This document shows positions 1-64,000 of a stretch of 64,000 nucleotides of DNA, piece by piece. The notes beneath the pieces were generated by a model. That model was not told where the DNA came from. It made no database searches and saw only the letters and a program-made list of their open reading frames with translations. Position 1 is the stretch's first letter; every line of letters begins with the position of its first letter. Origin of the DNA: Deltaproteobacteria bacterium (GTDB lineage Bacteria; Myxococcota_A; Polyangia; HGW-17; JAJRWW01); contig JAOZUO010000011.1 in the NCBI GenBank assembly GCA_029938605.1, forward strand, positions 17,474 to 81,473, given 5' to 3'. Both the position numbers and the translations under genes were made by a program.

Positions 1-634
1 CCAGATAGGCGGCGATGGTGCTGTCGTAGGCCGCCGTATGCGCGAAGGCCTTGCGTGCCAGGCCAAAGCGGGTGGCCAGGTTGAGCTGGCCGTCGTGGGC
101 GCCCAGGGTCTCAAGCAGCGGCGCATAGTCCGCGGGGTCCACCACCGGAGCCACGCGCAGGTAGTTCTTCGCCGCCGCGCGGATCATGCACGGCCCGCCG
201 ATGTCGATGTTGGACCGCGCACCCTCCACTGTGACGTCGGCCGCGGCGATGGTCTCGGCGAAGGGGTACAGGTTCACCACCACCAGATCGATGGGCAACG
301 CGGCCGTACGGGCGAGGTCCTGGCGATGGGCCTGGTTGTAGCGCTCGGTGAGCAGCCCCAGGTAGATCTTGAAATCCAAAGTTTTGACCAGGCCACCCTG
401 CGTCTCGGGCTGACCCGTGTAGTCACTCACCCGCGTGAGATGATTCTCGGAGGCGTCACCAAGGATCTCCTCCAACCGCGCGTAGGTGCCGCCCGTGGAG
501 AAGAATCGGATCTTCGGATTGATCGCCACCAATCCCCCCGCGAGGTCGGCGAGCCCGGACTTGTCCGAGACGCTGACCAGGACGTGCTGGATCTTCACCA
601 GGTCGTCCACCTGCTCTACGATGTTCAGTGCCAT
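1..634 (-). CDS. purH: Bifunctional AICAR transformylase/IMP cyclohydrolase, N-terminal part (runs off window)
   Basis: Reverse-strand translation from ATG at 634: MALNIVEQVDDLVKIQHVLVSVSDKSGLADLAGGL...FFSTGGTYARLEEI...PIDLVVVNLYPFAET...NIDIGGPCMIRAAAKNY, typical PurH MGS-domain motifs; adjacent to purN. Confidence 0.88.
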   Translation of the reverse strand, partial: MALNIVEQVDDLVKIQHVLVSVSDKSGLADLAGGLVAINPKIRFFSTGGTYARLEEILGDASENHLTRVSDYTGQPETQGGLVKTLDFKIYLGLLTERYNQAHRQDLARTAALPIDLVVVNLYPFAETIAAADVTVEGARSNIDIGGPCMIRAAAKNYLRVAPVVDPADYAPLLETLGAHDGQLNLATRFGLARKAFAHTAAYDSTIAAYL

Positions 635-674
635 GGGGTCCTCCTGGCCGGGGACGAAGTCCCGCAGCGCTACG

Positions 675-1322
675 TTACGGCTGCTTACGAAGCAGTACCT
701 GATTGTTCTCGAGACGTACGATCCCCCGGGCCACCCGATCCACCATGCGCGGCAGAAGCTGGTGTTCCACGGCCAACCCGCGCTCCTTGAGCTCGTCCAA
801 GGTGTCGTCAGGATGCACGACCACCGGAACCCGCGCGATCACCGGCCCGGTGTCCATACCCTCGTCCACGAAGTGCACCGTGATGAAGGTCTCGGCGAGC
901 CGCTCCCCTTGGTTCGTCAATCCGAAGGCGAACTCATAGCCATGCACCCCCTGGTACGCCCGGGTGTCCGCCGGGTGCACATTGACCACGCCCAGCCGAC
1001 CCTCGCCACCGAAGTGGGCCAGCAGCACGGGCGTGATGATCCGCATGTACCCCGCCAACACGGCCATGCGCGGCGCATAGGGCTCGAGCGCCTCCAAAAT
1101 GGCCCTCTCGTGGTCACCGCGCGACGCAAACTTCCGCCGGTCCACGACCAACGTTGGGATCCCCCGCCGGGCCGCCCGCGCCAGTCCCGACGCATCAGGC
1201 TCATCAGACACCACCGCCACCACCCGCACACCCACCAGCCCCGCCGAGGCCGCCGCACAAATAGCCTCCATGTTGCTACCGCCACCGGAAACAAAAACTA
1301 CAATAGACACCGCATCGGACAT
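675..1322 (-). CDS. purN: Phosphoribosylglycinamide formyltransferase
   Basis: 215 aa; VFVSGGGSNMEAI, LAGYMRIITPVLL, VVNVHPA motifs of GAR transformylase. Confidence 0.93.
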   Translation of the reverse strand: MSDAVSIVVFVSGGGSNMEAICAAASAGLVGVRVVAVVSDEPDASGLARAARRGIPTLVVDRRKFASRGDHERAILEALEPYAPRMAVLAGYMRIITPVLLAHFGGEGRLGVVNVHPADTRAYQGVHGYEFAFGLTNQGERLAETFITVHFVDEGMDTGPVIARVPVVVHPDDTLDELKERGLAVEHQLLPRMVDRVARGIVRLENNQVLLRKQP

Positions 1323-1370
1323 AGCAACGGATTATGGAAGGCCCATCAAGGAGCGTCAAGAGAGAGGAAG

Positions 1371-1615
1371 GGGGACGTAGTTAACTTGTTAACTTTCCAA
1401 GCAGCTTTTTCACAAAAAAGACGATTGGTTTCAGTTGGTTATCTACAATGACACCCCTGTATTAGATGATGGAAGCAATACCCCCCCAAACTACAATGAC
1501 ACCCCTGCACGAGACGATGGAGGCAATACCCCCCCAAACCGCCAGACATACTTGAAATCAGTTGGCTATTTCAGGATAACATGCCGAAACAAGTTAACAA
1601 GTTAACTACGTCCCC
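1371..1615. repeat. Inverted-repeat-bounded element: 25-bp perfect arms 1371-1395 and 1591-1615
   Basis: ggggacgtagttaacttgttaactt at 1371-1395 is the exact reverse complement of aagttaacaagttaactacgtcccc at 1591-1615. Confidence 0.85.
1443..1538. repeat. Two tandem copies of a 48-bp unit
   Basis: ctacaatgacacccctg..ga.gatgga.gcaatacccccccaaa at 1443-1490 and 1491-1538, few mismatches. Confidence 0.85.
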
Positions 1616-1659
1616 TCTCCCCTTGTGATAATATGGCGCCAGATCTGGGGGTGTTGAAG

Positions 1660-3384
1660 ATGAAACTGTGCAGGACCATCACTCTGGCTGTGGTTTTGGG
1701 TTTGGGTTTCGGGGCGATTGGGCTTTTCGGATGCGTGGAGGAGACCACGTCGCAGGTCTGTACGCCGGCGGCGTCGGGGTCTACCACCGTGGCCAAGCCG
1801 CTGTTCGTGCGAAACCTGTCCATTGGCAACACGGGGTGGTTCGCCTCGCCAGCGGCAGTGGACCTCACCGGGGATGGGCAGCTCGAGATCGTCGCCGCCT
1901 TCTATGACATCGCCGTGTGGGATGCCCAGGGCAACCTGCTCGATGAGGTTCCCAGCGGGGACAACCACCAGGGTCGGGTCTACGCGCCCCACGTAGTGAC
2001 AGACCTGGACGGGGACGGCATCATCGAGGTAGTGGTGGGCTCGGGCCAGGGCTACATCGCCGCCTACGAGTGGCTCGGAGACAGCCTGCAACTCAAGGCG
2101 GGGTGGCCCTACATCACCTGCTGCAACGAACCCGAGGTCCGCTCCCTCGCCGCGGCGGACCTGGATCTGGATGGACGCGTGGAGATCATCGCCGCCACCA
2201 CCGAGACCGGCGACTACAACGGCGGCGAAGCGCCCCGGGTGTTTGTCTTGGACGCGGACGGAAACGACTACCAGCCCGCGGGGCTCACCGAGTGGCAGGC
2301 CTGGCCCCGGTACAACCAGGACACCGGACCGGGAGGCGATCAGAACGACTATGGTCACCACGGCTACGGCTGCTTCGGGCTGAACGTGGCGGCGGGCAAC
2401 ATCGACGACGACCCCGAGCTGGAGGTCATCGTCACCAACGACACCCACGAGATGATCGCCTTCCACCACGACGGTGTCTCGGTCCAGGCCGACACCTTCT
2501 ACACCCGTCGGAGTGGCGACTACGACGGCGACCCCATGGACTGGGGCACTTTCATCCGGTGGATCGATCCCGACGTGGAGGATCGCCACTACCACGACCA
2601 CGAGGGCGAGTGGCCCCACCCGGGCTGGACCATGTGGGCCCAGTGGACCGCCTCGCCCCCGGCGGTGGCGGATCTGGACGGCGACGGACTCAACGAGATC
2701 ATCGGCGTGGCCAACGCCGAGATGGACGAGCCCTACCACACCTACCACTACGCCTTCTTCGTCTTCGACGGCGATCACGCAGCCACGGGAAACCGCTCCA
2801 TGCGGCGGCACCCGGGCTGGGAACACACGCCCCTAACGGAGCACCCCTTCCAGGACGACGACTGGTATCCACCGGGAGGGGTCCCCGCCACCACCATCGT
2901 GAACCTGGCCGGAGACGACCGCCCCGAGCTGGTGGCGCCCATCAACGACGGGTACGTGTACTGCTTCACCGCCGACGCTGAGCTGCTGTGGCGCTACGAC
3001 TACAGCCGGGGCAAGGATCTCCTCTACGCCTCGGAGGTGGTAGTGGCGGATCTGTCCGGAGACGGGCGCCCGGAGCTGATCTTCTCCACCTTTGGCGAAG
3101 ACGACGGGGACGGCCACCTGGTGGTCCTGTCAGCGGCGGGCGCAAAGCTGCACGACATCGCCCTGCCGAACCAGAACCCGGGGTCAGGCAACGGCATCGG
3201 CGGCGCTGCGGCGCCCACGGTGGCGGACCTGGACGGCGACGGAAACCTGGAGATCCTGGTGCTGACCATCGACCACGGCCTCGACGTGTACACCGTGCCC
3301 GGCTCCGCCGAGAACTGCCTGCTGTGGCCCACGGGCCGCGGAAACTACCTGAGAAACACCATCGGCCCCAACACCGCTGATTGA
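1660..3384 (+). CDS. FG-GAP/VCBS-repeat lipoprotein
   Basis: Start MKLCRTITLAVVLGLGFGAIGLFGC (lipobox-like); many DLDGDGxxEI(V/I) FG-GAP signatures. Confidence 0.85.
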   Translation: MKLCRTITLAVVLGLGFGAIGLFGCVEETTSQVCTPAASGSTTVAKPLFVRNLSIGNTGWFASPAAVDLTGDGQLEIVAAFYDIAVWDAQGNLLDEVPSGDNHQGRVYAPHVVTDLDGDGIIEVVVGSGQGYIAAYEWLGDSLQLKAGWPYITCCNEPEVRSLAAADLDLDGRVEIIAATTETGDYNGGEAPRVFVLDADGNDYQPAGLTEWQAWPRYNQDTGPGGDQNDYGHHGYGCFGLNVAAGNIDDDPELEVIVTNDTHEMIAFHHDGVSVQADTFYTRRSGDYDGDPMDWGTFIRWIDPDVEDRHYHDHEGEWPHPGWTMWAQWTASPPAVADLDGDGLNEIIGVANAEMDEPYHTYHYAFFVFDGDHAATGNRSMRRHPGWEHTPLTEHPFQDDDWYPPGGVPATTIVNLAGDDRPELVAPINDGYVYCFTADAELLWRYDYSRGKDLLYASEVVVADLSGDGRPELIFSTFGEDDGDGHLVVLSAAGAKLHDIALPNQNPGSGNGIGGAAAPTVADLDGDGNLEILVLTIDHGLDVYTVPGSAENCLLWPTGRGNYLRNTIGPNTAD

Positions 3385-3391
3385 GGACTCC

Positions 3392-4555
3392 ATGCGACTG
3401 CGTTCCCTGTTTCGGGCCCTGGTACCACGATCCGGAAATCTGTTCCGGGTTTCGACGGCTCCGAACGCCGATGGCTGCGTTGCTCCTCAGTTGAGTACTC
3501 CCGGTACGCGCCCTCGTCGCGCCTTGCCCTCGGCGCTCGGCCCTCGCCGAAAATCCGGAACGTTATTCCGGGTCGTGGTACTGGTCCCGGCCTTCGCGCC
3601 GCTGTTGATTCTGTCTGTCGCCGCCCCGGTGACCGCGGCGCCCGCCGAGCCCCTGAAGGCGCCCGCGCCACCCCTGCACCTGCACACGGGCGCGCTGCTC
3701 CTTTCGCCCCCCGCCGACGCGCCCCGCTCGCGCCTGTGGACCGCCGTCGCCTTCCAGTTGGGCTCCACCGAGACCCTGGGCTGGGGCCACACCACCTCCA
3801 ACCGGGGCGGCGTGATCCTGGGCGGTGAATACCTGATCCCACGCACGGGCGGGCTGGCCGTGGGCGGATCCCTGGCGGTGCTGGAGCTGCTGGACGATCA
3901 CGTCGTCATCCCTCCGGCCATCTCCGAGCACGAGACCCGCCTGGACCTGGGCGCGACCCGGATCTACGCGCGCTACCTCATCGGCGACTCCACCACCGAG
4001 CGCGGCAAGTGGATGCCCGGCACCAAAGCCCTATCCACCCAGCTCTCGGCCTATCTGCGCTTCACCCTGCCCACCGCCACCTCGGTGCTCAGCCGGCAAC
4101 GCCACCCGCGGCCGCCCCTGCGAGACGCCCTGGGAGACGGGGTGAACGACATGGCCTGGGCCGTCGTGGAGCTGGGCGCCAGCTTCGGCCTGGTGGCGGG
4201 GAAATGGTACTCCGCGTGGCTGGCCTACACGCCCTTCTTCATGGGGATCGTGCCCGACGGCGCCCACCACCCGTTTTTCCAAGCCCTGCACCTGCACCAG
4301 GTCGTCCGACTGCCCTGGCAGCTTCCGGGCAAGGGAGCCTTTGAGATTCTCTGCGAGGTGGCCGGCTTCTTTCGCTTCCCCGGACAGTCCGACGCCACGC
4401 TCTACCCGGGCCTCGCTCACTTTGCAATCAACCCCGGCATGCGCTATCGCCTCGAGCACTGGGCCTTCTCCGTGGGCGCCAAAATCGGCTTTGGCGATTG
4501 GGCTCCCCTCGGCGACCGGTACACCATCGGCCTGGAGGTTGCGCACAACTTCTAG
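3392..4555 (+). CDS. Hypothetical exported protein with interrupted/extended signal peptide
   Basis: 387 aa ORF; hydrophobic segment VVVLVPAFAPLLILSVAAPVTAAPA after an unusual N-terminal extension encoded by a palindromic repeat. Confidence 0.6.
   Translation: MRLRSLFRALVPRSGNLFRVSTAPNADGCVAPQLSTPGTRPRRALPSALGPRRKSGTLFRVVVLVPAFAPLLILSVAAPVTAAPAEPLKAPAPPLHLHTGALLLSPPADAPRSRLWTAVAFQLGSTETLGWGHTTSNRGGVILGGEYLIPRTGGLAVGGSLAVLELLDDHVVIPPAISEHETRLDLGATRIYARYLIGDSTTERGKWMPGTKALSTQLSAYLRFTLPTATSVLSRQRHPRPPLRDALGDGVNDMAWAVVELGASFGLVAGKWYSAWLAYTPFFMGIVPDGAHHPFFQALHLHQVVRLPWQLPGKGAFEILCEVAGFFRFPGQSDATLYPGLAHFAINPGMRYRLEHWAFSVGAKIGFGDWAPLGDRYTIGLEVAHNF
3421..3582. repeat. Palindromic repeat element, copy A
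   Basis: Outer imperfect arms ggtaccacgatccggaaatctgttccggg / tccggaacgttattccgggtcgtggtact; core gcgttgctcctc..gtactcccggtac..cgcgccttg shared with copies B and C. Confidence 0.7.
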
Positions 4556-4580
4556 TGTTGTTTCACGCGCGCAAAAAGTG

Positions 4581-6596
4581 CTACCGCGGTGGTCCGAAGA
4601 CGCGAACTCCCAGCGTGGGACCCGCCACCAACCGTAGCCGACCGGACCGCGCCAGAGCCAGTCTGGACACCGGACCAGGCAGGTCCTGCCGACCGAGGAC
4701 CTTGCCCGTGCGCACGTCCCACAGCCGCACCGTCCGATCCGCCCCGCCGGTGAGCACGCGTCGACCGTCCTCGGACAGAGCCACCGCCACCACGCGGCCC
4801 CGGTGACCGCGCAGCTCCTTTTCGGGAGCCGAGCCCGGCAGCCGCCACACCCGGGCCAACCCGTCGGCACCACCACTGACCATCAGCGTACCTGCGGGGT
4901 GAAGCGCCAGCCCGGTCCCCCCCCCCACGTGAGCGGCCAACCGCACGCGTAGGGTCTGCCCATTCACATCCCAGCAGCTCACCCGCCCATCGGCGTAGCC
5001 AATCACCGCCAGGCCACCGTCCCCCGAAAGCGCCACGGCCGCCACGGGAGAGACCCCCGCGAAGGTCGCCACGGACCGCCCGCTGACCAGATCCCACACC
5101 CGGGCCTGCCCACCGGCGTCTCCGCTTAGAAGCCGGTTCCCATCCCCAGAAAAAGCCAGAGCCCGAAGGGGCTGGGCGTGGGCTTCGATGGTGCGATCCG
5201 CCGAACCGGTCATGGGCTGCAAAGTGACCCTTCCCGCGTCGTCCCCGACGGCCAACAGTCGCCCGTCGGACGCCAGGGCCACAGCCCGCACTCCCTGTCC
5301 AAAGGTGGTCAGGACCTTGCCATCAGCCAGACGCCACACCCGCACGTCTCCGCGCGCCGACACCCCGGCCACCAACCGGCCCGCGCCGTCGAGGGCAAGA
5401 TCCCGGGCCGCGCCGTTACGGGGCAGCAGCGTCCGCACCAGTCGCCAAGTCTTCGCCCGGGGCGACGACGGAGACTTCGGGTGGTCAATCCCCACCCGCT
5501 CCCCCGACCGGCCACACAGCGCCACGGTGAGCACCACTGCCACCAGGACCGCTCCCCCCGCAACCGGGATCAGCCACCGCTGCCACCGAGACCACCGCTG
5601 CCAAAGTCGCCCCCCCCGCCATCGCTGCCAGACCGTACGGCGGGGCTTTTTCACCTGGAGATCGCCGTCGACTTCGAACACCCCCGTGGTGGAGGAAGAC
5701 TCTCCCGGAGCCAGACCCGCCCCCTCGGCAGCATCCGTGAAGGCTTCGACGAAGTCCTCCACCTGGAAGTATCGATTCGCGGCCTCCCGGGACATGGCCT
5801 TCATGACCACGGCCACCACCGGGGCCGGCACCTCCTCGGGCAAGGGCGGCGGGTCCTGGGAAGTGATCTTGTTCAGGATCTGCATCGGCGATGAGCCCGC
5901 GAAGGGTCGCCGGCCGGCCAGCAACTCGTAGCAGATCACACCCAGGGCATAGATATCCGCGCGCTGATCCACATCCCTGCTGGAGTCGAACTGCTCCACG
6001 GGCATGTAGTGAGGCGTACCCATCATGGTGGCGGTACCCGTGAGATCACCGCCCTCCTCGACGATCTTGGAGATGCCGAAGTCGAGGATCTTGGGCACCA
6101 CCAGCGGGCCGTGCCCCGACTCGGCCAGGTAGATATTCCCGGGCTTGAGATCCCGGTGGATGATCCCCGCGGCGTGGGCCTCGGCAAGCCCCTCTCCCAC
6201 CTGGGTGATCAGGGTCACCACCTCCTCCACCGCCAGCGAACCCCGTCGCTTCAAAAACGCCGCCAAGGTCTCACCGTGCAACCACTCCATGATCAGGGCG
6301 ACGTAGCCATCGGCCTCGGTGGAAAAGTCGAGCACACGCACCAGGTGAGCGCTGTCGCACCGCGAAGACACAGTGGCCTCCCGCCGGAACCGCTCGCGGA
6401 TCTCCGCGTCGTGCAGGAACTCGGGGTTGAGCACCTTCACGGCCACATACGTGCCGATCTTCGTGTTCACCGCGCGATACACCGCCCCCATGGACCCCCG
6501 CGCCACGAACTCCTCCACCTTCCAGGTATCCTGGATCACACGACCGATCAGCGGATCATTCAGCACCATCATAACAAGCCCGCAAATTCCACCCAA
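4581..6596 (-). CDS. Serine/threonine protein kinase with C-terminal WD40 repeats
   Basis: Kinase motifs VAVKVL, HRDLKPGN, DFGISK, followed by WD40-like repeats (GGADRTVRLWDVRTGKVL). The initiation codon may lie downstream of 6596. Confidence 0.92.
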   Translation of the reverse strand: MGGICGLVMMVLNDPLIGRVIQDTWKVEEFVARGSMGAVYRAVNTKIGTYVAVKVLNPEFLHDAEIRERFRREATVSSRCDSAHLVRVLDFSTEADGYVALIMEWLHGETLAAFLKRRGSLAVEEVVTLITQVGEGLAEAHAAGIIHRDLKPGNIYLAESGHGPLVVPKILDFGISKIVEEGGDLTGTATMMGTPHYMPVEQFDSSRDVDQRADIYALGVICYELLAGRRPFAGSSPMQILNKITSQDPPPLPEEVPAPVVAVVMKAMSREAANRYFQVEDFVEAFTDAAEGAGLAPGESSSTTGVFEVDGDLQVKKPRRTVWQRWRGGRLWQRWSRWQRWLIPVAGGAVLVAVVLTVALCGRSGERVGIDHPKSPSSPRAKTWRLVRTLLPRNGAARDLALDGAGRLVAGVSARGDVRVWRLADGKVLTTFGQGVRAVALASDGRLLAVGDDAGRVTLQPMTGSADRTIEAHAQPLRALAFSGDGNRLLSGDAGGQARVWDLVSGRSVATFAGVSPVAAVALSGDGGLAVIGYADGRVSCWDVNGQTLRVRLAAHVGGGTGLALHPAGTLMVSGGADGLARVWRLPGSAPEKELRGHRGRVVAVALSEDGRRVLTGGADRTVRLWDVRTGKVLGRQDLPGPVSRLALARSGRLRLVAGPTLGVRVFGPPR

Positions 6597-6708
6597 ACCC
6601 GATGCTGCCGTAGGGAACCACCCACGTCAATACGCCCCTCGAGTTACGGGGCACCCTGGGCCGGGGCGACGGTTGTGTGGGGCGAGGCTTTCGGCTAGCC
6701 TGGGTCCC

Positions 6709-7293
6709 ATGTCGTGGTATCGAATCGTCTCCGTGGTCGCGGTCCTTTGTTCGGTCTCTCCCCTCGGTGGCTGCAAGAAAAAGACGCCGCCGAAACCCAA
6801 AGAGCTGGCGTCCCTCAAACCGCACGAGGCCTGCAAGCATTTTTTCGGCCGGGTGAAATCCTGCGCACCCGCCATCAATCGCATCAAGGCCGACAAGCTC
6901 GGGCTCAAAGGGGGGCAGCGCGAGGCCTATCTGCGGCAGGTGGGCCAGCAGGTGAAGCGGGCCTTTTCGAACCTGGAGCTGCTCTGCGAGCGGTACGCCA
7001 TCAAGTCCCGCAAGCAGCAAACGGACATGGACCGCTGCTATCGAATGCGCACCTGCGAAAGGTTCGGCCAGTGCTTCGTGAAGATGGCTGACGCCGACAT
7101 AACCGGTCCCGGTGGCAAAGGCGTCGACCCGCTCAAAGAGATCCGAAAACAGCTCCAGCAGCTCAAGAAGATGCGTCTGCGGCGGCCGGGGCAAGGGCTG
7201 CGTCCGGGGGAGATGGCTCCGGGCAGCGGCCAGGGCCAAGGCCACCGGGGCCACATGCACGCACCCACGCCCAAGACCAGGCCCCGCCCCTGA
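6709..7293 (+). CDS. Hypothetical lipoprotein
   Basis: Start MSWYRIVSVVAVLCSVSPLGGCKKK (lipobox LGGC); Cys-containing helical body. Confidence 0.7.
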   Translation: MSWYRIVSVVAVLCSVSPLGGCKKKTPPKPKELASLKPHEACKHFFGRVKSCAPAINRIKADKLGLKGGQREAYLRQVGQQVKRAFSNLELLCERYAIKSRKQQTDMDRCYRMRTCERFGQCFVKMADADITGPGGKGVDPLKEIRKQLQQLKKMRLRRPGQGLRPGEMAPGSGQGQGHRGHMHAPTPKTRPRP

Positions 7294-7350
7294 TCCCCTC
7301 CCATCGGCTTGTACATTGACCGGCTCAAGGGAGGGGGATATCCTTTCACC

Positions 7351-9237
7351 ATGTTTCGTATTTGCCTATCCATAATGCTGGGAGTGGTACTGGTTCTGCC
7401 AGGCGAGCTGTTGGCCCAACCCACTACCTCACGCGTCTACGGAACCCCGCGAAAGCGGCCCCGGAAACGCCCCGATCCCAAGAAACCCGACAAGGCGCGG
7501 CCCAAGAAACCCGACAAGGCGCGGCCCAAGAAGCCTGACAAGGCGCGGCCCAAGAAGCCTGACAAGGCACGACCCCAAAAGCCAGACAAGGCGCGGCCCA
7601 GGAAACCCGGCAAGACTCCCCCTAGGGCAAAGGCTCCTCCACGCCGCCGCAGACTCATGCCCTGGGGCCAACCGCGAGGCGCAAACACCCCCGCACGCCG
7701 GGTGGGGGGACCGCCCCGACCGGGCCCGATACCGGACCGTCAGGTGACGCCCTGGCGTCCCCGTGTCCGCGCCACCCAGATGGACCCCAACAAAGCCCCC
7801 GGTATCGGCTTCACCATCGCCGGGGTCCGAGTCCTGGGCAACAAAAAGACCACCCGGGGCATGGTACTCCTGCACGCTCGGGTGCCGCTGGGCAATCCGT
7901 TCACCCTGAAGATCCGCGACCTCATTCGCCGGAACCTGTTGGCGTCCCCCTTCTGCAAGTCGGTGACGATAAACTGGGAGCTACACAAGACCAAACCCGG
8001 AGCGGTGATCCTGTTTATCACCATGGAGGAGCGAATCACCTGGATCGTCTCGCCCTCTTTCAGCTATTCGGACGGCAACTATGGCGGCTCTTTCCTGTTC
8101 AAGGAAAAGAACCTCCTGGGTTCAGGCAAGCTGCTGCGCATCTTCGCGGGCTACAACAATGAAGCCCAGCGCCTGACCGTTCAGTACCGGGATCCGAACA
8201 TCCTGTATTCTCCGGTCACCTGGGCCATCAAGGTGGACTACCAGCGCTTCAACCTCAAAGAGTACGATCCCAGTCCCGAAGGCATCCGAAACGGCACCCT
8301 GCTCCGCACCCAGACCTTCCAGCAGTTCATGACGGGGTTGGCCCTGGGCTACTTCTGGTACAACTGGGTGAACACCAGTATCCAATACCAGTTCGGCCTG
8401 GTGGACTTCGGCGTACCCCGATGCCAACGCGCCAGCCCTTCCACCCAAGTCACCCTCCAGCGCTGCCCTGAGTCCAGCCTGACCCTGGACCCCATGGCCC
8501 TGGGTCGCTCCTACTACGTCGGGCCCATGGCCATCCTGAATGACAATGGCCAGTGGGTCGACAGCATTGATCAGCGAGGCAGGTTCTGGAACTGGAAGCG
8601 CGACGCTCAAATCCAGCTCAAGGCGGGCATCGTCCGCAGTCAGACCATCTACGGCATGCGACGCGGCTTCGACCTTCAGTGGCAGATCAACATCGCGTCC
8701 AAAAACCTCGGCGGGGAATTTAACTACGTCACCTGGTTTCTGCGGTACGAACACAGCTTCAACTTCGCCAAGAGCCGCGACTTCGGCGCACGGCACAACC
8801 TGACGATCTTCGCCGAGCAGGCCGCCACGCACAACGCACCCTACTTCCGAGAGCTGCGCACGGGCGGCGCGGACCTGCGGGGCTACATCTCCCAACAACT
8901 GGCGGGCGACACCATGACCCGGTTCAGGGCGCAGTACAAGCTGCACATGTTCACCCTGGGCTGGTTCATGTTCCGGGCGGTGGCCTTCTACGACAGCGCG
9001 TGGATCTTCTACCGTGCTGGCGGCAGGGAGGAGACGCGGATGGAGGAACGAGACGGCCTGCGGCGTTACTACCTGCCCCACGCGGCGGGGCCCAAGAGCC
9101 GGACCCTGTGGAACAACGGCATCGGCACGGGACTCCGCATCCATATCAAGCCCCTGTCCATGGGATCCATCGGGGTCGACGTGGCCTACGGCTTCGAGGC
9201 CCGCGCGGTACGCTTTCTCGTCATGATCGGATCGTAG
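7351..9237 (+). CDS. Omp85/BamA-TamA-like outer-membrane protein with N-terminal PKKPDKAR repeat linker
   Basis: Signal peptide, then PKKPDKAR repeats, then POTRA-like segment (VRVLGNKKTTRGMVLLHARVPLGNPF), then long beta-rich region (FSYSDGNYGGSFLFKEKNLLGSGKLL). Confidence 0.75.
   Translation: MFRICLSIMLGVVLVLPGELLAQPTTSRVYGTPRKRPRKRPDPKKPDKARPKKPDKARPKKPDKARPKKPDKARPQKPDKARPRKPGKTPPRAKAPPRRRRLMPWGQPRGANTPARRVGGPPRPGPIPDRQVTPWRPRVRATQMDPNKAPGIGFTIAGVRVLGNKKTTRGMVLLHARVPLGNPFTLKIRDLIRRNLLASPFCKSVTINWELHKTKPGAVILFITMEERITWIVSPSFSYSDGNYGGSFLFKEKNLLGSGKLLRIFAGYNNEAQRLTVQYRDPNILYSPVTWAIKVDYQRFNLKEYDPSPEGIRNGTLLRTQTFQQFMTGLALGYFWYNWVNTSIQYQFGLVDFGVPRCQRASPSTQVTLQRCPESSLTLDPMALGRSYYVGPMAILNDNGQWVDSIDQRGRFWNWKRDAQIQLKAGIVRSQTIYGMRRGFDLQWQINIASKNLGGEFNYVTWFLRYEHSFNFAKSRDFGARHNLTIFAEQAATHNAPYFRELRTGGADLRGYISQQLAGDTMTRFRAQYKLHMFTLGWFMFRAVAFYDSAWIFYRAGGREETRMEERDGLRRYYLPHAAGPKSRTLWNNGIGTGLRIHIKPLSMGSIGVDVAYGFEARAVRFLVMIGS
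7477..7620 (+). repeat. 24-bp coding tandem repeat, six units
   Basis: Units of cccaagaaacccgacaaggcgcgg at 7477, 7501, 7525, 7549, 7573 and 7597, the last ones degenerate. Confidence 0.9.
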
Positions 9238-10773
9238 ATGACGCGGATCTTCTTATGTGCGGCACTGCTGACGGCGCTGCTGACGGTAGAATCCACCAAC
9301 GCCGACGCCCGCTCCCCCCAAGGCAAGCGCTGGGGCCAGGTTCTCCAGGCGGCCTCCTTCGCGGCCAAGGGGCGCACCTCCCGGGCAATTCTTACCCTGA
9401 GGAGTCTGCGGCGAACGCGGGACACGCCGGCCCTAGCCACGGCCTCGGGGCTGTGTCGCTTGATGCGGGGCGACCTCCGTGGCGCCCAAAAAGATCTGGA
9501 CCAGGCGTTGCGGCTGGGCGGCTCCTACGTGGAGGGCCACTACTGGACCGCCGTGGTGGCTCTGCGAGCGGGCCGCACCGTCCAGGCCCGCAAGGGGCTC
9601 GGGCGCGCCCTGACCCTGGGTGGAGACCGCCCCCACTTCCTGATGCTGCGAGTTCTGATGGCCAAGAAGTCCGGACAGATGGCGTTGGCCCGGGCGTCGC
9701 TGGCCAAGCTGGCAAAAAAGCAGTGCGAGCTGCTCGACCCGGCGCTCTACCCCGATCCCATGGTCGGCCTGACCCAGGCGATCTTGTACATCCTACGCCG
9801 CTACCCCCACCAGGCGTCAATCCTGTTCACCGCCGGGAACCTCATGATGATGACCCGCCGGTTCCACCAGGCGAAGCTGTACTACCAGCGAGCCCAGAAG
9901 CTCCTCCAGCAGAGCGCGGGCTTGCTTCTGCGGAGGGCGCGCCTGGCCATGGTGGACGCCAACCTCCCGGTGGCCCTGCAGCTCCTGGACCGTGGACTGG
10001 CCCTGGTGCCCGGCGCCACGGACCTCCGCTCTACCCGTGCCGAGATCCTCATCGCCCTGGGGCGACCCACCCAGGCCCGCGCCGAACTGGAGCGGGCGGT
10101 GAAAGCGAACCCCCGAAACGGCCTGAACCTGAGCCGCCTGGCAGATCTGCTCTGGGACGCCGGAGGATACAGCCGGGCCCAACGGCTCTATCAGTACGCG
10201 CTGCGGCGAAACCGCGGGCTGGCCTCGGCCCGCTATGGCCTGGCCCGCTCCCTGGACCGACTTAGACAGTACAAAAAGGCGGAGCAATCCTACCGCGCCG
10301 CTACCGCCCTGAGCCCGGGAAACGAACGGTACCACCTGGCGCTGGGGCTGTTCTATGACAAGCTGGGACGCAAACCGGAAGGTGCACAGGTCCGGGCACG
10401 GGCCAAGCGAGCGCGCGCCCTGGCCACGGCCATGCGACAACGCAGCCGTCAGGCGGCGTCCATCGGAACCGTGGCCCGACAGGCCTGCCGGGTAGCCCGG
10501 GCGGCCGCCGTACCCGCCGCTCGTCTCATCATCAACCGGATGAGAGGCGCCCACGCGGTGCGAGGCTTCATCGCCGCTCACCTCGCAGCCCTGGGCGGCA
10601 AGACCCACACCGCCGGCCTCGTCGCGGCCCTGGCCGGTCTCAAACCGGCCCGCCTGCTCACGTCGCAACGCAATCAGCGCACGACCCTGACCATCAAGGG
10701 AAAGATCGATCCCCAAATCCCCGTGATACTCAAGCGGTACTTGAGCTACCTGAATCCCGATCTGATGAAGTAG
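9238..10773 (+). CDS. TPR-repeat protein
   Basis: 511 aa; signal peptide and repeated TPR-like helices (ALGRPTQARAELERAVKANPRNGLNLSRLADLLWDAGGYSRAQRLYQYAL). Starts directly after the upstream stop codon. Confidence 0.8.
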   Translation: MTRIFLCAALLTALLTVESTNADARSPQGKRWGQVLQAASFAAKGRTSRAILTLRSLRRTRDTPALATASGLCRLMRGDLRGAQKDLDQALRLGGSYVEGHYWTAVVALRAGRTVQARKGLGRALTLGGDRPHFLMLRVLMAKKSGQMALARASLAKLAKKQCELLDPALYPDPMVGLTQAILYILRRYPHQASILFTAGNLMMMTRRFHQAKLYYQRAQKLLQQSAGLLLRRARLAMVDANLPVALQLLDRGLALVPGATDLRSTRAEILIALGRPTQARAELERAVKANPRNGLNLSRLADLLWDAGGYSRAQRLYQYALRRNRGLASARYGLARSLDRLRQYKKAEQSYRAATALSPGNERYHLALGLFYDKLGRKPEGAQVRARAKRARALATAMRQRSRQAASIGTVARQACRVARAAAVPAARLIINRMRGAHAVRGFIAAHLAALGGKTHTAGLVAALAGLKPARLLTSQRNQRTTLTIKGKIDPQIPVILKRYLSYLNPDLMK

Positions 10774-10777
10774 CTCT

Positions 10778-10938
10778 AAGCGTCCGCCGGAAAATAAATA
10801 CTCGATTCAGAGCGCCGAAGCGCTCGGCTCGCAAGGCGCGCCGAGGCGCATACTTATTGATATGCAACGAGAAGCAACGAAGCGAGCCGGGATGCAGCGG
10901 CGTTCTGGGCGATCTAGTTATTTTGCGGCGGACGCTAA
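10778..10938. repeat. Palindromic repeat element, copy B
   Basis: Outer arms agcgtccgccg(g)aaaataa / ttattttgcggcggacgct; core gcaaggcgcgccgaggcgcatacttattgatatgcaacgagaagcaacg. Confidence 0.75.
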
Positions 10939-10944
10939 AGCCAG

Positions 10945-11217
10945 TCAGAATGCATCTCCGCGGAGCTCCAGGCTGTAACGCTTGATCTCCGGGTGATCCT
11001 GGGTCACGGCCTCCTCGAACTGCTCCAGCAGCCGAGTAATGTGCTTCTCATCCACGCCCGGCCCGAAGTTGAACCAGATCTTGATGGCATCGTTGTCGTC
11101 CCCGGACGGGAGAAGCTTCGACTCCGTGGGCGCCCAGACCGCCGGCTCGTCCCCGTGCTCGTCCGGGTAGGTCTCCAGGAATTTCTCGATCTTCTGAATC
11201 GCGGCGTAGATGTCCAT
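10945..11217 (-). CDS. Hypothetical 90-aa protein
   Basis: Complete ORF MDIYAAIQKIEKFLETYPDEHGDEPAVW...; flanked by intergenic sequence. Confidence 0.6.
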   Translation of the reverse strand: MDIYAAIQKIEKFLETYPDEHGDEPAVWAPTESKLLPSGDDNDAIKIWFNFGPGVDEKHITRLLEQFEEAVTQDHPEIKRYSLELRGDAF

Positions 11218-11324
11218 GGTGCCCTCCGTAGCTCCCGGTAGCCTACCTCCGACGCCGGGGCGCGGTCCATAGTCTTTCTTTCCCCTTGCCCGCGGCGGCC
11301 CGCAGCCTCAAATTAGGCTGTGCC

Positions 11325-12158
11325 ATGATGAATCTCCCCATACCCCTCAAAGACCTCACCCGCATCGCTCGGGAGGCGGGCAAGCTGGGCGTGCGTCACT
11401 TCGGCCGGGTCCAGGCCAAGTGCAAGCCCGACGGTACCCTGGTCACCGAAGCCGATGGAGCCATGCAGCGGCTCATCCTGGACCAAATGCGTGCATTGGA
11501 GCCCAGCGCCCAACAGCTCTACCTCCTGGCCGAGGAGGACACGGCCCCACCGAATCCCGGCCTCTCGTCCCCCGCGTCCGCGCAGTTCGTCGCCGCGGTG
11601 GACCCCCTGGACGGCACAACCTCCTTCGCCTCGGGGTTGCCCCTGTGGGGAGTCTCCGTGGGCCTGCTCACCGAGCATCGTCCCGCGGCCGGGGTGGTCT
11701 ACATGCCCCTATTGGGCGGCCCCGACGGTTGGATGTATGCGGTGGACGCCACGGGCCCCGCCCGGCTCAACGGCGCTCCACTGGCCGTACGTCCCCACCA
11801 GCCCTTCGATACCTTCACCCAGCTCGCGGTGCCCAGCGGGTTCGGCCGCTGGGCGAACCTGCCGGGATTTCGCGGCAAGCTGCGGTCGCTGGGCTCCACG
11901 GCCCACCACGTGAGCCTGGTGGCCAGCGGAGCCCTGCACGGCGCCGTTGTCGGCCGGGCCCACATCTGGGACATCGCCGCCGCCGCCGCCCTGCTCGAGC
12001 GAGCCGGCGGCGTACTCCGCACCACCGCCGGCGCCCCCGTGGACTGGCAGGCACTGTACGAAGATCGCCTCGGAGACGCTCCCATCGTCGCCGGATCGCC
12101 CGAGACAGTAGAAGCGCTCATCGCCCAGCTCGAAATCCGCCCTTTGCCCCGGCAATAA
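11325..12158 (+). CDS. Inositol monophosphatase family protein
   Basis: VTEADGAMQRLI, AVDPLDGTTSFASGLPLWGVSVGL, IWDIAAAAALLERAGG motifs. Confidence 0.88.
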   Translation: MMNLPIPLKDLTRIAREAGKLGVRHFGRVQAKCKPDGTLVTEADGAMQRLILDQMRALEPSAQQLYLLAEEDTAPPNPGLSSPASAQFVAAVDPLDGTTSFASGLPLWGVSVGLLTEHRPAAGVVYMPLLGGPDGWMYAVDATGPARLNGAPLAVRPHQPFDTFTQLAVPSGFGRWANLPGFRGKLRSLGSTAHHVSLVASGALHGAVVGRAHIWDIAAAAALLERAGGVLRTTAGAPVDWQALYEDRLGDAPIVAGSPETVEALIAQLEIRPLPRQ

Positions 12159-12197
12159 ATATCCCCCGGCAAATCCGGGGGGATATTTATTGCCGGG
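12148..12197. terminator. Long hairpin between convergent genes (possible bidirectional terminator)
   Basis: cccggcaataaatatcccccgg / ccggggggatatttattgccggg arms with a short loop; contains the stop codon of the upstream gene. Confidence 0.6.
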
Positions 12198-12221
12198 CCC
12201 ACACGATCAAGGTTCACAGAG

Positions 12222-12312
12222 AGCGAAGCTCGCGTGGAGGAGTTCACGGCAGCCGCTCTCTCAGCGTCCTGCTGGAGCGGCAGAGTGAAGCTCCTTCACG
12301 CGGGCGAAGCGA
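12222..12312. repeat. Nested imperfect palindrome
   Basis: Arms cgcgtggaggagttcac (12231-12247) and gtgaagctccttcacgcg (12285-12302); inner stem gccgctc/gagcggc. Confidence 0.6.
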
Positions 12313-12351
12313 ACAGCTCAACGGCGGAAACAACTCCCGGAAATAGTCAGA

Positions 12352-12750
12352 TCAATCCAGCTCCCGACGAAGCACCACGTTCATCTTCTGATACTCGTCG
12401 GATCGCACCTTCACGTTAACGTACCGCGTGAAGTAGCCCGGCAGCCGCACCACCACCCGGTAGGTCCCCGGACTCAACCCCACCCGCAGCCCCTTGGGCC
12501 GGCTCAGGGTCCCCACGATGCGCTCGTCGATGTAGAGGGTCGCCTTGGGATGGTTGCACTTGACGAGAATCCCCTGTCGAAGCTGCTTGGGCCCCCCGGA
12601 CGTCATCCAGTTGCAACCGGCAAATCCTCCGAGGCCCAAAGCCAGCCCGACGACAACCAGCCAGACTCGGACCAGGGGGACACGGTTTGGCCGGACACGG
12701 TTTGGCCGGACGCGGTTTGGCCGGATACGATGCTGCGGGCGACGGTTCAT
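12352..12750 (-). CDS. PEGA-domain lipoprotein/membrane-anchored protein
   Basis: VPLVRVWLVVVGLALGLGGFAGC then KATLYIDERIVGTLSRPKGLRVGLSPGTYRVVVRLPGY (PEGA-like). Confidence 0.8.
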   Translation of the reverse strand: MNRRPQHRIRPNRVRPNRVRPNRVPLVRVWLVVVGLALGLGGFAGCNWMTSGGPKQLRQGILVKCNHPKATLYIDERIVGTLSRPKGLRVGLSPGTYRVVVRLPGYFTRYVNVKVRSDEYQKMNVVLRRELD

Positions 12751-13886
12751 TCTGATTCCTCTGTGAGCTCCGTCCTGATGTCCACGGTTCCGGGCTTCGG
12801 GCCCTTGCCCACCCGCAGGAGCCACCCCTGAGGCGGACGGACAGTGGTCAGGATCTGTTGGAGACGGCTAGGGTCGTAGAGGGTCTGCACGGCGAGCCAG
12901 GTGACACCGCGCCCGAACCGTCGGGTTTTTACCGCGTGGACGCCTGGAAGCTGCAACCGGATCTGTCGGGTGAGCTTCAGCAGAGTGGCCAAACCCAGGG
13001 GTCCTCGGAGGCGCACCAGCACCGTCCGGGTCAACCCCGTGGGGAGACGCGGCGGTAGCAGCCGGCCCAGCCGCCGGGCCAGGGTGCCGAGTCCCTGCGT
13101 CAGAGCCGCCCCCCCCGCCTTCTTCGTGTCGGAGTGGTGGGCCAGGCCAGACTGCTCGAGTCGCAGCAAACGGCGGACCGTCACACGGCCCCGGCCACGC
13201 TTCCCGAGGGCATAGGCCACCGCCACCACCTTGGTGCGAACCCCGGTCACACCGGCGGCCGTGATCTTGCTGAGCACAGTGGTCTCGCACCGGGCCAACA
13301 CCACGGCCACCGCGTGGACCTTTCGCGCCCAGGGAAGTAGCGCGGCGGGCCGAGCACGGGCGGTTTTTACCATGGCCGCCCGCTGCTGGTCGGACCACGG
13401 ACCGGTCACCGTTCGGATGGACATGGACCCCAGGGCGCCAGTGAGCGCCTTCGCCATGGAGCCTGCCTCGCAGTGGGCGAGCACCAGCACCCCAGGCCGC
13501 AGCAAGCGCACCTTGAGGGCGACCAGCCGGGCCCCCAGAGCGGTCTCGTCCACGGTCACGGCCAACAGCACAGTGAGCTTACGCTTCGCACGCGTGACCT
13601 TCCGGGTACGGTAGCGCTTAATGAGCCGACGCACCCGACGCGACAGGAGCCGCTTGAGCCGCTTGTGCCCCTTGTTGCTGGCCAATCGCGGTAGTACCCG
13701 CCGCCAAACCGCCTCGAGCAGGGCTCGGTGGGTAGCCGCGCCACGGGCTCGCCGCACCCGGCCCCGAACGATACGAGCCGACCCCTCGATGAGCTGGATG
13801 CCGGGCCGCGGGGCTCGGGCCCACAGATCAGGACAGCCGCCCGCCACCAGGACCAAGGCGACCATTGTTCCAAGGAAAAACCGCAT
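12747..13886 (-). CDS. Hypothetical exported protein
   Basis: Start MRFFLGTMVALVLVAGGCPDLWARA; stop overlaps the start of the downstream PEGA gene by 4 bp (ATGA). Confidence 0.65.
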   Translation of the reverse strand: MRFFLGTMVALVLVAGGCPDLWARAPRPGIQLIEGSARIVRGRVRRARGAATHRALLEAVWRRVLPRLASNKGHKRLKRLLSRRVRRLIKRYRTRKVTRAKRKLTVLLAVTVDETALGARLVALKVRLLRPGVLVLAHCEAGSMAKALTGALGSMSIRTVTGPWSDQQRAAMVKTARARPAALLPWARKVHAVAVVLARCETTVLSKITAAGVTGVRTKVVAVAYALGKRGRGRVTVRRLLRLEQSGLAHHSDTKKAGGAALTQGLGTLARRLGRLLPPRLPTGLTRTVLVRLRGPLGLATLLKLTRQIRLQLPGVHAVKTRRFGRGVTWLAVQTLYDPSRLQQILTTVRPPQGWLLRVGKGPKPGTVDIRTELTEESE

Positions 13887-13939
13887 TTGCCAGAGTGTGG
13901 CCCACCCCCGCGCACGGGTCAAGGAGCGGGTCCGAATGA

Positions 13940-14048
13940 CCCCAAATGTAGGCGTAGTTCTCCATACAGCACCTTCTTTCGACACTTTGGGATGAACACA
14001 ACGTGGTACTTGCACTCCCACTTTGAGTGACATAGGGTTTGGGATCCT
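13940..14048 (-). pseudogene. IS200/IS605-family transposase (TnpA) N-terminal remnant
   Basis: In-frame LCHSKWECKYHVVFIPKCRKKVLYGELRLHLG matches the characteristic IS200 TnpA N-terminus, then homology stops; no downstream HUH/Tyr region. Confidence 0.7.
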
Positions 14049-14126
14049 TTCAGGTGGCATTCCTTATTGGAGAGATGACCGATGACAACGCACGTAAGAC
14101 CGTTTGGGATTTGGGAGCAGGGATGG

Positions 14127-16364
14127 ATGGCGACGTTCATGGTTGTCGCTACTGCCACCATTTTGACGGCGTGTGGCGACGATCCGGGAAAGTCGGTGGA
14201 CGATGGCGGAGTGGACGCCGCCTTAGACGCGTCCGCGGATGCCGACACCGTGCCTCCGACACCGTCGACGGACTGGTGTGATCGCGTTGCCCCGGGCCCG
14301 GCCGCGGAGACATCGATCCCGGAGGGGTTGTCCGCCGTGCACGCCGCTGCGCGGTTTTTCGGAACGGAGTCGGCCGACGGTGCAACAATCCCCTACGTCG
14401 TCGTAGGCGAAGCCCTGGCCGCCGCATTGGATCGACAGGATCCGTGGACGCCGGCGTCGCTCACGGCCTTCGCGGATGCGCTGGAATCGGTCTGCGCGCT
14501 GGAGGTCACCGACGTGACGCTGCAGCCCGCGTCGGTGGAGCTGGTGGGTGACGTCGCGCTGATCACGCCGGGCACGGGTCCGGTCACCTTGCCTCCGGGC
14601 ACCAACGCCGTGGCCGTCGACCTGCGGGAGCTCCCCAACGTACCCGGCCTCTGGGAGGCCCTGGAAGCAGCCATAGCACCGGCGTTGGCAACACCCGTGC
14701 CGCGATTGGATCATGGGCTACGCCAGCAGCAGGGGTTGATCGACGAGCTATTCTCCGACTTCAGCGTCTACACCGGGAATGCCGTCAGGAGACAACCACC
14801 CGACCTGGCCGCCGAGGGCAGCGCAGACCTCCCCCTGGCGCTACTCACCGGGCCGGTGATGGCACCCGCCGCGGCGGAGCTGGCCATCACGCTGCGAGCT
14901 GCCTCGCGAGCCTGGATCATCGGCGAGGACGTGCTCACTCACGTGGCCGAGGCGCGTTGGTACGGCGTCAACGATACCCATGGCGCCGTGGTGCACGTGC
15001 GCTCGCTGTACAAGTTACCCATCCGAATGTTCGACGTGGTGCCGGCCGATGAACGGCATGTGGACCCGACGACCTTCCTGCCGCGCCTGTCGGCAGCCGG
15101 TTTCCCTGGCACCATGACCGTGGGTGCCACCGAACGACCCGAGCTGCTGCCCCCGGAGGCTCCATTCGGGAAGGCCCATCCACCGGCGGTTACCCCGGGT
15201 GCCATACGGGCCGCTCTGCTTTCGGCGCACGGGGCACTGCGGCTGTTTTTCCCCTATTTCCACGTGGTGGGAGACACCATTGACGAGCGCCTCGCCGAGC
15301 TGATCGCCGTGGTGGATGGCGCTGGGAGCTTCACCCGTATGGACGCCTATCACTGGCTGTGGCGGTTCGGAGAGACCATTCGGGACAGTCACATGTACGC
15401 CTCGGACACCGCCCCTGATGCTCCCTTAGTGGGCTGCATGCCCGTGCTCTTCGAGCACCTTGACGACGAAATCGTGGTGGGACGCTCGGAGACGGTGGAC
15501 CTGGCCGCGGGGGACACGATCACGAGCATCGACGGGGAGGCGAGCGCTGATTGGCTGGCGCGTTGGTGGCCGATCATCGGCGCGGCGGCAGACGGCTTCC
15601 ACGCCCGCAACATCCTTCTATTCAAGCTCGTCTACATGTACGGGTCGCGCACGTTGGAGGTTCGCGATCCCGACGGACTGACCCGAACCGTCACAATCAC
15701 TCCGGGAAGCTGCAGCAACGTCCCGTATCTGCGGGAGCCGCGCGCGGCTGGATACCTCACCGAGGTGGGGGCCCCCAACCTCTACTATCTGAATCTAGAC
15801 AGCGAGGTACTGGCCGGCGAGACCCAGATGCGTCAGGCCCTCGTCGAGGCCTCAGGAGCCTCGGGGATGGTGCTGGACCTGCGGGGCTATCCCGGGATTG
15901 ACCACTACGAGATGGCCGCGCGTCTCGTGGACAGCACCATCGGATCCATGTGGTTTCGTGTACCGGGCTACGTCGGCCCAGACGATTTCACAATCGACGA
16001 ATCCCACTTCACCTTCGAGCCGCAGCTCAACCCCCATTACCACGGTCCGGTGGTGCTCCTCATCGGGCCCCGCTCCGTCTCCGCGGCGGAGAACTTCAGC
16101 ATCATGCTCATGGACGCCGATCGGTTCGAGGCGGTGGTGGGCCGGCAGAGCGGTGCCTCCAACGGCAACATCACCGGCCTCAATCTCCCGGGGGGGTTCA
16201 CCTTCTCCTTCACGGGAATGGAGGTGCAACACGTGGACCACTCCACCTTCCATGGCATCGGCGTCGTGCCCGACGTAGAGGTCATCCCCACGCCAACGGA
16301 GCTCCGCGACGGCATCGACCCCGAGCTCGAAGCCGCGGTCAACATCCTCCTGAACCTGCCCTGA
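14127..16364 (+). CDS. S41-family peptidase, lipoprotein
   Basis: MATFMVVATATILTACGDD lipobox; GMVLDLRGYPG..., VVLLIGPRSVSAAENFSIML, HGIGVVPDVEVIPT typical of S41/tail-specific proteases. Confidence 0.82.
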   Translation: MATFMVVATATILTACGDDPGKSVDDGGVDAALDASADADTVPPTPSTDWCDRVAPGPAAETSIPEGLSAVHAAARFFGTESADGATIPYVVVGEALAAALDRQDPWTPASLTAFADALESVCALEVTDVTLQPASVELVGDVALITPGTGPVTLPPGTNAVAVDLRELPNVPGLWEALEAAIAPALATPVPRLDHGLRQQQGLIDELFSDFSVYTGNAVRRQPPDLAAEGSADLPLALLTGPVMAPAAAELAITLRAASRAWIIGEDVLTHVAEARWYGVNDTHGAVVHVRSLYKLPIRMFDVVPADERHVDPTTFLPRLSAAGFPGTMTVGATERPELLPPEAPFGKAHPPAVTPGAIRAALLSAHGALRLFFPYFHVVGDTIDERLAELIAVVDGAGSFTRMDAYHWLWRFGETIRDSHMYASDTAPDAPLVGCMPVLFEHLDDEIVVGRSETVDLAAGDTITSIDGEASADWLARWWPIIGAAADGFHARNILLFKLVYMYGSRTLEVRDPDGLTRTVTITPGSCSNVPYLREPRAAGYLTEVGAPNLYYLNLDSEVLAGETQMRQALVEASGASGMVLDLRGYPGIDHYEMAARLVDSTIGSMWFRVPGYVGPDDFTIDESHFTFEPQLNPHYHGPVVLLIGPRSVSAAENFSIMLMDADRFEAVVGRQSGASNGNITGLNLPGGFTFSFTGMEVQHVDHSTFHGIGVVPDVEVIPTPTELRDGIDPELEAAVNILLNLP

Positions 16365-16446
16365 ACCACGCGAGAACAACGCTGATTTCCAGCGGATCGG
16401 ATTCTGGTACACGACGGGTCTGGGAGCGGCGCACAATCCGAAGGGT

Positions 16447-17925
16447 TTAGAAGATGCCTCGGAGGCCCAGAGCCCAGCCACCGCGGGTGGGAGCCACCAG
16501 GGGCTGAAAGCGGGTCCGGCGGGGCGCTGGTTTTCGCTGCCGTCGCCCCGCCGCGTCTACGATGAGCAGCACGGCGCCCAGGGCCGCCACGCCCAGCCCC
16601 ACGCCGAGGACCACGGTGCCGGCCCCATCGGTGTCGTAACGATCGGCCTCCCGGGCCGCGCCGAGGCGGGTGTGGTCGTCGATTCCCCAAAGTACTCCGC
16701 CGGTCCCGGCGGTGATCAAGCCGCTGCCCAGCAGGATCCATCCCGCCACGCCGAAGGCGGTCATGGAGGCTCGGCGGCGCCATGGTCCGGGTTTCGGGGA
16801 GGCCACCGGAACGCGGCGGCGGGCTCGCCGGACGGGGGGAGCGATCTTCGCCCGACGCACGCCCCGACCCGGCGTCCCCCCTTCGAGCAGATATCGTCCC
16901 AACTCGCCAAGGACCCTGGCGTCGAGAGCGTCCTGGGTCACCAAGACGGTGGCCGCCCGCACCACAACCCCGCCCGTACAGTCCACCAACCTCCCGTGAA
17001 GAACCCGGCTCGAACCCAGCGTCCGCACCCCCACCAACAGGACCTTGTCTACGCCTAGCTGACCGCCCAGGGAACGAGCGTACCGGAGGACCGCGGCCCG
17101 CCCCCGCGCCCCGTCGCCCACCCGCAGCCCCACCTGGGTGGACAACCGCAGGGACCGGTCGAGGCCCAGATCCAGCCGCAGGTGAGCCCCGGTGGAGGCC
17201 ACGGAGAACCGTCGGATACGGCTGTGCTGCTTACCTTTGACCACGAGCACGTCGTAGGTGCCCCGATAGAGGCCGTCCACCGTCACCGGAGAAAATCCAA
17301 TGGACCGGCCGTTTAAAAAAATCAACGCCCCAGGAGGGGTAGTGGTCACCTGGAGCCGCCCTTTTTGGAGGTCCAGCTGGGCCTTGACCCGGTAGTAAAG
17401 GCGCTGGAGCGCTGGGCCGTAGAGCGCCCCGGAAGGGCTCAGATCCGGCTGGGTGCGCAGCCCCTCCTCCATCATGGACCACGCCCGTCGGGGCTGCTTC
17501 AACCGCAAATAGCACCTGACCAGCAGTAACCGCGCCCGCTGCAGGGCCCGCAGCAACGTGCGCTGACGCGCCAGGGAGAGCACATCCCCCATGAGCCCCT
17601 GGCGGGCCGACTGCAGGGTGGTCACGGCCCGCGTCCAGTCCCCGGCATAGCTGTGCTCAGCGCCCACCTTCACCGCCGTCACCAACTGGCTCAGCCTCGC
17701 CGCCGGTAGGGGCTGGGCAGGTCGCCCCAGCACCCGCCGGACCGCGGTCACCATGGCCGGACCCTGTCGCACCTTCGGTCCGAGAACGGTGGCCAACCGC
17801 GCCAGGACCCGCGCCGACCGGGGAGAGGAGTGCATGGCGTGATGCTCCACGAGCACCGGGACCTCGGCCCGGGCCGTCGCCGGACACAACAGGAGCGCCA
17901 TCGCCAGCCCACACCACAATCGCAT
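16447..17925 (-). CDS. PEGA-domain membrane protein
   Basis: LQVTTTPPGALIFLNGRSIGFSPVTVDGLYRGTYDVLVVKG; signal peptide and two C-terminal TM segments. Confidence 0.78.
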   Translation of the reverse strand: MRLWCGLAMALLLCPATARAEVPVLVEHHAMHSSPRSARVLARLATVLGPKVRQGPAMVTAVRRVLGRPAQPLPAARLSQLVTAVKVGAEHSYAGDWTRAVTTLQSARQGLMGDVLSLARQRTLLRALQRARLLLVRCYLRLKQPRRAWSMMEEGLRTQPDLSPSGALYGPALQRLYYRVKAQLDLQKGRLQVTTTPPGALIFLNGRSIGFSPVTVDGLYRGTYDVLVVKGKQHSRIRRFSVASTGAHLRLDLGLDRSLRLSTQVGLRVGDGARGRAAVLRYARSLGGQLGVDKVLLVGVRTLGSSRVLHGRLVDCTGGVVVRAATVLVTQDALDARVLGELGRYLLEGGTPGRGVRRAKIAPPVRRARRRVPVASPKPGPWRRRASMTAFGVAGWILLGSGLITAGTGGVLWGIDDHTRLGAAREADRYDTDGAGTVVLGVGLGVAALGAVLLIVDAAGRRQRKPAPRRTRFQPLVAPTRGGWALGLRGIF

Positions 17926-17965
17926 TGGGGGATCCCTTCTCGCCAGATCAGCGCTGCGCAGCTGG

Positions 17966-18010
17966 GCTCAGCTCAGCTCAGCTCAACTCAACTCAACTCA
18001 ACTCAACTCA
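17966..18010. repeat. Pentanucleotide microsatellite (gctca)4(actca)5
   Basis: Direct reading of 17966-18010. Confidence 0.95.
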
Positions 18011-18485
18011 CCACAAACAGGCAAAGCTCGGTGTCGATGGCCTCGCTGGCCGCGTCGTAGAAAATGCGCCAAAGCAGGCGTTGCTGGACCTGCAGCCTCT
18101 CCAGGTCGCTGGCGTAGTCGTCCTCGTCCAGCTCCTCATCCAGGTCGTCGTCCACGTCCTCGATGTCGAGCTCGTCCATCATCTCCTCAAGGACCGCGAC
18201 CAAAGTGAACACTGAGCCCACGCAGTAGTCCCCACAGTCAATCTTGCCTTCAAAGGACACGGGCAGGTAGTACTCACAGCCCATGTCCGCGACCTCCAGC
18301 CGATCCACGAACTCCGCAAACACGACCTCGTCAATGTCCTCGCCCACGTTTCCCGCGGCGCCCGGATCTCCTTCGGGTAGCTCGAAGGCCGGGTTACCGA
18401 GCTGCTTCCGGGTCTTTTCAAGCACCAGCTCGACCTCATCATCGTCGAGCCGATCCGGCAGAGTGCCTACTTCGATCTCAGCCAT
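18003..18485 (-). CDS. Acidic hypothetical protein (160 aa)
   Basis: MAEIEVGTLPDRLDDDEVELVLEK...ELDIEDVDDDLDEELDEDDYASDLERL...; the listed longer ORF reads in the wrong frame through the upstream gene. Confidence 0.65.
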   Translation of the reverse strand: MAEIEVGTLPDRLDDDEVELVLEKTRKQLGNPAFELPEGDPGAAGNVGEDIDEVVFAEFVDRLEVADMGCEYYLPVSFEGKIDCGDYCVGSVFTLVAVLEEMMDELDIEDVDDDLDEELDEDDYASDLERLQVQQRLLWRIFYDAASEAIDTELCLFVVS

Positions 18486-18502
18486 TCCCCGCGTCCTGTG
18501 AG

Positions 18503-20104
18503 CTAAAACATCAACTTGAGGCCAACGCTCAGCTGGTGGATCAGGGTCTCCTGCGCCCGGATCCGATGCCCCGCCTGATTGATGGTCGGCCGATGCCAGG
18601 GGTTGAGCTCCGCCGTGGCCACGTCGATCACCCCGTTGGGGTTGACGTTGTCCACGCCGGCGTCGTCGGTGGTCAGAAAATGCTCCTGCTCGTGCACCAG
18701 GGAGTACACCATGGAGAGCTTCGCGTACTTGGTGATCTGGGCGTGAACCCCCATGCGCAGGCCGAAGCGCACGAAGTTCTCCACCGTGGAGACGCCGGGG
18801 TAGTAAAAGAGTCGGTCCCGCAACGCGGCGTTCTGACAGAACTGGTCGTAGGACGAATTCGAAGAGCCATTGCCCCCCGGGGCGTCGCAATACAGATTCA
18901 GCCCGGGGGCGCCGGCGAGAAGCTCGTAGGCCTCGGTGTAGTCCTTCCCCTCGAAGTGCCCCTCGATCATGCCGGTGAGCTCCACCGAGATCTTGTGGCC
19001 CTTGACCTTGTCGGTGAACAGGATGAACTCTCCGCCCAAAAAGATGCCGCCCTTCATGGGCGCCTTCATGAGGGGGGACTTGCTCTCCTCGCCAAAGGAG
19101 CCGGAGAAGTCGTACTTGTCCGCGTAGAAGGAGTCGCTCGAATAGGCGATGGGCATCTGGAAGTAGATATGAATGAAGGAGTCGATGCCGCCGCCCTTCC
19201 AAAGCTGGGAGAACTTGGACGCCGTGGTGAAGAACCGGATCTCGTGGACACCCCGGCCCACGGCCTTGTTCAGCGTGGGACGACAGTTCCAACGATTGAG
19301 CGAGGCCGCGCCGCAGAGGGTGTCCCCGGCGGCGTCGCGCTCGAAGTCCTTGACCTTGCCCACGGCCAAGCGGAACTCCACGCCGAAGCGCCAGTCCGGA
19401 AAGGACGGGTGCCGCTTCTGGCTGAAGATCAGGCCGTGCACACCCAGGTGGAGTTGGTCCAAGCCGCTGCGTCCGGGCCCTTCCCACAGGGTACGCGGAC
19501 CCGCGGCGCCGTTGGCCACCTGGTAGTCCGGGGGCACTCTGACACTGTCGATTGCGCTCACATCGCCGTCTCCGGGGATGGCATTGCCCAGGGAGTCATT
19601 GTAGCCGAATCCGGAGAGCCCCGACGCCAGCCCATCCTGGACGAACCGGGAGTTGTTCGCGTTCACTCCGTCGGGGTTGCAGACCCAGGGGTTGGAGGGG
19701 TGCGCAAGCCGACAGTCCTGCTCCCCGGAGTAGCCGTGGTACCGGTCTCCCGAGGCAAAGCTGTACTTGGACCGCTGACTCAAAATGAGGGGCAACCCGA
19801 TGTAGATGCCCAGATCCTTGTACAGGGCAAACTCCGCCCGGAGGTTCAACCGATGCGTCACCTGGTTAAAGACGAGATCCTTGACCACGTCGATGCCGGC
19901 GTTGCCCATATACTCCCGATTGAGCGCCGTGCGCTTGAAGACCGCGTCGTAGTTGGCCTTCAGTCGGAAGTCGTACTTATTGTTCTTCGTAAAGCCGGTG
20001 GTCACCTCGTTAATGTCGGCACCGTGCGCCCGGTCAGGCGTGGCGAAGACCAGGGCGAGCACCAGAGCTCCGAAGATGATGGAACGCTCAAATTTCATGG
20101 GCAC
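18503..20104 (-). CDS. Putative outer-membrane beta-barrel protein
   Basis: Signal peptide FGALVLALVFATPDRAHGA; alternating amphipathic segments; ends in F (...HQLSVGLKLMF). Confidence 0.65.
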   Translation of the reverse strand: MPMKFERSIIFGALVLALVFATPDRAHGADINEVTTGFTKNNKYDFRLKANYDAVFKRTALNREYMGNAGIDVVKDLVFNQVTHRLNLRAEFALYKDLGIYIGLPLILSQRSKYSFASGDRYHGYSGEQDCRLAHPSNPWVCNPDGVNANNSRFVQDGLASGLSGFGYNDSLGNAIPGDGDVSAIDSVRVPPDYQVANGAAGPRTLWEGPGRSGLDQLHLGVHGLIFSQKRHPSFPDWRFGVEFRLAVGKVKDFERDAAGDTLCGAASLNRWNCRPTLNKAVGRGVHEIRFFTTASKFSQLWKGGGIDSFIHIYFQMPIAYSSDSFYADKYDFSGSFGEESKSPLMKAPMKGGIFLGGEFILFTDKVKGHKISVELTGMIEGHFEGKDYTEAYELLAGAPGLNLYCDAPGGNGSSNSSYDQFCQNAALRDRLFYYPGVSTVENFVRFGLRMGVHAQITKYAKLSMVYSLVHEQEHFLTTDDAGVDNVNPNGVIDVATAELNPWHRPTINQAGHRIRAQETLIHQLSVGLKLMF

Positions 20105-20304
20105 CTATCTCTCCTCTAACAAAATCCCGCCCCACCTCCAGACCCGTGCCACCCTCGGGTGACACGGCATCGGACGTCGGCGAATAACCCGGAGGGTATC
20201 AACAGGCCGAAAACGGTGTCAAGTCGTGCAAGGATCCCTTCCTCAAAGGGCTTGGGCCCCGACCCGCGGGTCAGGGGGCAAAAAGGGGGTCGCGTCGGAC
20301 GGTA

Positions 20305-21846
20305 TCAGTCGGAATCACTGGTCCCCGGATCAGCGCGGGAGGGGTCATCCACCCGCCGCAAACCCAGCTCCTTCATCTTAATTTGCAGGCTCTTGCGGCT
20401 GATCTGCAGGAGCTTGGCGGCCCGGGTGACGTTGCCGCCGGTCTCCTCGAGGGCCCGCACGATCATCTCCCGCTCCACCCGTACAGTCTCGGCCTTCACG
20501 GCCGCCTTGAGGGAAGCCGCCGCCGGTTGGCTGGGGCTCTCGGCGGCGTTCCCCGCGGGCTGGCCCGCCAATTCGGTCGACATCGGAACCTCTGAGGTGG
20601 TGATACAGGAGGGGACTCCGGCGGAGGGATCACTGGTCAAACCTCCCTCCCTGGTGAGATCCGAGGGCAGATCCTCCACGCGGATCACCGGGTGATCGCA
20701 AAACAGCAGGGTCCGCTCCATCAAGTTCTCCAGCTCTCGGATGTTGCCCGGCCAGGAGTAGCTGATGAGCCGCGCCATGGCCTCGGGAGCCATGGACTCC
20801 ACCTGCTTGCCCAGCTTCTCGTTGAACCGCACCAGGAAATGCTCCACCAACAGCGGAATGTCCTCCTGACGCTCTCGGAGGGGGGGAATGCGGATGGGCA
20901 CCACGGCCAGGCGGTAGTAGAGATCCTCGCGGAAGTTCCCGCGCTCGGTCTCCTTGGCCAGATCGGCGTTGGTGGCCGCAATGAGCCGCACGTCCACCTT
21001 CATGGTCTTGATGCCGCCTACCCGCTCGAATTCGCTCTCCTGCAGCGCCCGCAGCAGCTTCACCTGCATGGGACCCGGGATCTCCCCGATCTCGTCCAAT
21101 AGCAGGGTGCCCCCGTCGGCCAGCTCGAACCGACCGGGCTTTGAGGATACCGCGCCGGTGAAGGCGCCCTTCTCGTGCCCAAAGAGCTCGCTCTCGATGA
21201 GTCCCTCGGGAATGGCGGCGCAGTTGATCTTAATGAAAGCGCTGTCGCTCAGCCCCGACTCCTGATGCAAAGCCTTGGCCACCAGCTCCTTGCCCGTTCC
21301 CGACTCTCCGGTGATGAGCACCGTGGACGGAGAGTGCGCCACCCGCTCGATGACCGAAAAAATCTCCATCATACTGGCCCCGGTGCCGATGAGCCCGTAG
21401 CGCCCCTTTTCGATGCCCGAGGCCACCTGGGCGTGCTCTCCCGCCTTCTCCCAATGCAAGACGGCCTTGCGCACCACCTCGCGAATGGCCACATCCTCAA
21501 AGGGCTTCTCGATGTAGTCGAAGGCCCCCAGCTTCACCGCCTCCACCGCCGAGTTCACCGAGCCGTGGGCCGTGATCATCACCACGGGCAGGTCCGGATG
21601 CTCCTCGGCCACGCGGCGGAGCAGCTCCATTCCGTCGAGCTTGGGCATCTTCAGATCCGTCACCAGACAGGCGAAGGGCTCGCCGCCGTCCTCGAGGGCC
21701 GCGAGGGCCTCCTCACCATCGCCCACGGCCGTGGGCAGAAACCCCGCGCGCTTGAGAATGGCCTCGAGCACTCGGCGGATGTTCTGCTCGTCATCGGCGA
21801 TGAGAACGCGGTGCTTCTTCTTGTTCTGGGCGCGATGCTTCTTCAT
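20305..21846 (-). CDS. Sigma-54-dependent response regulator, NtrC family
   Basis: Receiver domain ([29 protein letters not shown]), AAA+ ([21 protein letters not shown]), Fis-type HTH C-terminus. Confidence 0.95.
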
Positions 21847-21930
21847 TTGTAGGTTGTACCGCCCCAGCTAGTGGGCGGTCAATGATCCACACCTTGCATC
21901 GGGCCTCCGGTCCGGCTTACAAATTCAATC

Positions 21931-24177
21931 ATGACCGACGGTGCGTCGAAAATCAGGTGGCGACGGGTGGTAGCGAATCTGGCGGCCTTGGCCGTGGCCA
22001 TGGCCCTTGTGGCGGGCCTGGTGGCAGCCCGGGGCTGCGCGCGCAGCAGCGACGGAGGCCTCACCATGACCCTGTGGGCCACCCCGAAACCGGGGGAAGA
22101 CCGCCGGCCCCTGGTCAGGACGATCCGCCCCACGGTGGACCTGGACGCTCGGGAGGGGCCTCATTGGCCGACCGCGGCCCGGTCCGTGCGCTACGACGGC
22201 TGGATCTATTTCCCCCATCGCGGCCACTTCGTCTTGGCCCTGGGCCTGCGCGGACAGGCCCGGCTCACCCTGGACGAAGGAAGGACCCGGGTCATCCGGG
22301 CCCGGAGCGGTCCCATCACCACCGAGCACGGGCATCGGGTACACCCCCGACGTATCCACAAAGAACAGCGACTCCTGGACCGCGGCTGGCACCGGCTCAG
22401 GCTCGAGGCCCAGCTTCCCCAGGGGACGGGCTCCATCCGCCTGTTCTGGCTGCCCCCCGGACGACGCGGTGTCGTCGAGTACGTGGAGCCAGCCATGGTC
22501 CGGCCCCAGGGACCGAGGCCCAAATCACCGGGACACGCCGGCCCGGCCCCCCGGGATCGTTGGGTGGCCCTGGGGCTTCTGTCGGTGCTGGCGCTGCTCG
22601 TCGGGTTCTGGGCACGGGATCCCCTGCGCTCCTGGCTCCGGACCCTGCGGTCCAACCCCGAGGCGCGCATGGAGGTCGCTGCCTTGGTGGGGCTCTTCGC
22701 CGTCGCCCTGACCGCCCGCCTCTGGGGCCTGGGCGACGCCGGCCAGACCTGGGACGAGGACGTGTACTTCAGCGCCGGACGGAACCAGTGGCTAAACCTC
22801 CTCGCCGCCGACTTCCGCCCCAACTCCTGGCAGTGGAACCTGGAGCATCCGCCGGTTACGCGCTACCTGGTGGGGTTCGGCTCCCTGTTCGGCGAGCATC
22901 TGAACAACGCCCGCGCGGTCTCGGCGGTGGTGGGCGCGCTGGTGGTGCCGGTGACCTACCTGGCTGGGCGAGACCTCTTCGGAGATCGCCGGGTGGGCGG
23001 TGTGGCCGCCGCGGTGGCCCTGGCGCTGCCCACCCTCCTGGCCCATGCGCAGGTGGCCGGACACGAGTCCCCCTCGGTGCTGCTGTACACGCTCACCTGC
23101 TACCTCATGATCCGGGTCTTGCTGGCCGACGGTCCCGCCTCCGGCACCCTCATCGCCACTGCGATTTTCGGCGGCCTGCTGGTGGGTTGCCGCCTGGTGA
23201 ACCTCACCGCGTGGTTCTTCGTAGCCGCCCTCGCGGTCTGGATCGCCCTCCCTCGCCTCCGCAAGTCCCGGCCCCTACCCGTGACCCTGGTGCTCATGCC
23301 GCTGGTGGCTGGAGCCATATTCCTGTTCGTTTGGCCCCGGTTGTGGTCTAGCCCAGCCCGCCACCTGGGAGAGTTGCTCACCTATTGGCACCCGGATGTG
23401 GTGCAGAAAGAGTACTTCTGGGGACGACAGATCCGCACCTCCTGGGGATACTTCCCTCTGTACGCATTGGTCACCACGCCCACGGCGGTGCTCGGTGGTC
23501 TGGCCCTGTTCGGAGCTCGGCTGGGTTGGCACCGCGGCCGGGCCGAGGGGGCTCTGGCCCTGTGGATCCTGGCGCCCCTGGCGGCCACACCCCTGGTGCC
23601 CTTCCACCGGGACGGCATCCGCTACGTGCTCCCCATCGTGATTCCTCTACTCCTGGCGTCCGCCGCGGGCGCGGTATGGCTCGCCGACACATTGACGTCG
23701 GGTTGGCGGGCGTGGCGTAACTGGCGTCCGGGACCATGGCTCGCAGCCTTCCTCGCCGCCGTGGCCTTGGCCGGACCCACCGCCTGGGCGGCGCACCGGA
23801 TACACCCGTACTACCTCGACTTCTACAACGCCCCGAGCGGCGGGGGCCGAGCCGCCCTGGAGCAGCGACGCTTCGAATGGAGCTGGTGGGGCGAAGGTCT
23901 GGCCGGGTCTGTTCGTTACCTCCACCGCCACGCCAAACCCCCGGCGCTGGTGGGCATGGACGTACCCGCCCGCCACACCGTAGTGCTCCACCCGGACGTG
24001 AAGACCACCCGCCCCGGGACCCGTCCGCTGCCCGACTTCCTGCTCTACGCCGGCGAAGGGCTACGGAGCCTCTGGGATCAAAAAGCCCGCCGCTGGCGCC
24101 ACCCGCCCGGCTACCGGGTGGTCCACGAAGAGCGCGCCGAAGGCGTACCCCTGTCCCGCGTCTACCAAAAACAGTAA
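21931..24177 (+). CDS. Glycosyltransferase-39-like multi-TM protein with N-terminal PA14-like region
   Basis: N-term TM; RSVRYDGWIYFPHRGHFVLALGLRGQARLTLDEG (PA14-like); WDEDVYFSAGRNQW and EHPPVTRYLVG motifs of PMT/GT39 proteins; many TM helices. Confidence 0.78.
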   Translation: MTDGASKIRWRRVVANLAALAVAMALVAGLVAARGCARSSDGGLTMTLWATPKPGEDRRPLVRTIRPTVDLDAREGPHWPTAARSVRYDGWIYFPHRGHFVLALGLRGQARLTLDEGRTRVIRARSGPITTEHGHRVHPRRIHKEQRLLDRGWHRLRLEAQLPQGTGSIRLFWLPPGRRGVVEYVEPAMVRPQGPRPKSPGHAGPAPRDRWVALGLLSVLALLVGFWARDPLRSWLRTLRSNPEARMEVAALVGLFAVALTARLWGLGDAGQTWDEDVYFSAGRNQWLNLLAADFRPNSWQWNLEHPPVTRYLVGFGSLFGEHLNNARAVSAVVGALVVPVTYLAGRDLFGDRRVGGVAAAVALALPTLLAHAQVAGHESPSVLLYTLTCYLMIRVLLADGPASGTLIATAIFGGLLVGCRLVNLTAWFFVAALAVWIALPRLRKSRPLPVTLVLMPLVAGAIFLFVWPRLWSSPARHLGELLTYWHPDVVQKEYFWGRQIRTSWGYFPLYALVTTPTAVLGGLALFGARLGWHRGRAEGALALWILAPLAATPLVPFHRDGIRYVLPIVIPLLLASAAGAVWLADTLTSGWRAWRNWRPGPWLAAFLAAVALAGPTAWAAHRIHPYYLDFYNAPSGGGRAALEQRRFEWSWWGEGLAGSVRYLHRHAKPPALVGMDVPARHTVVLHPDVKTTRPGTRPLPDFLLYAGEGLRSLWDQKARRWRHPPGYRVVHEERAEGVPLSRVYQKQ

Positions 24178-24241
24178 TTCGGAAAGACTCCTTTGGCTAC
24201 CATTGCCTCCGCTTGCCCCGGTGGAGGTTGTGTGCTTCAGT

Positions 24242-25564
24242 ATGCTCGCCATGACCAATGACCCCGGCGACACGCCTCCTGAGAAGCCCCCTGATAAGCC
24301 CCTTGGGCGCAGCCCGTTCGTTCCACCCGACGCATCCAACGCATCCAACGCATCCGACAATGCTACGCCCGACGATGCTGTCGCCACCGGAGCACCGCCC
24401 TCGGAGCCACCGGCGCCTACTGTAGAGCCGCCGACGCCCCATGTGGAGCCGTCACCGGCGGTACCGGTGGTGGGGCACCACGCGCCAGTAGCGTACCAGC
24501 CGGCACAGTTCCCGCCCCCTGAAGACAGCTGGGCGGCACCCTATAATCCCTACGGTCCCGGGCCCCAGAATGCATCGTCCGGGCCCGAGCCCGGGTCGGG
24601 CTACGGCGGGGGCGCGCTGCCCTACGGAGGCCCCAGCTCCCAGCAACCCTATTCGGCAGTGCCGCCTCAGGCCTATTGGCCCCAGGCCGGATATGTACCT
24701 CCGCCATCTCCGCCCTTCCCTGGAGTGCTGTGGTTCAGTCTGCTGGTGCTCATAGGCTTCTTCGGCCAGATCGTCGTGGGCGCTGGAGCGGTGATGGTGC
24801 TGCTGGCAATCGGACGCCCGAACGTCACGCCGGCAAACGCCCAGGACGTCATAAGCCAACTGCCCGTGGCCGCCTTCATGGGCGTCCTCCTCCTCGCCTC
24901 CTTGACCTGGCCGGCCGTGGCCCTGGTGACCGCCAGGGTCAAAAAAATTCTGACCCCCGACACCTTCCGGCTCCGCTGGCCGGGACTCTCGGTCTCGGTC
25001 CTGGCCGGCGTGTTGGGCCTGGCGCTGGTACCTCTGGCGCTGCTGCTCGAGAGCCTGGTGGCCCGGGTGGTTCCCCGAGGGGACAACGTCATCATCACCG
25101 TCATGGCCAAGGATCCCGGCGTGTTGGCCCTCACCCTGCTGGGCCTCACCTTGGTAGTAGCCGCGCCCGTGGGCGAGGAATTGCTCTTCCGCGGCCTGGG
25201 GTACCGGGGCATCGAGCGACGACACGGCCTCGGCCTGGGCGCCCTGGCGGTCTCTTTCATCTTCGCGGCGGTGCACATGAACGCCACGGGCTTTCTCGCC
25301 CTGTTCATGGTGTCCATGGCCCTGTGCTGGGTAACCACCAAGACCGGCTCCCTCATCCCGGCGATCCTCCTGCACGCCGCCTACAACGGGGTACAGTTCC
25401 TGATGATCCTCGCCAGCGACATCACGCCCGAGGTGGCCAAGAAGGCCGCCGAGTCCACCGACCTGGGCTTACCTCTGTGGATGTTCCCCGCCAGCCTGGT
25501 GATCTCCGGGGTGTGTCTGTTCGTCATTGGGAAGCTTGGTGACTCAACACGCGCAGTCGACTGA
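24242..25564 (+). CDS. CPBP-family intramembrane metalloprotease with Pro-rich N-terminus
   Basis: EELLFRGLGYRGIERR and FIFAAVHMN motifs of the CPBP/Abi family. Confidence 0.85.
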   Translation: MLAMTNDPGDTPPEKPPDKPLGRSPFVPPDASNASNASDNATPDDAVATGAPPSEPPAPTVEPPTPHVEPSPAVPVVGHHAPVAYQPAQFPPPEDSWAAPYNPYGPGPQNASSGPEPGSGYGGGALPYGGPSSQQPYSAVPPQAYWPQAGYVPPPSPPFPGVLWFSLLVLIGFFGQIVVGAGAVMVLLAIGRPNVTPANAQDVISQLPVAAFMGVLLLASLTWPAVALVTARVKKILTPDTFRLRWPGLSVSVLAGVLGLALVPLALLLESLVARVVPRGDNVIITVMAKDPGVLALTLLGLTLVVAAPVGEELLFRGLGYRGIERRHGLGLGALAVSFIFAAVHMNATGFLALFMVSMALCWVTTKTGSLIPAILLHAAYNGVQFLMILASDITPEVAKKAAESTDLGLPLWMFPASLVISGVCLFVIGKLGDSTRAVD

Positions 25565-25609
25565 CCCCCTGCCGCTGTGGCATCCTGACCAGCACCGAAG
25601 GGAAATGCC

Positions 25610-27508
25610 ATGCAGCTCACAGTGGACATCGCGCGGGGAGCCCGGACTGGTCAGCGATTGACCTTCCCAAACCAGACCGTCATCTCCATCGGCCGGGACC
25701 CAGGAGCCGACGTGGTGTTGGACGCCCACCAGGACATCCTGGCCTCCACTCGCCACGCGGAGGTGCGCCTCGGGGTCGACGGATCCATCACCTACCTCGA
25801 CCTGGGCAGCTCCAACGGCTCCTTCGTGAACGGGGCACCCGTCACCACCTGCACCCTCGTCCACGGCTCCGAGGTGGAGCTCGGCGCGGGGGGACCCTTG
25901 CTCCGCTTCTATCTGGAGGAAGTGGCCGCGCCCGGGGCGGTGGTCCCCACTCCGAGTCCCGTTGCGGCCGTCCAGCCCAGCCCCACCGCGGCTGCGCCCA
26001 TCGCCCCAGCAGCGGCGCCCGTCGCAGCGGCGCCCGTGCAACCGGTCACCCCCGAGGCGGACCCGGAGCACAAAGTCGGCGCGCGCACCGTGGCGCTCAT
26101 CGTAGAGGACGCCATCTCCAAGGAGCGCCAATCCTCGAGCAGGCGCGAGGCCAAGCCACGGTCCACGGAGTTCTTCCGCACCATCGTAGACAAAGAGGTG
26201 CGATCCAAAAACAAGGGGCTCTTCGCCGTCATCGTCCTGCTGGGCGTTCTGCTCGTTGGCGGTCTGGCGGCCGGCGCCTGGTTGTTTGTCGGCCAGCGCA
26301 AAAAAATGCAGAAGCAGAAGGACGACCTGACCCAAAAGCTCGACACGGAGAACAAGGCGCACCAAAAGGCCCTGGCCACGTCCAAGGCCCAGACCAAAGC
26401 CCAGATGGAGAAACTGCGGGCCGAGGCCGACAAACGCCAAAAGGACCACGATGACGCCCTGACCAAGCTGCGAGCCGAGAACGAGAAGATCAAGGCCATG
26501 GCCAAAGACAAGGGGCCGCAGATCTCCAGAATGAACCGCGGCAACCTGTACCTGCTCGCCTACGGAACGCTGGACGTCCCACGGTACGCCACCTGCACCG
26601 CCTTCGCCGTGGCCAAGCGCATGTTGGCCACCAACGCCCACTGCGTGGTGGCCCTGCGCCAGGGCGCGAGCCGGGGCAGCTACTTTTACGCCGTACAGAA
26701 CGAGAACCCGTCCTTCAAGGCCAAGGTGGTGTCCACCATGAAGCACGCCGGGTACCACCGGACCTTCCTGCGCCTCACCCCGGACGTGGGGCTGGTGCAG
26801 GTGGACAAGGACCTGCCCAGCCTCGTGCAGATCGCCTCGGGCGAGGAGCTCAAACAGGTGCAGCGTGGAAGCCTGATGTTCTCCTTCGGCTTCCCGGGGA
26901 GGCTGGCGGATCCGCGCAAGCCCATCGCCACCCTGGTGCATGGTCGCATCGGTCGCATGACCCGTTACGACGCCTCCATGGGGACCTTCGCGCAAAGCCA
27001 ACTACTGCAGCACTCGGCCCTGTCCATGGGCGGCGCCTCGGGGAGCCCGCTTTTCAACGACGCCGGTAAGGTCATCGGCGTACACGCCGGCAGCTACACC
27101 TCCCGGTCGAGCTCCACCTTCTTCGATCCCTCCACGCGCACGCCCAAACGCATCATGATGGCGCGCCGCCTCGGCTACAAGTTCGGAATCCGCATCGACG
27201 CCCTGTCGGTCATCCTCACCAAGCCGCGCTGGGAGAAGCTCGAGAGCAAGGGGCAGTTCACCGCGGTCAAGTCCATCCCTCCGGAACTGCTGCGTGTGAA
27301 CTGCAAGGCCTACGCCCGTAAATTCTCCACCTGCTCCAAGGGCAAGGTGGTCCGCGCCACCACACAGCGCCGCTGCGACATCTCCAAGAAGATCCTCACC
27401 CACTCCTCGGTCTTCTACCTCCGCTTCGCCAAGTGCATCCTCGCGGTCCGAGGCTGCTCCCGCACCAAGCTCAGCAAGTGCATCACCGCCGCCAATCCGA
27501 AGAAATAG
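25610..27508 (+). CDS. FHA domain / TM / coiled coil / trypsin-like serine protease fusion
   Basis: FHA: ISIGRDPGADVVL...ASTRHAEVRL...LGSSNGSFVNG; TM; coiled coil; ATNAHCVV, DVGLVQVD, GGASGSPLF triad motifs. Confidence 0.85.
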   Translation: MQLTVDIARGARTGQRLTFPNQTVISIGRDPGADVVLDAHQDILASTRHAEVRLGVDGSITYLDLGSSNGSFVNGAPVTTCTLVHGSEVELGAGGPLLRFYLEEVAAPGAVVPTPSPVAAVQPSPTAAAPIAPAAAPVAAAPVQPVTPEADPEHKVGARTVALIVEDAISKERQSSSRREAKPRSTEFFRTIVDKEVRSKNKGLFAVIVLLGVLLVGGLAAGAWLFVGQRKKMQKQKDDLTQKLDTENKAHQKALATSKAQTKAQMEKLRAEADKRQKDHDDALTKLRAENEKIKAMAKDKGPQISRMNRGNLYLLAYGTLDVPRYATCTAFAVAKRMLATNAHCVVALRQGASRGSYFYAVQNENPSFKAKVVSTMKHAGYHRTFLRLTPDVGLVQVDKDLPSLVQIASGEELKQVQRGSLMFSFGFPGRLADPRKPIATLVHGRIGRMTRYDASMGTFAQSQLLQHSALSMGGASGSPLFNDAGKVIGVHAGSYTSRSSSTFFDPSTRTPKRIMMARRLGYKFGIRIDALSVILTKPRWEKLESKGQFTAVKSIPPELLRVNCKAYARKFSTCSKGKVVRATTQRRCDISKKILTHSSVFYLRFAKCILAVRGCSRTKLSKCITAANPKK

Positions 27509-27544
27509 CCGAGGTGCCGTTATGCCGCTCGCTCAGCGTCCCCG

Positions 27545-28252
27545 CTAGGGAACCGTAAAAATCCGGTCGGGATTGAACTCTTCGATGACGTCTCTGCTGG
27601 CCATGGCGACGGGCACGGCTATGGCGGTCACCAGGGCCACCAGGCCACCGACGGCCGAGGCCCATACCCACCACTTCTCGTACCATTTTTTCGGCGGCAC
27701 CTTGGGAATCAACGGGTTGATGTCGTCGGGCAGGGACTTGAGCTGCACAATGATCTTGCGCTGAATCCCCGCCACGATCTGGAACTTCCGGATGGCGTCG
27801 TAAAACCCGATGTGGGCAATACGCATCGTGTGCTTGCCCGCCTTGATCTCCAAGCCCCGCAAGGGCGTCTTGCCCACGAACTTGCCGTCCAGATACACCC
27901 GGGAGCCGCCGGGGCTCGTGAGCAGGGTCACCACTCCGGCGATGGGCAGCAGGTCCACCTCCAGCCGTACCCGCCGTCCGCGGCGGACCCGGATGGTCTC
28001 CATGTACTGGGTGTGACCCGGCTTGGTCACCTTGACCGTGTGCTGACCGGGCATGAGCCGGATGGCATTCCCCATGGGGACGGAGCCCACCTCGTCGCCA
28101 TCAATAAAAATCTTGGCGCCCTTGGTGGTGGACTCGATCATCAGCGTCCCGGTGATACGCCGCCGGCGCCTACGCCGTGCGTCGGCGTCCAAGGTCATGG
28201 ACAGGACGACCACCACCCCGAAAAACAGCATGAGAAAGGACTTGGCCCGCAT
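27545..28252 (-). CDS. PEGA-domain protein
   Basis: Two PEGA-like segments: TKGAKIFIDGDEVGSVPMGNAIRLMPGQHTVKVTKPGH and SPGGSRVYLDGKFVGKTPLRGLEIKAGKHTMRIAHIGF; C-terminal TM. Confidence 0.85.
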   Translation of the reverse strand: MRAKSFLMLFFGVVVVLSMTLDADARRRRRRRITGTLMIESTTKGAKIFIDGDEVGSVPMGNAIRLMPGQHTVKVTKPGHTQYMETIRVRRGRRVRLEVDLLPIAGVVTLLTSPGGSRVYLDGKFVGKTPLRGLEIKAGKHTMRIAHIGFYDAIRKFQIVAGIQRKIIVQLKSLPDDINPLIPKVPPKKWYEKWWVWASAVGGLVALVTAIAVPVAMASRDVIEEFNPDRIFTVP

Positions 28253-28342
28253 GGGCTCAGTGTATCGCTAAACGCCCAGTGAGTCACCCTCCGGGCTGAC
28301 CTTGTTTCACTGGTTTTCGTGAAATGGCTAGGGAGGGGGTCC

Positions 28343-29524
28343 CTAGTCGCCGCGTCGCCTCAGTAGAATAAGCAGGTTTTTCTTCGCCACGCGGTTATTC
28401 GGCTCGCCCAGGAGGATCGCCTTGAGCACCTCGATGGCGCCATCCAGCTTCTTGTTCTTCACCAACGGCCCGACGTAGCCTCCCAGCAGACCGGCCATGG
28501 ATCGCTTGGCCCGCACCGCTTTGACGATGAGCTTGGTGCCCCGTTTCGTCTTGCCGTCAAACAGCAGGGACACGCCGTAGGAGATCTGCAGCAGCCCGAG
28601 CTCCGGCTTAAGGGCGTAGGCCTCCTTGAGGGGCTGGAGGGACTGGCGGAACTTCTTGAGCCGCAACAGGGCGAGCCCCAGATTTACCCGCACGCCCACG
28701 CCCTTTTTGACCACCTTGGCAGCGCGCCGAAGGTACGGCAGGGCCTGTTTGACCTTGCCCTTGCGCATGAACATCCCGCCCAGGTTGGCCAGCGCCAACC
28801 CGTGGTTGGGATCGGCGGCCAATGCTTTTTTCAGAGCGGCGGCGGCCGCGGAGCTCTTCTTCTTTCGCATGAGCAGGTACCCGATGCGCGCCCACACCTC
28901 GGCCGTGGCGTGGCCGGCTTTGACCGCCGCGCGGTAGGACTTCAGGGCCAGATCGGGCTGGCCTCGCCGCAGGGAGACCACCGCCCGCAGGGTGTGCACC
29001 CGCCCGGGCATCTTGCCGATCTTCACCGCCTCGACCAGGGCCTTCTCCGCCGCCTCGTACTGCTTGGTATGGATCAGGGTCAGCGCGTGATTGTACTGGC
29101 ACTCGAAGTGATCCGGCTTTACCTCCGCCGCCCGCCCGAACCACTTGGCCGCCTCGGCGAAGTTCTTACGCGCCATGTACAGCCGCCCCAGGTTGAACCG
29201 CGGCTGAAAGTAGGCGTGGTCGATGGCCGCGGCGTTCCGGTAGTAGTTGATCGCCTCGTCCAGCTTTCCGGACTTATGCAGCAAAAAAGCCAGCTCGAAC
29301 TGCAGCCGAGCCTTGCTGGGGTCCTTCTTGATGGCGGCACGCAGCGTCTCGATAGTGACGCCGTCCTTGCCGGTCACCGCCCGTCGACGCTCTGGCGGCG
29401 CGGTGCCACCCGGACCCGGCCGGGCGGTGTTCCTGGGCGTTTGCGAATCGGTCTTGGGTCCACAGCCACTGATCACGAACAAGGCCGCGATGCCCGCAGC
29501 CACCCAACAGCGGTACAACAGCAT
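28343..29524 (-). CDS. TPR-repeat lipoprotein
   Basis: MLLYRCWVAAGIAALFVISGCG lipobox; multiple TPRs (FNLGRLYMARKNFAEAAKWFGRAAEVKPDHFECQYNHALTLIHTKQYEAAEKAL). Confidence 0.88.
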   Translation of the reverse strand: MLLYRCWVAAGIAALFVISGCGPKTDSQTPRNTARPGPGGTAPPERRRAVTGKDGVTIETLRAAIKKDPSKARLQFELAFLLHKSGKLDEAINYYRNAAAIDHAYFQPRFNLGRLYMARKNFAEAAKWFGRAAEVKPDHFECQYNHALTLIHTKQYEAAEKALVEAVKIGKMPGRVHTLRAVVSLRRGQPDLALKSYRAAVKAGHATAEVWARIGYLLMRKKKSSAAAAALKKALAADPNHGLALANLGGMFMRKGKVKQALPYLRRAAKVVKKGVGVRVNLGLALLRLKKFRQSLQPLKEAYALKPELGLLQISYGVSLLFDGKTKRGTKLIVKAVRAKRSMAGLLGGYVGPLVKNKKLDGAIEVLKAILLGEPNNRVAKKNLLILLRRRGD

Positions 29525-29581
29525 ATTTTCTCCTAAGGACTATGGCCCCCAACCGATACCGATAGCGGCTACCGCCTGCGG

Positions 29582-30106
29582 CTATTTCTCGATCTTGGCC
29601 TTGATGAAGGATTTGATCTCCCGCAGCGCGCGGTCCCCGTCAGTAATGGGCTTGGGCGCGAAGGAGTCGAGCTCGTCACCCAGCTCGCGTGTGAACTGCT
29701 TGTAGGTCTCGCCGTCGTCGAGGACCTTGTCCGCCGTGCGACCACGGACCGGATCGTCGGGCAGCCCCTTCACGTAGTCCACCAGCCCGGGATACAGGTC
29801 CCCCAGGTAGTCCTTCACCGGGCCCAGAGAGTCTCCGAGCGCCTGTACGTCCGGAGCGTCCGCCCCCAGGTTCGCCTCCGCCGAGGCGATGCGCAGCACA
29901 AAGACGTCGTCCACCACGCCGACCCCCGTGAGGTAGTCAGGCACGATGTCGATCTTGCGGAGCAGATAGGCCAGCCCGCCGACCAGGATCAGCTTCGCCT
30001 CCCGAGACGTCCCCTCGGCGTCCACTGCGGCCTGCAGGGCCCTGGTGTCCTCGGGCAGGGAGTTGACCCAACCGCCAAACAGTTCGATGAGTTCTTCGTT
30101 TGTCAT
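29582..30106 (-). CDS. DUF1232 (YkvA-like) protein
   Basis: LAYLLRKIDIVPDYLTGVGVVDDVFVLRIAS signature. Confidence 0.8.
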   Translation of the reverse strand: MTNEELIELFGGWVNSLPEDTRALQAAVDAEGTSREAKLILVGGLAYLLRKIDIVPDYLTGVGVVDDVFVLRIASAEANLGADAPDVQALGDSLGPVKDYLGDLYPGLVDYVKGLPDDPVRGRTADKVLDDGETYKQFTRELGDELDSFAPKPITDGDRALREIKSFIKAKIEK

Positions 30107-30192
30107 ATCAGCCTCTCCGGGTTCACGAAAGCGCAATGGTACGGGTGACGGTTCACCCGAGTCAACTCAATTATTGGGACCTGGTGTAGCAG

Positions 30193-30235
30193 GACTTTGG
30201 GGCTTTGGGACTTTGGGGCTTTGGGGCTTTGGGGA
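30193..30235. repeat. G-run direct repeat (ctttgggg)n
   Basis: G-tracts at 30199, 30207, 30215, 30223 and 30231 with 4-5 nt spacers. Confidence 0.9.
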
Positions 30236-30245
30236 CCCCTTGAGG

Positions 30246-31637
30246 TTACTTGACAGTGCCGGGGCCGTCGATGGGCACGGTCTGCCAGCGGAAGTTGTCG
30301 ATGACCACCGCGGAATCCAGAACGCCGTCCCCTTCGTCATGCACCGAGAAGGTGAGGGTGACGTCCTCGCCGGGGGACAGCGGCGAGGTGGTCCGCAGCC
30401 AGCCCGTGGTCGATCCCTGGAACGCCGGACAGGGGTTGGGGACCGTGCAGCCCGGGACCCCATCGCCGAGACCACACATGGGCATGGACTCGGACAACTC
30501 GTACCCCGTACCGGTGATCGACACCGACCAGGTGGGTGCGGGCTCGAAGAAGCCGTTGTTCACGGTGATCTCGTTTTGCTGATTGTCGAAGCTGATGTTG
30601 GTCCGCTGACCCCCGTTGAGCTGGGGCTCGTTGTCCACCAGCGCGTAGAAGGTGTCATTGAACTGCGAGCAGACCCACTCGGGATACTCCGAAGAGAAGA
30701 AGATGAAATCGAAGCTGAAGCCCGTCACATTGATGGGCACCCTGAGCGTAACGATGAACTGGGTCAGGTCGTGAATATCGGCGCCGTCCTGACCGGACGT
30801 GGGCGCCGGGTCCGCCTCCGAGATGCCGAGATCCGAGTCCCAGCTCCCCTGGGGATCGGGGTCTAAGGCCACTCCGGAGGACAGATAAGCCCACTTGCAG
30901 TTCTGGGTGGGCAGGCCGTCGTCAGGTTGGGTGGACAGCCGCGGCACGATGGCCCCCCAGGTGTCGTAGACGCCATAGGCGACGGGGTCACCGCTCAACG
31001 TGGCGCTCTGGATGATGGCCGAATTGCACAGCCCCATGGCCTTGAGCATCTGCTGCTCCATGGGCTCTCCCCCAGGCTCGCCACCACAGTCGCAACCCAC
31101 CTCCTCCTCGTCAATGCCGCCATCGCAGTCGTTATCAATGCCGTCGGTGGGATCCTCGATGGAGGCCGGGCCGATGAGGATGTTGTTGTCGTTGCAGTCC
31201 GGGTGGACGTCACAGGGACCGAAGCCGTCGCCGTCCTGGTCGGTCTCCTCGGCGTCAATGAGCCCGTTGCAGTTATTGTCAATGTTGTCGTAGCAGTCCT
31301 CGCGGGCCATGGGATTGATGGCCGGATCCCCGTCGTTACAGTCACCGTTGACCATTCCGAAGCCGTCTCCGTCCAGATCGTCATCGATGAGGCCATCGCA
31401 GTTGTTGTCCACGCCGTCGACCACCTCCACGGCGTTGGGATGGATGCTGGGATCGTTGTCGTCACAGTCCCCGGCGGTCTCGGAAAATCCGTCTCCGTCG
31501 TCGTCCACCTGATCGGAGGTGTTCTGGTTACCCCCAAAGTTCGGATCCACCGGCCCGCAGCCGCCCCACGCCAGGGCGACAACCATCAGCACAACGAGAA
31601 GCAACCCGAAATCAACATACATTCTCGACCGTTTCAT
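30246..31637 (-). CDS. MopE-type metal-binding-motif / choice-of-anchor L domain protein
   Basis: Repeated DxDGDGxxxxxGDCxDxDxxIxPxAxExxxDxxDNNCDGxID motifs; FSFDFIFFSSEYPEWVCSQFNDTFYALVD anchor-L signature. Confidence 0.85.
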   Translation of the reverse strand: MKRSRMYVDFGLLLVVLMVVALAWGGCGPVDPNFGGNQNTSDQVDDDGDGFSETAGDCDDNDPSIHPNAVEVVDGVDNNCDGLIDDDLDGDGFGMVNGDCNDGDPAINPMAREDCYDNIDNNCNGLIDAEETDQDGDGFGPCDVHPDCNDNNILIGPASIEDPTDGIDNDCDGGIDEEEVGCDCGGEPGGEPMEQQMLKAMGLCNSAIIQSATLSGDPVAYGVYDTWGAIVPRLSTQPDDGLPTQNCKWAYLSSGVALDPDPQGSWDSDLGISEADPAPTSGQDGADIHDLTQFIVTLRVPINVTGFSFDFIFFSSEYPEWVCSQFNDTFYALVDNEPQLNGGQRTNISFDNQQNEITVNNGFFEPAPTWSVSITGTGYELSESMPMCGLGDGVPGCTVPNPCPAFQGSTTGWLRTTSPLSPGEDVTLTFSVHDEGDGVLDSAVVIDNFRWQTVPIDGPGTVK

Positions 31638-31782
31638 GAATCTCTCCAACTACAAGGGGCGCAATGCGCCAACAAACCTATCGGCCCTTCCAACTATACC
31701 CCTGCCAAGACAACGATCACAATTGGTTTCTCTAAACCAGGTATCGAGCCCTAGCCTTAGCCTTGGCCCTGTGGTGTTAGGC

Positions 31783-32403
31783 TTACTTCTTGGCCAGGTC
31801 GGTACGAATGGCGCCTGTGATGCTGACCAGCTCCCGGTTCAGCTCGGCGCGAATCATCTGCGTCAACACAGAGACCACCGCCTCGGGGGTCCTGGTCTTC
31901 ACCCGCTGCTTGCGGTCGAAACGCATGCGCCAGACCACCTTGTTGTCCGAGGCGCGGTGTAGCCGCAAGTGGAGCGCCACCCGGGCCGACCACCGCTCGC
32001 GCTTCGCTCCCTCCTCCACCTGCTCCAGGGCCATGATCCGACCGCGCAGAATGTAATTGGGCAGCGGCTGCGGGGCCACGGTGACCAACCGAAAGCGGTG
32101 GGTCACCCGCAGGTATCGCTGCACGGCCGCGGTGAGCAGCCGTCCGGGTTTGGTCACCCACTGCCGAAAGCGGTAGTGGCGCAACTGCACCGGAGAGATG
32201 CGGTAGACGATGCGCAGGTGGTCATAGCCCGGATCCACGTCCAGCCCTTCCACCTGGATCACCACCGGGAGGGGCTCGCCCCCAGACGGCTGTACCTGCT
32301 GCCACAGGGGGACCCAGAAGTACTGCATGGTGGGCGGCTTACTACTCCCGAAACAGCCCGAAGCCAAGGCGCCGAATAGTACAACTGTCAGCAGCTTCTT
32401 CAT
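31783..32403 (-). CDS. ABC-type transport auxiliary lipoprotein (Mla/PqiC-like)
   Basis: MKKLLTVVLFGALASGCFG lipobox; IVYRISPVQLRHYRFRQWVTKPGRLL pattern; downstream of and ATGA-overlapping an MCE gene. Confidence 0.75.
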   Translation of the reverse strand: MKKLLTVVLFGALASGCFGSSKPPTMQYFWVPLWQQVQPSGGEPLPVVIQVEGLDVDPGYDHLRIVYRISPVQLRHYRFRQWVTKPGRLLTAAVQRYLRVTHRFRLVTVAPQPLPNYILRGRIMALEQVEEGAKRERWSARVALHLRLHRASDNKVVWRMRFDRKQRVKTRTPEAVVSVLTQMIRAELNRELVSITGAIRTDLAKK

Positions 32404-33458
32404 TTCGGTAGCTTCCGCCCCCGCAGGGTGCTCGGTCGGAGCAGCGCCGCGGGATTCTCCCGGATGGTCCGGGAAAACTCTTCCAGGTGCTCAGCGGCGT
32501 TACGCATGGCCTTGGCGATGGGCTTGATGTTGCCCTTGATGTGCCCCACCGACGACCGCATGTCGGTGAGCAGCAACTGCAGCGCGAGGAGGGAGCGCCT
32601 CGCCTGGGAGATGGAGGCCGTGACGTCCTTGGACAAAAGGCGTTTCTCCACGTTGCCCATGGACCGCTCCAGTTTACTCAGGGTCTTGGCCAGCCGCCCA
32701 CGCTTGCCCAGCAGCCCTCGCGCGTCCTCGATGGCGCCCCGGCCGGTGATCAGCGTAGCCCGGAGCTGGCGCCCCGTCTCCACCACCACGTCGTCGACGT
32801 GCCGCACAGACCTCCGCAAGGTGTACGAGGAGCGCTCGAAGTTGCGCAGGGTGCGCTTGAGGGCCGGACGGGCGTCTGTGACCAGCAGGGTGATGGCCTC
32901 CAAGGCCAGCCTGCCCGAGTCCAGGAACATGCGCGCGCTGGTCACCAACCCCATGAGCTCGGCGCGGTTCTCCTTCTTGGTCACCGTGAGCAGGTTCCGC
33001 ACCAGCTTCTCGGTCATGATGGCGATGTCGGTGGCCTTGCCCGTGATCTGCTGAAGCTGGCTCTTACCCGTGGCCAGGGTGGCCCCCGGCTTCAATAGCT
33101 CCTTGGAGGAGCCCGACTGGATCTCGATGTACTTGATCCCGGTGATGCCGTGGCTCGCCAGGATGGCTTTGGAGTCCTTGGGAATGGGCGTACCCTTGTT
33201 CAGGGCGATGCCCACCCGCACGATATCGAACCGCTTGGGATCGATCTCGATGGACTGTACTCGTCCCACCCGCACCCCTCGCAACGACACCTTGGCCCCG
33301 GGATTCAGCCCCGAAACGGAATCCTTGAACTCGACGTCGTAGGTGTCGTACTTGCGGAACAGGCTGAGCCCAGCCAACAGAGCCACGCCCCCGCCAATGA
33401 GCACCAGGCCCATGAGCAAAAACAGTCCCAGGCGGACTTTTTGTGTGCGAGTCAGCAT
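32400..33458 (-). CDS. MlaD/MCE-family lipid-transport substrate-binding protein
   Basis: N-term TM then YDVEFKDSVSGLNPGAKVSLRGVRVGRVQSIEIDP, GITGIKYIEIQSGS, typical MCE domain. Confidence 0.9.
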   Translation of the reverse strand: MLTRTQKVRLGLFLLMGLVLIGGGVALLAGLSLFRKYDTYDVEFKDSVSGLNPGAKVSLRGVRVGRVQSIEIDPKRFDIVRVGIALNKGTPIPKDSKAILASHGITGIKYIEIQSGSSKELLKPGATLATGKSQLQQITGKATDIAIMTEKLVRNLLTVTKKENRAELMGLVTSARMFLDSGRLALEAITLLVTDARPALKRTLRNFERSSYTLRRSVRHVDDVVVETGRQLRATLITGRGAIEDARGLLGKRGRLAKTLSKLERSMGNVEKRLLSKDVTASISQARRSLLALQLLLTDMRSSVGHIKGNIKPIAKAMRNAAEHLEEFSRTIRENPAALLRPSTLRGRKLPK

Positions 33459-33541
33459 CCGAAACGCTCAATGTCGGTGGGTTTGACCAATGAGACCACC
33501 GTGGTGGTTGTATTATACCAGGCCAACCCCCCAGGAGCGAA

Positions 33542-34363
33542 TTAGGGCGTTCCCTGGCGCAAGCGGGTGCTCAGGGTGTGGCCGCCGAGACCTTCGGCCG
33601 GAGCCTCCCGGTGGAAAAAGGCCCGAATCTCCGGCAAGGTTGCCTGCTCCAGCTCGGCCACGGTGCCCAGGGCCACGGGCTCGCCGTCGTGCAGCAGCAG
33701 TACCCGATCGGCGATGCGGCGGATGGAATCCAGATCATGGCTGATGACGATCATCGCCATGTCCAGCCGCTCTCGGAGCTCCAGGATCAACTCATCGATC
33801 CCCGCGGCCACCACCGGATCCAGGCCGGAGGTGGGCTCGTCGCACAGAAGCAGGTCCGGATCGAGCATCAGCGCCCGGGCCAACGCCACCCGCTTGCGCA
33901 TGCCGCCCGACAGCGCCGCCGGGCTGAGCTCTCCGGTGCCGCCGAGGCCCACCTGGGCCAGCTTGGCGTCCACCAGCCGCGCCCCCACCTCATCGGGCAA
34001 CCGCCCGAAGTACTCCTCTACGGGCAGCAGCAGGTTCTCGGCCACGGTCATGGAGCCCAGCAGGGCCCCACCCTGGAACATCATCCCCATGCGCCGGAGC
34101 ACAGGCCGTCTCTCGGGCAGATCCGCGGTCCACAGATCCAGGCCGAGCACCTCCACCGAACCGTCCACGGGCACCAACAGACCGGCGATGGTCCGCATGA
34201 CCGTGGACTTGCCGCACCCGCTGCGCCCGGCCACCACCAGGATCTCGCCCTGGGCAACCTCCAGGGAGGTGGCCGACACCACAGCCGCGCCGTCGTAGCC
34301 ACAGACCAGGTTTTGGAGCAGAACCGCTTGCGACCGGGGAACCGTGGAGTCCGGTGAAACCAT
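33542..34363 (-). CDS. ABC transporter ATP-binding protein, MlaF-like
   Basis: GRSGCGKSTVMRTI Walker A, LSGGMRKRVALARAL signature, LLLCDEPTSGLDPV Walker B. Confidence 0.9.
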   Translation of the reverse strand: MVSPDSTVPRSQAVLLQNLVCGYDGAAVVSATSLEVAQGEILVVAGRSGCGKSTVMRTIAGLLVPVDGSVEVLGLDLWTADLPERRPVLRRMGMMFQGGALLGSMTVAENLLLPVEEYFGRLPDEVGARLVDAKLAQVGLGGTGELSPAALSGGMRKRVALARALMLDPDLLLCDEPTSGLDPVVAAGIDELILELRERLDMAMIVISHDLDSIRRIADRVLLLHDGEPVALGTVAELEQATLPEIRAFFHREAPAEGLGGHTLSTRLRQGTP

Positions 34364-34364
34364 A

Positions 34365-34475
34365 CTACTTCGACAACCCGACCTCATGGGCCTCGGACTC
34401 CAACGCGTGGTGGTGTTCGGCGGGCGCACGCCCCGCATGGGCCAGCAACTCCAGCGCCTCGGGTCGCGTCAGCAT
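34365..34475 (-). CDS. Small ORF, 36 aa, coupled upstream of MlaF-like gene
   Basis: ATG at 34475 to TAG at 34365: MLTRPEALELLAHAGRAPAEHHHALESEAHEVGLSK; stop lies 1 nt from the next ATG. Confidence 0.35.
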   Translation of the reverse strand: MLTRPEALELLAHAGRAPAEHHHALESEAHEVGLSK

Positions 34476-34489
34476 CGTCGGTGGACTCC

Positions 34490-35002
34490 CTATTTTTTGT
34501 CAGCCGCGCGCTTGAGCTTGCGCTTAATGAACTGGGCCTTGAGCCGCCCCACCTTGTCGATGAGCAGCTGGCCATTCAAGTGCTCGGTCTCGTGCAAAAA
34601 GGCCCGGGCCAGGATCCCCTCGCCGGTCTGCTCGAAGGTCTCACCGTCCATACCCATGGCGCGGATGGTGACCTTCGATGGGCGGGGAACGGGTACAAAG
34701 ATGCCCGGGAAGCTCAAGCAGCCCTCATCGCCCACCTGATCGCCCTCGGAGTCGAGGATCTCGGGGTTGATGTACACCAGCGTGGGATCCTCACGGGTGC
34801 CCCCGGCCAACACCGGGTCCGCGATGAAGATACACCGATGGGCGCCCACCTGCACGGCGGCCAGACCCGCGCCCTCGTTGTAGTACATGGTCTCCTGCAT
34901 GTCCGAGACCAGCGTCCGGATCTCTTCGTCGATGGTCTCCACGGGCTGGGAGATCTCCCGCAGGCGAGGATCGGGGAAGATGACGATGTCGCGAAGCGCC
35001 AT
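34490..35002 (-). CDS. def: Peptide deformylase
   Basis: EGAGLAAVQVG, EGCLSFPG, HETEHLNGQL motifs. Confidence 0.93.
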   Translation of the reverse strand: MALRDIVIFPDPRLREISQPVETIDEEIRTLVSDMQETMYYNEGAGLAAVQVGAHRCIFIADPVLAGGTREDPTLVYINPEILDSEGDQVGDEGCLSFPGIFVPVPRPSKVTIRAMGMDGETFEQTGEGILARAFLHETEHLNGQLLIDKVGRLKAQFIKRKLKRAADKK

Positions 35003-35006
35003 AGTA

Positions 35007-35237
35007 CTATCCGTGCGAGCAGCCCGAGCAACTCGATGGTGAAGAGGAGCAGGAACCGCACTCGCTGCTCCCGGTAGACGCGGTGAACGTACCCCCCACA
35101 CTGAAGGCCACCCGACTGAGCAGCCGCTCCACCTTCTTGTGGCCACAGTCGGGACAGGGAACCTTCTCCTTGGCGTTCTTCACCAGATCCTCGAACACGA
35201 GATTGCACTTGGGACACTGAAACTCATACATGGGCAT
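35007..35237 (-). CDS. FmdB-family zinc ribbon protein
   Basis: MPMYEFQCPKCNLVFEDLVKNAKEKVPCPDCGHKKVERLLS. Confidence 0.9.
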   Translation of the reverse strand: MPMYEFQCPKCNLVFEDLVKNAKEKVPCPDCGHKKVERLLSRVAFSVGGTFTASTGSSECGSCSSSPSSCSGCSHG

Positions 35238-35329
35238 CGCGGTCACCTCGGAGATGTTCGCCCAGAGTCCGCGGCCGGACGGCCGCGCCATAAGGCAAAC
35301 TGATCACTACCACTGCCGAATGCATTTGC

Positions 35330-35953
35330 CTATCGGATTGTTCCGGATCCGTAGGCCTTCGGATCCGCGTTGAGCAGCGCCACCCGCGCCTTGGACTCCC
35401 CGTACTCGATGACGTTGGCGCAGCCAAAGTCCTGGCGGAAGGAAAAGACCTTGTCCATGGGCAACCCCAAGGCGTCCCCCAGCAGGATTCGGTTCGGCGT
35501 GTTGTGGGCCACGACGATCACCTTTCGACCCGCGTGCTTGGTCAGCAACTCCTCCCGCACCTCGCGCACCCGCTCGGCCACCTCGCCGATGGTCTCTCCA
35601 CCGGGCGTGAGCGGGCGGTGCATCAGCCACTCGTGCTTGGCCTCGCGGAGCTCGGGCTCCCGCTCGAAGGCCTCCTCGCAGACCATACCGTCGGCCCAGC
35701 CCAGATGGATCTCCCGCAGGCGCAGCTCACCCTTGTGGGGCAGGCCGATGCGCTTGGCGATGCGGCGCCCAGCGTCAGCCGACCGGCCGAGATCCGAGGT
35801 GTACACAGCCGCGATGTCCAGCTCACTTACAAAGGCGGCGATGGCGTCGGACTGGCTCTCCCCAAACTCACTAAGGGGATTGTCAAACTGGCCGAAGAAC
35901 AGGTCGGATCGGTTGACCTCGCCGTGGCGGAACAGAAAAAGTCTCATGGGCAC
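35330..35953 (-). CDS. Histidine phosphatase family protein
   Basis: LFLFRHGEVN, YTSDLGRSADAGRRIA, GGETIGEVAERV, VIVVAHNTPNRILL. Confidence 0.88.
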   Translation of the reverse strand: MPMRLFLFRHGEVNRSDLFFGQFDNPLSEFGESQSDAIAAFVSELDIAAVYTSDLGRSADAGRRIAKRIGLPHKGELRLREIHLGWADGMVCEEAFEREPELREAKHEWLMHRPLTPGGETIGEVAERVREVREELLTKHAGRKVIVVAHNTPNRILLGDALGLPMDKVFSFRQDFGCANVIEYGESKARVALLNADPKAYGSGTIR

Positions 35954-36113
35954 TCCAGAGCAATACAGAACAGAACACTACGCTGACCTGGAATTATTTT
36001 CCACCTGCGCCAGTGCCCTGTATCAGTGAGAACACCAGGGTCCTTCCGTCCACCATTCCTCCTGGCAATCCGCCGGTGGTATAAAGAGCGCACATCATCT
36101 CAGGAGGTCTGTC

Positions 36114-37769
36114 ATGCGGCGAATCGTGTGGATATTCGTGACGGCGTTGGTCTGGGCGGGAGCGGGCGGTGTGGGCGGCGTGGGCGACGCGCATCTCGGT
36201 GGAGCGGACGTCCACGCTACGCCCGGTAAGGTCCTGGGCTCCCTGTCGGCGCCGGGGACCTGTCCCACCGGGCTGACGTGGATGAAAGGGCAGCTCTGGG
36301 TGGCCGACCACAAGACCGACACCCTCACGGCCGTAGACCCCAAAACCGGCCGGGTGCTCCGGCGCCTGAAGTCACCGGGCCACCGCCCCGCGGGGCTCAC
36401 CGCCGGACGCCGTTGGCTCTGGCACGTGGACATGGGCACCGGTCGCATCTACGGCATCCATCCATCCACGGGCCACACGCACGTCACCCTGGAGTCCCCC
36501 GTACGCAGCCCCGTGGCCCTGGCCTGGACGGGCAAGCACCTGTGGCTGGCGGGCCGCAAGAGCAAGAAACTGCGCCTGGTGGACCCCTCCGACGGCACCA
36601 CCATCCGGACCATCGAGCGCCCCGGACGATCTGTGGACGGGCTGACCTACGACGGCCGGTACCTGTGGGTCGCCGACCGCCTGGCGGACAAAATCTACCT
36701 GGTGGACCCCAACCGCGGCGAGGTGATCTTCGCGATCCCGACCCCGGGCAAGCACATCACCGGCGTGACCTTCGACGGCAAGCACCTGTGGGTGGCGGAC
36801 TACCAGTCCGATCGCCTCACTCGCATCGTCCGCGACGACGGCGTGCGCTGGCGCCGCACCGCCCGACGCCACCAACAGGTGGAATACACCGTCCAGGTAC
36901 GCAACTACGGCCCGTCTCCACTGAGCCGCCTGGACATGTACCTGGCCCTCCCCGCCAAGCATCCCACGTTCGACCTCACGAGTCGGCTCACCCTCTTTCG
37001 CAAGGGCGGCGGCAAGGTCACCGTCCGCAAAGTCACCGACCGCTGGGGCCAGCGGGTGGCCCACCACCGCTTCACCAACGTCCGGGGAGGCGGCCACACC
37101 GTCACCGTGGGCTGGAAGACCACCGCCCGGCTCTTCGACGTACGCTACTTCCCCTGGCCTCACAAGATCGGTCAACTCCACCAGATCCCCCACAAGATCC
37201 GGCGCCGCTACCTGGCCGACGGTGCCAAGTACCGGATCAAGCACGCGGTGATCCGGCGGAGTGTAAAAAAAGCCGTGGGCCGGGAGAAGAACCCCTACTG
37301 GATGGCCCGTCGCATCTACCGCTACATTCACAAGCACATCTTCTACAAGCTCTCGGGCGGCTGGAACGTCGCGCCCCGCGTTCTGAAACGGGGCTCGGGC
37401 TCCTGCTCGGAATACAGCTTCGCCTTCATCGCCATGTGCCGCGCCGCGGGCATCCCCGCGCGCTACGTGGGCTCGGTGGTACTTCGCAAGGACGCCGCCG
37501 CCTGGGACGACGTGTTCCACCGCTGGGTGGAGATCTACCTCCCCCGCTTCGGCTGGCTCCCGGTGGACCCCTCCCGGGGCGACAAAAAGAGCGAGGCCAA
37601 ACGCGCCGACGCCTTCTCCCACCTCACGCCCGACTTCCTGGTCACCACCCAGGGCGGCGGCGGCTCGGCGTACCTACGCTGGACCTACAACCACGACCTA
37701 CGCTGGATCTGCAAGGGCCGCTGCCTGGTGAAACCCGAAGCCATCGCCGAATGGACCCCCAAAAAGTAG
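36114..37769 (+). CDS. Exported beta-propeller / transglutaminase-like fusion protein
   Basis: YVTN/NHL-like repeats (GLTYDGRYLWVADRLADKIYLVDPNRGEVI) followed by GSGSCSEYSFAFIAMCRAAGIPARYV...WDDVFHRWVEIYLPRFGWLPVDPSRGD. Confidence 0.85.
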   Translation: MRRIVWIFVTALVWAGAGGVGGVGDAHLGGADVHATPGKVLGSLSAPGTCPTGLTWMKGQLWVADHKTDTLTAVDPKTGRVLRRLKSPGHRPAGLTAGRRWLWHVDMGTGRIYGIHPSTGHTHVTLESPVRSPVALAWTGKHLWLAGRKSKKLRLVDPSDGTTIRTIERPGRSVDGLTYDGRYLWVADRLADKIYLVDPNRGEVIFAIPTPGKHITGVTFDGKHLWVADYQSDRLTRIVRDDGVRWRRTARRHQQVEYTVQVRNYGPSPLSRLDMYLALPAKHPTFDLTSRLTLFRKGGGKVTVRKVTDRWGQRVAHHRFTNVRGGGHTVTVGWKTTARLFDVRYFPWPHKIGQLHQIPHKIRRRYLADGAKYRIKHAVIRRSVKKAVGREKNPYWMARRIYRYIHKHIFYKLSGGWNVAPRVLKRGSGSCSEYSFAFIAMCRAAGIPARYVGSVVLRKDAAAWDDVFHRWVEIYLPRFGWLPVDPSRGDKKSEAKRADAFSHLTPDFLVTTQGGGGSAYLRWTYNHDLRWICKGRCLVKPEAIAEWTPKK

Positions 37770-37796
37770 CAGCCGCCACAGGCACGAACGTCTACG

Positions 37797-38432
37797 CTAA
37801 TGATCACCGGGACGGGACGCGGGGCGCGGGGCGGGGCCCGAGCGGCCTGTGGAGATGAGGGTCATGCGCAGTACGATCTTGCCGTCGATGCGTCGGATGA
37901 GATCCACCGGGGGACCGGGCAGCTTTTTGGCGAACCAGAGGTGCTTGACCTCTGGGCGACCCCGGACGCGATCGGTGACATCGTAGCGCCAGCACTCGAA
38001 GGTGCCGGCGGGCGTCGTGCGGCGCTGGGTACGAATGGTGGTGACTCGCGCCCGAAAGGAGGCGTGGGACTGGAGCCCTTTCCACAGGCTTCGGACACGA
38101 CGCTGCTCCCCGAAGGAGACGCCCTTCAGGTCAGTCATGGCCGACGAAACGATCACCCCCGCTTCGTTGGCCCGCTCAAATCGCAGGATGCGATAGCTCG
38201 GCGGTCGACCCTGGGCGGTGACGCGATACAGCCGCCACACACCCGGCTGGCAGCTCTTGCGGATCTGGGCAGCGGAGAAGGGAGTGGGCGCGTGTCCGGC
38301 GCGCATGCGGTTGGCCCGGGGCGGGCTGTCCACCGGTCCGCGACGGCAGCCTCCCGCTGCCAGGAGCACACCCGCCGACAACGTTCCGGCCAGGCTCAGG
38401 GACATCGGGCGACCTATGCGACGGCTCAGCAT
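37797..38432 (-). CDS. Hypothetical lipoprotein
   Basis: MLSRRIGRPMSLSLAGTLSAGVLLAAGGC lipobox. Confidence 0.6.
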   Translation of the reverse strand: MLSRRIGRPMSLSLAGTLSAGVLLAAGGCRRGPVDSPPRANRMRAGHAPTPFSAAQIRKSCQPGVWRLYRVTAQGRPPSYRILRFERANEAGVIVSSAMTDLKGVSFGEQRRVRSLWKGLQSHASFRARVTTIRTQRRTTPAGTFECWRYDVTDRVRGRPEVKHLWFAKKLPGPPVDLIRRIDGKIVLRMTLISTGRSGPAPRPASRPGDH

Positions 38433-38437
38433 AACGG

Positions 38438-39523
38438 TCAAATGCCGTAGCGGGCGTCCCGGGAGGCTTGCCAGCCGGCAGCGAGGCCCTGGCGAACGGA
38501 GGTGTCTACAAAGGACGCCAGGCGGTTGCCCACGGTGCGGTGGGGCTCGAAACGCACCTCATACACGGGACGCTCATTGACCGCGGCGAGGAGGAAATCG
38601 TCGCTCGTGCCCAGATCGTCCACCAACCCCAGCTCAGCGCCCCGGGTGGCGTACCAGTGCTCTCCCGTAGCCACCTTGGCCATGTCGAGCTGCGGTCGGT
38701 ACCGGGCCACGAAGTCCTTGAACAGCCCGTGGGCCTCTTCGATCTGCTCGGTGAACTTGGCGCGATCCTCGTCGGTGTTCTCCCCCACCACCGTGAGGGT
38801 ACGCTTGAACTCTCCGGCGGTGATGAGCTCCACGTCCACGTCGTGCTTCTTCAAGAGTCGGTTCACGTTGGGGATCGTAGCCACCACGCCGATGGAACCC
38901 ACCACGGCGAAGGGCGCGGCCAGGATCCGGTCCGCCACGCAGGCCATCATGTAACCGCCGCTGGCGGCGATTCGGTCCACCGCCACGGTGAGCCGGATGT
39001 CGCGCTGCTTCAGGCGGTCTAGCTGGGAGGCGGCCAGGCCATAGGAGTGGACGACCCCGCCGCCCGAATCAAGGCGCAAGAGCACCTCGTCGCCAGGCTC
39101 GGCCACGGCCAGCACCGCGGTGATCTCCTGGCGAAGACTCTGGACCGCAGAGGCGCGGATGTCCCCGTCGAACTGCAGCACGTACAGGCGGGAGGCCTCG
39201 TCCGTGGTTTTGTCCATGGTGTTGCCCGTGGTTATGTTCGCCGCATTGTTCGCGGCCTGCTCACCGCCTCGCTCCTCGGCCTTGAGCTCTGCCTTGCGGG
39301 CCTTGAGCAGCCTCTTACGCTCGCTCTTGGACAGAATGCGCGACCGAATGCGATCGCCCAGCTTCTGGTACTCGCGGTTGAGCTTCTTGACCCGCAGGGT
39401 CCCCTCCCCGGGCGCCGGATCCCGACTGGTGGCCCGCACCACCACCCGGAGTACCACCAACAGGGCGAACAGCAGCGTCAACGCCTTGAGAAGAAACATG
39501 CCGTACTCGGAGACGAATGCCAT
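38438..39523 (-). CDS. sohB: S49-family inner-membrane protease SohB-like
   Basis: N-term TM; VLLRLDSGGGVVHSYGLAASQLDRL, DRIAASGGYMMACVADRILAAPFAVVGSIGVV. Confidence 0.88.
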   Translation of the reverse strand: MAFVSEYGMFLLKALTLLFALLVVLRVVVRATSRDPAPGEGTLRVKKLNREYQKLGDRIRSRILSKSERKRLLKARKAELKAEERGGEQAANNAANITTGNTMDKTTDEASRLYVLQFDGDIRASAVQSLRQEITAVLAVAEPGDEVLLRLDSGGGVVHSYGLAASQLDRLKQRDIRLTVAVDRIAASGGYMMACVADRILAAPFAVVGSIGVVATIPNVNRLLKKHDVDVELITAGEFKRTLTVVGENTDEDRAKFTEQIEEAHGLFKDFVARYRPQLDMAKVATGEHWYATRGAELGLVDDLGTSDDFLLAAVNERPVYEVRFEPHRTVGNRLASFVDTSVRQGLAAGWQASRDARYGI

Positions 39524-39694
39524 AGATTTTGCTCCCGGTTGCTCCGTTCATCGGTGTCCCAAAGAGAGTAAGCACTTCGGGACGACCTGCCAAGCCGTGG
39601 GTCCACTGAGCGAGGGAAACCGTACGAATTCTGACCGGGGAATGTTGTACGCCGCCGAAGGACTCGGTAAGATCGAACCACCGGAGGAACTTTG

Positions 39695-41792
39695 GTGGCT
39701 GACGTGATCAAGAGACTGTCTCTGCTCAACGACGCAGCCCGGGCCATGACGTCCATCATGGATCCCGACGCACTGCTCGACCACATACTGGAGCTCACCG
39801 GGCAGGTGTTCGGCTTCGACGCCTGCGCCGTCCTGCTGGCAGAGCCCGATACCGGGGCGCTGGTCATCCGCCGGGCACCGGGGCTACGACCCCGAGGTGG
39901 TCAAAACCTTCCGGGGAAGGTCTGGCGAGGGGGTCACCGGGCGCGCCTTCGCCGAGCACAAACCCGTGCTGGTCAATGACGTGGCCGCCGCCGCCGGCTA
40001 CGTAGCCGGCGTGCGCGGCGCCGTGTCCGAGGTGGCGGTACCCCTGCGAGTCAACAGCGAAGTCATCGGCGTGTTGGACGCCGAGAGTCAACAGCGGCTG
40101 GACCTCTGCGTGGCGGACCTGGACCTGCTCTCCGCCTTTGCCAGCCACGCCGCCATCGCGGTGAACAACGCCCGACTCCACCAGCAGCTCGCCGACCGAA
40201 CCGCCGATCTGGAGCGGCAGATCCAGCGACAGTCCCTGGTTCGTCAGGCGGGCAAGGCTGTTCGCTCCTCCCTCGACCAGGGCCACCTGCTCCGCCGGAT
40301 CCTGGAGCTGGCTCGCGAGGCGCTGTCCTTTGATAGCTGCGCCGTGCTGCTGGCCGACGAAGAAAAGCAGGGGCTGGTGGTCACCGCCGGCGTGGGCTAC
40401 GGCAGGGACGTGGACGGCCTGGTCTTCCCCCTCGGCAAGGGCATCACCGGCGCGGTGCTCGCGTCAGGCAAAGGGGAGGTGGTGGCGGACGTCACCGACG
40501 ACGAGCGCTACATCGACGGCATGGCCGGCGGACGCTGCGAAATGGCGGCGCCACTTACGGTCAACGGAGACGTCATCGGCGTGCTCGACGCCGAGGCCCA
40601 CCAGGCGGCAGCCTTCGACCAGGAGGATCTCGATCTCTTCCAGATCTTCGCCTCGGATGTGGCCGTGGCCATCCGCAATGCGCGCCAGTTCGCCGAGCTG
40701 GAGCGAGCCAACCGGGTGCTGTCGGACAACGTGGTCGAGATCAAGCGCATGAACGTCGAGCTGAGCGCCTACGCCGAGCAGATCAGCCGGACCAACGAGG
40801 ACCTGCAAAAACGCGTGCGGGAGCTGCGCACCCTGTACGAGGCGTCCCAGACCATCACCTCCAGCCTGGATCTCAACGAGACCCTGGAGACCATCGTGAA
40901 CATGACGCGGGTGATCATCAACGCCTCGTCCAGCGCCATCCGACTGCTGGACGAGGAGTCCGAGGAGCTGCGCTCCAGGGCCGCCGGCGGAAAGCCCCCG
41001 GTGGCACAGATGTCCGACGACGGCGCGGGCGGCACCCATCTGACGACGCCCCTGACCATCGGGGATCGCACCATCGGCTTCTTCGAGCTGGGCAAGGAGC
41101 GGGGAGAGTTCAACAAAGAGGAGCAGCGCATGCTGACCACCCTAGCCGGCCAGGCGGCCATCGCCATTGAGAACTCCCGCCTCTTCGATCACACCCAGCG
41201 CACCTACTACGAGACCATCCGCGCCCTGGCCGAGGCATTGGAGGCGCGGGACGCCTACACTCGCGGCCACTCCGAGCGGGTGACCCGCTACGCCCTGGCC
41301 ATCGCCGAGGCCATGGACCTGTCGTCCGATGAGCAGCAAATCATCGAACACGCCGGGCTCCTGCACGACATCGGCAAGATCGGCATCAGCGACACCATCC
41401 TGAACAAACCCACCGCCCTGTCGTCTGAGGACCGGAAGGTCATCGAGCACCACCCCATCTTCGGCGACACGATCCTGGGGCCCATCAAATTTTTGACCCA
41501 GGTGCAGGTCGTGGTCAAACACCACCACGAGCGATACGACGGCGAGGGCTACCCCGACCGGATCGCCGGGGAGGACATCCCGCTGGCGGCGCGCATCGTC
41601 TGCGTGGCGGACTCCTACGACGCCATGACTTCGGACCGCCCCTACCGGCCGGCACTGGACCGGGCCACGGCTGTCGCCGAGCTGAACCGGCACCGGGGCA
41701 GTCAGTTCGACCCACGGGTGGTGGACGTGTTCGTGGGGCTACTCGAGACGCGGTTCCCCGAGCGGACGACGGGCAAGGAGGAGAATCCATGA
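39695..41792 (+). pseudogene. GAF-domain / HD-GYP phosphodiesterase, split by an apparent 1-base frameshift near 39880-39883
   Basis: First GAF domain starts in one frame (39692 ORF, CAVLLAEPDTGALVIRRAPG) and continues in another (39897 ORF, preceded by ..GYDPE: GYDPEVVKTFRGRSGEGVTGRAFAEH); C-terminal HDIGKIG and HHHERYDGEGYP motifs. Confidence 0.75.
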
Positions 41793-41887
41793 GACAGGCG
41801 CACTGGTTGGCAGTGGCCCTGGGGCTGATCGTGACCCTGACCCCGTGGCCCCTGGCGTGCTCAACACCGATTCTCCCGCTATACTAA
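41789..41887 (+). CDS. Small putative lipoprotein, 32 aa
   Basis: ATGA overlap with upstream stop; MRQAHWLAVALGLIVTLTPWPLACSTPILPLY*. Confidence 0.4.
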   Translation: MRQAHWLAVALGLIVTLTPWPLACSTPILPLY

Positions 41888-41925
41888 GTCGCGGCGGCCG
41901 CACTTGGGCGTCGCCCGAAACCACC

Positions 41926-43176
41926 ATGCCAGCCACCCGACAAATCCCGATCCTGCTGACCGCCATCATGGCGACGATGCTGGGATTCGGGGTGGAGGCC
42001 GCCGGAGCGCCCCTGGGTCGCCCCGTGCCGGGCGAGCGTCAGCCCACGATCGGGGACTTCTGGAAACGGGAGGCGCCGACAAAAACAAAGAAACGCGAGG
42101 TGCGGTTCAATCGGGCCATGAAGCTCATTCGCCAGGGGCTGTCGGGTGGAATACGCACCAAGGTGATCAACCGGGCATCGGTGCGGGTGGGCCACGCCCT
42201 GCTCGGGCTGCTGGCCACACGAAATCCCAAAGAGACCCGATTCTGGTACTGGTACGGATATGCGTCCCTGGTCCTGGGCCGCCACCAGCTCACCATGGGG
42301 GCCTGGAAGCGGGTCTGGAAGCAGCAACCCGACCACTGGGACACCTCGTCCATGGCCTTCGAGCTGGGCATCCTCTACGCCAAGAAGCGGCGCTACGCCG
42401 AGTCCGTGGCCGTGTACCGCAAGGGCATGCCGGCGTCCTTCCACCTCACCACCCGATCCATCATGGCGTCCAACTGCGCCGAGTCCCTCATGGCCCTGGG
42501 CAAGGTCCGACAGGCCGTGGCCATGTACCGTACGTCCATTCGGCTGCGGCCCAGGGGCAACAACGCCGCCTGGTGGGGCCTGATGATCGCCTACGACCGC
42601 CGAGGCTTGACCGCCGCCTCGGACCAGGCTCGGAACCAGGCTCTCATGCTGGACCCCAACCTCCGCGGCCTGGCGGGCCCGGCCGTCTTCTTCGTGCCCA
42701 CCGGTGATGTGCACTACTACCTGGCGCTGGCCTACGAAGGCCAGGGGCGGATCCGAGACGCCGCGGACCAGTGGGTGCGGTACCTGCAAGCCCGCCCCCA
42801 GTCCCGTTGGAAGAAGCGGGTGATCCTCCACCAGGCCCGACTCAAACGGCTCATGGCGAGGTGGAAGCCCCGGGTCTACCTGATGACCACGCGCCCCCAG
42901 CTCCTGGGCTCCACGGTGGCCGGGCTCATGGCCCCCCTGGGTGCGTGCTATCGCCGCCGGGCCAAACAGGTCAAGACCCTGCCCCAGGGCCGGCTGCCCC
43001 TGTATTTGACCCTGAAAAAGCAGCGCATCACCTCGGTGCGAATCGGCTGGTCCCCACGCCAGGTACGCGATCGAGCGCTGCAGCGGTGTGTGATCCGCCG
43101 ACTGCAAAACCGCCGACTGCCCGGTGCGAAGCGTGCTAGAATTGTCGCGGTATTTCAACTGGAGCCAGGCCCATGA
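41926..43176 (+). CDS. TPR protein with C-terminal AgmX/TonB-like region
   Basis: Signal peptide; TPR-like repeats; C-term CYRRRAKQVKTLPQGRLPLYLTLKKQRITSVRIG...LQRCVIRRLQ. Confidence 0.7.
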   Translation: MPATRQIPILLTAIMATMLGFGVEAAGAPLGRPVPGERQPTIGDFWKREAPTKTKKREVRFNRAMKLIRQGLSGGIRTKVINRASVRVGHALLGLLATRNPKETRFWYWYGYASLVLGRHQLTMGAWKRVWKQQPDHWDTSSMAFELGILYAKKRRYAESVAVYRKGMPASFHLTTRSIMASNCAESLMALGKVRQAVAMYRTSIRLRPRGNNAAWWGLMIAYDRRGLTAASDQARNQALMLDPNLRGLAGPAVFFVPTGDVHYYLALAYEGQGRIRDAADQWVRYLQARPQSRWKKRVILHQARLKRLMARWKPRVYLMTTRPQLLGSTVAGLMAPLGACYRRRAKQVKTLPQGRLPLYLTLKKQRITSVRIGWSPRQVRDRALQRCVIRRLQNRRLPGAKRARIVAVFQLEPGP

Positions 43177-44345
43177 AAGCAAGCCCTACCCGGGTACTCC
43201 TGATTCTCCTGGCGCTGCTATTTCTGCCCACGCCAGCGGCCGCGCGCAAGTGGAAGGGGAGCAAGCGTCACCTGAAGCTATGGGATCGGGTGCTGTATAA
43301 GCGCTACCAGCGCACCGAAAAGCTGGCGGAGACGGCAAAACAGCACGCCAGCCGGGGGCGCTACAAACAAGCCGTGGCCGTGCTCAACCAGGCCATCCGG
43401 ATCCGGCCCTACGCCTCGGGCCTCTGGTTCAACCTGGGCACGGTGCACTCCTACGCGGGCAACTACAAACCCTGCGTCGACGCCCTTCGTACGGCCCGTA
43501 AGCTAAACTCCAAGCACAAAATACACCTCACCTCCTTTCGGCTGGGGCTGTGTCTCTCCATGTCGGGCCGCATCAGCGAGGGCGTCGTCGAGTACCGAAA
43601 GGTCACCCCGAGCCGCTGGGTTACCCGCGCGGTGCTCAACTGGAACATGGCTGACAACTACATGGCCCTGGGCCGGCTCAAGGAGGCCGTCGGGCACTAC
43701 CAGACCTCCCTGGTTGCCAACCCAGGCCAGCTGGTGTTGCACTTCGCCCTGGCCGTGGCCCTGGACCGCGCCGGCAAGCTGCGCTCGGCGGACCGCCAGC
43801 TCCAGCGGGCCAACCGCCTGGATCCCACGGGAGCGTCGCTCAGCGGCAAGGACATCATCTGGCTGCCAAGCCATGACCACCTGTACTACCGGGCCCTGAG
43901 GGCCTTCTCTTTACGGCAGCGGGGAGAGGCTCTGCGGTGGTGGAAAAAATTCGTCTCCGTCTCACCCCGGAGCCCTTGGAACTTTGTCATCGAACGCCGG
44001 GTATCCCTGCTGCGGAAAGCCCCGTTTACCCCGAAGGATGTGAGCCTGCAAAAGGGCGCCGCGGACCTCAAGGAGCTCGCAGCGACGCTCACCCGATCCC
44101 ACGTCGCCCTACGAAGTTGCCTGGGCTCGAACACCACACCCAAGCTCGCCGATCTCCGCGGCCTACGGGTGGGAATCGTATCCGGCCGCCACGGCCCGAC
44201 GCGAATCACGATCCTCAAGCACTTCGGCACCCTACCGTCTTCCACCAAAACCTGCATCCAATCAGCCCTACGCAAAGCGAGCTGGACCAAAATCCTAAAA
44301 ACCCGCAACCCCATCTCCTTCTCCATCTCCCTGGTAGGCCCCTGA
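43173..44345 (+). CDS. TPR protein, adjacent paralogue
   Basis: ATGA overlap with preceding gene; signal peptide, TPRs, C-term SCLGSNTTPKLADLRGLRVGIVSG...TCIQSALRKASW. Confidence 0.72.
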   Translation: MKASPTRVLLILLALLFLPTPAAARKWKGSKRHLKLWDRVLYKRYQRTEKLAETAKQHASRGRYKQAVAVLNQAIRIRPYASGLWFNLGTVHSYAGNYKPCVDALRTARKLNSKHKIHLTSFRLGLCLSMSGRISEGVVEYRKVTPSRWVTRAVLNWNMADNYMALGRLKEAVGHYQTSLVANPGQLVLHFALAVALDRAGKLRSADRQLQRANRLDPTGASLSGKDIIWLPSHDHLYYRALRAFSLRQRGEALRWWKKFVSVSPRSPWNFVIERRVSLLRKAPFTPKDVSLQKGAADLKELAATLTRSHVALRSCLGSNTTPKLADLRGLRVGIVSGRHGPTRITILKHFGTLPSSTKTCIQSALRKASWTKILKTRNPISFSISLVGP

Positions 44346-44452
44346 GGAGCGTATACCGGTAGAAGCCTGCAAGGACGGTCTGCCCGCCAGCGGAACTACC
44401 GGTGCAGGCCAACAATATTGTACGAGATGGGATCTGGGAAAGAAGGGAGGCG

Positions 44453-45649
44453 CTACCGGCTACGGCGACGGAAGCTCAGGGGGAAATGGTAGGTGCCCGA
44501 CACGCCCACGTACCAGGCGATGCCGGTGTTCTCGCCAGCGGGAATGTCGCCGCAGATGTCTCCATCACAATACGAAGTGGGGACCAGCTTGTAGATACGG
44601 CCCAGGACGCCCATGGAGAAGATCCGGCTGAAGAAGTAGTCCACGCCCATACCCGCCGAGATGGCGGGACCCGAGATCGAGAGGTTCGTGTCGTAGCCGC
44701 TCATGTCGGTATAGTTCTGCGAGATGGAGCCATAGCCAACGCCAAAGCTACCCCAGACATCCAGCCGGCCCAAGGGGATGAAACCACGAGCCTCCACCAC
44801 ACCTACAGCCCAAAGGAGGGCTCCGGAGTCGTAATAGTCGGCGTTGGAACCCACCACCGAAACCCCACCATGAACGCCGATGGCGAAGAAGGGGAAGATA
44901 CGCCACAGGGCCGTGAAGTATCCACCGAAGCCCGTCGCCGTGTCAGATACGTATCCGTCGGCCGAGGCGAAGGCCGACGGTCCAAAGTCCACCGACAAAA
45001 TCAGGCTGCGACGGTGCGGGCCGCCCCGACTTTTGATGCCTTGGGGCGGGGGCGGAGCGCCGCCACCACCGCCGCCATACACACCACCGGTGGTGCCGCC
45101 ACCGGGAGGAGGCGGCACAGCATAGGGATCGGGACCGGGCAGGGGATCCCCAGCCATAGCGCCCGGAGTCCCTGCACCCGGGGTCGTGCCCCCAGGCGGG
45201 GGCGGGACGGTACCACCCGAGGTGCCCGAGCCCGGCACAGGTCTGGGATCACCACCCGGCGTGGTCCCGGCTGAGGCCGCCAGCTGCTTCCAGCTGCCGA
45301 TCTTCGTCCGTACGTCCGCCACCGACGGATGCTTGGGGCTCATGGAGTGCTTGGAATGGTTCTTGATGTACTTCTCAAGGTAGTAGATGCCCTTGTTGTA
45401 GTCGCGCAACGCCGAGTAACAGTTGGCAATTCCGTAGTCCAGGATGGGATGGTACTTGAGGTCCTTGACCTCGTCGAAGGCCCGGATGGCCTCCTGGTAC
45501 TTGCCCTGGCGATAGAGGGTTCTGGCCTTCTTGAACGCGGCCGCGATCTGCTTCGTCTTGGCCGGAGCGGCCTCCGCCGCCGAGGACCAGGCGCTGCTTA
45601 ATAACAAAGCGCCCGCAAAAACTACTGCTAGTGGTCGTGTCAAACGCAT
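44453..45649 (-). CDS. TPR / Pro-Gly-rich linker / outer-membrane beta-barrel-like protein
   Basis: MRLTRPLAVVFAGALLLSSAWSSAAEAA signal; TPR-like ARTLYRQGKYQEAIRAFDEVKDL; GGGTTGGVYGGGGGGAPPPPQG linker; C-term barrel-like with terminal ..SGTYHFPLSFRRRSR. Confidence 0.7.
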   Translation of the reverse strand: MRLTRPLAVVFAGALLLSSAWSSAAEAAPAKTKQIAAAFKKARTLYRQGKYQEAIRAFDEVKDLKYHPILDYGIANCYSALRDYNKGIYYLEKYIKNHSKHSMSPKHPSVADVRTKIGSWKQLAASAGTTPGGDPRPVPGSGTSGGTVPPPPGGTTPGAGTPGAMAGDPLPGPDPYAVPPPPGGGTTGGVYGGGGGGAPPPPQGIKSRGGPHRRSLILSVDFGPSAFASADGYVSDTATGFGGYFTALWRIFPFFAIGVHGGVSVVGSNADYYDSGALLWAVGVVEARGFIPLGRLDVWGSFGVGYGSISQNYTDMSGYDTNLSISGPAISAGMGVDYFFSRIFSMGVLGRIYKLVPTSYCDGDICGDIPAGENTGIAWYVGVSGTYHFPLSFRRRSR

Positions 45650-45897
45650 CGACTTCTCCTTATGACCTCTGTACATCGTGTTTTTCAAACGCGGCTCACG
45701 CCCCAGAGTTTACGCAAATAACGACAATACCTTGCCGCGCTTCCAAGAAAACCTGGATCGAGCCCACGCTTTGTACGCAAGGCCACAAAAATGACCTTCG
45801 GTGCACCGGGCGTGTATGTTGGACGGAAAGATAGCACCGAAGCTTCACCCTGTCCAAGAGTGCATGGCTACGGTGCCAGGGAGGGAGGGGGGAGAAG

Positions 45898-47772
45898 CTA
45901 CATGCCCATGCCCATGCCGCGCCGACGCATGTGGCGACGCACGCGCATGCCGCGCACGCCCATGTGACCGCGCATGTGCATGCTGCGTAAGCGCTTGCCG
46001 AAACGCATGCCGCGCACACCGCGCGGACCCCCCATGACGCGCACGTCGCGACGGCCCATGACGCGCACGCCACGGGGGTGCATGCCACGCAGGCCATGCG
46101 GACCCATCACGCGCACACCGCGGGGGTGCATACCGCGCAGGCCGCGGGGGTGCATGCCCGGGCGCATACCACGACGCCAACGACGACGCATCTGGCGCAT
46201 TTTTTTCCGGTAGGAGGGGCGCTTGGCCCAACGAGCGCGACGCTTCAGGGAGTACTTTTTCCAGACTTTTCGCTTGGTCGCGGCGCGCTTCCAGCGCTTG
46301 GCCCGACGCTCCTGCCACTTTTTGTTCTGGAACCAGTTCTTGTTGCGCCGCCGCACGAAGTTCCCCTCAAGCTTACGCCGCTTGCCACGGTACATGGGGC
46401 GCCGGTACACAGGACGCTTAAAACCCTCGATGACGATACGCTGGCGCCGTAGCCTCCGACGCAGCCGAAGCTTGGCGTAGAACTTGGGAACCTCAACCTT
46501 GAGCTTGGGAGCCAGGATCCGCCCCTCGGCACTGTGGAGGTAGTAGGCCCGGCGATGCCGGCGGACCCGCTTCCGCTGCCGGAGCCGGCGCTTGTATCGC
46601 CGCATCCGCCACTTGGCCCGCCGCTTGGCGACGCGCTCGTAGTCCTTGAGCACCGCGGCCCTCACGTCGGGCTTGGTCTTGTAGACCCCGCCCTCGATGC
46701 GCCCGGCCAGCAGGCCCAGCAGGTAGGCGTGGGCGTAGCGTCGACCGTGGGTGAGCCGAAGCTGTTGCCGCACAGCCGCCTGGGTATTCAGGTGCACCGC
46801 CAGTTTGGGCTGGAGCTTCTTGTACTCGGCGGGCTTGTTGGCCTTCTCGGCGGCGGTGACCTGGTTCTCCAGTTCCTCGCTCGCCTTGCTCTCCTTGTCC
46901 TCGGCGGTCTCGAGGGTGTTGGCGTCGTTGTTGAGCTGCTCCACAGCGCCCGAGTGCATTTTGGCGATGTCAGCGGCCTTCTTCACCGCGGCCTGCCCCT
47001 CGGCCTCGAGCCATTCATCCCAGCCCGCCTTCTCGGGGGAGTACACCGCCGCAGGCGCAGTCACCTTGCCCGCAGGCACGATCACCACTTTGCCAGCCGG
47101 CAGCAACAAGGGCTTGGCGTCCATCTTGGCCACCGCGGTCACGGCAACCTTGCCCTCTTCCACGGCCACCCGGACGTTGCCCGAAAGGGACACACCCACT
47201 GCCAACACGGTGCCCTGCACGGCCACGGCCGCGCTGGGCGTGTAGATGGAGAATGCGCCCTGGCCCTCGGTGCGCTCATTGATATCAAACCGAGCCGCAC
47301 CCGCCATGACGGTGACCGACGGCGACGGGTTCTTGATGGCCGCCGAGGTGTTGAGGGTGATCGCCGACTCAGGGGTGAGCTCCACCGAGGAGTTGTCCCA
47401 CAGGGCCAACGTCGCCTCGCCATCCTTGCCCGCGCGCACAGAGTCCTTCGCGAAAACCTTGGTGTCATCGGCCGCGGCCTTGAACTCCGACTCGCCGGCC
47501 CGACGGACCTCTACGGCCCCCTTCACTCCAGAGAGCACACCCTCGGGCACGGCCTCTTTGTCCACGGGGAGCTTGGGCTCCACGTCGGCGACGGGACGCT
47601 TGTCCGGATCGGCGACGGGACGCTTGTCAGCCGTGACGTCACCCCCAGCCTTCATGTCCGCGGCCTGCATCTCACCGGCGGGATCCGCCTTCTTCTCCGC
47701 GGGCTTTTTCTTGCAGCCGACCGCTCCGGCCAGCAACAGCACCGCAGCACACCCAATTGCAAATGTTCTCAT
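45898..47772 (-). CDS. FecR-domain-like lipoprotein with very basic Arg/Met/His-rich C-terminus
   Basis: MRTFAIGCAAVLLLAGAVGCKKK lipobox; FecR-like VFAKDSVRAGKDGEATLALWDNSSVELTPESAITLN..; C-term RGMHPRGVRVMGPHGLRGMHPRGVRVMG. Confidence 0.75.
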   Translation of the reverse strand: MRTFAIGCAAVLLLAGAVGCKKKPAEKKADPAGEMQAADMKAGGDVTADKRPVADPDKRPVADVEPKLPVDKEAVPEGVLSGVKGAVEVRRAGESEFKAAADDTKVFAKDSVRAGKDGEATLALWDNSSVELTPESAITLNTSAAIKNPSPSVTVMAGAARFDINERTEGQGAFSIYTPSAAVAVQGTVLAVGVSLSGNVRVAVEEGKVAVTAVAKMDAKPLLLPAGKVVIVPAGKVTAPAAVYSPEKAGWDEWLEAEGQAAVKKAADIAKMHSGAVEQLNNDANTLETAEDKESKASEELENQVTAAEKANKPAEYKKLQPKLAVHLNTQAAVRQQLRLTHGRRYAHAYLLGLLAGRIEGGVYKTKPDVRAAVLKDYERVAKRRAKWRMRRYKRRLRQRKRVRRHRRAYYLHSAEGRILAPKLKVEVPKFYAKLRLRRRLRRQRIVIEGFKRPVYRRPMYRGKRRKLEGNFVRRRNKNWFQNKKWQERRAKRWKRAATKRKVWKKYSLKRRARWAKRPSYRKKMRQMRRRWRRGMRPGMHPRGLRGMHPRGVRVMGPHGLRGMHPRGVRVMGRRDVRVMGGPRGVRGMRFGKRLRSMHMRGHMGVRGMRVRRHMRRRGMGMGM

Positions 47773-47906
47773 CTGTGTTCTCCTCGGCCCGAAAGGGGCT
47801 CTGCCAGGATACATATCAGACAATCTTTGCCCATACAACGAGCATAACAACCAGTAATCCCCCCGGATACGTGGATTATTACCAGGAGTTCCCCACTAGC
47901 GAACAA

Positions 47907-48049
47907 AAACAGCGCTACATTGGGGGTGAGACAAGCGGTAGCCAAGGACGAGGCGAGGAGCGAGCGGAGCGTACTTCAGTACGTGAGCACGCACCGCAGC
48001 CGAGGACGCAGGATCCCGCGCAGGATCGCCTCCAAGGTGGCGCTGTTTA
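47907..48049. repeat. Palindromic repeat element, copy C
   Basis: Outer arms aaacagcgctacattggggg / cctccaaggtggcgctgttt; core gcgtacttcagtacgtgagcacgc. Confidence 0.7.
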
Positions 48050-50593
48050 GCGGTATTTGCGCGGGACGATGTAGGCGAAGCTCGTGGTGCTCCGGCGCTT
48101 GAAGACCATGATCTCCAGGGCCCCGCCCTTGCAGCCCGACGGGATGTAGGCCTGGAGCTTGCTCTTGGAGATCTTCTTGAGCACCAACTCCACGCGCCCG
48201 TATCGACGGTGGTTCACCCACATCTTCTGGATCCGGTCCAGGTTTCTCCCGGTGATGGTGATCCACTTCTTGGGAGGCCCCCGGTCCGGAAACACGTCCA
48301 CGATGCGCGCCTTGGGCTTGACGACCTTGAAGGCCGTGGCCGACCGGCCGACCTTGCCGAAGCACCGCACCTCCACCTTGCCCGAATAAGCCCGCTTGGG
48401 CACCCGCGCCTTGATGGTGGTCCGGTCCATGCGCAACAGGTCGTAACTTACCCGCTTGCCGAACCGCACCACGGGCTTTTTGCAAAAGTTCTTGCCGCGG
48501 ATGGTGATGTAGTCTCCCCACCAGCCTCGACGGGGCGTGAGGCGGGAGATGACCGGGGTGGCGAAGGAGAGCTTGAACCGATGATTCGTCACCGACCGAC
48601 GCCCTCGAGACAAGACGACGATCTTGCCCGTGGACGCCCGCCTCGGCACCTTCACGCGCACCTCTACGCCGCTCATTCGGCGCACCTGGGTGAAGGGCAT
48701 GTTCCCCAGCCAGAACCGGTCGCCCTTACGGAAGTTCCTGCCGGTCAAGGTGATCCACGTGCCCCAGGGTCCGGCCTTGGGGTAGATGGAGGTGATCTGC
48801 GCGAAGGGCGCCACAATGCGCAATCGCCCCGCGACCCGCACCTTGTGGTTGTGGCACTTGACTACAAACACGCCGCCCTTGCTGCCGCGAGGAACGGTGA
48901 TCTCGATGGATCTGCTCGTGGAGTTGACCACCGGCACCACCTTACCGCCCAGCCGCACGATGGGGCCATCGCAAATCTTGTTCCCCTTGAGGGTAACCAC
49001 CTCGTTGAACCAGGCCACCTTGGGCCCAAACCCCCGCAGCGTGGGCTTGGGCCACCCCACGACGATGCGGAAGCGAGTGCGGGTTCGTCGCCCAAAGCTC
49101 TCGTGAACAAGCTGCCCGGTCTTCGCGTTCCGAGGGAGGGTCAGCGACACCCGCGTGGCGTTCTCGTAGGCCGCCGGTAGCCGCACCCGGCCCAGGAAAA
49201 ACTTGTCCGCCGGACGCAGGTTGAACCCGGTGACGATCAGCTGCGATCCCGGCGGGCCCATGCGCGGCGTTACCCCGCTCACTCCGGCCTTGGGTGCCTG
49301 GAGTCGAAGCTTTCGTGGGGAGGAGGCACGCCACTTCAGACAGCGAACGGTAAACTTGGCCGCCGTGGCTCCCCGGGGCACCTGCACCACCAGGCGGCTG
49401 TTGCTCTCGCGCCGGATCACCGGAAGACGCCGTCCCCCCAGCCACACCTTCACCATGGGACAGAAGTTCCGCCCCTGGAGGGTGACGTACTGACCAAACC
49501 AGGCCGCGGCAGGTCGGAAGCCGGTGATCACCGGTGGCCGATAGATCCTGTAGCGGAAGGAGGACATGAAACGCTTGCCAAAGCTCTGGAAGTAAATCTT
49601 CGCCATGCGCGCACCCGCCGGGATGAAGACCTTCACCTCCCGGGAGGAGACGAACTTTTTACGCAGGGTGCGGTTGCCCAGCCAGAAGCGAGACTTGGGA
49701 GTGAACCCCACCCCCACCACGGTGATCCAACGACGGGCAGGACCGGCGGCCGGGGAGATCCCCCGGATCTCGGCAAAGGGCGGTTCCACCAGAAACTCGT
49801 CGGCGTGGGTGACCCGCTTGCCGAAGCACTCCACCTCGAAGCGCCCCGTTCGCATTCCCTTGCGCAACTTGACTACGACCTGCCTGTTGCCCCTCCGGTG
49901 GACCACCGGTACCGCCTGACCATCCAGGTACACCTTGGCCCGCGGACAGAAGGACACTCCCTTCAAGGTCACGCGGTCCCCGAAATAGCCCTTCCGCGGA
50001 GAGAAGCTCTGGAGCACAGGGTAGTTGGCGAGCTTGAAGACAAATCGGGTGCGGAGCTTCCGCTTGGCAGGGGCCCAGAATAGCCGCCCAGACTTGAGGC
50101 TCTTGTGAATCAACAGCTTGTAGGTGGTCGAGTTCACATGCTGGCGACGCACTCGACTCCGGCCGATCCAGAATCGGACGTTTCCGTGGAAATGCACGCC
50201 CTTGACGGTGACCCAGATCCCGGGCGGGCCGCTGGTGGGCAACATCGCCGTCACCATGGGCTTGTTCTTGATCTTGAACCTCATGGGCGATCGAAGCTGC
50301 TTCCCCGCCTGATGTACCTCGAACCAGCCCGACTGCGAGCTCACAGGTACCTTCACCACGATGGCCCGCTTGGTCACGGAAATGGGCTTCACAATGTGGC
50401 CGTTGAAGTAGACCTTCACGGTGCGCCTGTCGAAGCCATAGCCCCGTAGACGCACCTTGGTGCCCCAGGGCCCCACGGCTGGCTTCATGTCAGTGAAGTT
50501 CCATTGGGCGGGAGCACCGCGGGCCGGTTCGGAAAAGGAGAGGCCCGCCGTGACCACGGCGAGGCTCAGAATCACTGCAAATCGTCGGTGCAT
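48047..50593 (-). CDS. Exported protein with about ten IPT/TIG-like repeats
   Basis: Signal peptide; repeats such as GPWGTWITLTGRNFRKGDRFWLGN and RGWWGDYITIRGKNFCKKPVVRFGK. Confidence 0.8.
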   Translation of the reverse strand: MHRRFAVILSLAVVTAGLSFSEPARGAPAQWNFTDMKPAVGPWGTKVRLRGYGFDRRTVKVYFNGHIVKPISVTKRAIVVKVPVSSQSGWFEVHQAGKQLRSPMRFKIKNKPMVTAMLPTSGPPGIWVTVKGVHFHGNVRFWIGRSRVRRQHVNSTTYKLLIHKSLKSGRLFWAPAKRKLRTRFVFKLANYPVLQSFSPRKGYFGDRVTLKGVSFCPRAKVYLDGQAVPVVHRRGNRQVVVKLRKGMRTGRFEVECFGKRVTHADEFLVEPPFAEIRGISPAAGPARRWITVVGVGFTPKSRFWLGNRTLRKKFVSSREVKVFIPAGARMAKIYFQSFGKRFMSSFRYRIYRPPVITGFRPAAAWFGQYVTLQGRNFCPMVKVWLGGRRLPVIRRESNSRLVVQVPRGATAAKFTVRCLKWRASSPRKLRLQAPKAGVSGVTPRMGPPGSQLIVTGFNLRPADKFFLGRVRLPAAYENATRVSLTLPRNAKTGQLVHESFGRRTRTRFRIVVGWPKPTLRGFGPKVAWFNEVVTLKGNKICDGPIVRLGGKVVPVVNSTSRSIEITVPRGSKGGVFVVKCHNHKVRVAGRLRIVAPFAQITSIYPKAGPWGTWITLTGRNFRKGDRFWLGNMPFTQVRRMSGVEVRVKVPRRASTGKIVVLSRGRRSVTNHRFKLSFATPVISRLTPRRGWWGDYITIRGKNFCKKPVVRFGKRVSYDLLRMDRTTIKARVPKRAYSGKVEVRCFGKVGRSATAFKVVKPKARIVDVFPDRGPPKKWITITGRNLDRIQKMWVNHRRYGRVELVLKKISKSKLQAYIPSGCKGGALEIMVFKRRSTTSFAYIVPRKYR

Positions 50594-50677
50594 TGGATGT
50601 CCTCTCGCTGCGTGCGATCAGCCATTTTGACCTAATGAGCTACGTATTGATTCACTTAGCGCACTTTGGAGCCGGAA

Positions 50678-50722
50678 CCAAAAAGAAAACAGCCCGGCCA
50701 ACCTCACGGGTCGCCGAGCTGT
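50678..50722 (-). terminator. Rho-independent terminator downstream of tRNA-Cys
   Basis: Minus-strand ACAGCTCGGCGACCCGTGAGGTTGGCCGGGCTGT followed by TTTTCTTTTT. Confidence 0.75.
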
Positions 50723-50734
50723 ACTCTTTTCGCA

Positions 50735-50806
<72 letters not shown>

Positions 50807-50956
50807 AGAGCATACCGATTATGAAACGAATCAACGGAGCTTTCAACCCCCACCTACCATCAGGAGGACAACCACGCCACACGTGGTATGGGGCGTTACG
50901 CCGCATCTCGGGAAGCTTCTAGCAAACCACCCGGTCGGCGTCAAGCCCTTAATTCC

Positions 50957-51634
50957 TCAGGGGTTATATGATTTCAGGGTGCCTTTTCTGGCTCGCCGAT
51001 CTACCTCCGCCCGCAGGTGGTGTAGCATCTGCTCGGATCCCCAAACGATTCCATTATTCAACTTGGATCGGCTGACATGCAGGTCCGGAATGGCCTGCAT
51101 GGTGGTGACGGCCAGGGTCCAGTTCTTTCCCCAGGAGTATAGATTCAGTCGCCCCCAGTAGCTCTTCATGGAACCACGATGCCGCACCCAGGAAAGCTTG
51201 TAGCCGCCGTTGGCCCCCCGGCTCCAGTCGTACCTCACCGCCACCCAGGCGTTGGCTACCGGCCACGGCAAAGACAGGATCACCACCGCCCAGATCTTGT
51301 TCTTTCCACGTTTTCGCACCACCCGGCAGCTCTTCACCTTCGGCATGTAGCCGTCGATGCGCTTGCAGTCCATGAAGGTATCCATGACCTCAGAGGGTTT
51401 GGCGGCGATGAGCAACATGCCCGTGGGCTTCCAGAACTTAGAGGACTTATCCACCCGTGTGACGTGCTTCCAGTTGGCCAGCTTCAGCCGATCGAAGTAG
51501 CTGATCCTGGGGCCCTTGCGAGCACGGGCCTCTGGTGCCAGGGCAAGTCCGGTACCCGCAAGGGCAATAAGGATGGCTATGGTCTTGGTATATCGCACGG
51601 TGGTTTCGACGGGGGTCAAGGGCTTCACATTCAA
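50957..51634 (-). CDS. SRPBCC/START-like exported protein
   Basis: Signal peptide; GMLLIAAKPSEVMDTFMDCKRIDGYMPKVKSCRVV.. resembles START/SRPBCC fold proteins. Confidence 0.6.
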   Translation of the reverse strand: MNVKPLTPVETTVRYTKTIAILIALAGTGLALAPEARARKGPRISYFDRLKLANWKHVTRVDKSSKFWKPTGMLLIAAKPSEVMDTFMDCKRIDGYMPKVKSCRVVRKRGKNKIWAVVILSLPWPVANAWVAVRYDWSRGANGGYKLSWVRHRGSMKSYWGRLNLYSWGKNWTLAVTTMQAIPDLHVSRSKLNNGIVWGSEQMLHHLRAEVDRRARKGTLKSYNP

Positions 51635-51658
51635 TCCAAGAGAACCGCCAGATTGAAG

Positions 51659-55831
<4,173 letters not shown>

Positions 55832-55880
55832 GACCAACCTGTCCTTACGACCGCCTTAGGGGCGGAACGAAATCGGTTCT

Positions 55881-60059
<4,179 letters not shown>

Positions 60060-60086
60060 GGGGGCACTACCTCCCCAACGTAGAAA

Positions 60087-60131
60087 AGCGGTATTCGGAC
60101 GAATTCAGTACGGATCCGTCCGAATACCGCT
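60087..60131 (-). promoter_or_regulatory. Perfect 15-bp stem-loop in rplL-rpoB spacer
   Basis: agcggtattcggacg (60087-60101) / cgtccgaataccgct (60117-60131), 15-nt loop. Confidence 0.75.
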
Positions 60132-60199
60132 CTGTACGCGGTGTTTCACGACCATTTCTCAGTAGTCTACGCAGGCTCTTAACTCCGACCCTACGATTT

Positions 60200-60577
60200 C
60201 TACTTGATCTCTACAGTTGCTCCCGCATCCTCGAGCTTCTTCTTGACCTCTTCGGCCTCGTCCTTGGCAACGCCCTCCTTGACCGCATTGGGGGCGCCAT
60301 CTACGAGGGTCTTGGCCTCCTTGAGGCCGAGGCTCGTGACCTCGCGAACGGCCTTGATGACCTGGATCTTCTTCTCACCAACCATGGTGAGCATGACGTC
60401 GAACTCAGTCTGCTCCTCGACGGCGGCGCCCGCATCAGCGGCCATGGCGGGACCCGCCACTGCGACCGGTGCGGCCTCGACGCCCCACTTGTCTTCGAGC
60501 GTCTTGACCAGATTCGACAGGTCCATGACAGTCAGGGTGCTGAGATAGTCGATAACCTGCTCTTCGGTGACAGCCAT
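60200..60577 (-). CDS. rplL: 50S ribosomal protein L7/L12
   Basis: [72 protein letters not shown]. Confidence 0.98.
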
Positions 60578-60652
60578 TTTCTTTTCTCCTTCGACTTTGC
60601 TTCGGTACGGGCAAAGCAGCCCACACGCTATATATTCTGCTTATCTGTTTAC

Positions 60653-61174
60653 CTAACCGTCTTCGAGCTGCCGTTTACGCGACTCGAGCACCAGCAACAT
60701 CCGCTGAGGCGCAGCAATCATCAACCGGAGTAGGTTCTGCGGCGCCGCAAGCATGGTGGCGAGAAGCTTCGACCGAAGCTCATCCTTGGAGGGCATCCTC
60801 GAAAGCTGCTCAACGTTCACAGCGTCAAGCAACGACTCAAAGAAACCGCCCTTAATCGTGAATTTCTTGTGATCTTTGGAACACTTAACCGCGGCCTTGG
60901 CGGGGGCCACCGGATCCGTGCGATTGAAGGCGACAGCCGTGGTTCCGTCTAGCAGGGTGTTGAGTCCCTCCAGGGGCGTTCCCATGACGGCGCGCTCCAG
61001 CAGCGTGTTCTTCACCACCTTGTAAACGCACTCGGCCTCGCGAAACTCCTTGCGGACCGCCTCGGCGTTGGCCACCGTGAGACCCTTGAAATCGGCCAGG
61101 ATGACGGCGCCACCCTCCAAGGCCAGATCCTGTTGGAGTTGCTCGATCATCTGTTCTTTTTCCGTACGATTCAT
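60653..61174 (-). CDS. rplJ: 50S ribosomal protein L10
   Basis: VILADFKGLTVANAEAVRKEFREAECVYKVVKNTLLERA. Confidence 0.97.
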   Translation of the reverse strand: MNRTEKEQMIEQLQQDLALEGGAVILADFKGLTVANAEAVRKEFREAECVYKVVKNTLLERAVMGTPLEGLNTLLDGTTAVAFNRTDPVAPAKAAVKCSKDHKKFTIKGGFFESLLDAVNVEQLSRMPSKDELRSKLLATMLAAPQNLLRLMIAAPQRMLLVLESRKRQLEDG

Positions 61175-61194
61175 GGCTATTCTCCCAGACCCGC

Positions 61195-61905
61195 CTACTT
61201 GGCGATCTGCGCCAGCACCGCGGCGCTGTCCAGCTTGATGCCCGGGCCCATGGTGGTCGACACGGTGATACTCTGAACGTATGTGCCCTTGGCGGTGGAC
61301 GGCTTGAGCTTCATCAGCATGTCCATCAGAGCGATCAGGTTCTCCCGGAGCTTGTCGGCACCGAAGGAGATGCGGCCCAGGGGAGCGTGGACGATCCCGG
61401 CCTTCTCCACCCGGAACTCCACCCGCCCGGCCTTCATCTCTCTGACGGCCTTGGCAACGTCCATGGTTACCGTGCCTACCTTCGGGTTGGGCATCATTCC
61501 GCGGGGTCCGAGTACCCGTCCAAGGCGCCCCACCAGCCCCATCATATCGGGGGTGGAGATGGCCTTGTCGAAGTCCAGCCAGCCCTCTTTCTGGATCTTG
61601 TCTACATATTCCTCGGCGCCCACGAAGTCCGCGCCGGCCTCCTCGGCCTCGGTGGCCTTGTCACCCTTGGCAAACACCAGAACCCGCGCCGTCTTGCCGG
61701 TGCCATGCGGAAGCACCAACGCGCCCCGGACCATCTGATCCGCATGACGGGGATTGACACCCAGCTTGACGGCAATGTCCACCGACTCATCAAACTTGGC
61801 AAAGCTACAGTTCGGCAGGATTTCAAGGGCTTCATCGAGCGGATACCGCTTGGTCCGCTCCACCCGCTCTAACACTTTTTTGTACTTCTTACCGGTTTTT
61901 GGCAT
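61195..61905 (-). CDS. rplA: 50S ribosomal protein L1
   Basis: KYKKVLERV...[22 protein letters not shown]. Confidence 0.98.
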
Positions 61906-62019
61906 GTCCGCCCTGTGTCGACGCCCTCGCGCCTGCCACCAGTTGTACGGGAGGTGGTGTGCCCGTGGTGAAGGCAGCAACCGCTGCCCAGTACTCTAGT
62001 CGTCGAAAAATCTGAAAGT

Positions 62020-62460
62020 CTAGTCGATCACGTCCAAGCCCATGGACCGGGCCGAGCCCTCGATGATCAGCATGGCGCCCTCGATATCCACGGCGTTGAG
62101 ATCCTCCATCTTGATCTCGGCGATGCGCCGGATGGACTCACGATTGACGCGACCCACCTTCGTTTTGTTGGGCTCGGGGGAACCGGTGCCCGGCTTGCCC
62201 TCGGTGGCCAGCCCGGCCTCTTTCTTCAGGAGGACCGACGCGGGCGGGGTCTTGGTAATGAAGGAGAAGGTCCGGTCAGCGTACACAGTGATCACCGCGG
62301 GGATGATCATGCCCTCATCTTTTTGGGTCCGGGCGTTGAACTCCTTGCAGAACTGCATGATGTTGAGGCCATGCTGTCCCAAGGCGGGTCCTACCGGCGG
62401 AGAGGGGTTGGCCTTGCCCGCGGGCACCTGCAATTTGATCTGACCGATGGCCTTTTTCAT
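62020..62460 (-). CDS. rplK: 50S ribosomal protein L11
   Basis: [38 protein letters not shown]. Confidence 0.98.
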
Positions 62461-62541
62461 GACGTTCGTTCCTTCTGATACCCGTATGGTCATTCGCGGC
62501 CGGGAGCTCGCGTCGCCGCGACCGCCCTGACTGCTGCTACG

Positions 62542-63132
62542 CTATGATTTTTCCACCTGCGTGAAGTCCAGCTCCACCGGCGTGGCGCGGCCAAAGATGG
62601 AGACCAGCACCCGGATCTTCTGCTTCTCCGGCTTGACCTCTTCGACAATGCCCGAGAAGTTGGAAAACGGGCCGTCGATGACGCGAACCGTCTCACCCTC
62701 TTCAAACAAGACCTTGGGCGTGGGCTTAGCCGCACCCTCGGTCTCGGCCTGCTTGACTGAATTGATCTCGCGATCCGGCACCGGGCTGGGGTTGTTGCCG
62801 CCCAAAAACCCCGTGATCTTCGGGGTGCCCTTAACCACATGCCAGGTCTTCCGGGTCAGCTTCATCCGCACGAACATGTACCCGGGAAAGAACTTCCGTG
62901 TGGTAGTACGCCGCTGCCCCTTACGCATCTCGACGACGGATTCGGTGGGGATCAGGATCTCCTCGAAGTGATCCTCAAGACCTTCCACCCGTACACGCTC
63001 CAGTAGCGAGGCCTCCGCGCGGCTCTCATGGCCTGAGTACGTGTGCACCACGTACCAACGCATCTCCGCTTCATCACTGGAGTTCGTCAGACTTTTGCGC
63101 TCTACGTCCTTGATTCCACTCACGCTGCTCAC
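62542..63132 (-). CDS. nusG: Transcription termination/antitermination protein NusG
   Basis: MRWYVVHTYSGHE..., FFPGYMFVRM, VRVIDGPFSNFSGIVEEV (KOW); GTG start overlaps secE stop. Confidence 0.97.
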   Translation of the reverse strand: MSSVSGIKDVERKSLTNSSDEAEMRWYVVHTYSGHESRAEASLLERVRVEGLEDHFEEILIPTESVVEMRKGQRRTTTRKFFPGYMFVRMKLTRKTWHVVKGTPKITGFLGGNNPSPVPDREINSVKQAETEGAAKPTPKVLFEEGETVRVIDGPFSNFSGIVEEVKPEKQKIRVLVSIFGRATPVELDFTQVEKS

Positions 63133-63485
63133 CCGAGAATGTATCCGGTCACTCGAGACCAGATCGCATCAAAAATCTGTAGGAATATCGCTGCGATAAT
63201 CACCGTAATGATCACAACAACCGTTGCCTGGGAGGTCTCCTTGCGCGTGGGCCAGGTGACCTTTCGAAGCTCGGAGACAGTCTCAGAAGCCGACTGCTGG
63301 GTGGAGCGGTGTCGCCACACCATGAATGTCGCAATCATCGCCATTCCGATGCCCACTCCATTTACATAGAGTTGCGGAGGCTTCTGGAAATAGCCCCAGA
63401 CCCAATCCGTGGACATGACCAGCACATAGGCGAGGATCATGCCGCCTACAATGAACATCAGCTGAACGTATTTTCTCTCACCCAT
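63129..63485 (-). CDS. secE: Preprotein translocase subunit SecE
   Basis: SELRKVTWPTRKETSQATVVVIITVIIAAIFLQIFDAIWS; synteny. Confidence 0.95.
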   Translation of the reverse strand: MGERKYVQLMFIVGGMILAYVLVMSTDWVWGYFQKPPQLYVNGVGIGMAMIATFMVWRHRSTQQSASETVSELRKVTWPTRKETSQATVVVIITVIIAAIFLQIFDAIWSRVTGYILG

Positions 63486-63533
63486 GGGTCACCCGGGGTA
63501 CGGTCGCCATTCCAATCGATTGGCCGTCGTCAT

Positions 63534-63606
63534 CAGGGCAGGAGGGATTCGAACCCCCAACCATCGGATTTGGAATCCGGCGCTCTACCGTTAGAGCTAC
63601 TGCCCT
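63534..63606 (-). tRNA. tRNA-Trp (CCA)
   Basis: Minus strand AGGGCAGTAGCTCTAACGGTAGAGCGCCGGATTCCAAATCCGATGGTTGGGGGTTCGAATCCCTCCTGCCCTG; anticodon CCA; between rpmG and secE as usual. Confidence 0.95.
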
Positions 63607-63687
63607 ATCAGGGTTGGCCGTGACCATCCCTTTGTCGTTTTGCCGATCGAAATCCTCGCGCCTGCGCGCTTTGCTTTTCGCCGCCGC

Positions 63688-63843
63688 TTACTTGGTCTCG
63701 CGGTGGGGCGTGTGCTTCCTACAGAACCGACAATATTTGGAAAACTCCAGTTTATCAGGAGTCGTCCGCTTGTTCTTCGTAGTCGTGTAGTTGCGGTTTT
63801 TGCAGTCACGACACTCGAGCGTAACAATAATTCGATTGCCCAT
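63688..63843 (-). CDS. rpmG: 50S ribosomal protein L33
   Basis: [51 protein letters not shown]. Confidence 0.96.
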
Positions 63844-63944
63844 TGATCCAAATCCTGGCCTTAGCCCGCCAGAGGCCACCGTGGCACATCCTGGCATTGA
63901 ACAAGCGCCGGAGTATACACTCATCAGCGCCTGCGTGCTAGCGA

Positions 63945-64000
63945 ATTACTCGATGATCTTGGTCACCACGCCGCTGCCCACGGTGCGACCGCCCTCGCGG
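63945..64000 (-). CDS. tuf: Elongation factor Tu, C-terminal end (partial)
   Basis: Minus-strand [17 protein letters not shown]; upstream of rpmG. Confidence 0.9.

Follow-up and report, generated by a model that had tools for sequence, protein, structure and literature searches.

A predicted FecR-domain lipoprotein family with a conserved polycationic region in one order of Myxococcota

The FecR Lipoprotein Gene and Its Neighbourhood

The window analysed here is a stretch of 64,000 nucleotides from a Deltaproteobacteria bacterium of the Myxococcota (contig JAOZUO010000011.1), whose genome is designated G000. On its minus strand lies a gene (P0001; 45898..47772) for a FecR-domain lipoprotein of 624 aa, recognized by its open reading frame and translation and by the existence of full-length orthologues. 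The frame opens with an ATG at 47772 and reads down to 45898, and direct reading of the sequence places a Shine-Dalgarno-like GAGGAG 7 nt 5′ of the ATG (47780..47785, minus strand). Translation and orthologue alignment identify residues 1-20 as a lipoprotein signal peptide (47713..47772, minus strand). The original prediction had described a lipobox-bearing start, which the alignment confirms: the lipobox reads AVGC20-KKK, and Cys20 is invariant in 11/11 orthologues. Shortly past the lipobox K23 is likewise invariant in the alignment; the residue at +2 after the cysteine varies among orthologues, and position +7 is Glu26, not Ala. The linker that follows (residues 21-77; 47542..47712, minus strand) begins with KKK, is predicted by AlphaFold2 (AF2) to be disordered, and contains a 24-bp tandem duplication found by repeat search (DKRPVAD x2, 47579-47626). 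Net charge stays close to zero as far as residue ~312; from there to the C-terminus each block of 26 residues carries +3 to +13, and the overall density is +14.4 per 100 aa.

The gene upstream (48047..50593, minus strand) encodes an exported protein with nine TIG-domain stretches according to a domain search, and a calculated net charge of +145 and pI of 11.9. Its charge density, +17.1 per 100 aa, is above that of the FecR protein. This TIG-repeat gene is conserved order-wide, but its position beside the FecR gene is confined to this genus. A tRNA-Cys (gca) gene (50735-50806, minus strand) lies between the TIG gene and a gene at 50957-51634, downstream of rpoC. On the other side, the gene downstream of the FecR gene (44453..45688, minus strand) encodes, by domain search, a TPR protein whose linker is rich in Pro/Gly and whose C-terminus is barrel-like. 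Genes flanking the FecR gene are shared only within one family, f4, and no operon partner conserved across the order was found. Five f4 genomes carry, directly downstream, a gene for a conserved protein of ~362 aa (L023:11209-12297, L024:7418-8506, and relatives) that has a receiver-like LLVEDE segment and no Pfam match, and in G003 and G057 a secreted trypsin-like protease is encoded downstream. Because the neighbours are conserved only within the genus or family, gene context gives no function for the FecR protein.

Architecture of the Folded Body

A FecR-like domain and a helical segment between it and the tail had both been proposed for this protein, and both are supported by profiles and models. 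The FecR beta domain spans residues 78-235 (47068..47541, minus strand), with AF2 pLDDT values mostly of 75-93. Within it, PF04773 matches residues 110-209 (E 2.3e-13, 50.9 bits against a gathering cut-off of 24), and the FecR profile is matched by 11/11 orthologues. All Foldseek matches with E <0.001 have the FecR fold (4m0h, 4m0n, 6ovk), including 4m0h at E 5.5e-6 and 6ovk at E 1.3e-5. AF2 models of two different members place a three-helix domain at residues 251-420 (46513..47022, minus strand; helices 251-264, 266-310, 314-360, and 368-413). At the end of its third helix the alignment (A1) reveals a conserved motif with consensus YLRHHPRGR...VPxFY (residues 410-432; 46477..46545, minus strand), in which Y410, G417, R418, and P429 are invariant.

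The two models, a check suggested with the original prediction, share one layout, in which the N-terminal body folds to about residue 440 (~78-440) and most of the remainder is of low confidence. For the protein of the window the model adds a helix at 484-516, with modest confidence. Among 11 family members Pfam gave no convincing domain besides FecR, while a PDB profile search returned coiled-coil noise, one match in the signal region, and a weak match of the FecR region to MtxA (E 0.005). The earlier statement that no named family is recognized for it thus stands: FecR is the only part named by Pfam, and NCBIfam scores fall below their cut-offs. The FecR fold is already known; neither the helical domain, motif included, nor the conserved cationic arm is recognized by Pfam or NCBIfam.

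The Cationic Region and the Terminal Repeats

The long Arg/Lys-rich tail of the original prediction is present as ~240 Arg/Lys-rich residues after the helices, and region-by-region comparison divides it into two parts of different conservation. The basic region, residues 381-545 (46138..46632, minus strand), begins within the third helix and has a net charge of +68 here. Across 11/11 orthologues its charge is +22 to +86 and that of the FecR part lies between -14 and +1, so that charge separation within the molecule is conserved. Y/H/G/R/P/W positions in the basic region are also conserved throughout the family in the alignment. In two close relatives, G008 and G009, the basic region has net charges of +22 (194 residues) and +25 (168 residues), a density of roughly +11 to +15 per 100 aa. 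The terminal tail is roughly neutral in those two genomes, and tail charge is thus dispensable in them.

Residues 546-624 (45901..46137, minus strand) make up a lineage-specific low-complexity tail with a net charge of +22, predicted by AF2 to be disordered. With low pLDDT used as a stand-in for disorder, values <50 cover residues 503-527 and 531-624 of the window protein and 508-607 of the second model. Conservation is absent from the last ~80 residues, where orthologues carry lineage-differing repeats and net charges of 0 to +41. In the window, Tandem Repeats Finder detected 5.2 copies of a 24-bp repeat encoding RGMHPRGVRVMG-type units (46033..46156, minus strand). The region had been said to end in repeats, and the repeats are real; the RGMHPRGVRVMG units occupy residues ~539-580, near and not at the extreme C-terminus. 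In G001, of the same genus, at least five RGPHMGM-type copies are present in an array that runs off the contig end. The repeat arrays of G008 and G009 are distinguished by a single in-frame segment of 26 residues, a sign of fast in-frame repeat turnover given how closely these two are related. The C-terminal arrays at L024 (G008) and L026 (G009) contain Cys (GPRCKGPHDMSPECMG).

The composition given earlier for the last 100 residues is accurate (18 Met, 7 His, 1 Asp, 0 Glu, 30 Arg, and 1 Lys). Across orthologues this stretch contains 0-18 Met and 0-9 His; Met falls to 2 in G003 and G006 and 0 in G057, and His to 0-1 in G004, G002, and G057.

One concern raised with the original prediction was that the tail might be lacking from all orthologues or that a shifted frame might be the coding one. 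Full-length orthologues keep the order of the parts. In each region, tail included, relatives differ most often at the third codon position, and Arg/Lys richness is retained at a GC3 of only 0.24-0.38 (loci L004 and L007). A frameshift or GC artefact is ruled out by these three observations together. The polycationic region is thus real and apparently under selection, as judged from aligned sequences, and the repeats appear labile.

Distribution of the Family

When 59 related genomes were searched, near-full-length relatives (30-59% identity) came from 9 members of the order besides this one, along with a contig-end fragment in G010 and, outside the order, one relative in G057 that is full-length by profile. 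In an order-wide profile search the FecR lipoprotein was found in 11/13 genomes, and in each of the 6/6 genomes of good quality there was one full-length copy. Among 96 genomes the profile gave no further match beyond the FecR part plus, in a few, the following helices, and no plasmid homologue was found. The named-genome collection contained a single relative, from Myxococcota bacterium isolate Dive96_bin2.67, whose matches to window genes are identical to those of the G001 contig. By sequence, the FecR lipoprotein is a previously unnamed, putative envelope family that is single-copy across one Myxococcota order.

Charge of Exported Proteins

Many exported proteins encoded in the window are basic, with pI values of 10-12; RpoB and RpoC have values of 5.7 and 6.4. 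We compared exported proteins in samples of 18-359 kb from several genomes, using a home-made gene caller and a signal-peptide heuristic. Numbers per genome are small, the classifier is crude, and some basic "cytoplasmic" ORFs in GC-rich genomes are probably spurious. A net charge of at least +8 per 100 aa was reached by 18/45 sampled exported proteins of this genome (a fraction of 0.27 among 30 with the window excluded), 5/11 in G001, 5/14 in G003, 15/33 in the AT-rich G004, 4/26 in G007, and 0/16 in G008/G009. Two class outgroups had 0/8 (G028) and 0/21 (G032), or 0/29 together. Among cytoplasmic proteins of this genome 15/144 reached the same threshold (Fisher P 1e-5 against the exported proteins, computed with 14/144). 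For spI-type proteins, the cationic genomes differed from G008/G009 with a P of 0.01 and from the two class outgroups with a P of 2e-6.

Charge of the FecR protein and of the TIG protein co-varies across nine genomes (Spearman rho 0.95), although the P value of this correlation overstates independence because the nine genomes represent only six genera. Such co-variation is expected if both proteins meet the same environment. With MlaD as a further matched control, P was 0.37 over all loci and 0.045 for ORFs <430 aa, a post hoc cut (some longer ORFs were probably mis-picked). G004 and G008/G009 were sampled after their FecR and TIG charges had marked them as most and least cationic, and the prediction that exported proteins would be highly cationic in G004 and neutral in G008/G009 was borne out. 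Exported proteins encoded in the window and in contigs sampled from G000-G009 are polarized by charge, one set being strongly basic and the other strongly acidic; in G008/G009 the basic set is missing. The earlier picture therefore holds for the features of the tail and not for its standing as an isolated oddity, since exported proteins are unusually basic lineage-wide and the neighbouring TIG protein has the higher density of positive charge. Rather than a device for binding copper, the tail is probably one element of an electrostatic adaptation of the envelope across the lineage.

Charge is also patterned along lipoproteins. For 63 predicted lipoproteins of the order, charge at +2 to +8 correlated with body charge, taken past residue 60 (rho 0.57, P 9e-7), a correlation slightly inflated by the presence of the FecR protein and three orthologues among the data points. 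Where the start after the cysteine was net positive, 19/20 bodies were basic, compared with 18/43 for other starts. At the sampled loci L053-L131 and L174-L203, Lys/Arg right after the cysteine goes with a basic body, and a net negative start mostly with an acidic one. Several acidic-start lipoproteins carry Cys-rich segments of the CGNG..D..E type and look surface-exposed. The pairing of start and body charge is a possible sorting signature, and it suggests that lipoproteins with Lys starts may face the periplasm. In Myxococcus xanthus, Lys at +2 marks many inner-membrane lipoproteins and Ala at +7 those of the extracellular matrix (PMC3222651), a rule that may or may not apply in this order. 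It is possible, if rather unlikely, that the envelope of the order is electrostatically partitioned, with a basic set of Lys-rich starts (probably periplasmic), an acidic Asp/Glu-rich set (probably at the surface), and a sorting signal that matches body charge; the FecR lipoprotein would then be a single-copy polycationic structural component of the basic compartment.

Possible Roles of the FecR Lipoprotein

Several roles could be proposed for such a protein. That it is a FecR-type anti-sigma factor or signal-transducing regulator is suggested by its fold and by its top structural matches, the anti-sigma regulators 4m0h and 6ovk. Its N-terminal lipobox implies a lipid anchor, and hence a protein without a cytoplasmic anti-sigma domain, while the scanned neighbouring genes of the window (TIG, TPR, rpoBC, and others) include no sigma factor or TonB-dependent receptor gene. 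We reject this role on anatomy (a lipoprotein signal peptide with invariant Cys20, and no cytoplasmic domain and transmembrane segment) and find it barely credible. Copper or other metal coordination through Met and His, raised in the original prediction, draws on the HMGM/GMHP repeats of this species and its genus relative G001. Because these residues and the terminal repeats are lost in most orthologues, metal binding is very unlikely as a function of the family and is rejected on conservation; nor was a copper-resistance gene recognized among the scanned window genes. An adhesin-like lipoprotein of the surface or matrix, whose cationic tail reaches outside to bind acidic exopolysaccharide, extracellular DNA, or other cells, is improbable, though polycations would suit extracellular polyanions, Myxococcus has a lipoprotein route to the matrix (PMC3222651), and the FecR part resembles the leptospiral proteins Lsa33 and LipL45 at scores far under their curated cut-offs. 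The residue at +7 is Glu, not the matrix-associated Ala, and the surface-looking lipoproteins of the order are acidic ones with Asp/Glu starts, whereas the FecR protein belongs to the Lys-start basic class.

The tail might also have become basic by passive electrostatic drift, as a disordered spacer without a specific ligand in a lineage whose exported proteins shifted to high pI, leaving the FecR and helical parts to do the work. This, the chief competing reading, is a real possibility that we nevertheless doubt. It would account for the distribution of strongly basic exported proteins (18/45 here and 15/33 in G004 against 0/16 in G008/G009 and 0/29 in the outgroups), for the co-varying charges of the FecR and TIG proteins, and for the freely varying repeats and tail length, and it has a published parallel in a salinity-linked basic shift that is strongest in secreted proteins (PMC6706942). 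Against it, G008/G009 keep a strongly basic region even though all 16 exported proteins sampled from them stay below +8 per 100 aa, and particular Y/H/G/R/P/W positions are conserved across the family. Retention of the basic region in these neutral genomes, together with its conserved positions, suggests selection on the region itself and favours an arm that binds polyanions over drift.

Such a polyanion-binding arm, a role already suggested for the tail in the original prediction, is the reading that we tentatively prefer, with a confidence somewhat short of even. The protein would be exported and lipid-anchored, probably on the periplasmic side; the FecR beta and three-helix domains would form a folded body ending in the YxxHHPRGR...PxFY motif, from which a disordered, Arg/Lys-dense arm of roughly 170-210 residues is predicted to project. 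The arm would most likely hold an envelope polyanion through many weak electrostatic contacts, candidates being lipid A/core phosphates, an anionic periplasmic glycan, and peptidoglycan carboxylates, and these contacts would tether or cross-link envelope layers. The amount of charge on the arm may be set by the charge regime of the lineage's exported proteins, and the repeats at its end may be fast-evolving filler. Computation shows the anatomy, the predicted disorder, a basic region that is conserved, Met/His and end repeats that are lost among orthologues, and co-varying charge; side, ligand, and tethering are what we infer beyond that.

The family, present in single copy in a little-studied order of Myxococcota, combines a new three-helix domain with a polycationic arm that is conserved. 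The charge split of exported proteins is the more surprising observation. Basic and acidic exported sets, co-varying charge of unlinked exported proteins, and lipoprotein start charge that predicts body charge make up a testable pattern. If confirmed on whole proteomes, it would allow lipoprotein location to be approached from sequence in bacteria that have been little studied, and would provide a natural series of lineages, with G004 at the extreme and G008/G009 neutral, in which to ask what sets envelope charge.

Comparison With Known Systems

With the FecR/PupR regulators (PDB 6ovk and 4m0h; PF04773) the FecR lipoprotein has in common the FecR beta fold of residues 78-235. Where those regulators have a transmembrane segment and a cytoplasmic anti-sigma domain, it has a lipid anchor; where they have signalling modules, it has a helical domain and a polycationic tail; and no sigma factor gene lies nearby. 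Leptospiral Lsa33 (NF047849) and LipL45 (NF033165) are also lipoproteins with a FecR-like domain. Their sub-threshold matches cover residues 70-218, with E 2.5e-8 and 33.5 bits against a cut-off of 420 for Lsa33, annotated as a "surface adhesin," and E 2.9e-4 and 20 bits against 350 for LipL45, and leave the three-helix domain and cationic tail uncovered. FecR lipoproteins from other families of the class (G016, G025, and G033; loci L045-L047) share the lipobox and FecR domain. After the FecR domain, those at L046 and L047 also have in common with it a WDDW motif and a helical-looking stretch with a low-complexity end. In L045-L047, however, the profile match stops short of HHPRGR...PxFY, and the ends are Gly/His/Val/Pro- or Ala-rich, not polycationic.

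For the exported proteins as a whole, the closest parallel is the basic shift in pI of freshwater lineages against their marine relatives, which is linked to salinity and greater in secreted than in cytoplasmic proteins, and in cytoplasmic than in membrane proteins (PMC6706942). The shift described here is likewise lineage-wide and stronger in exported than in cytoplasmic proteins. Unlike the freshwater shift, it divides exported proteins into strongly basic and strongly acidic sets.
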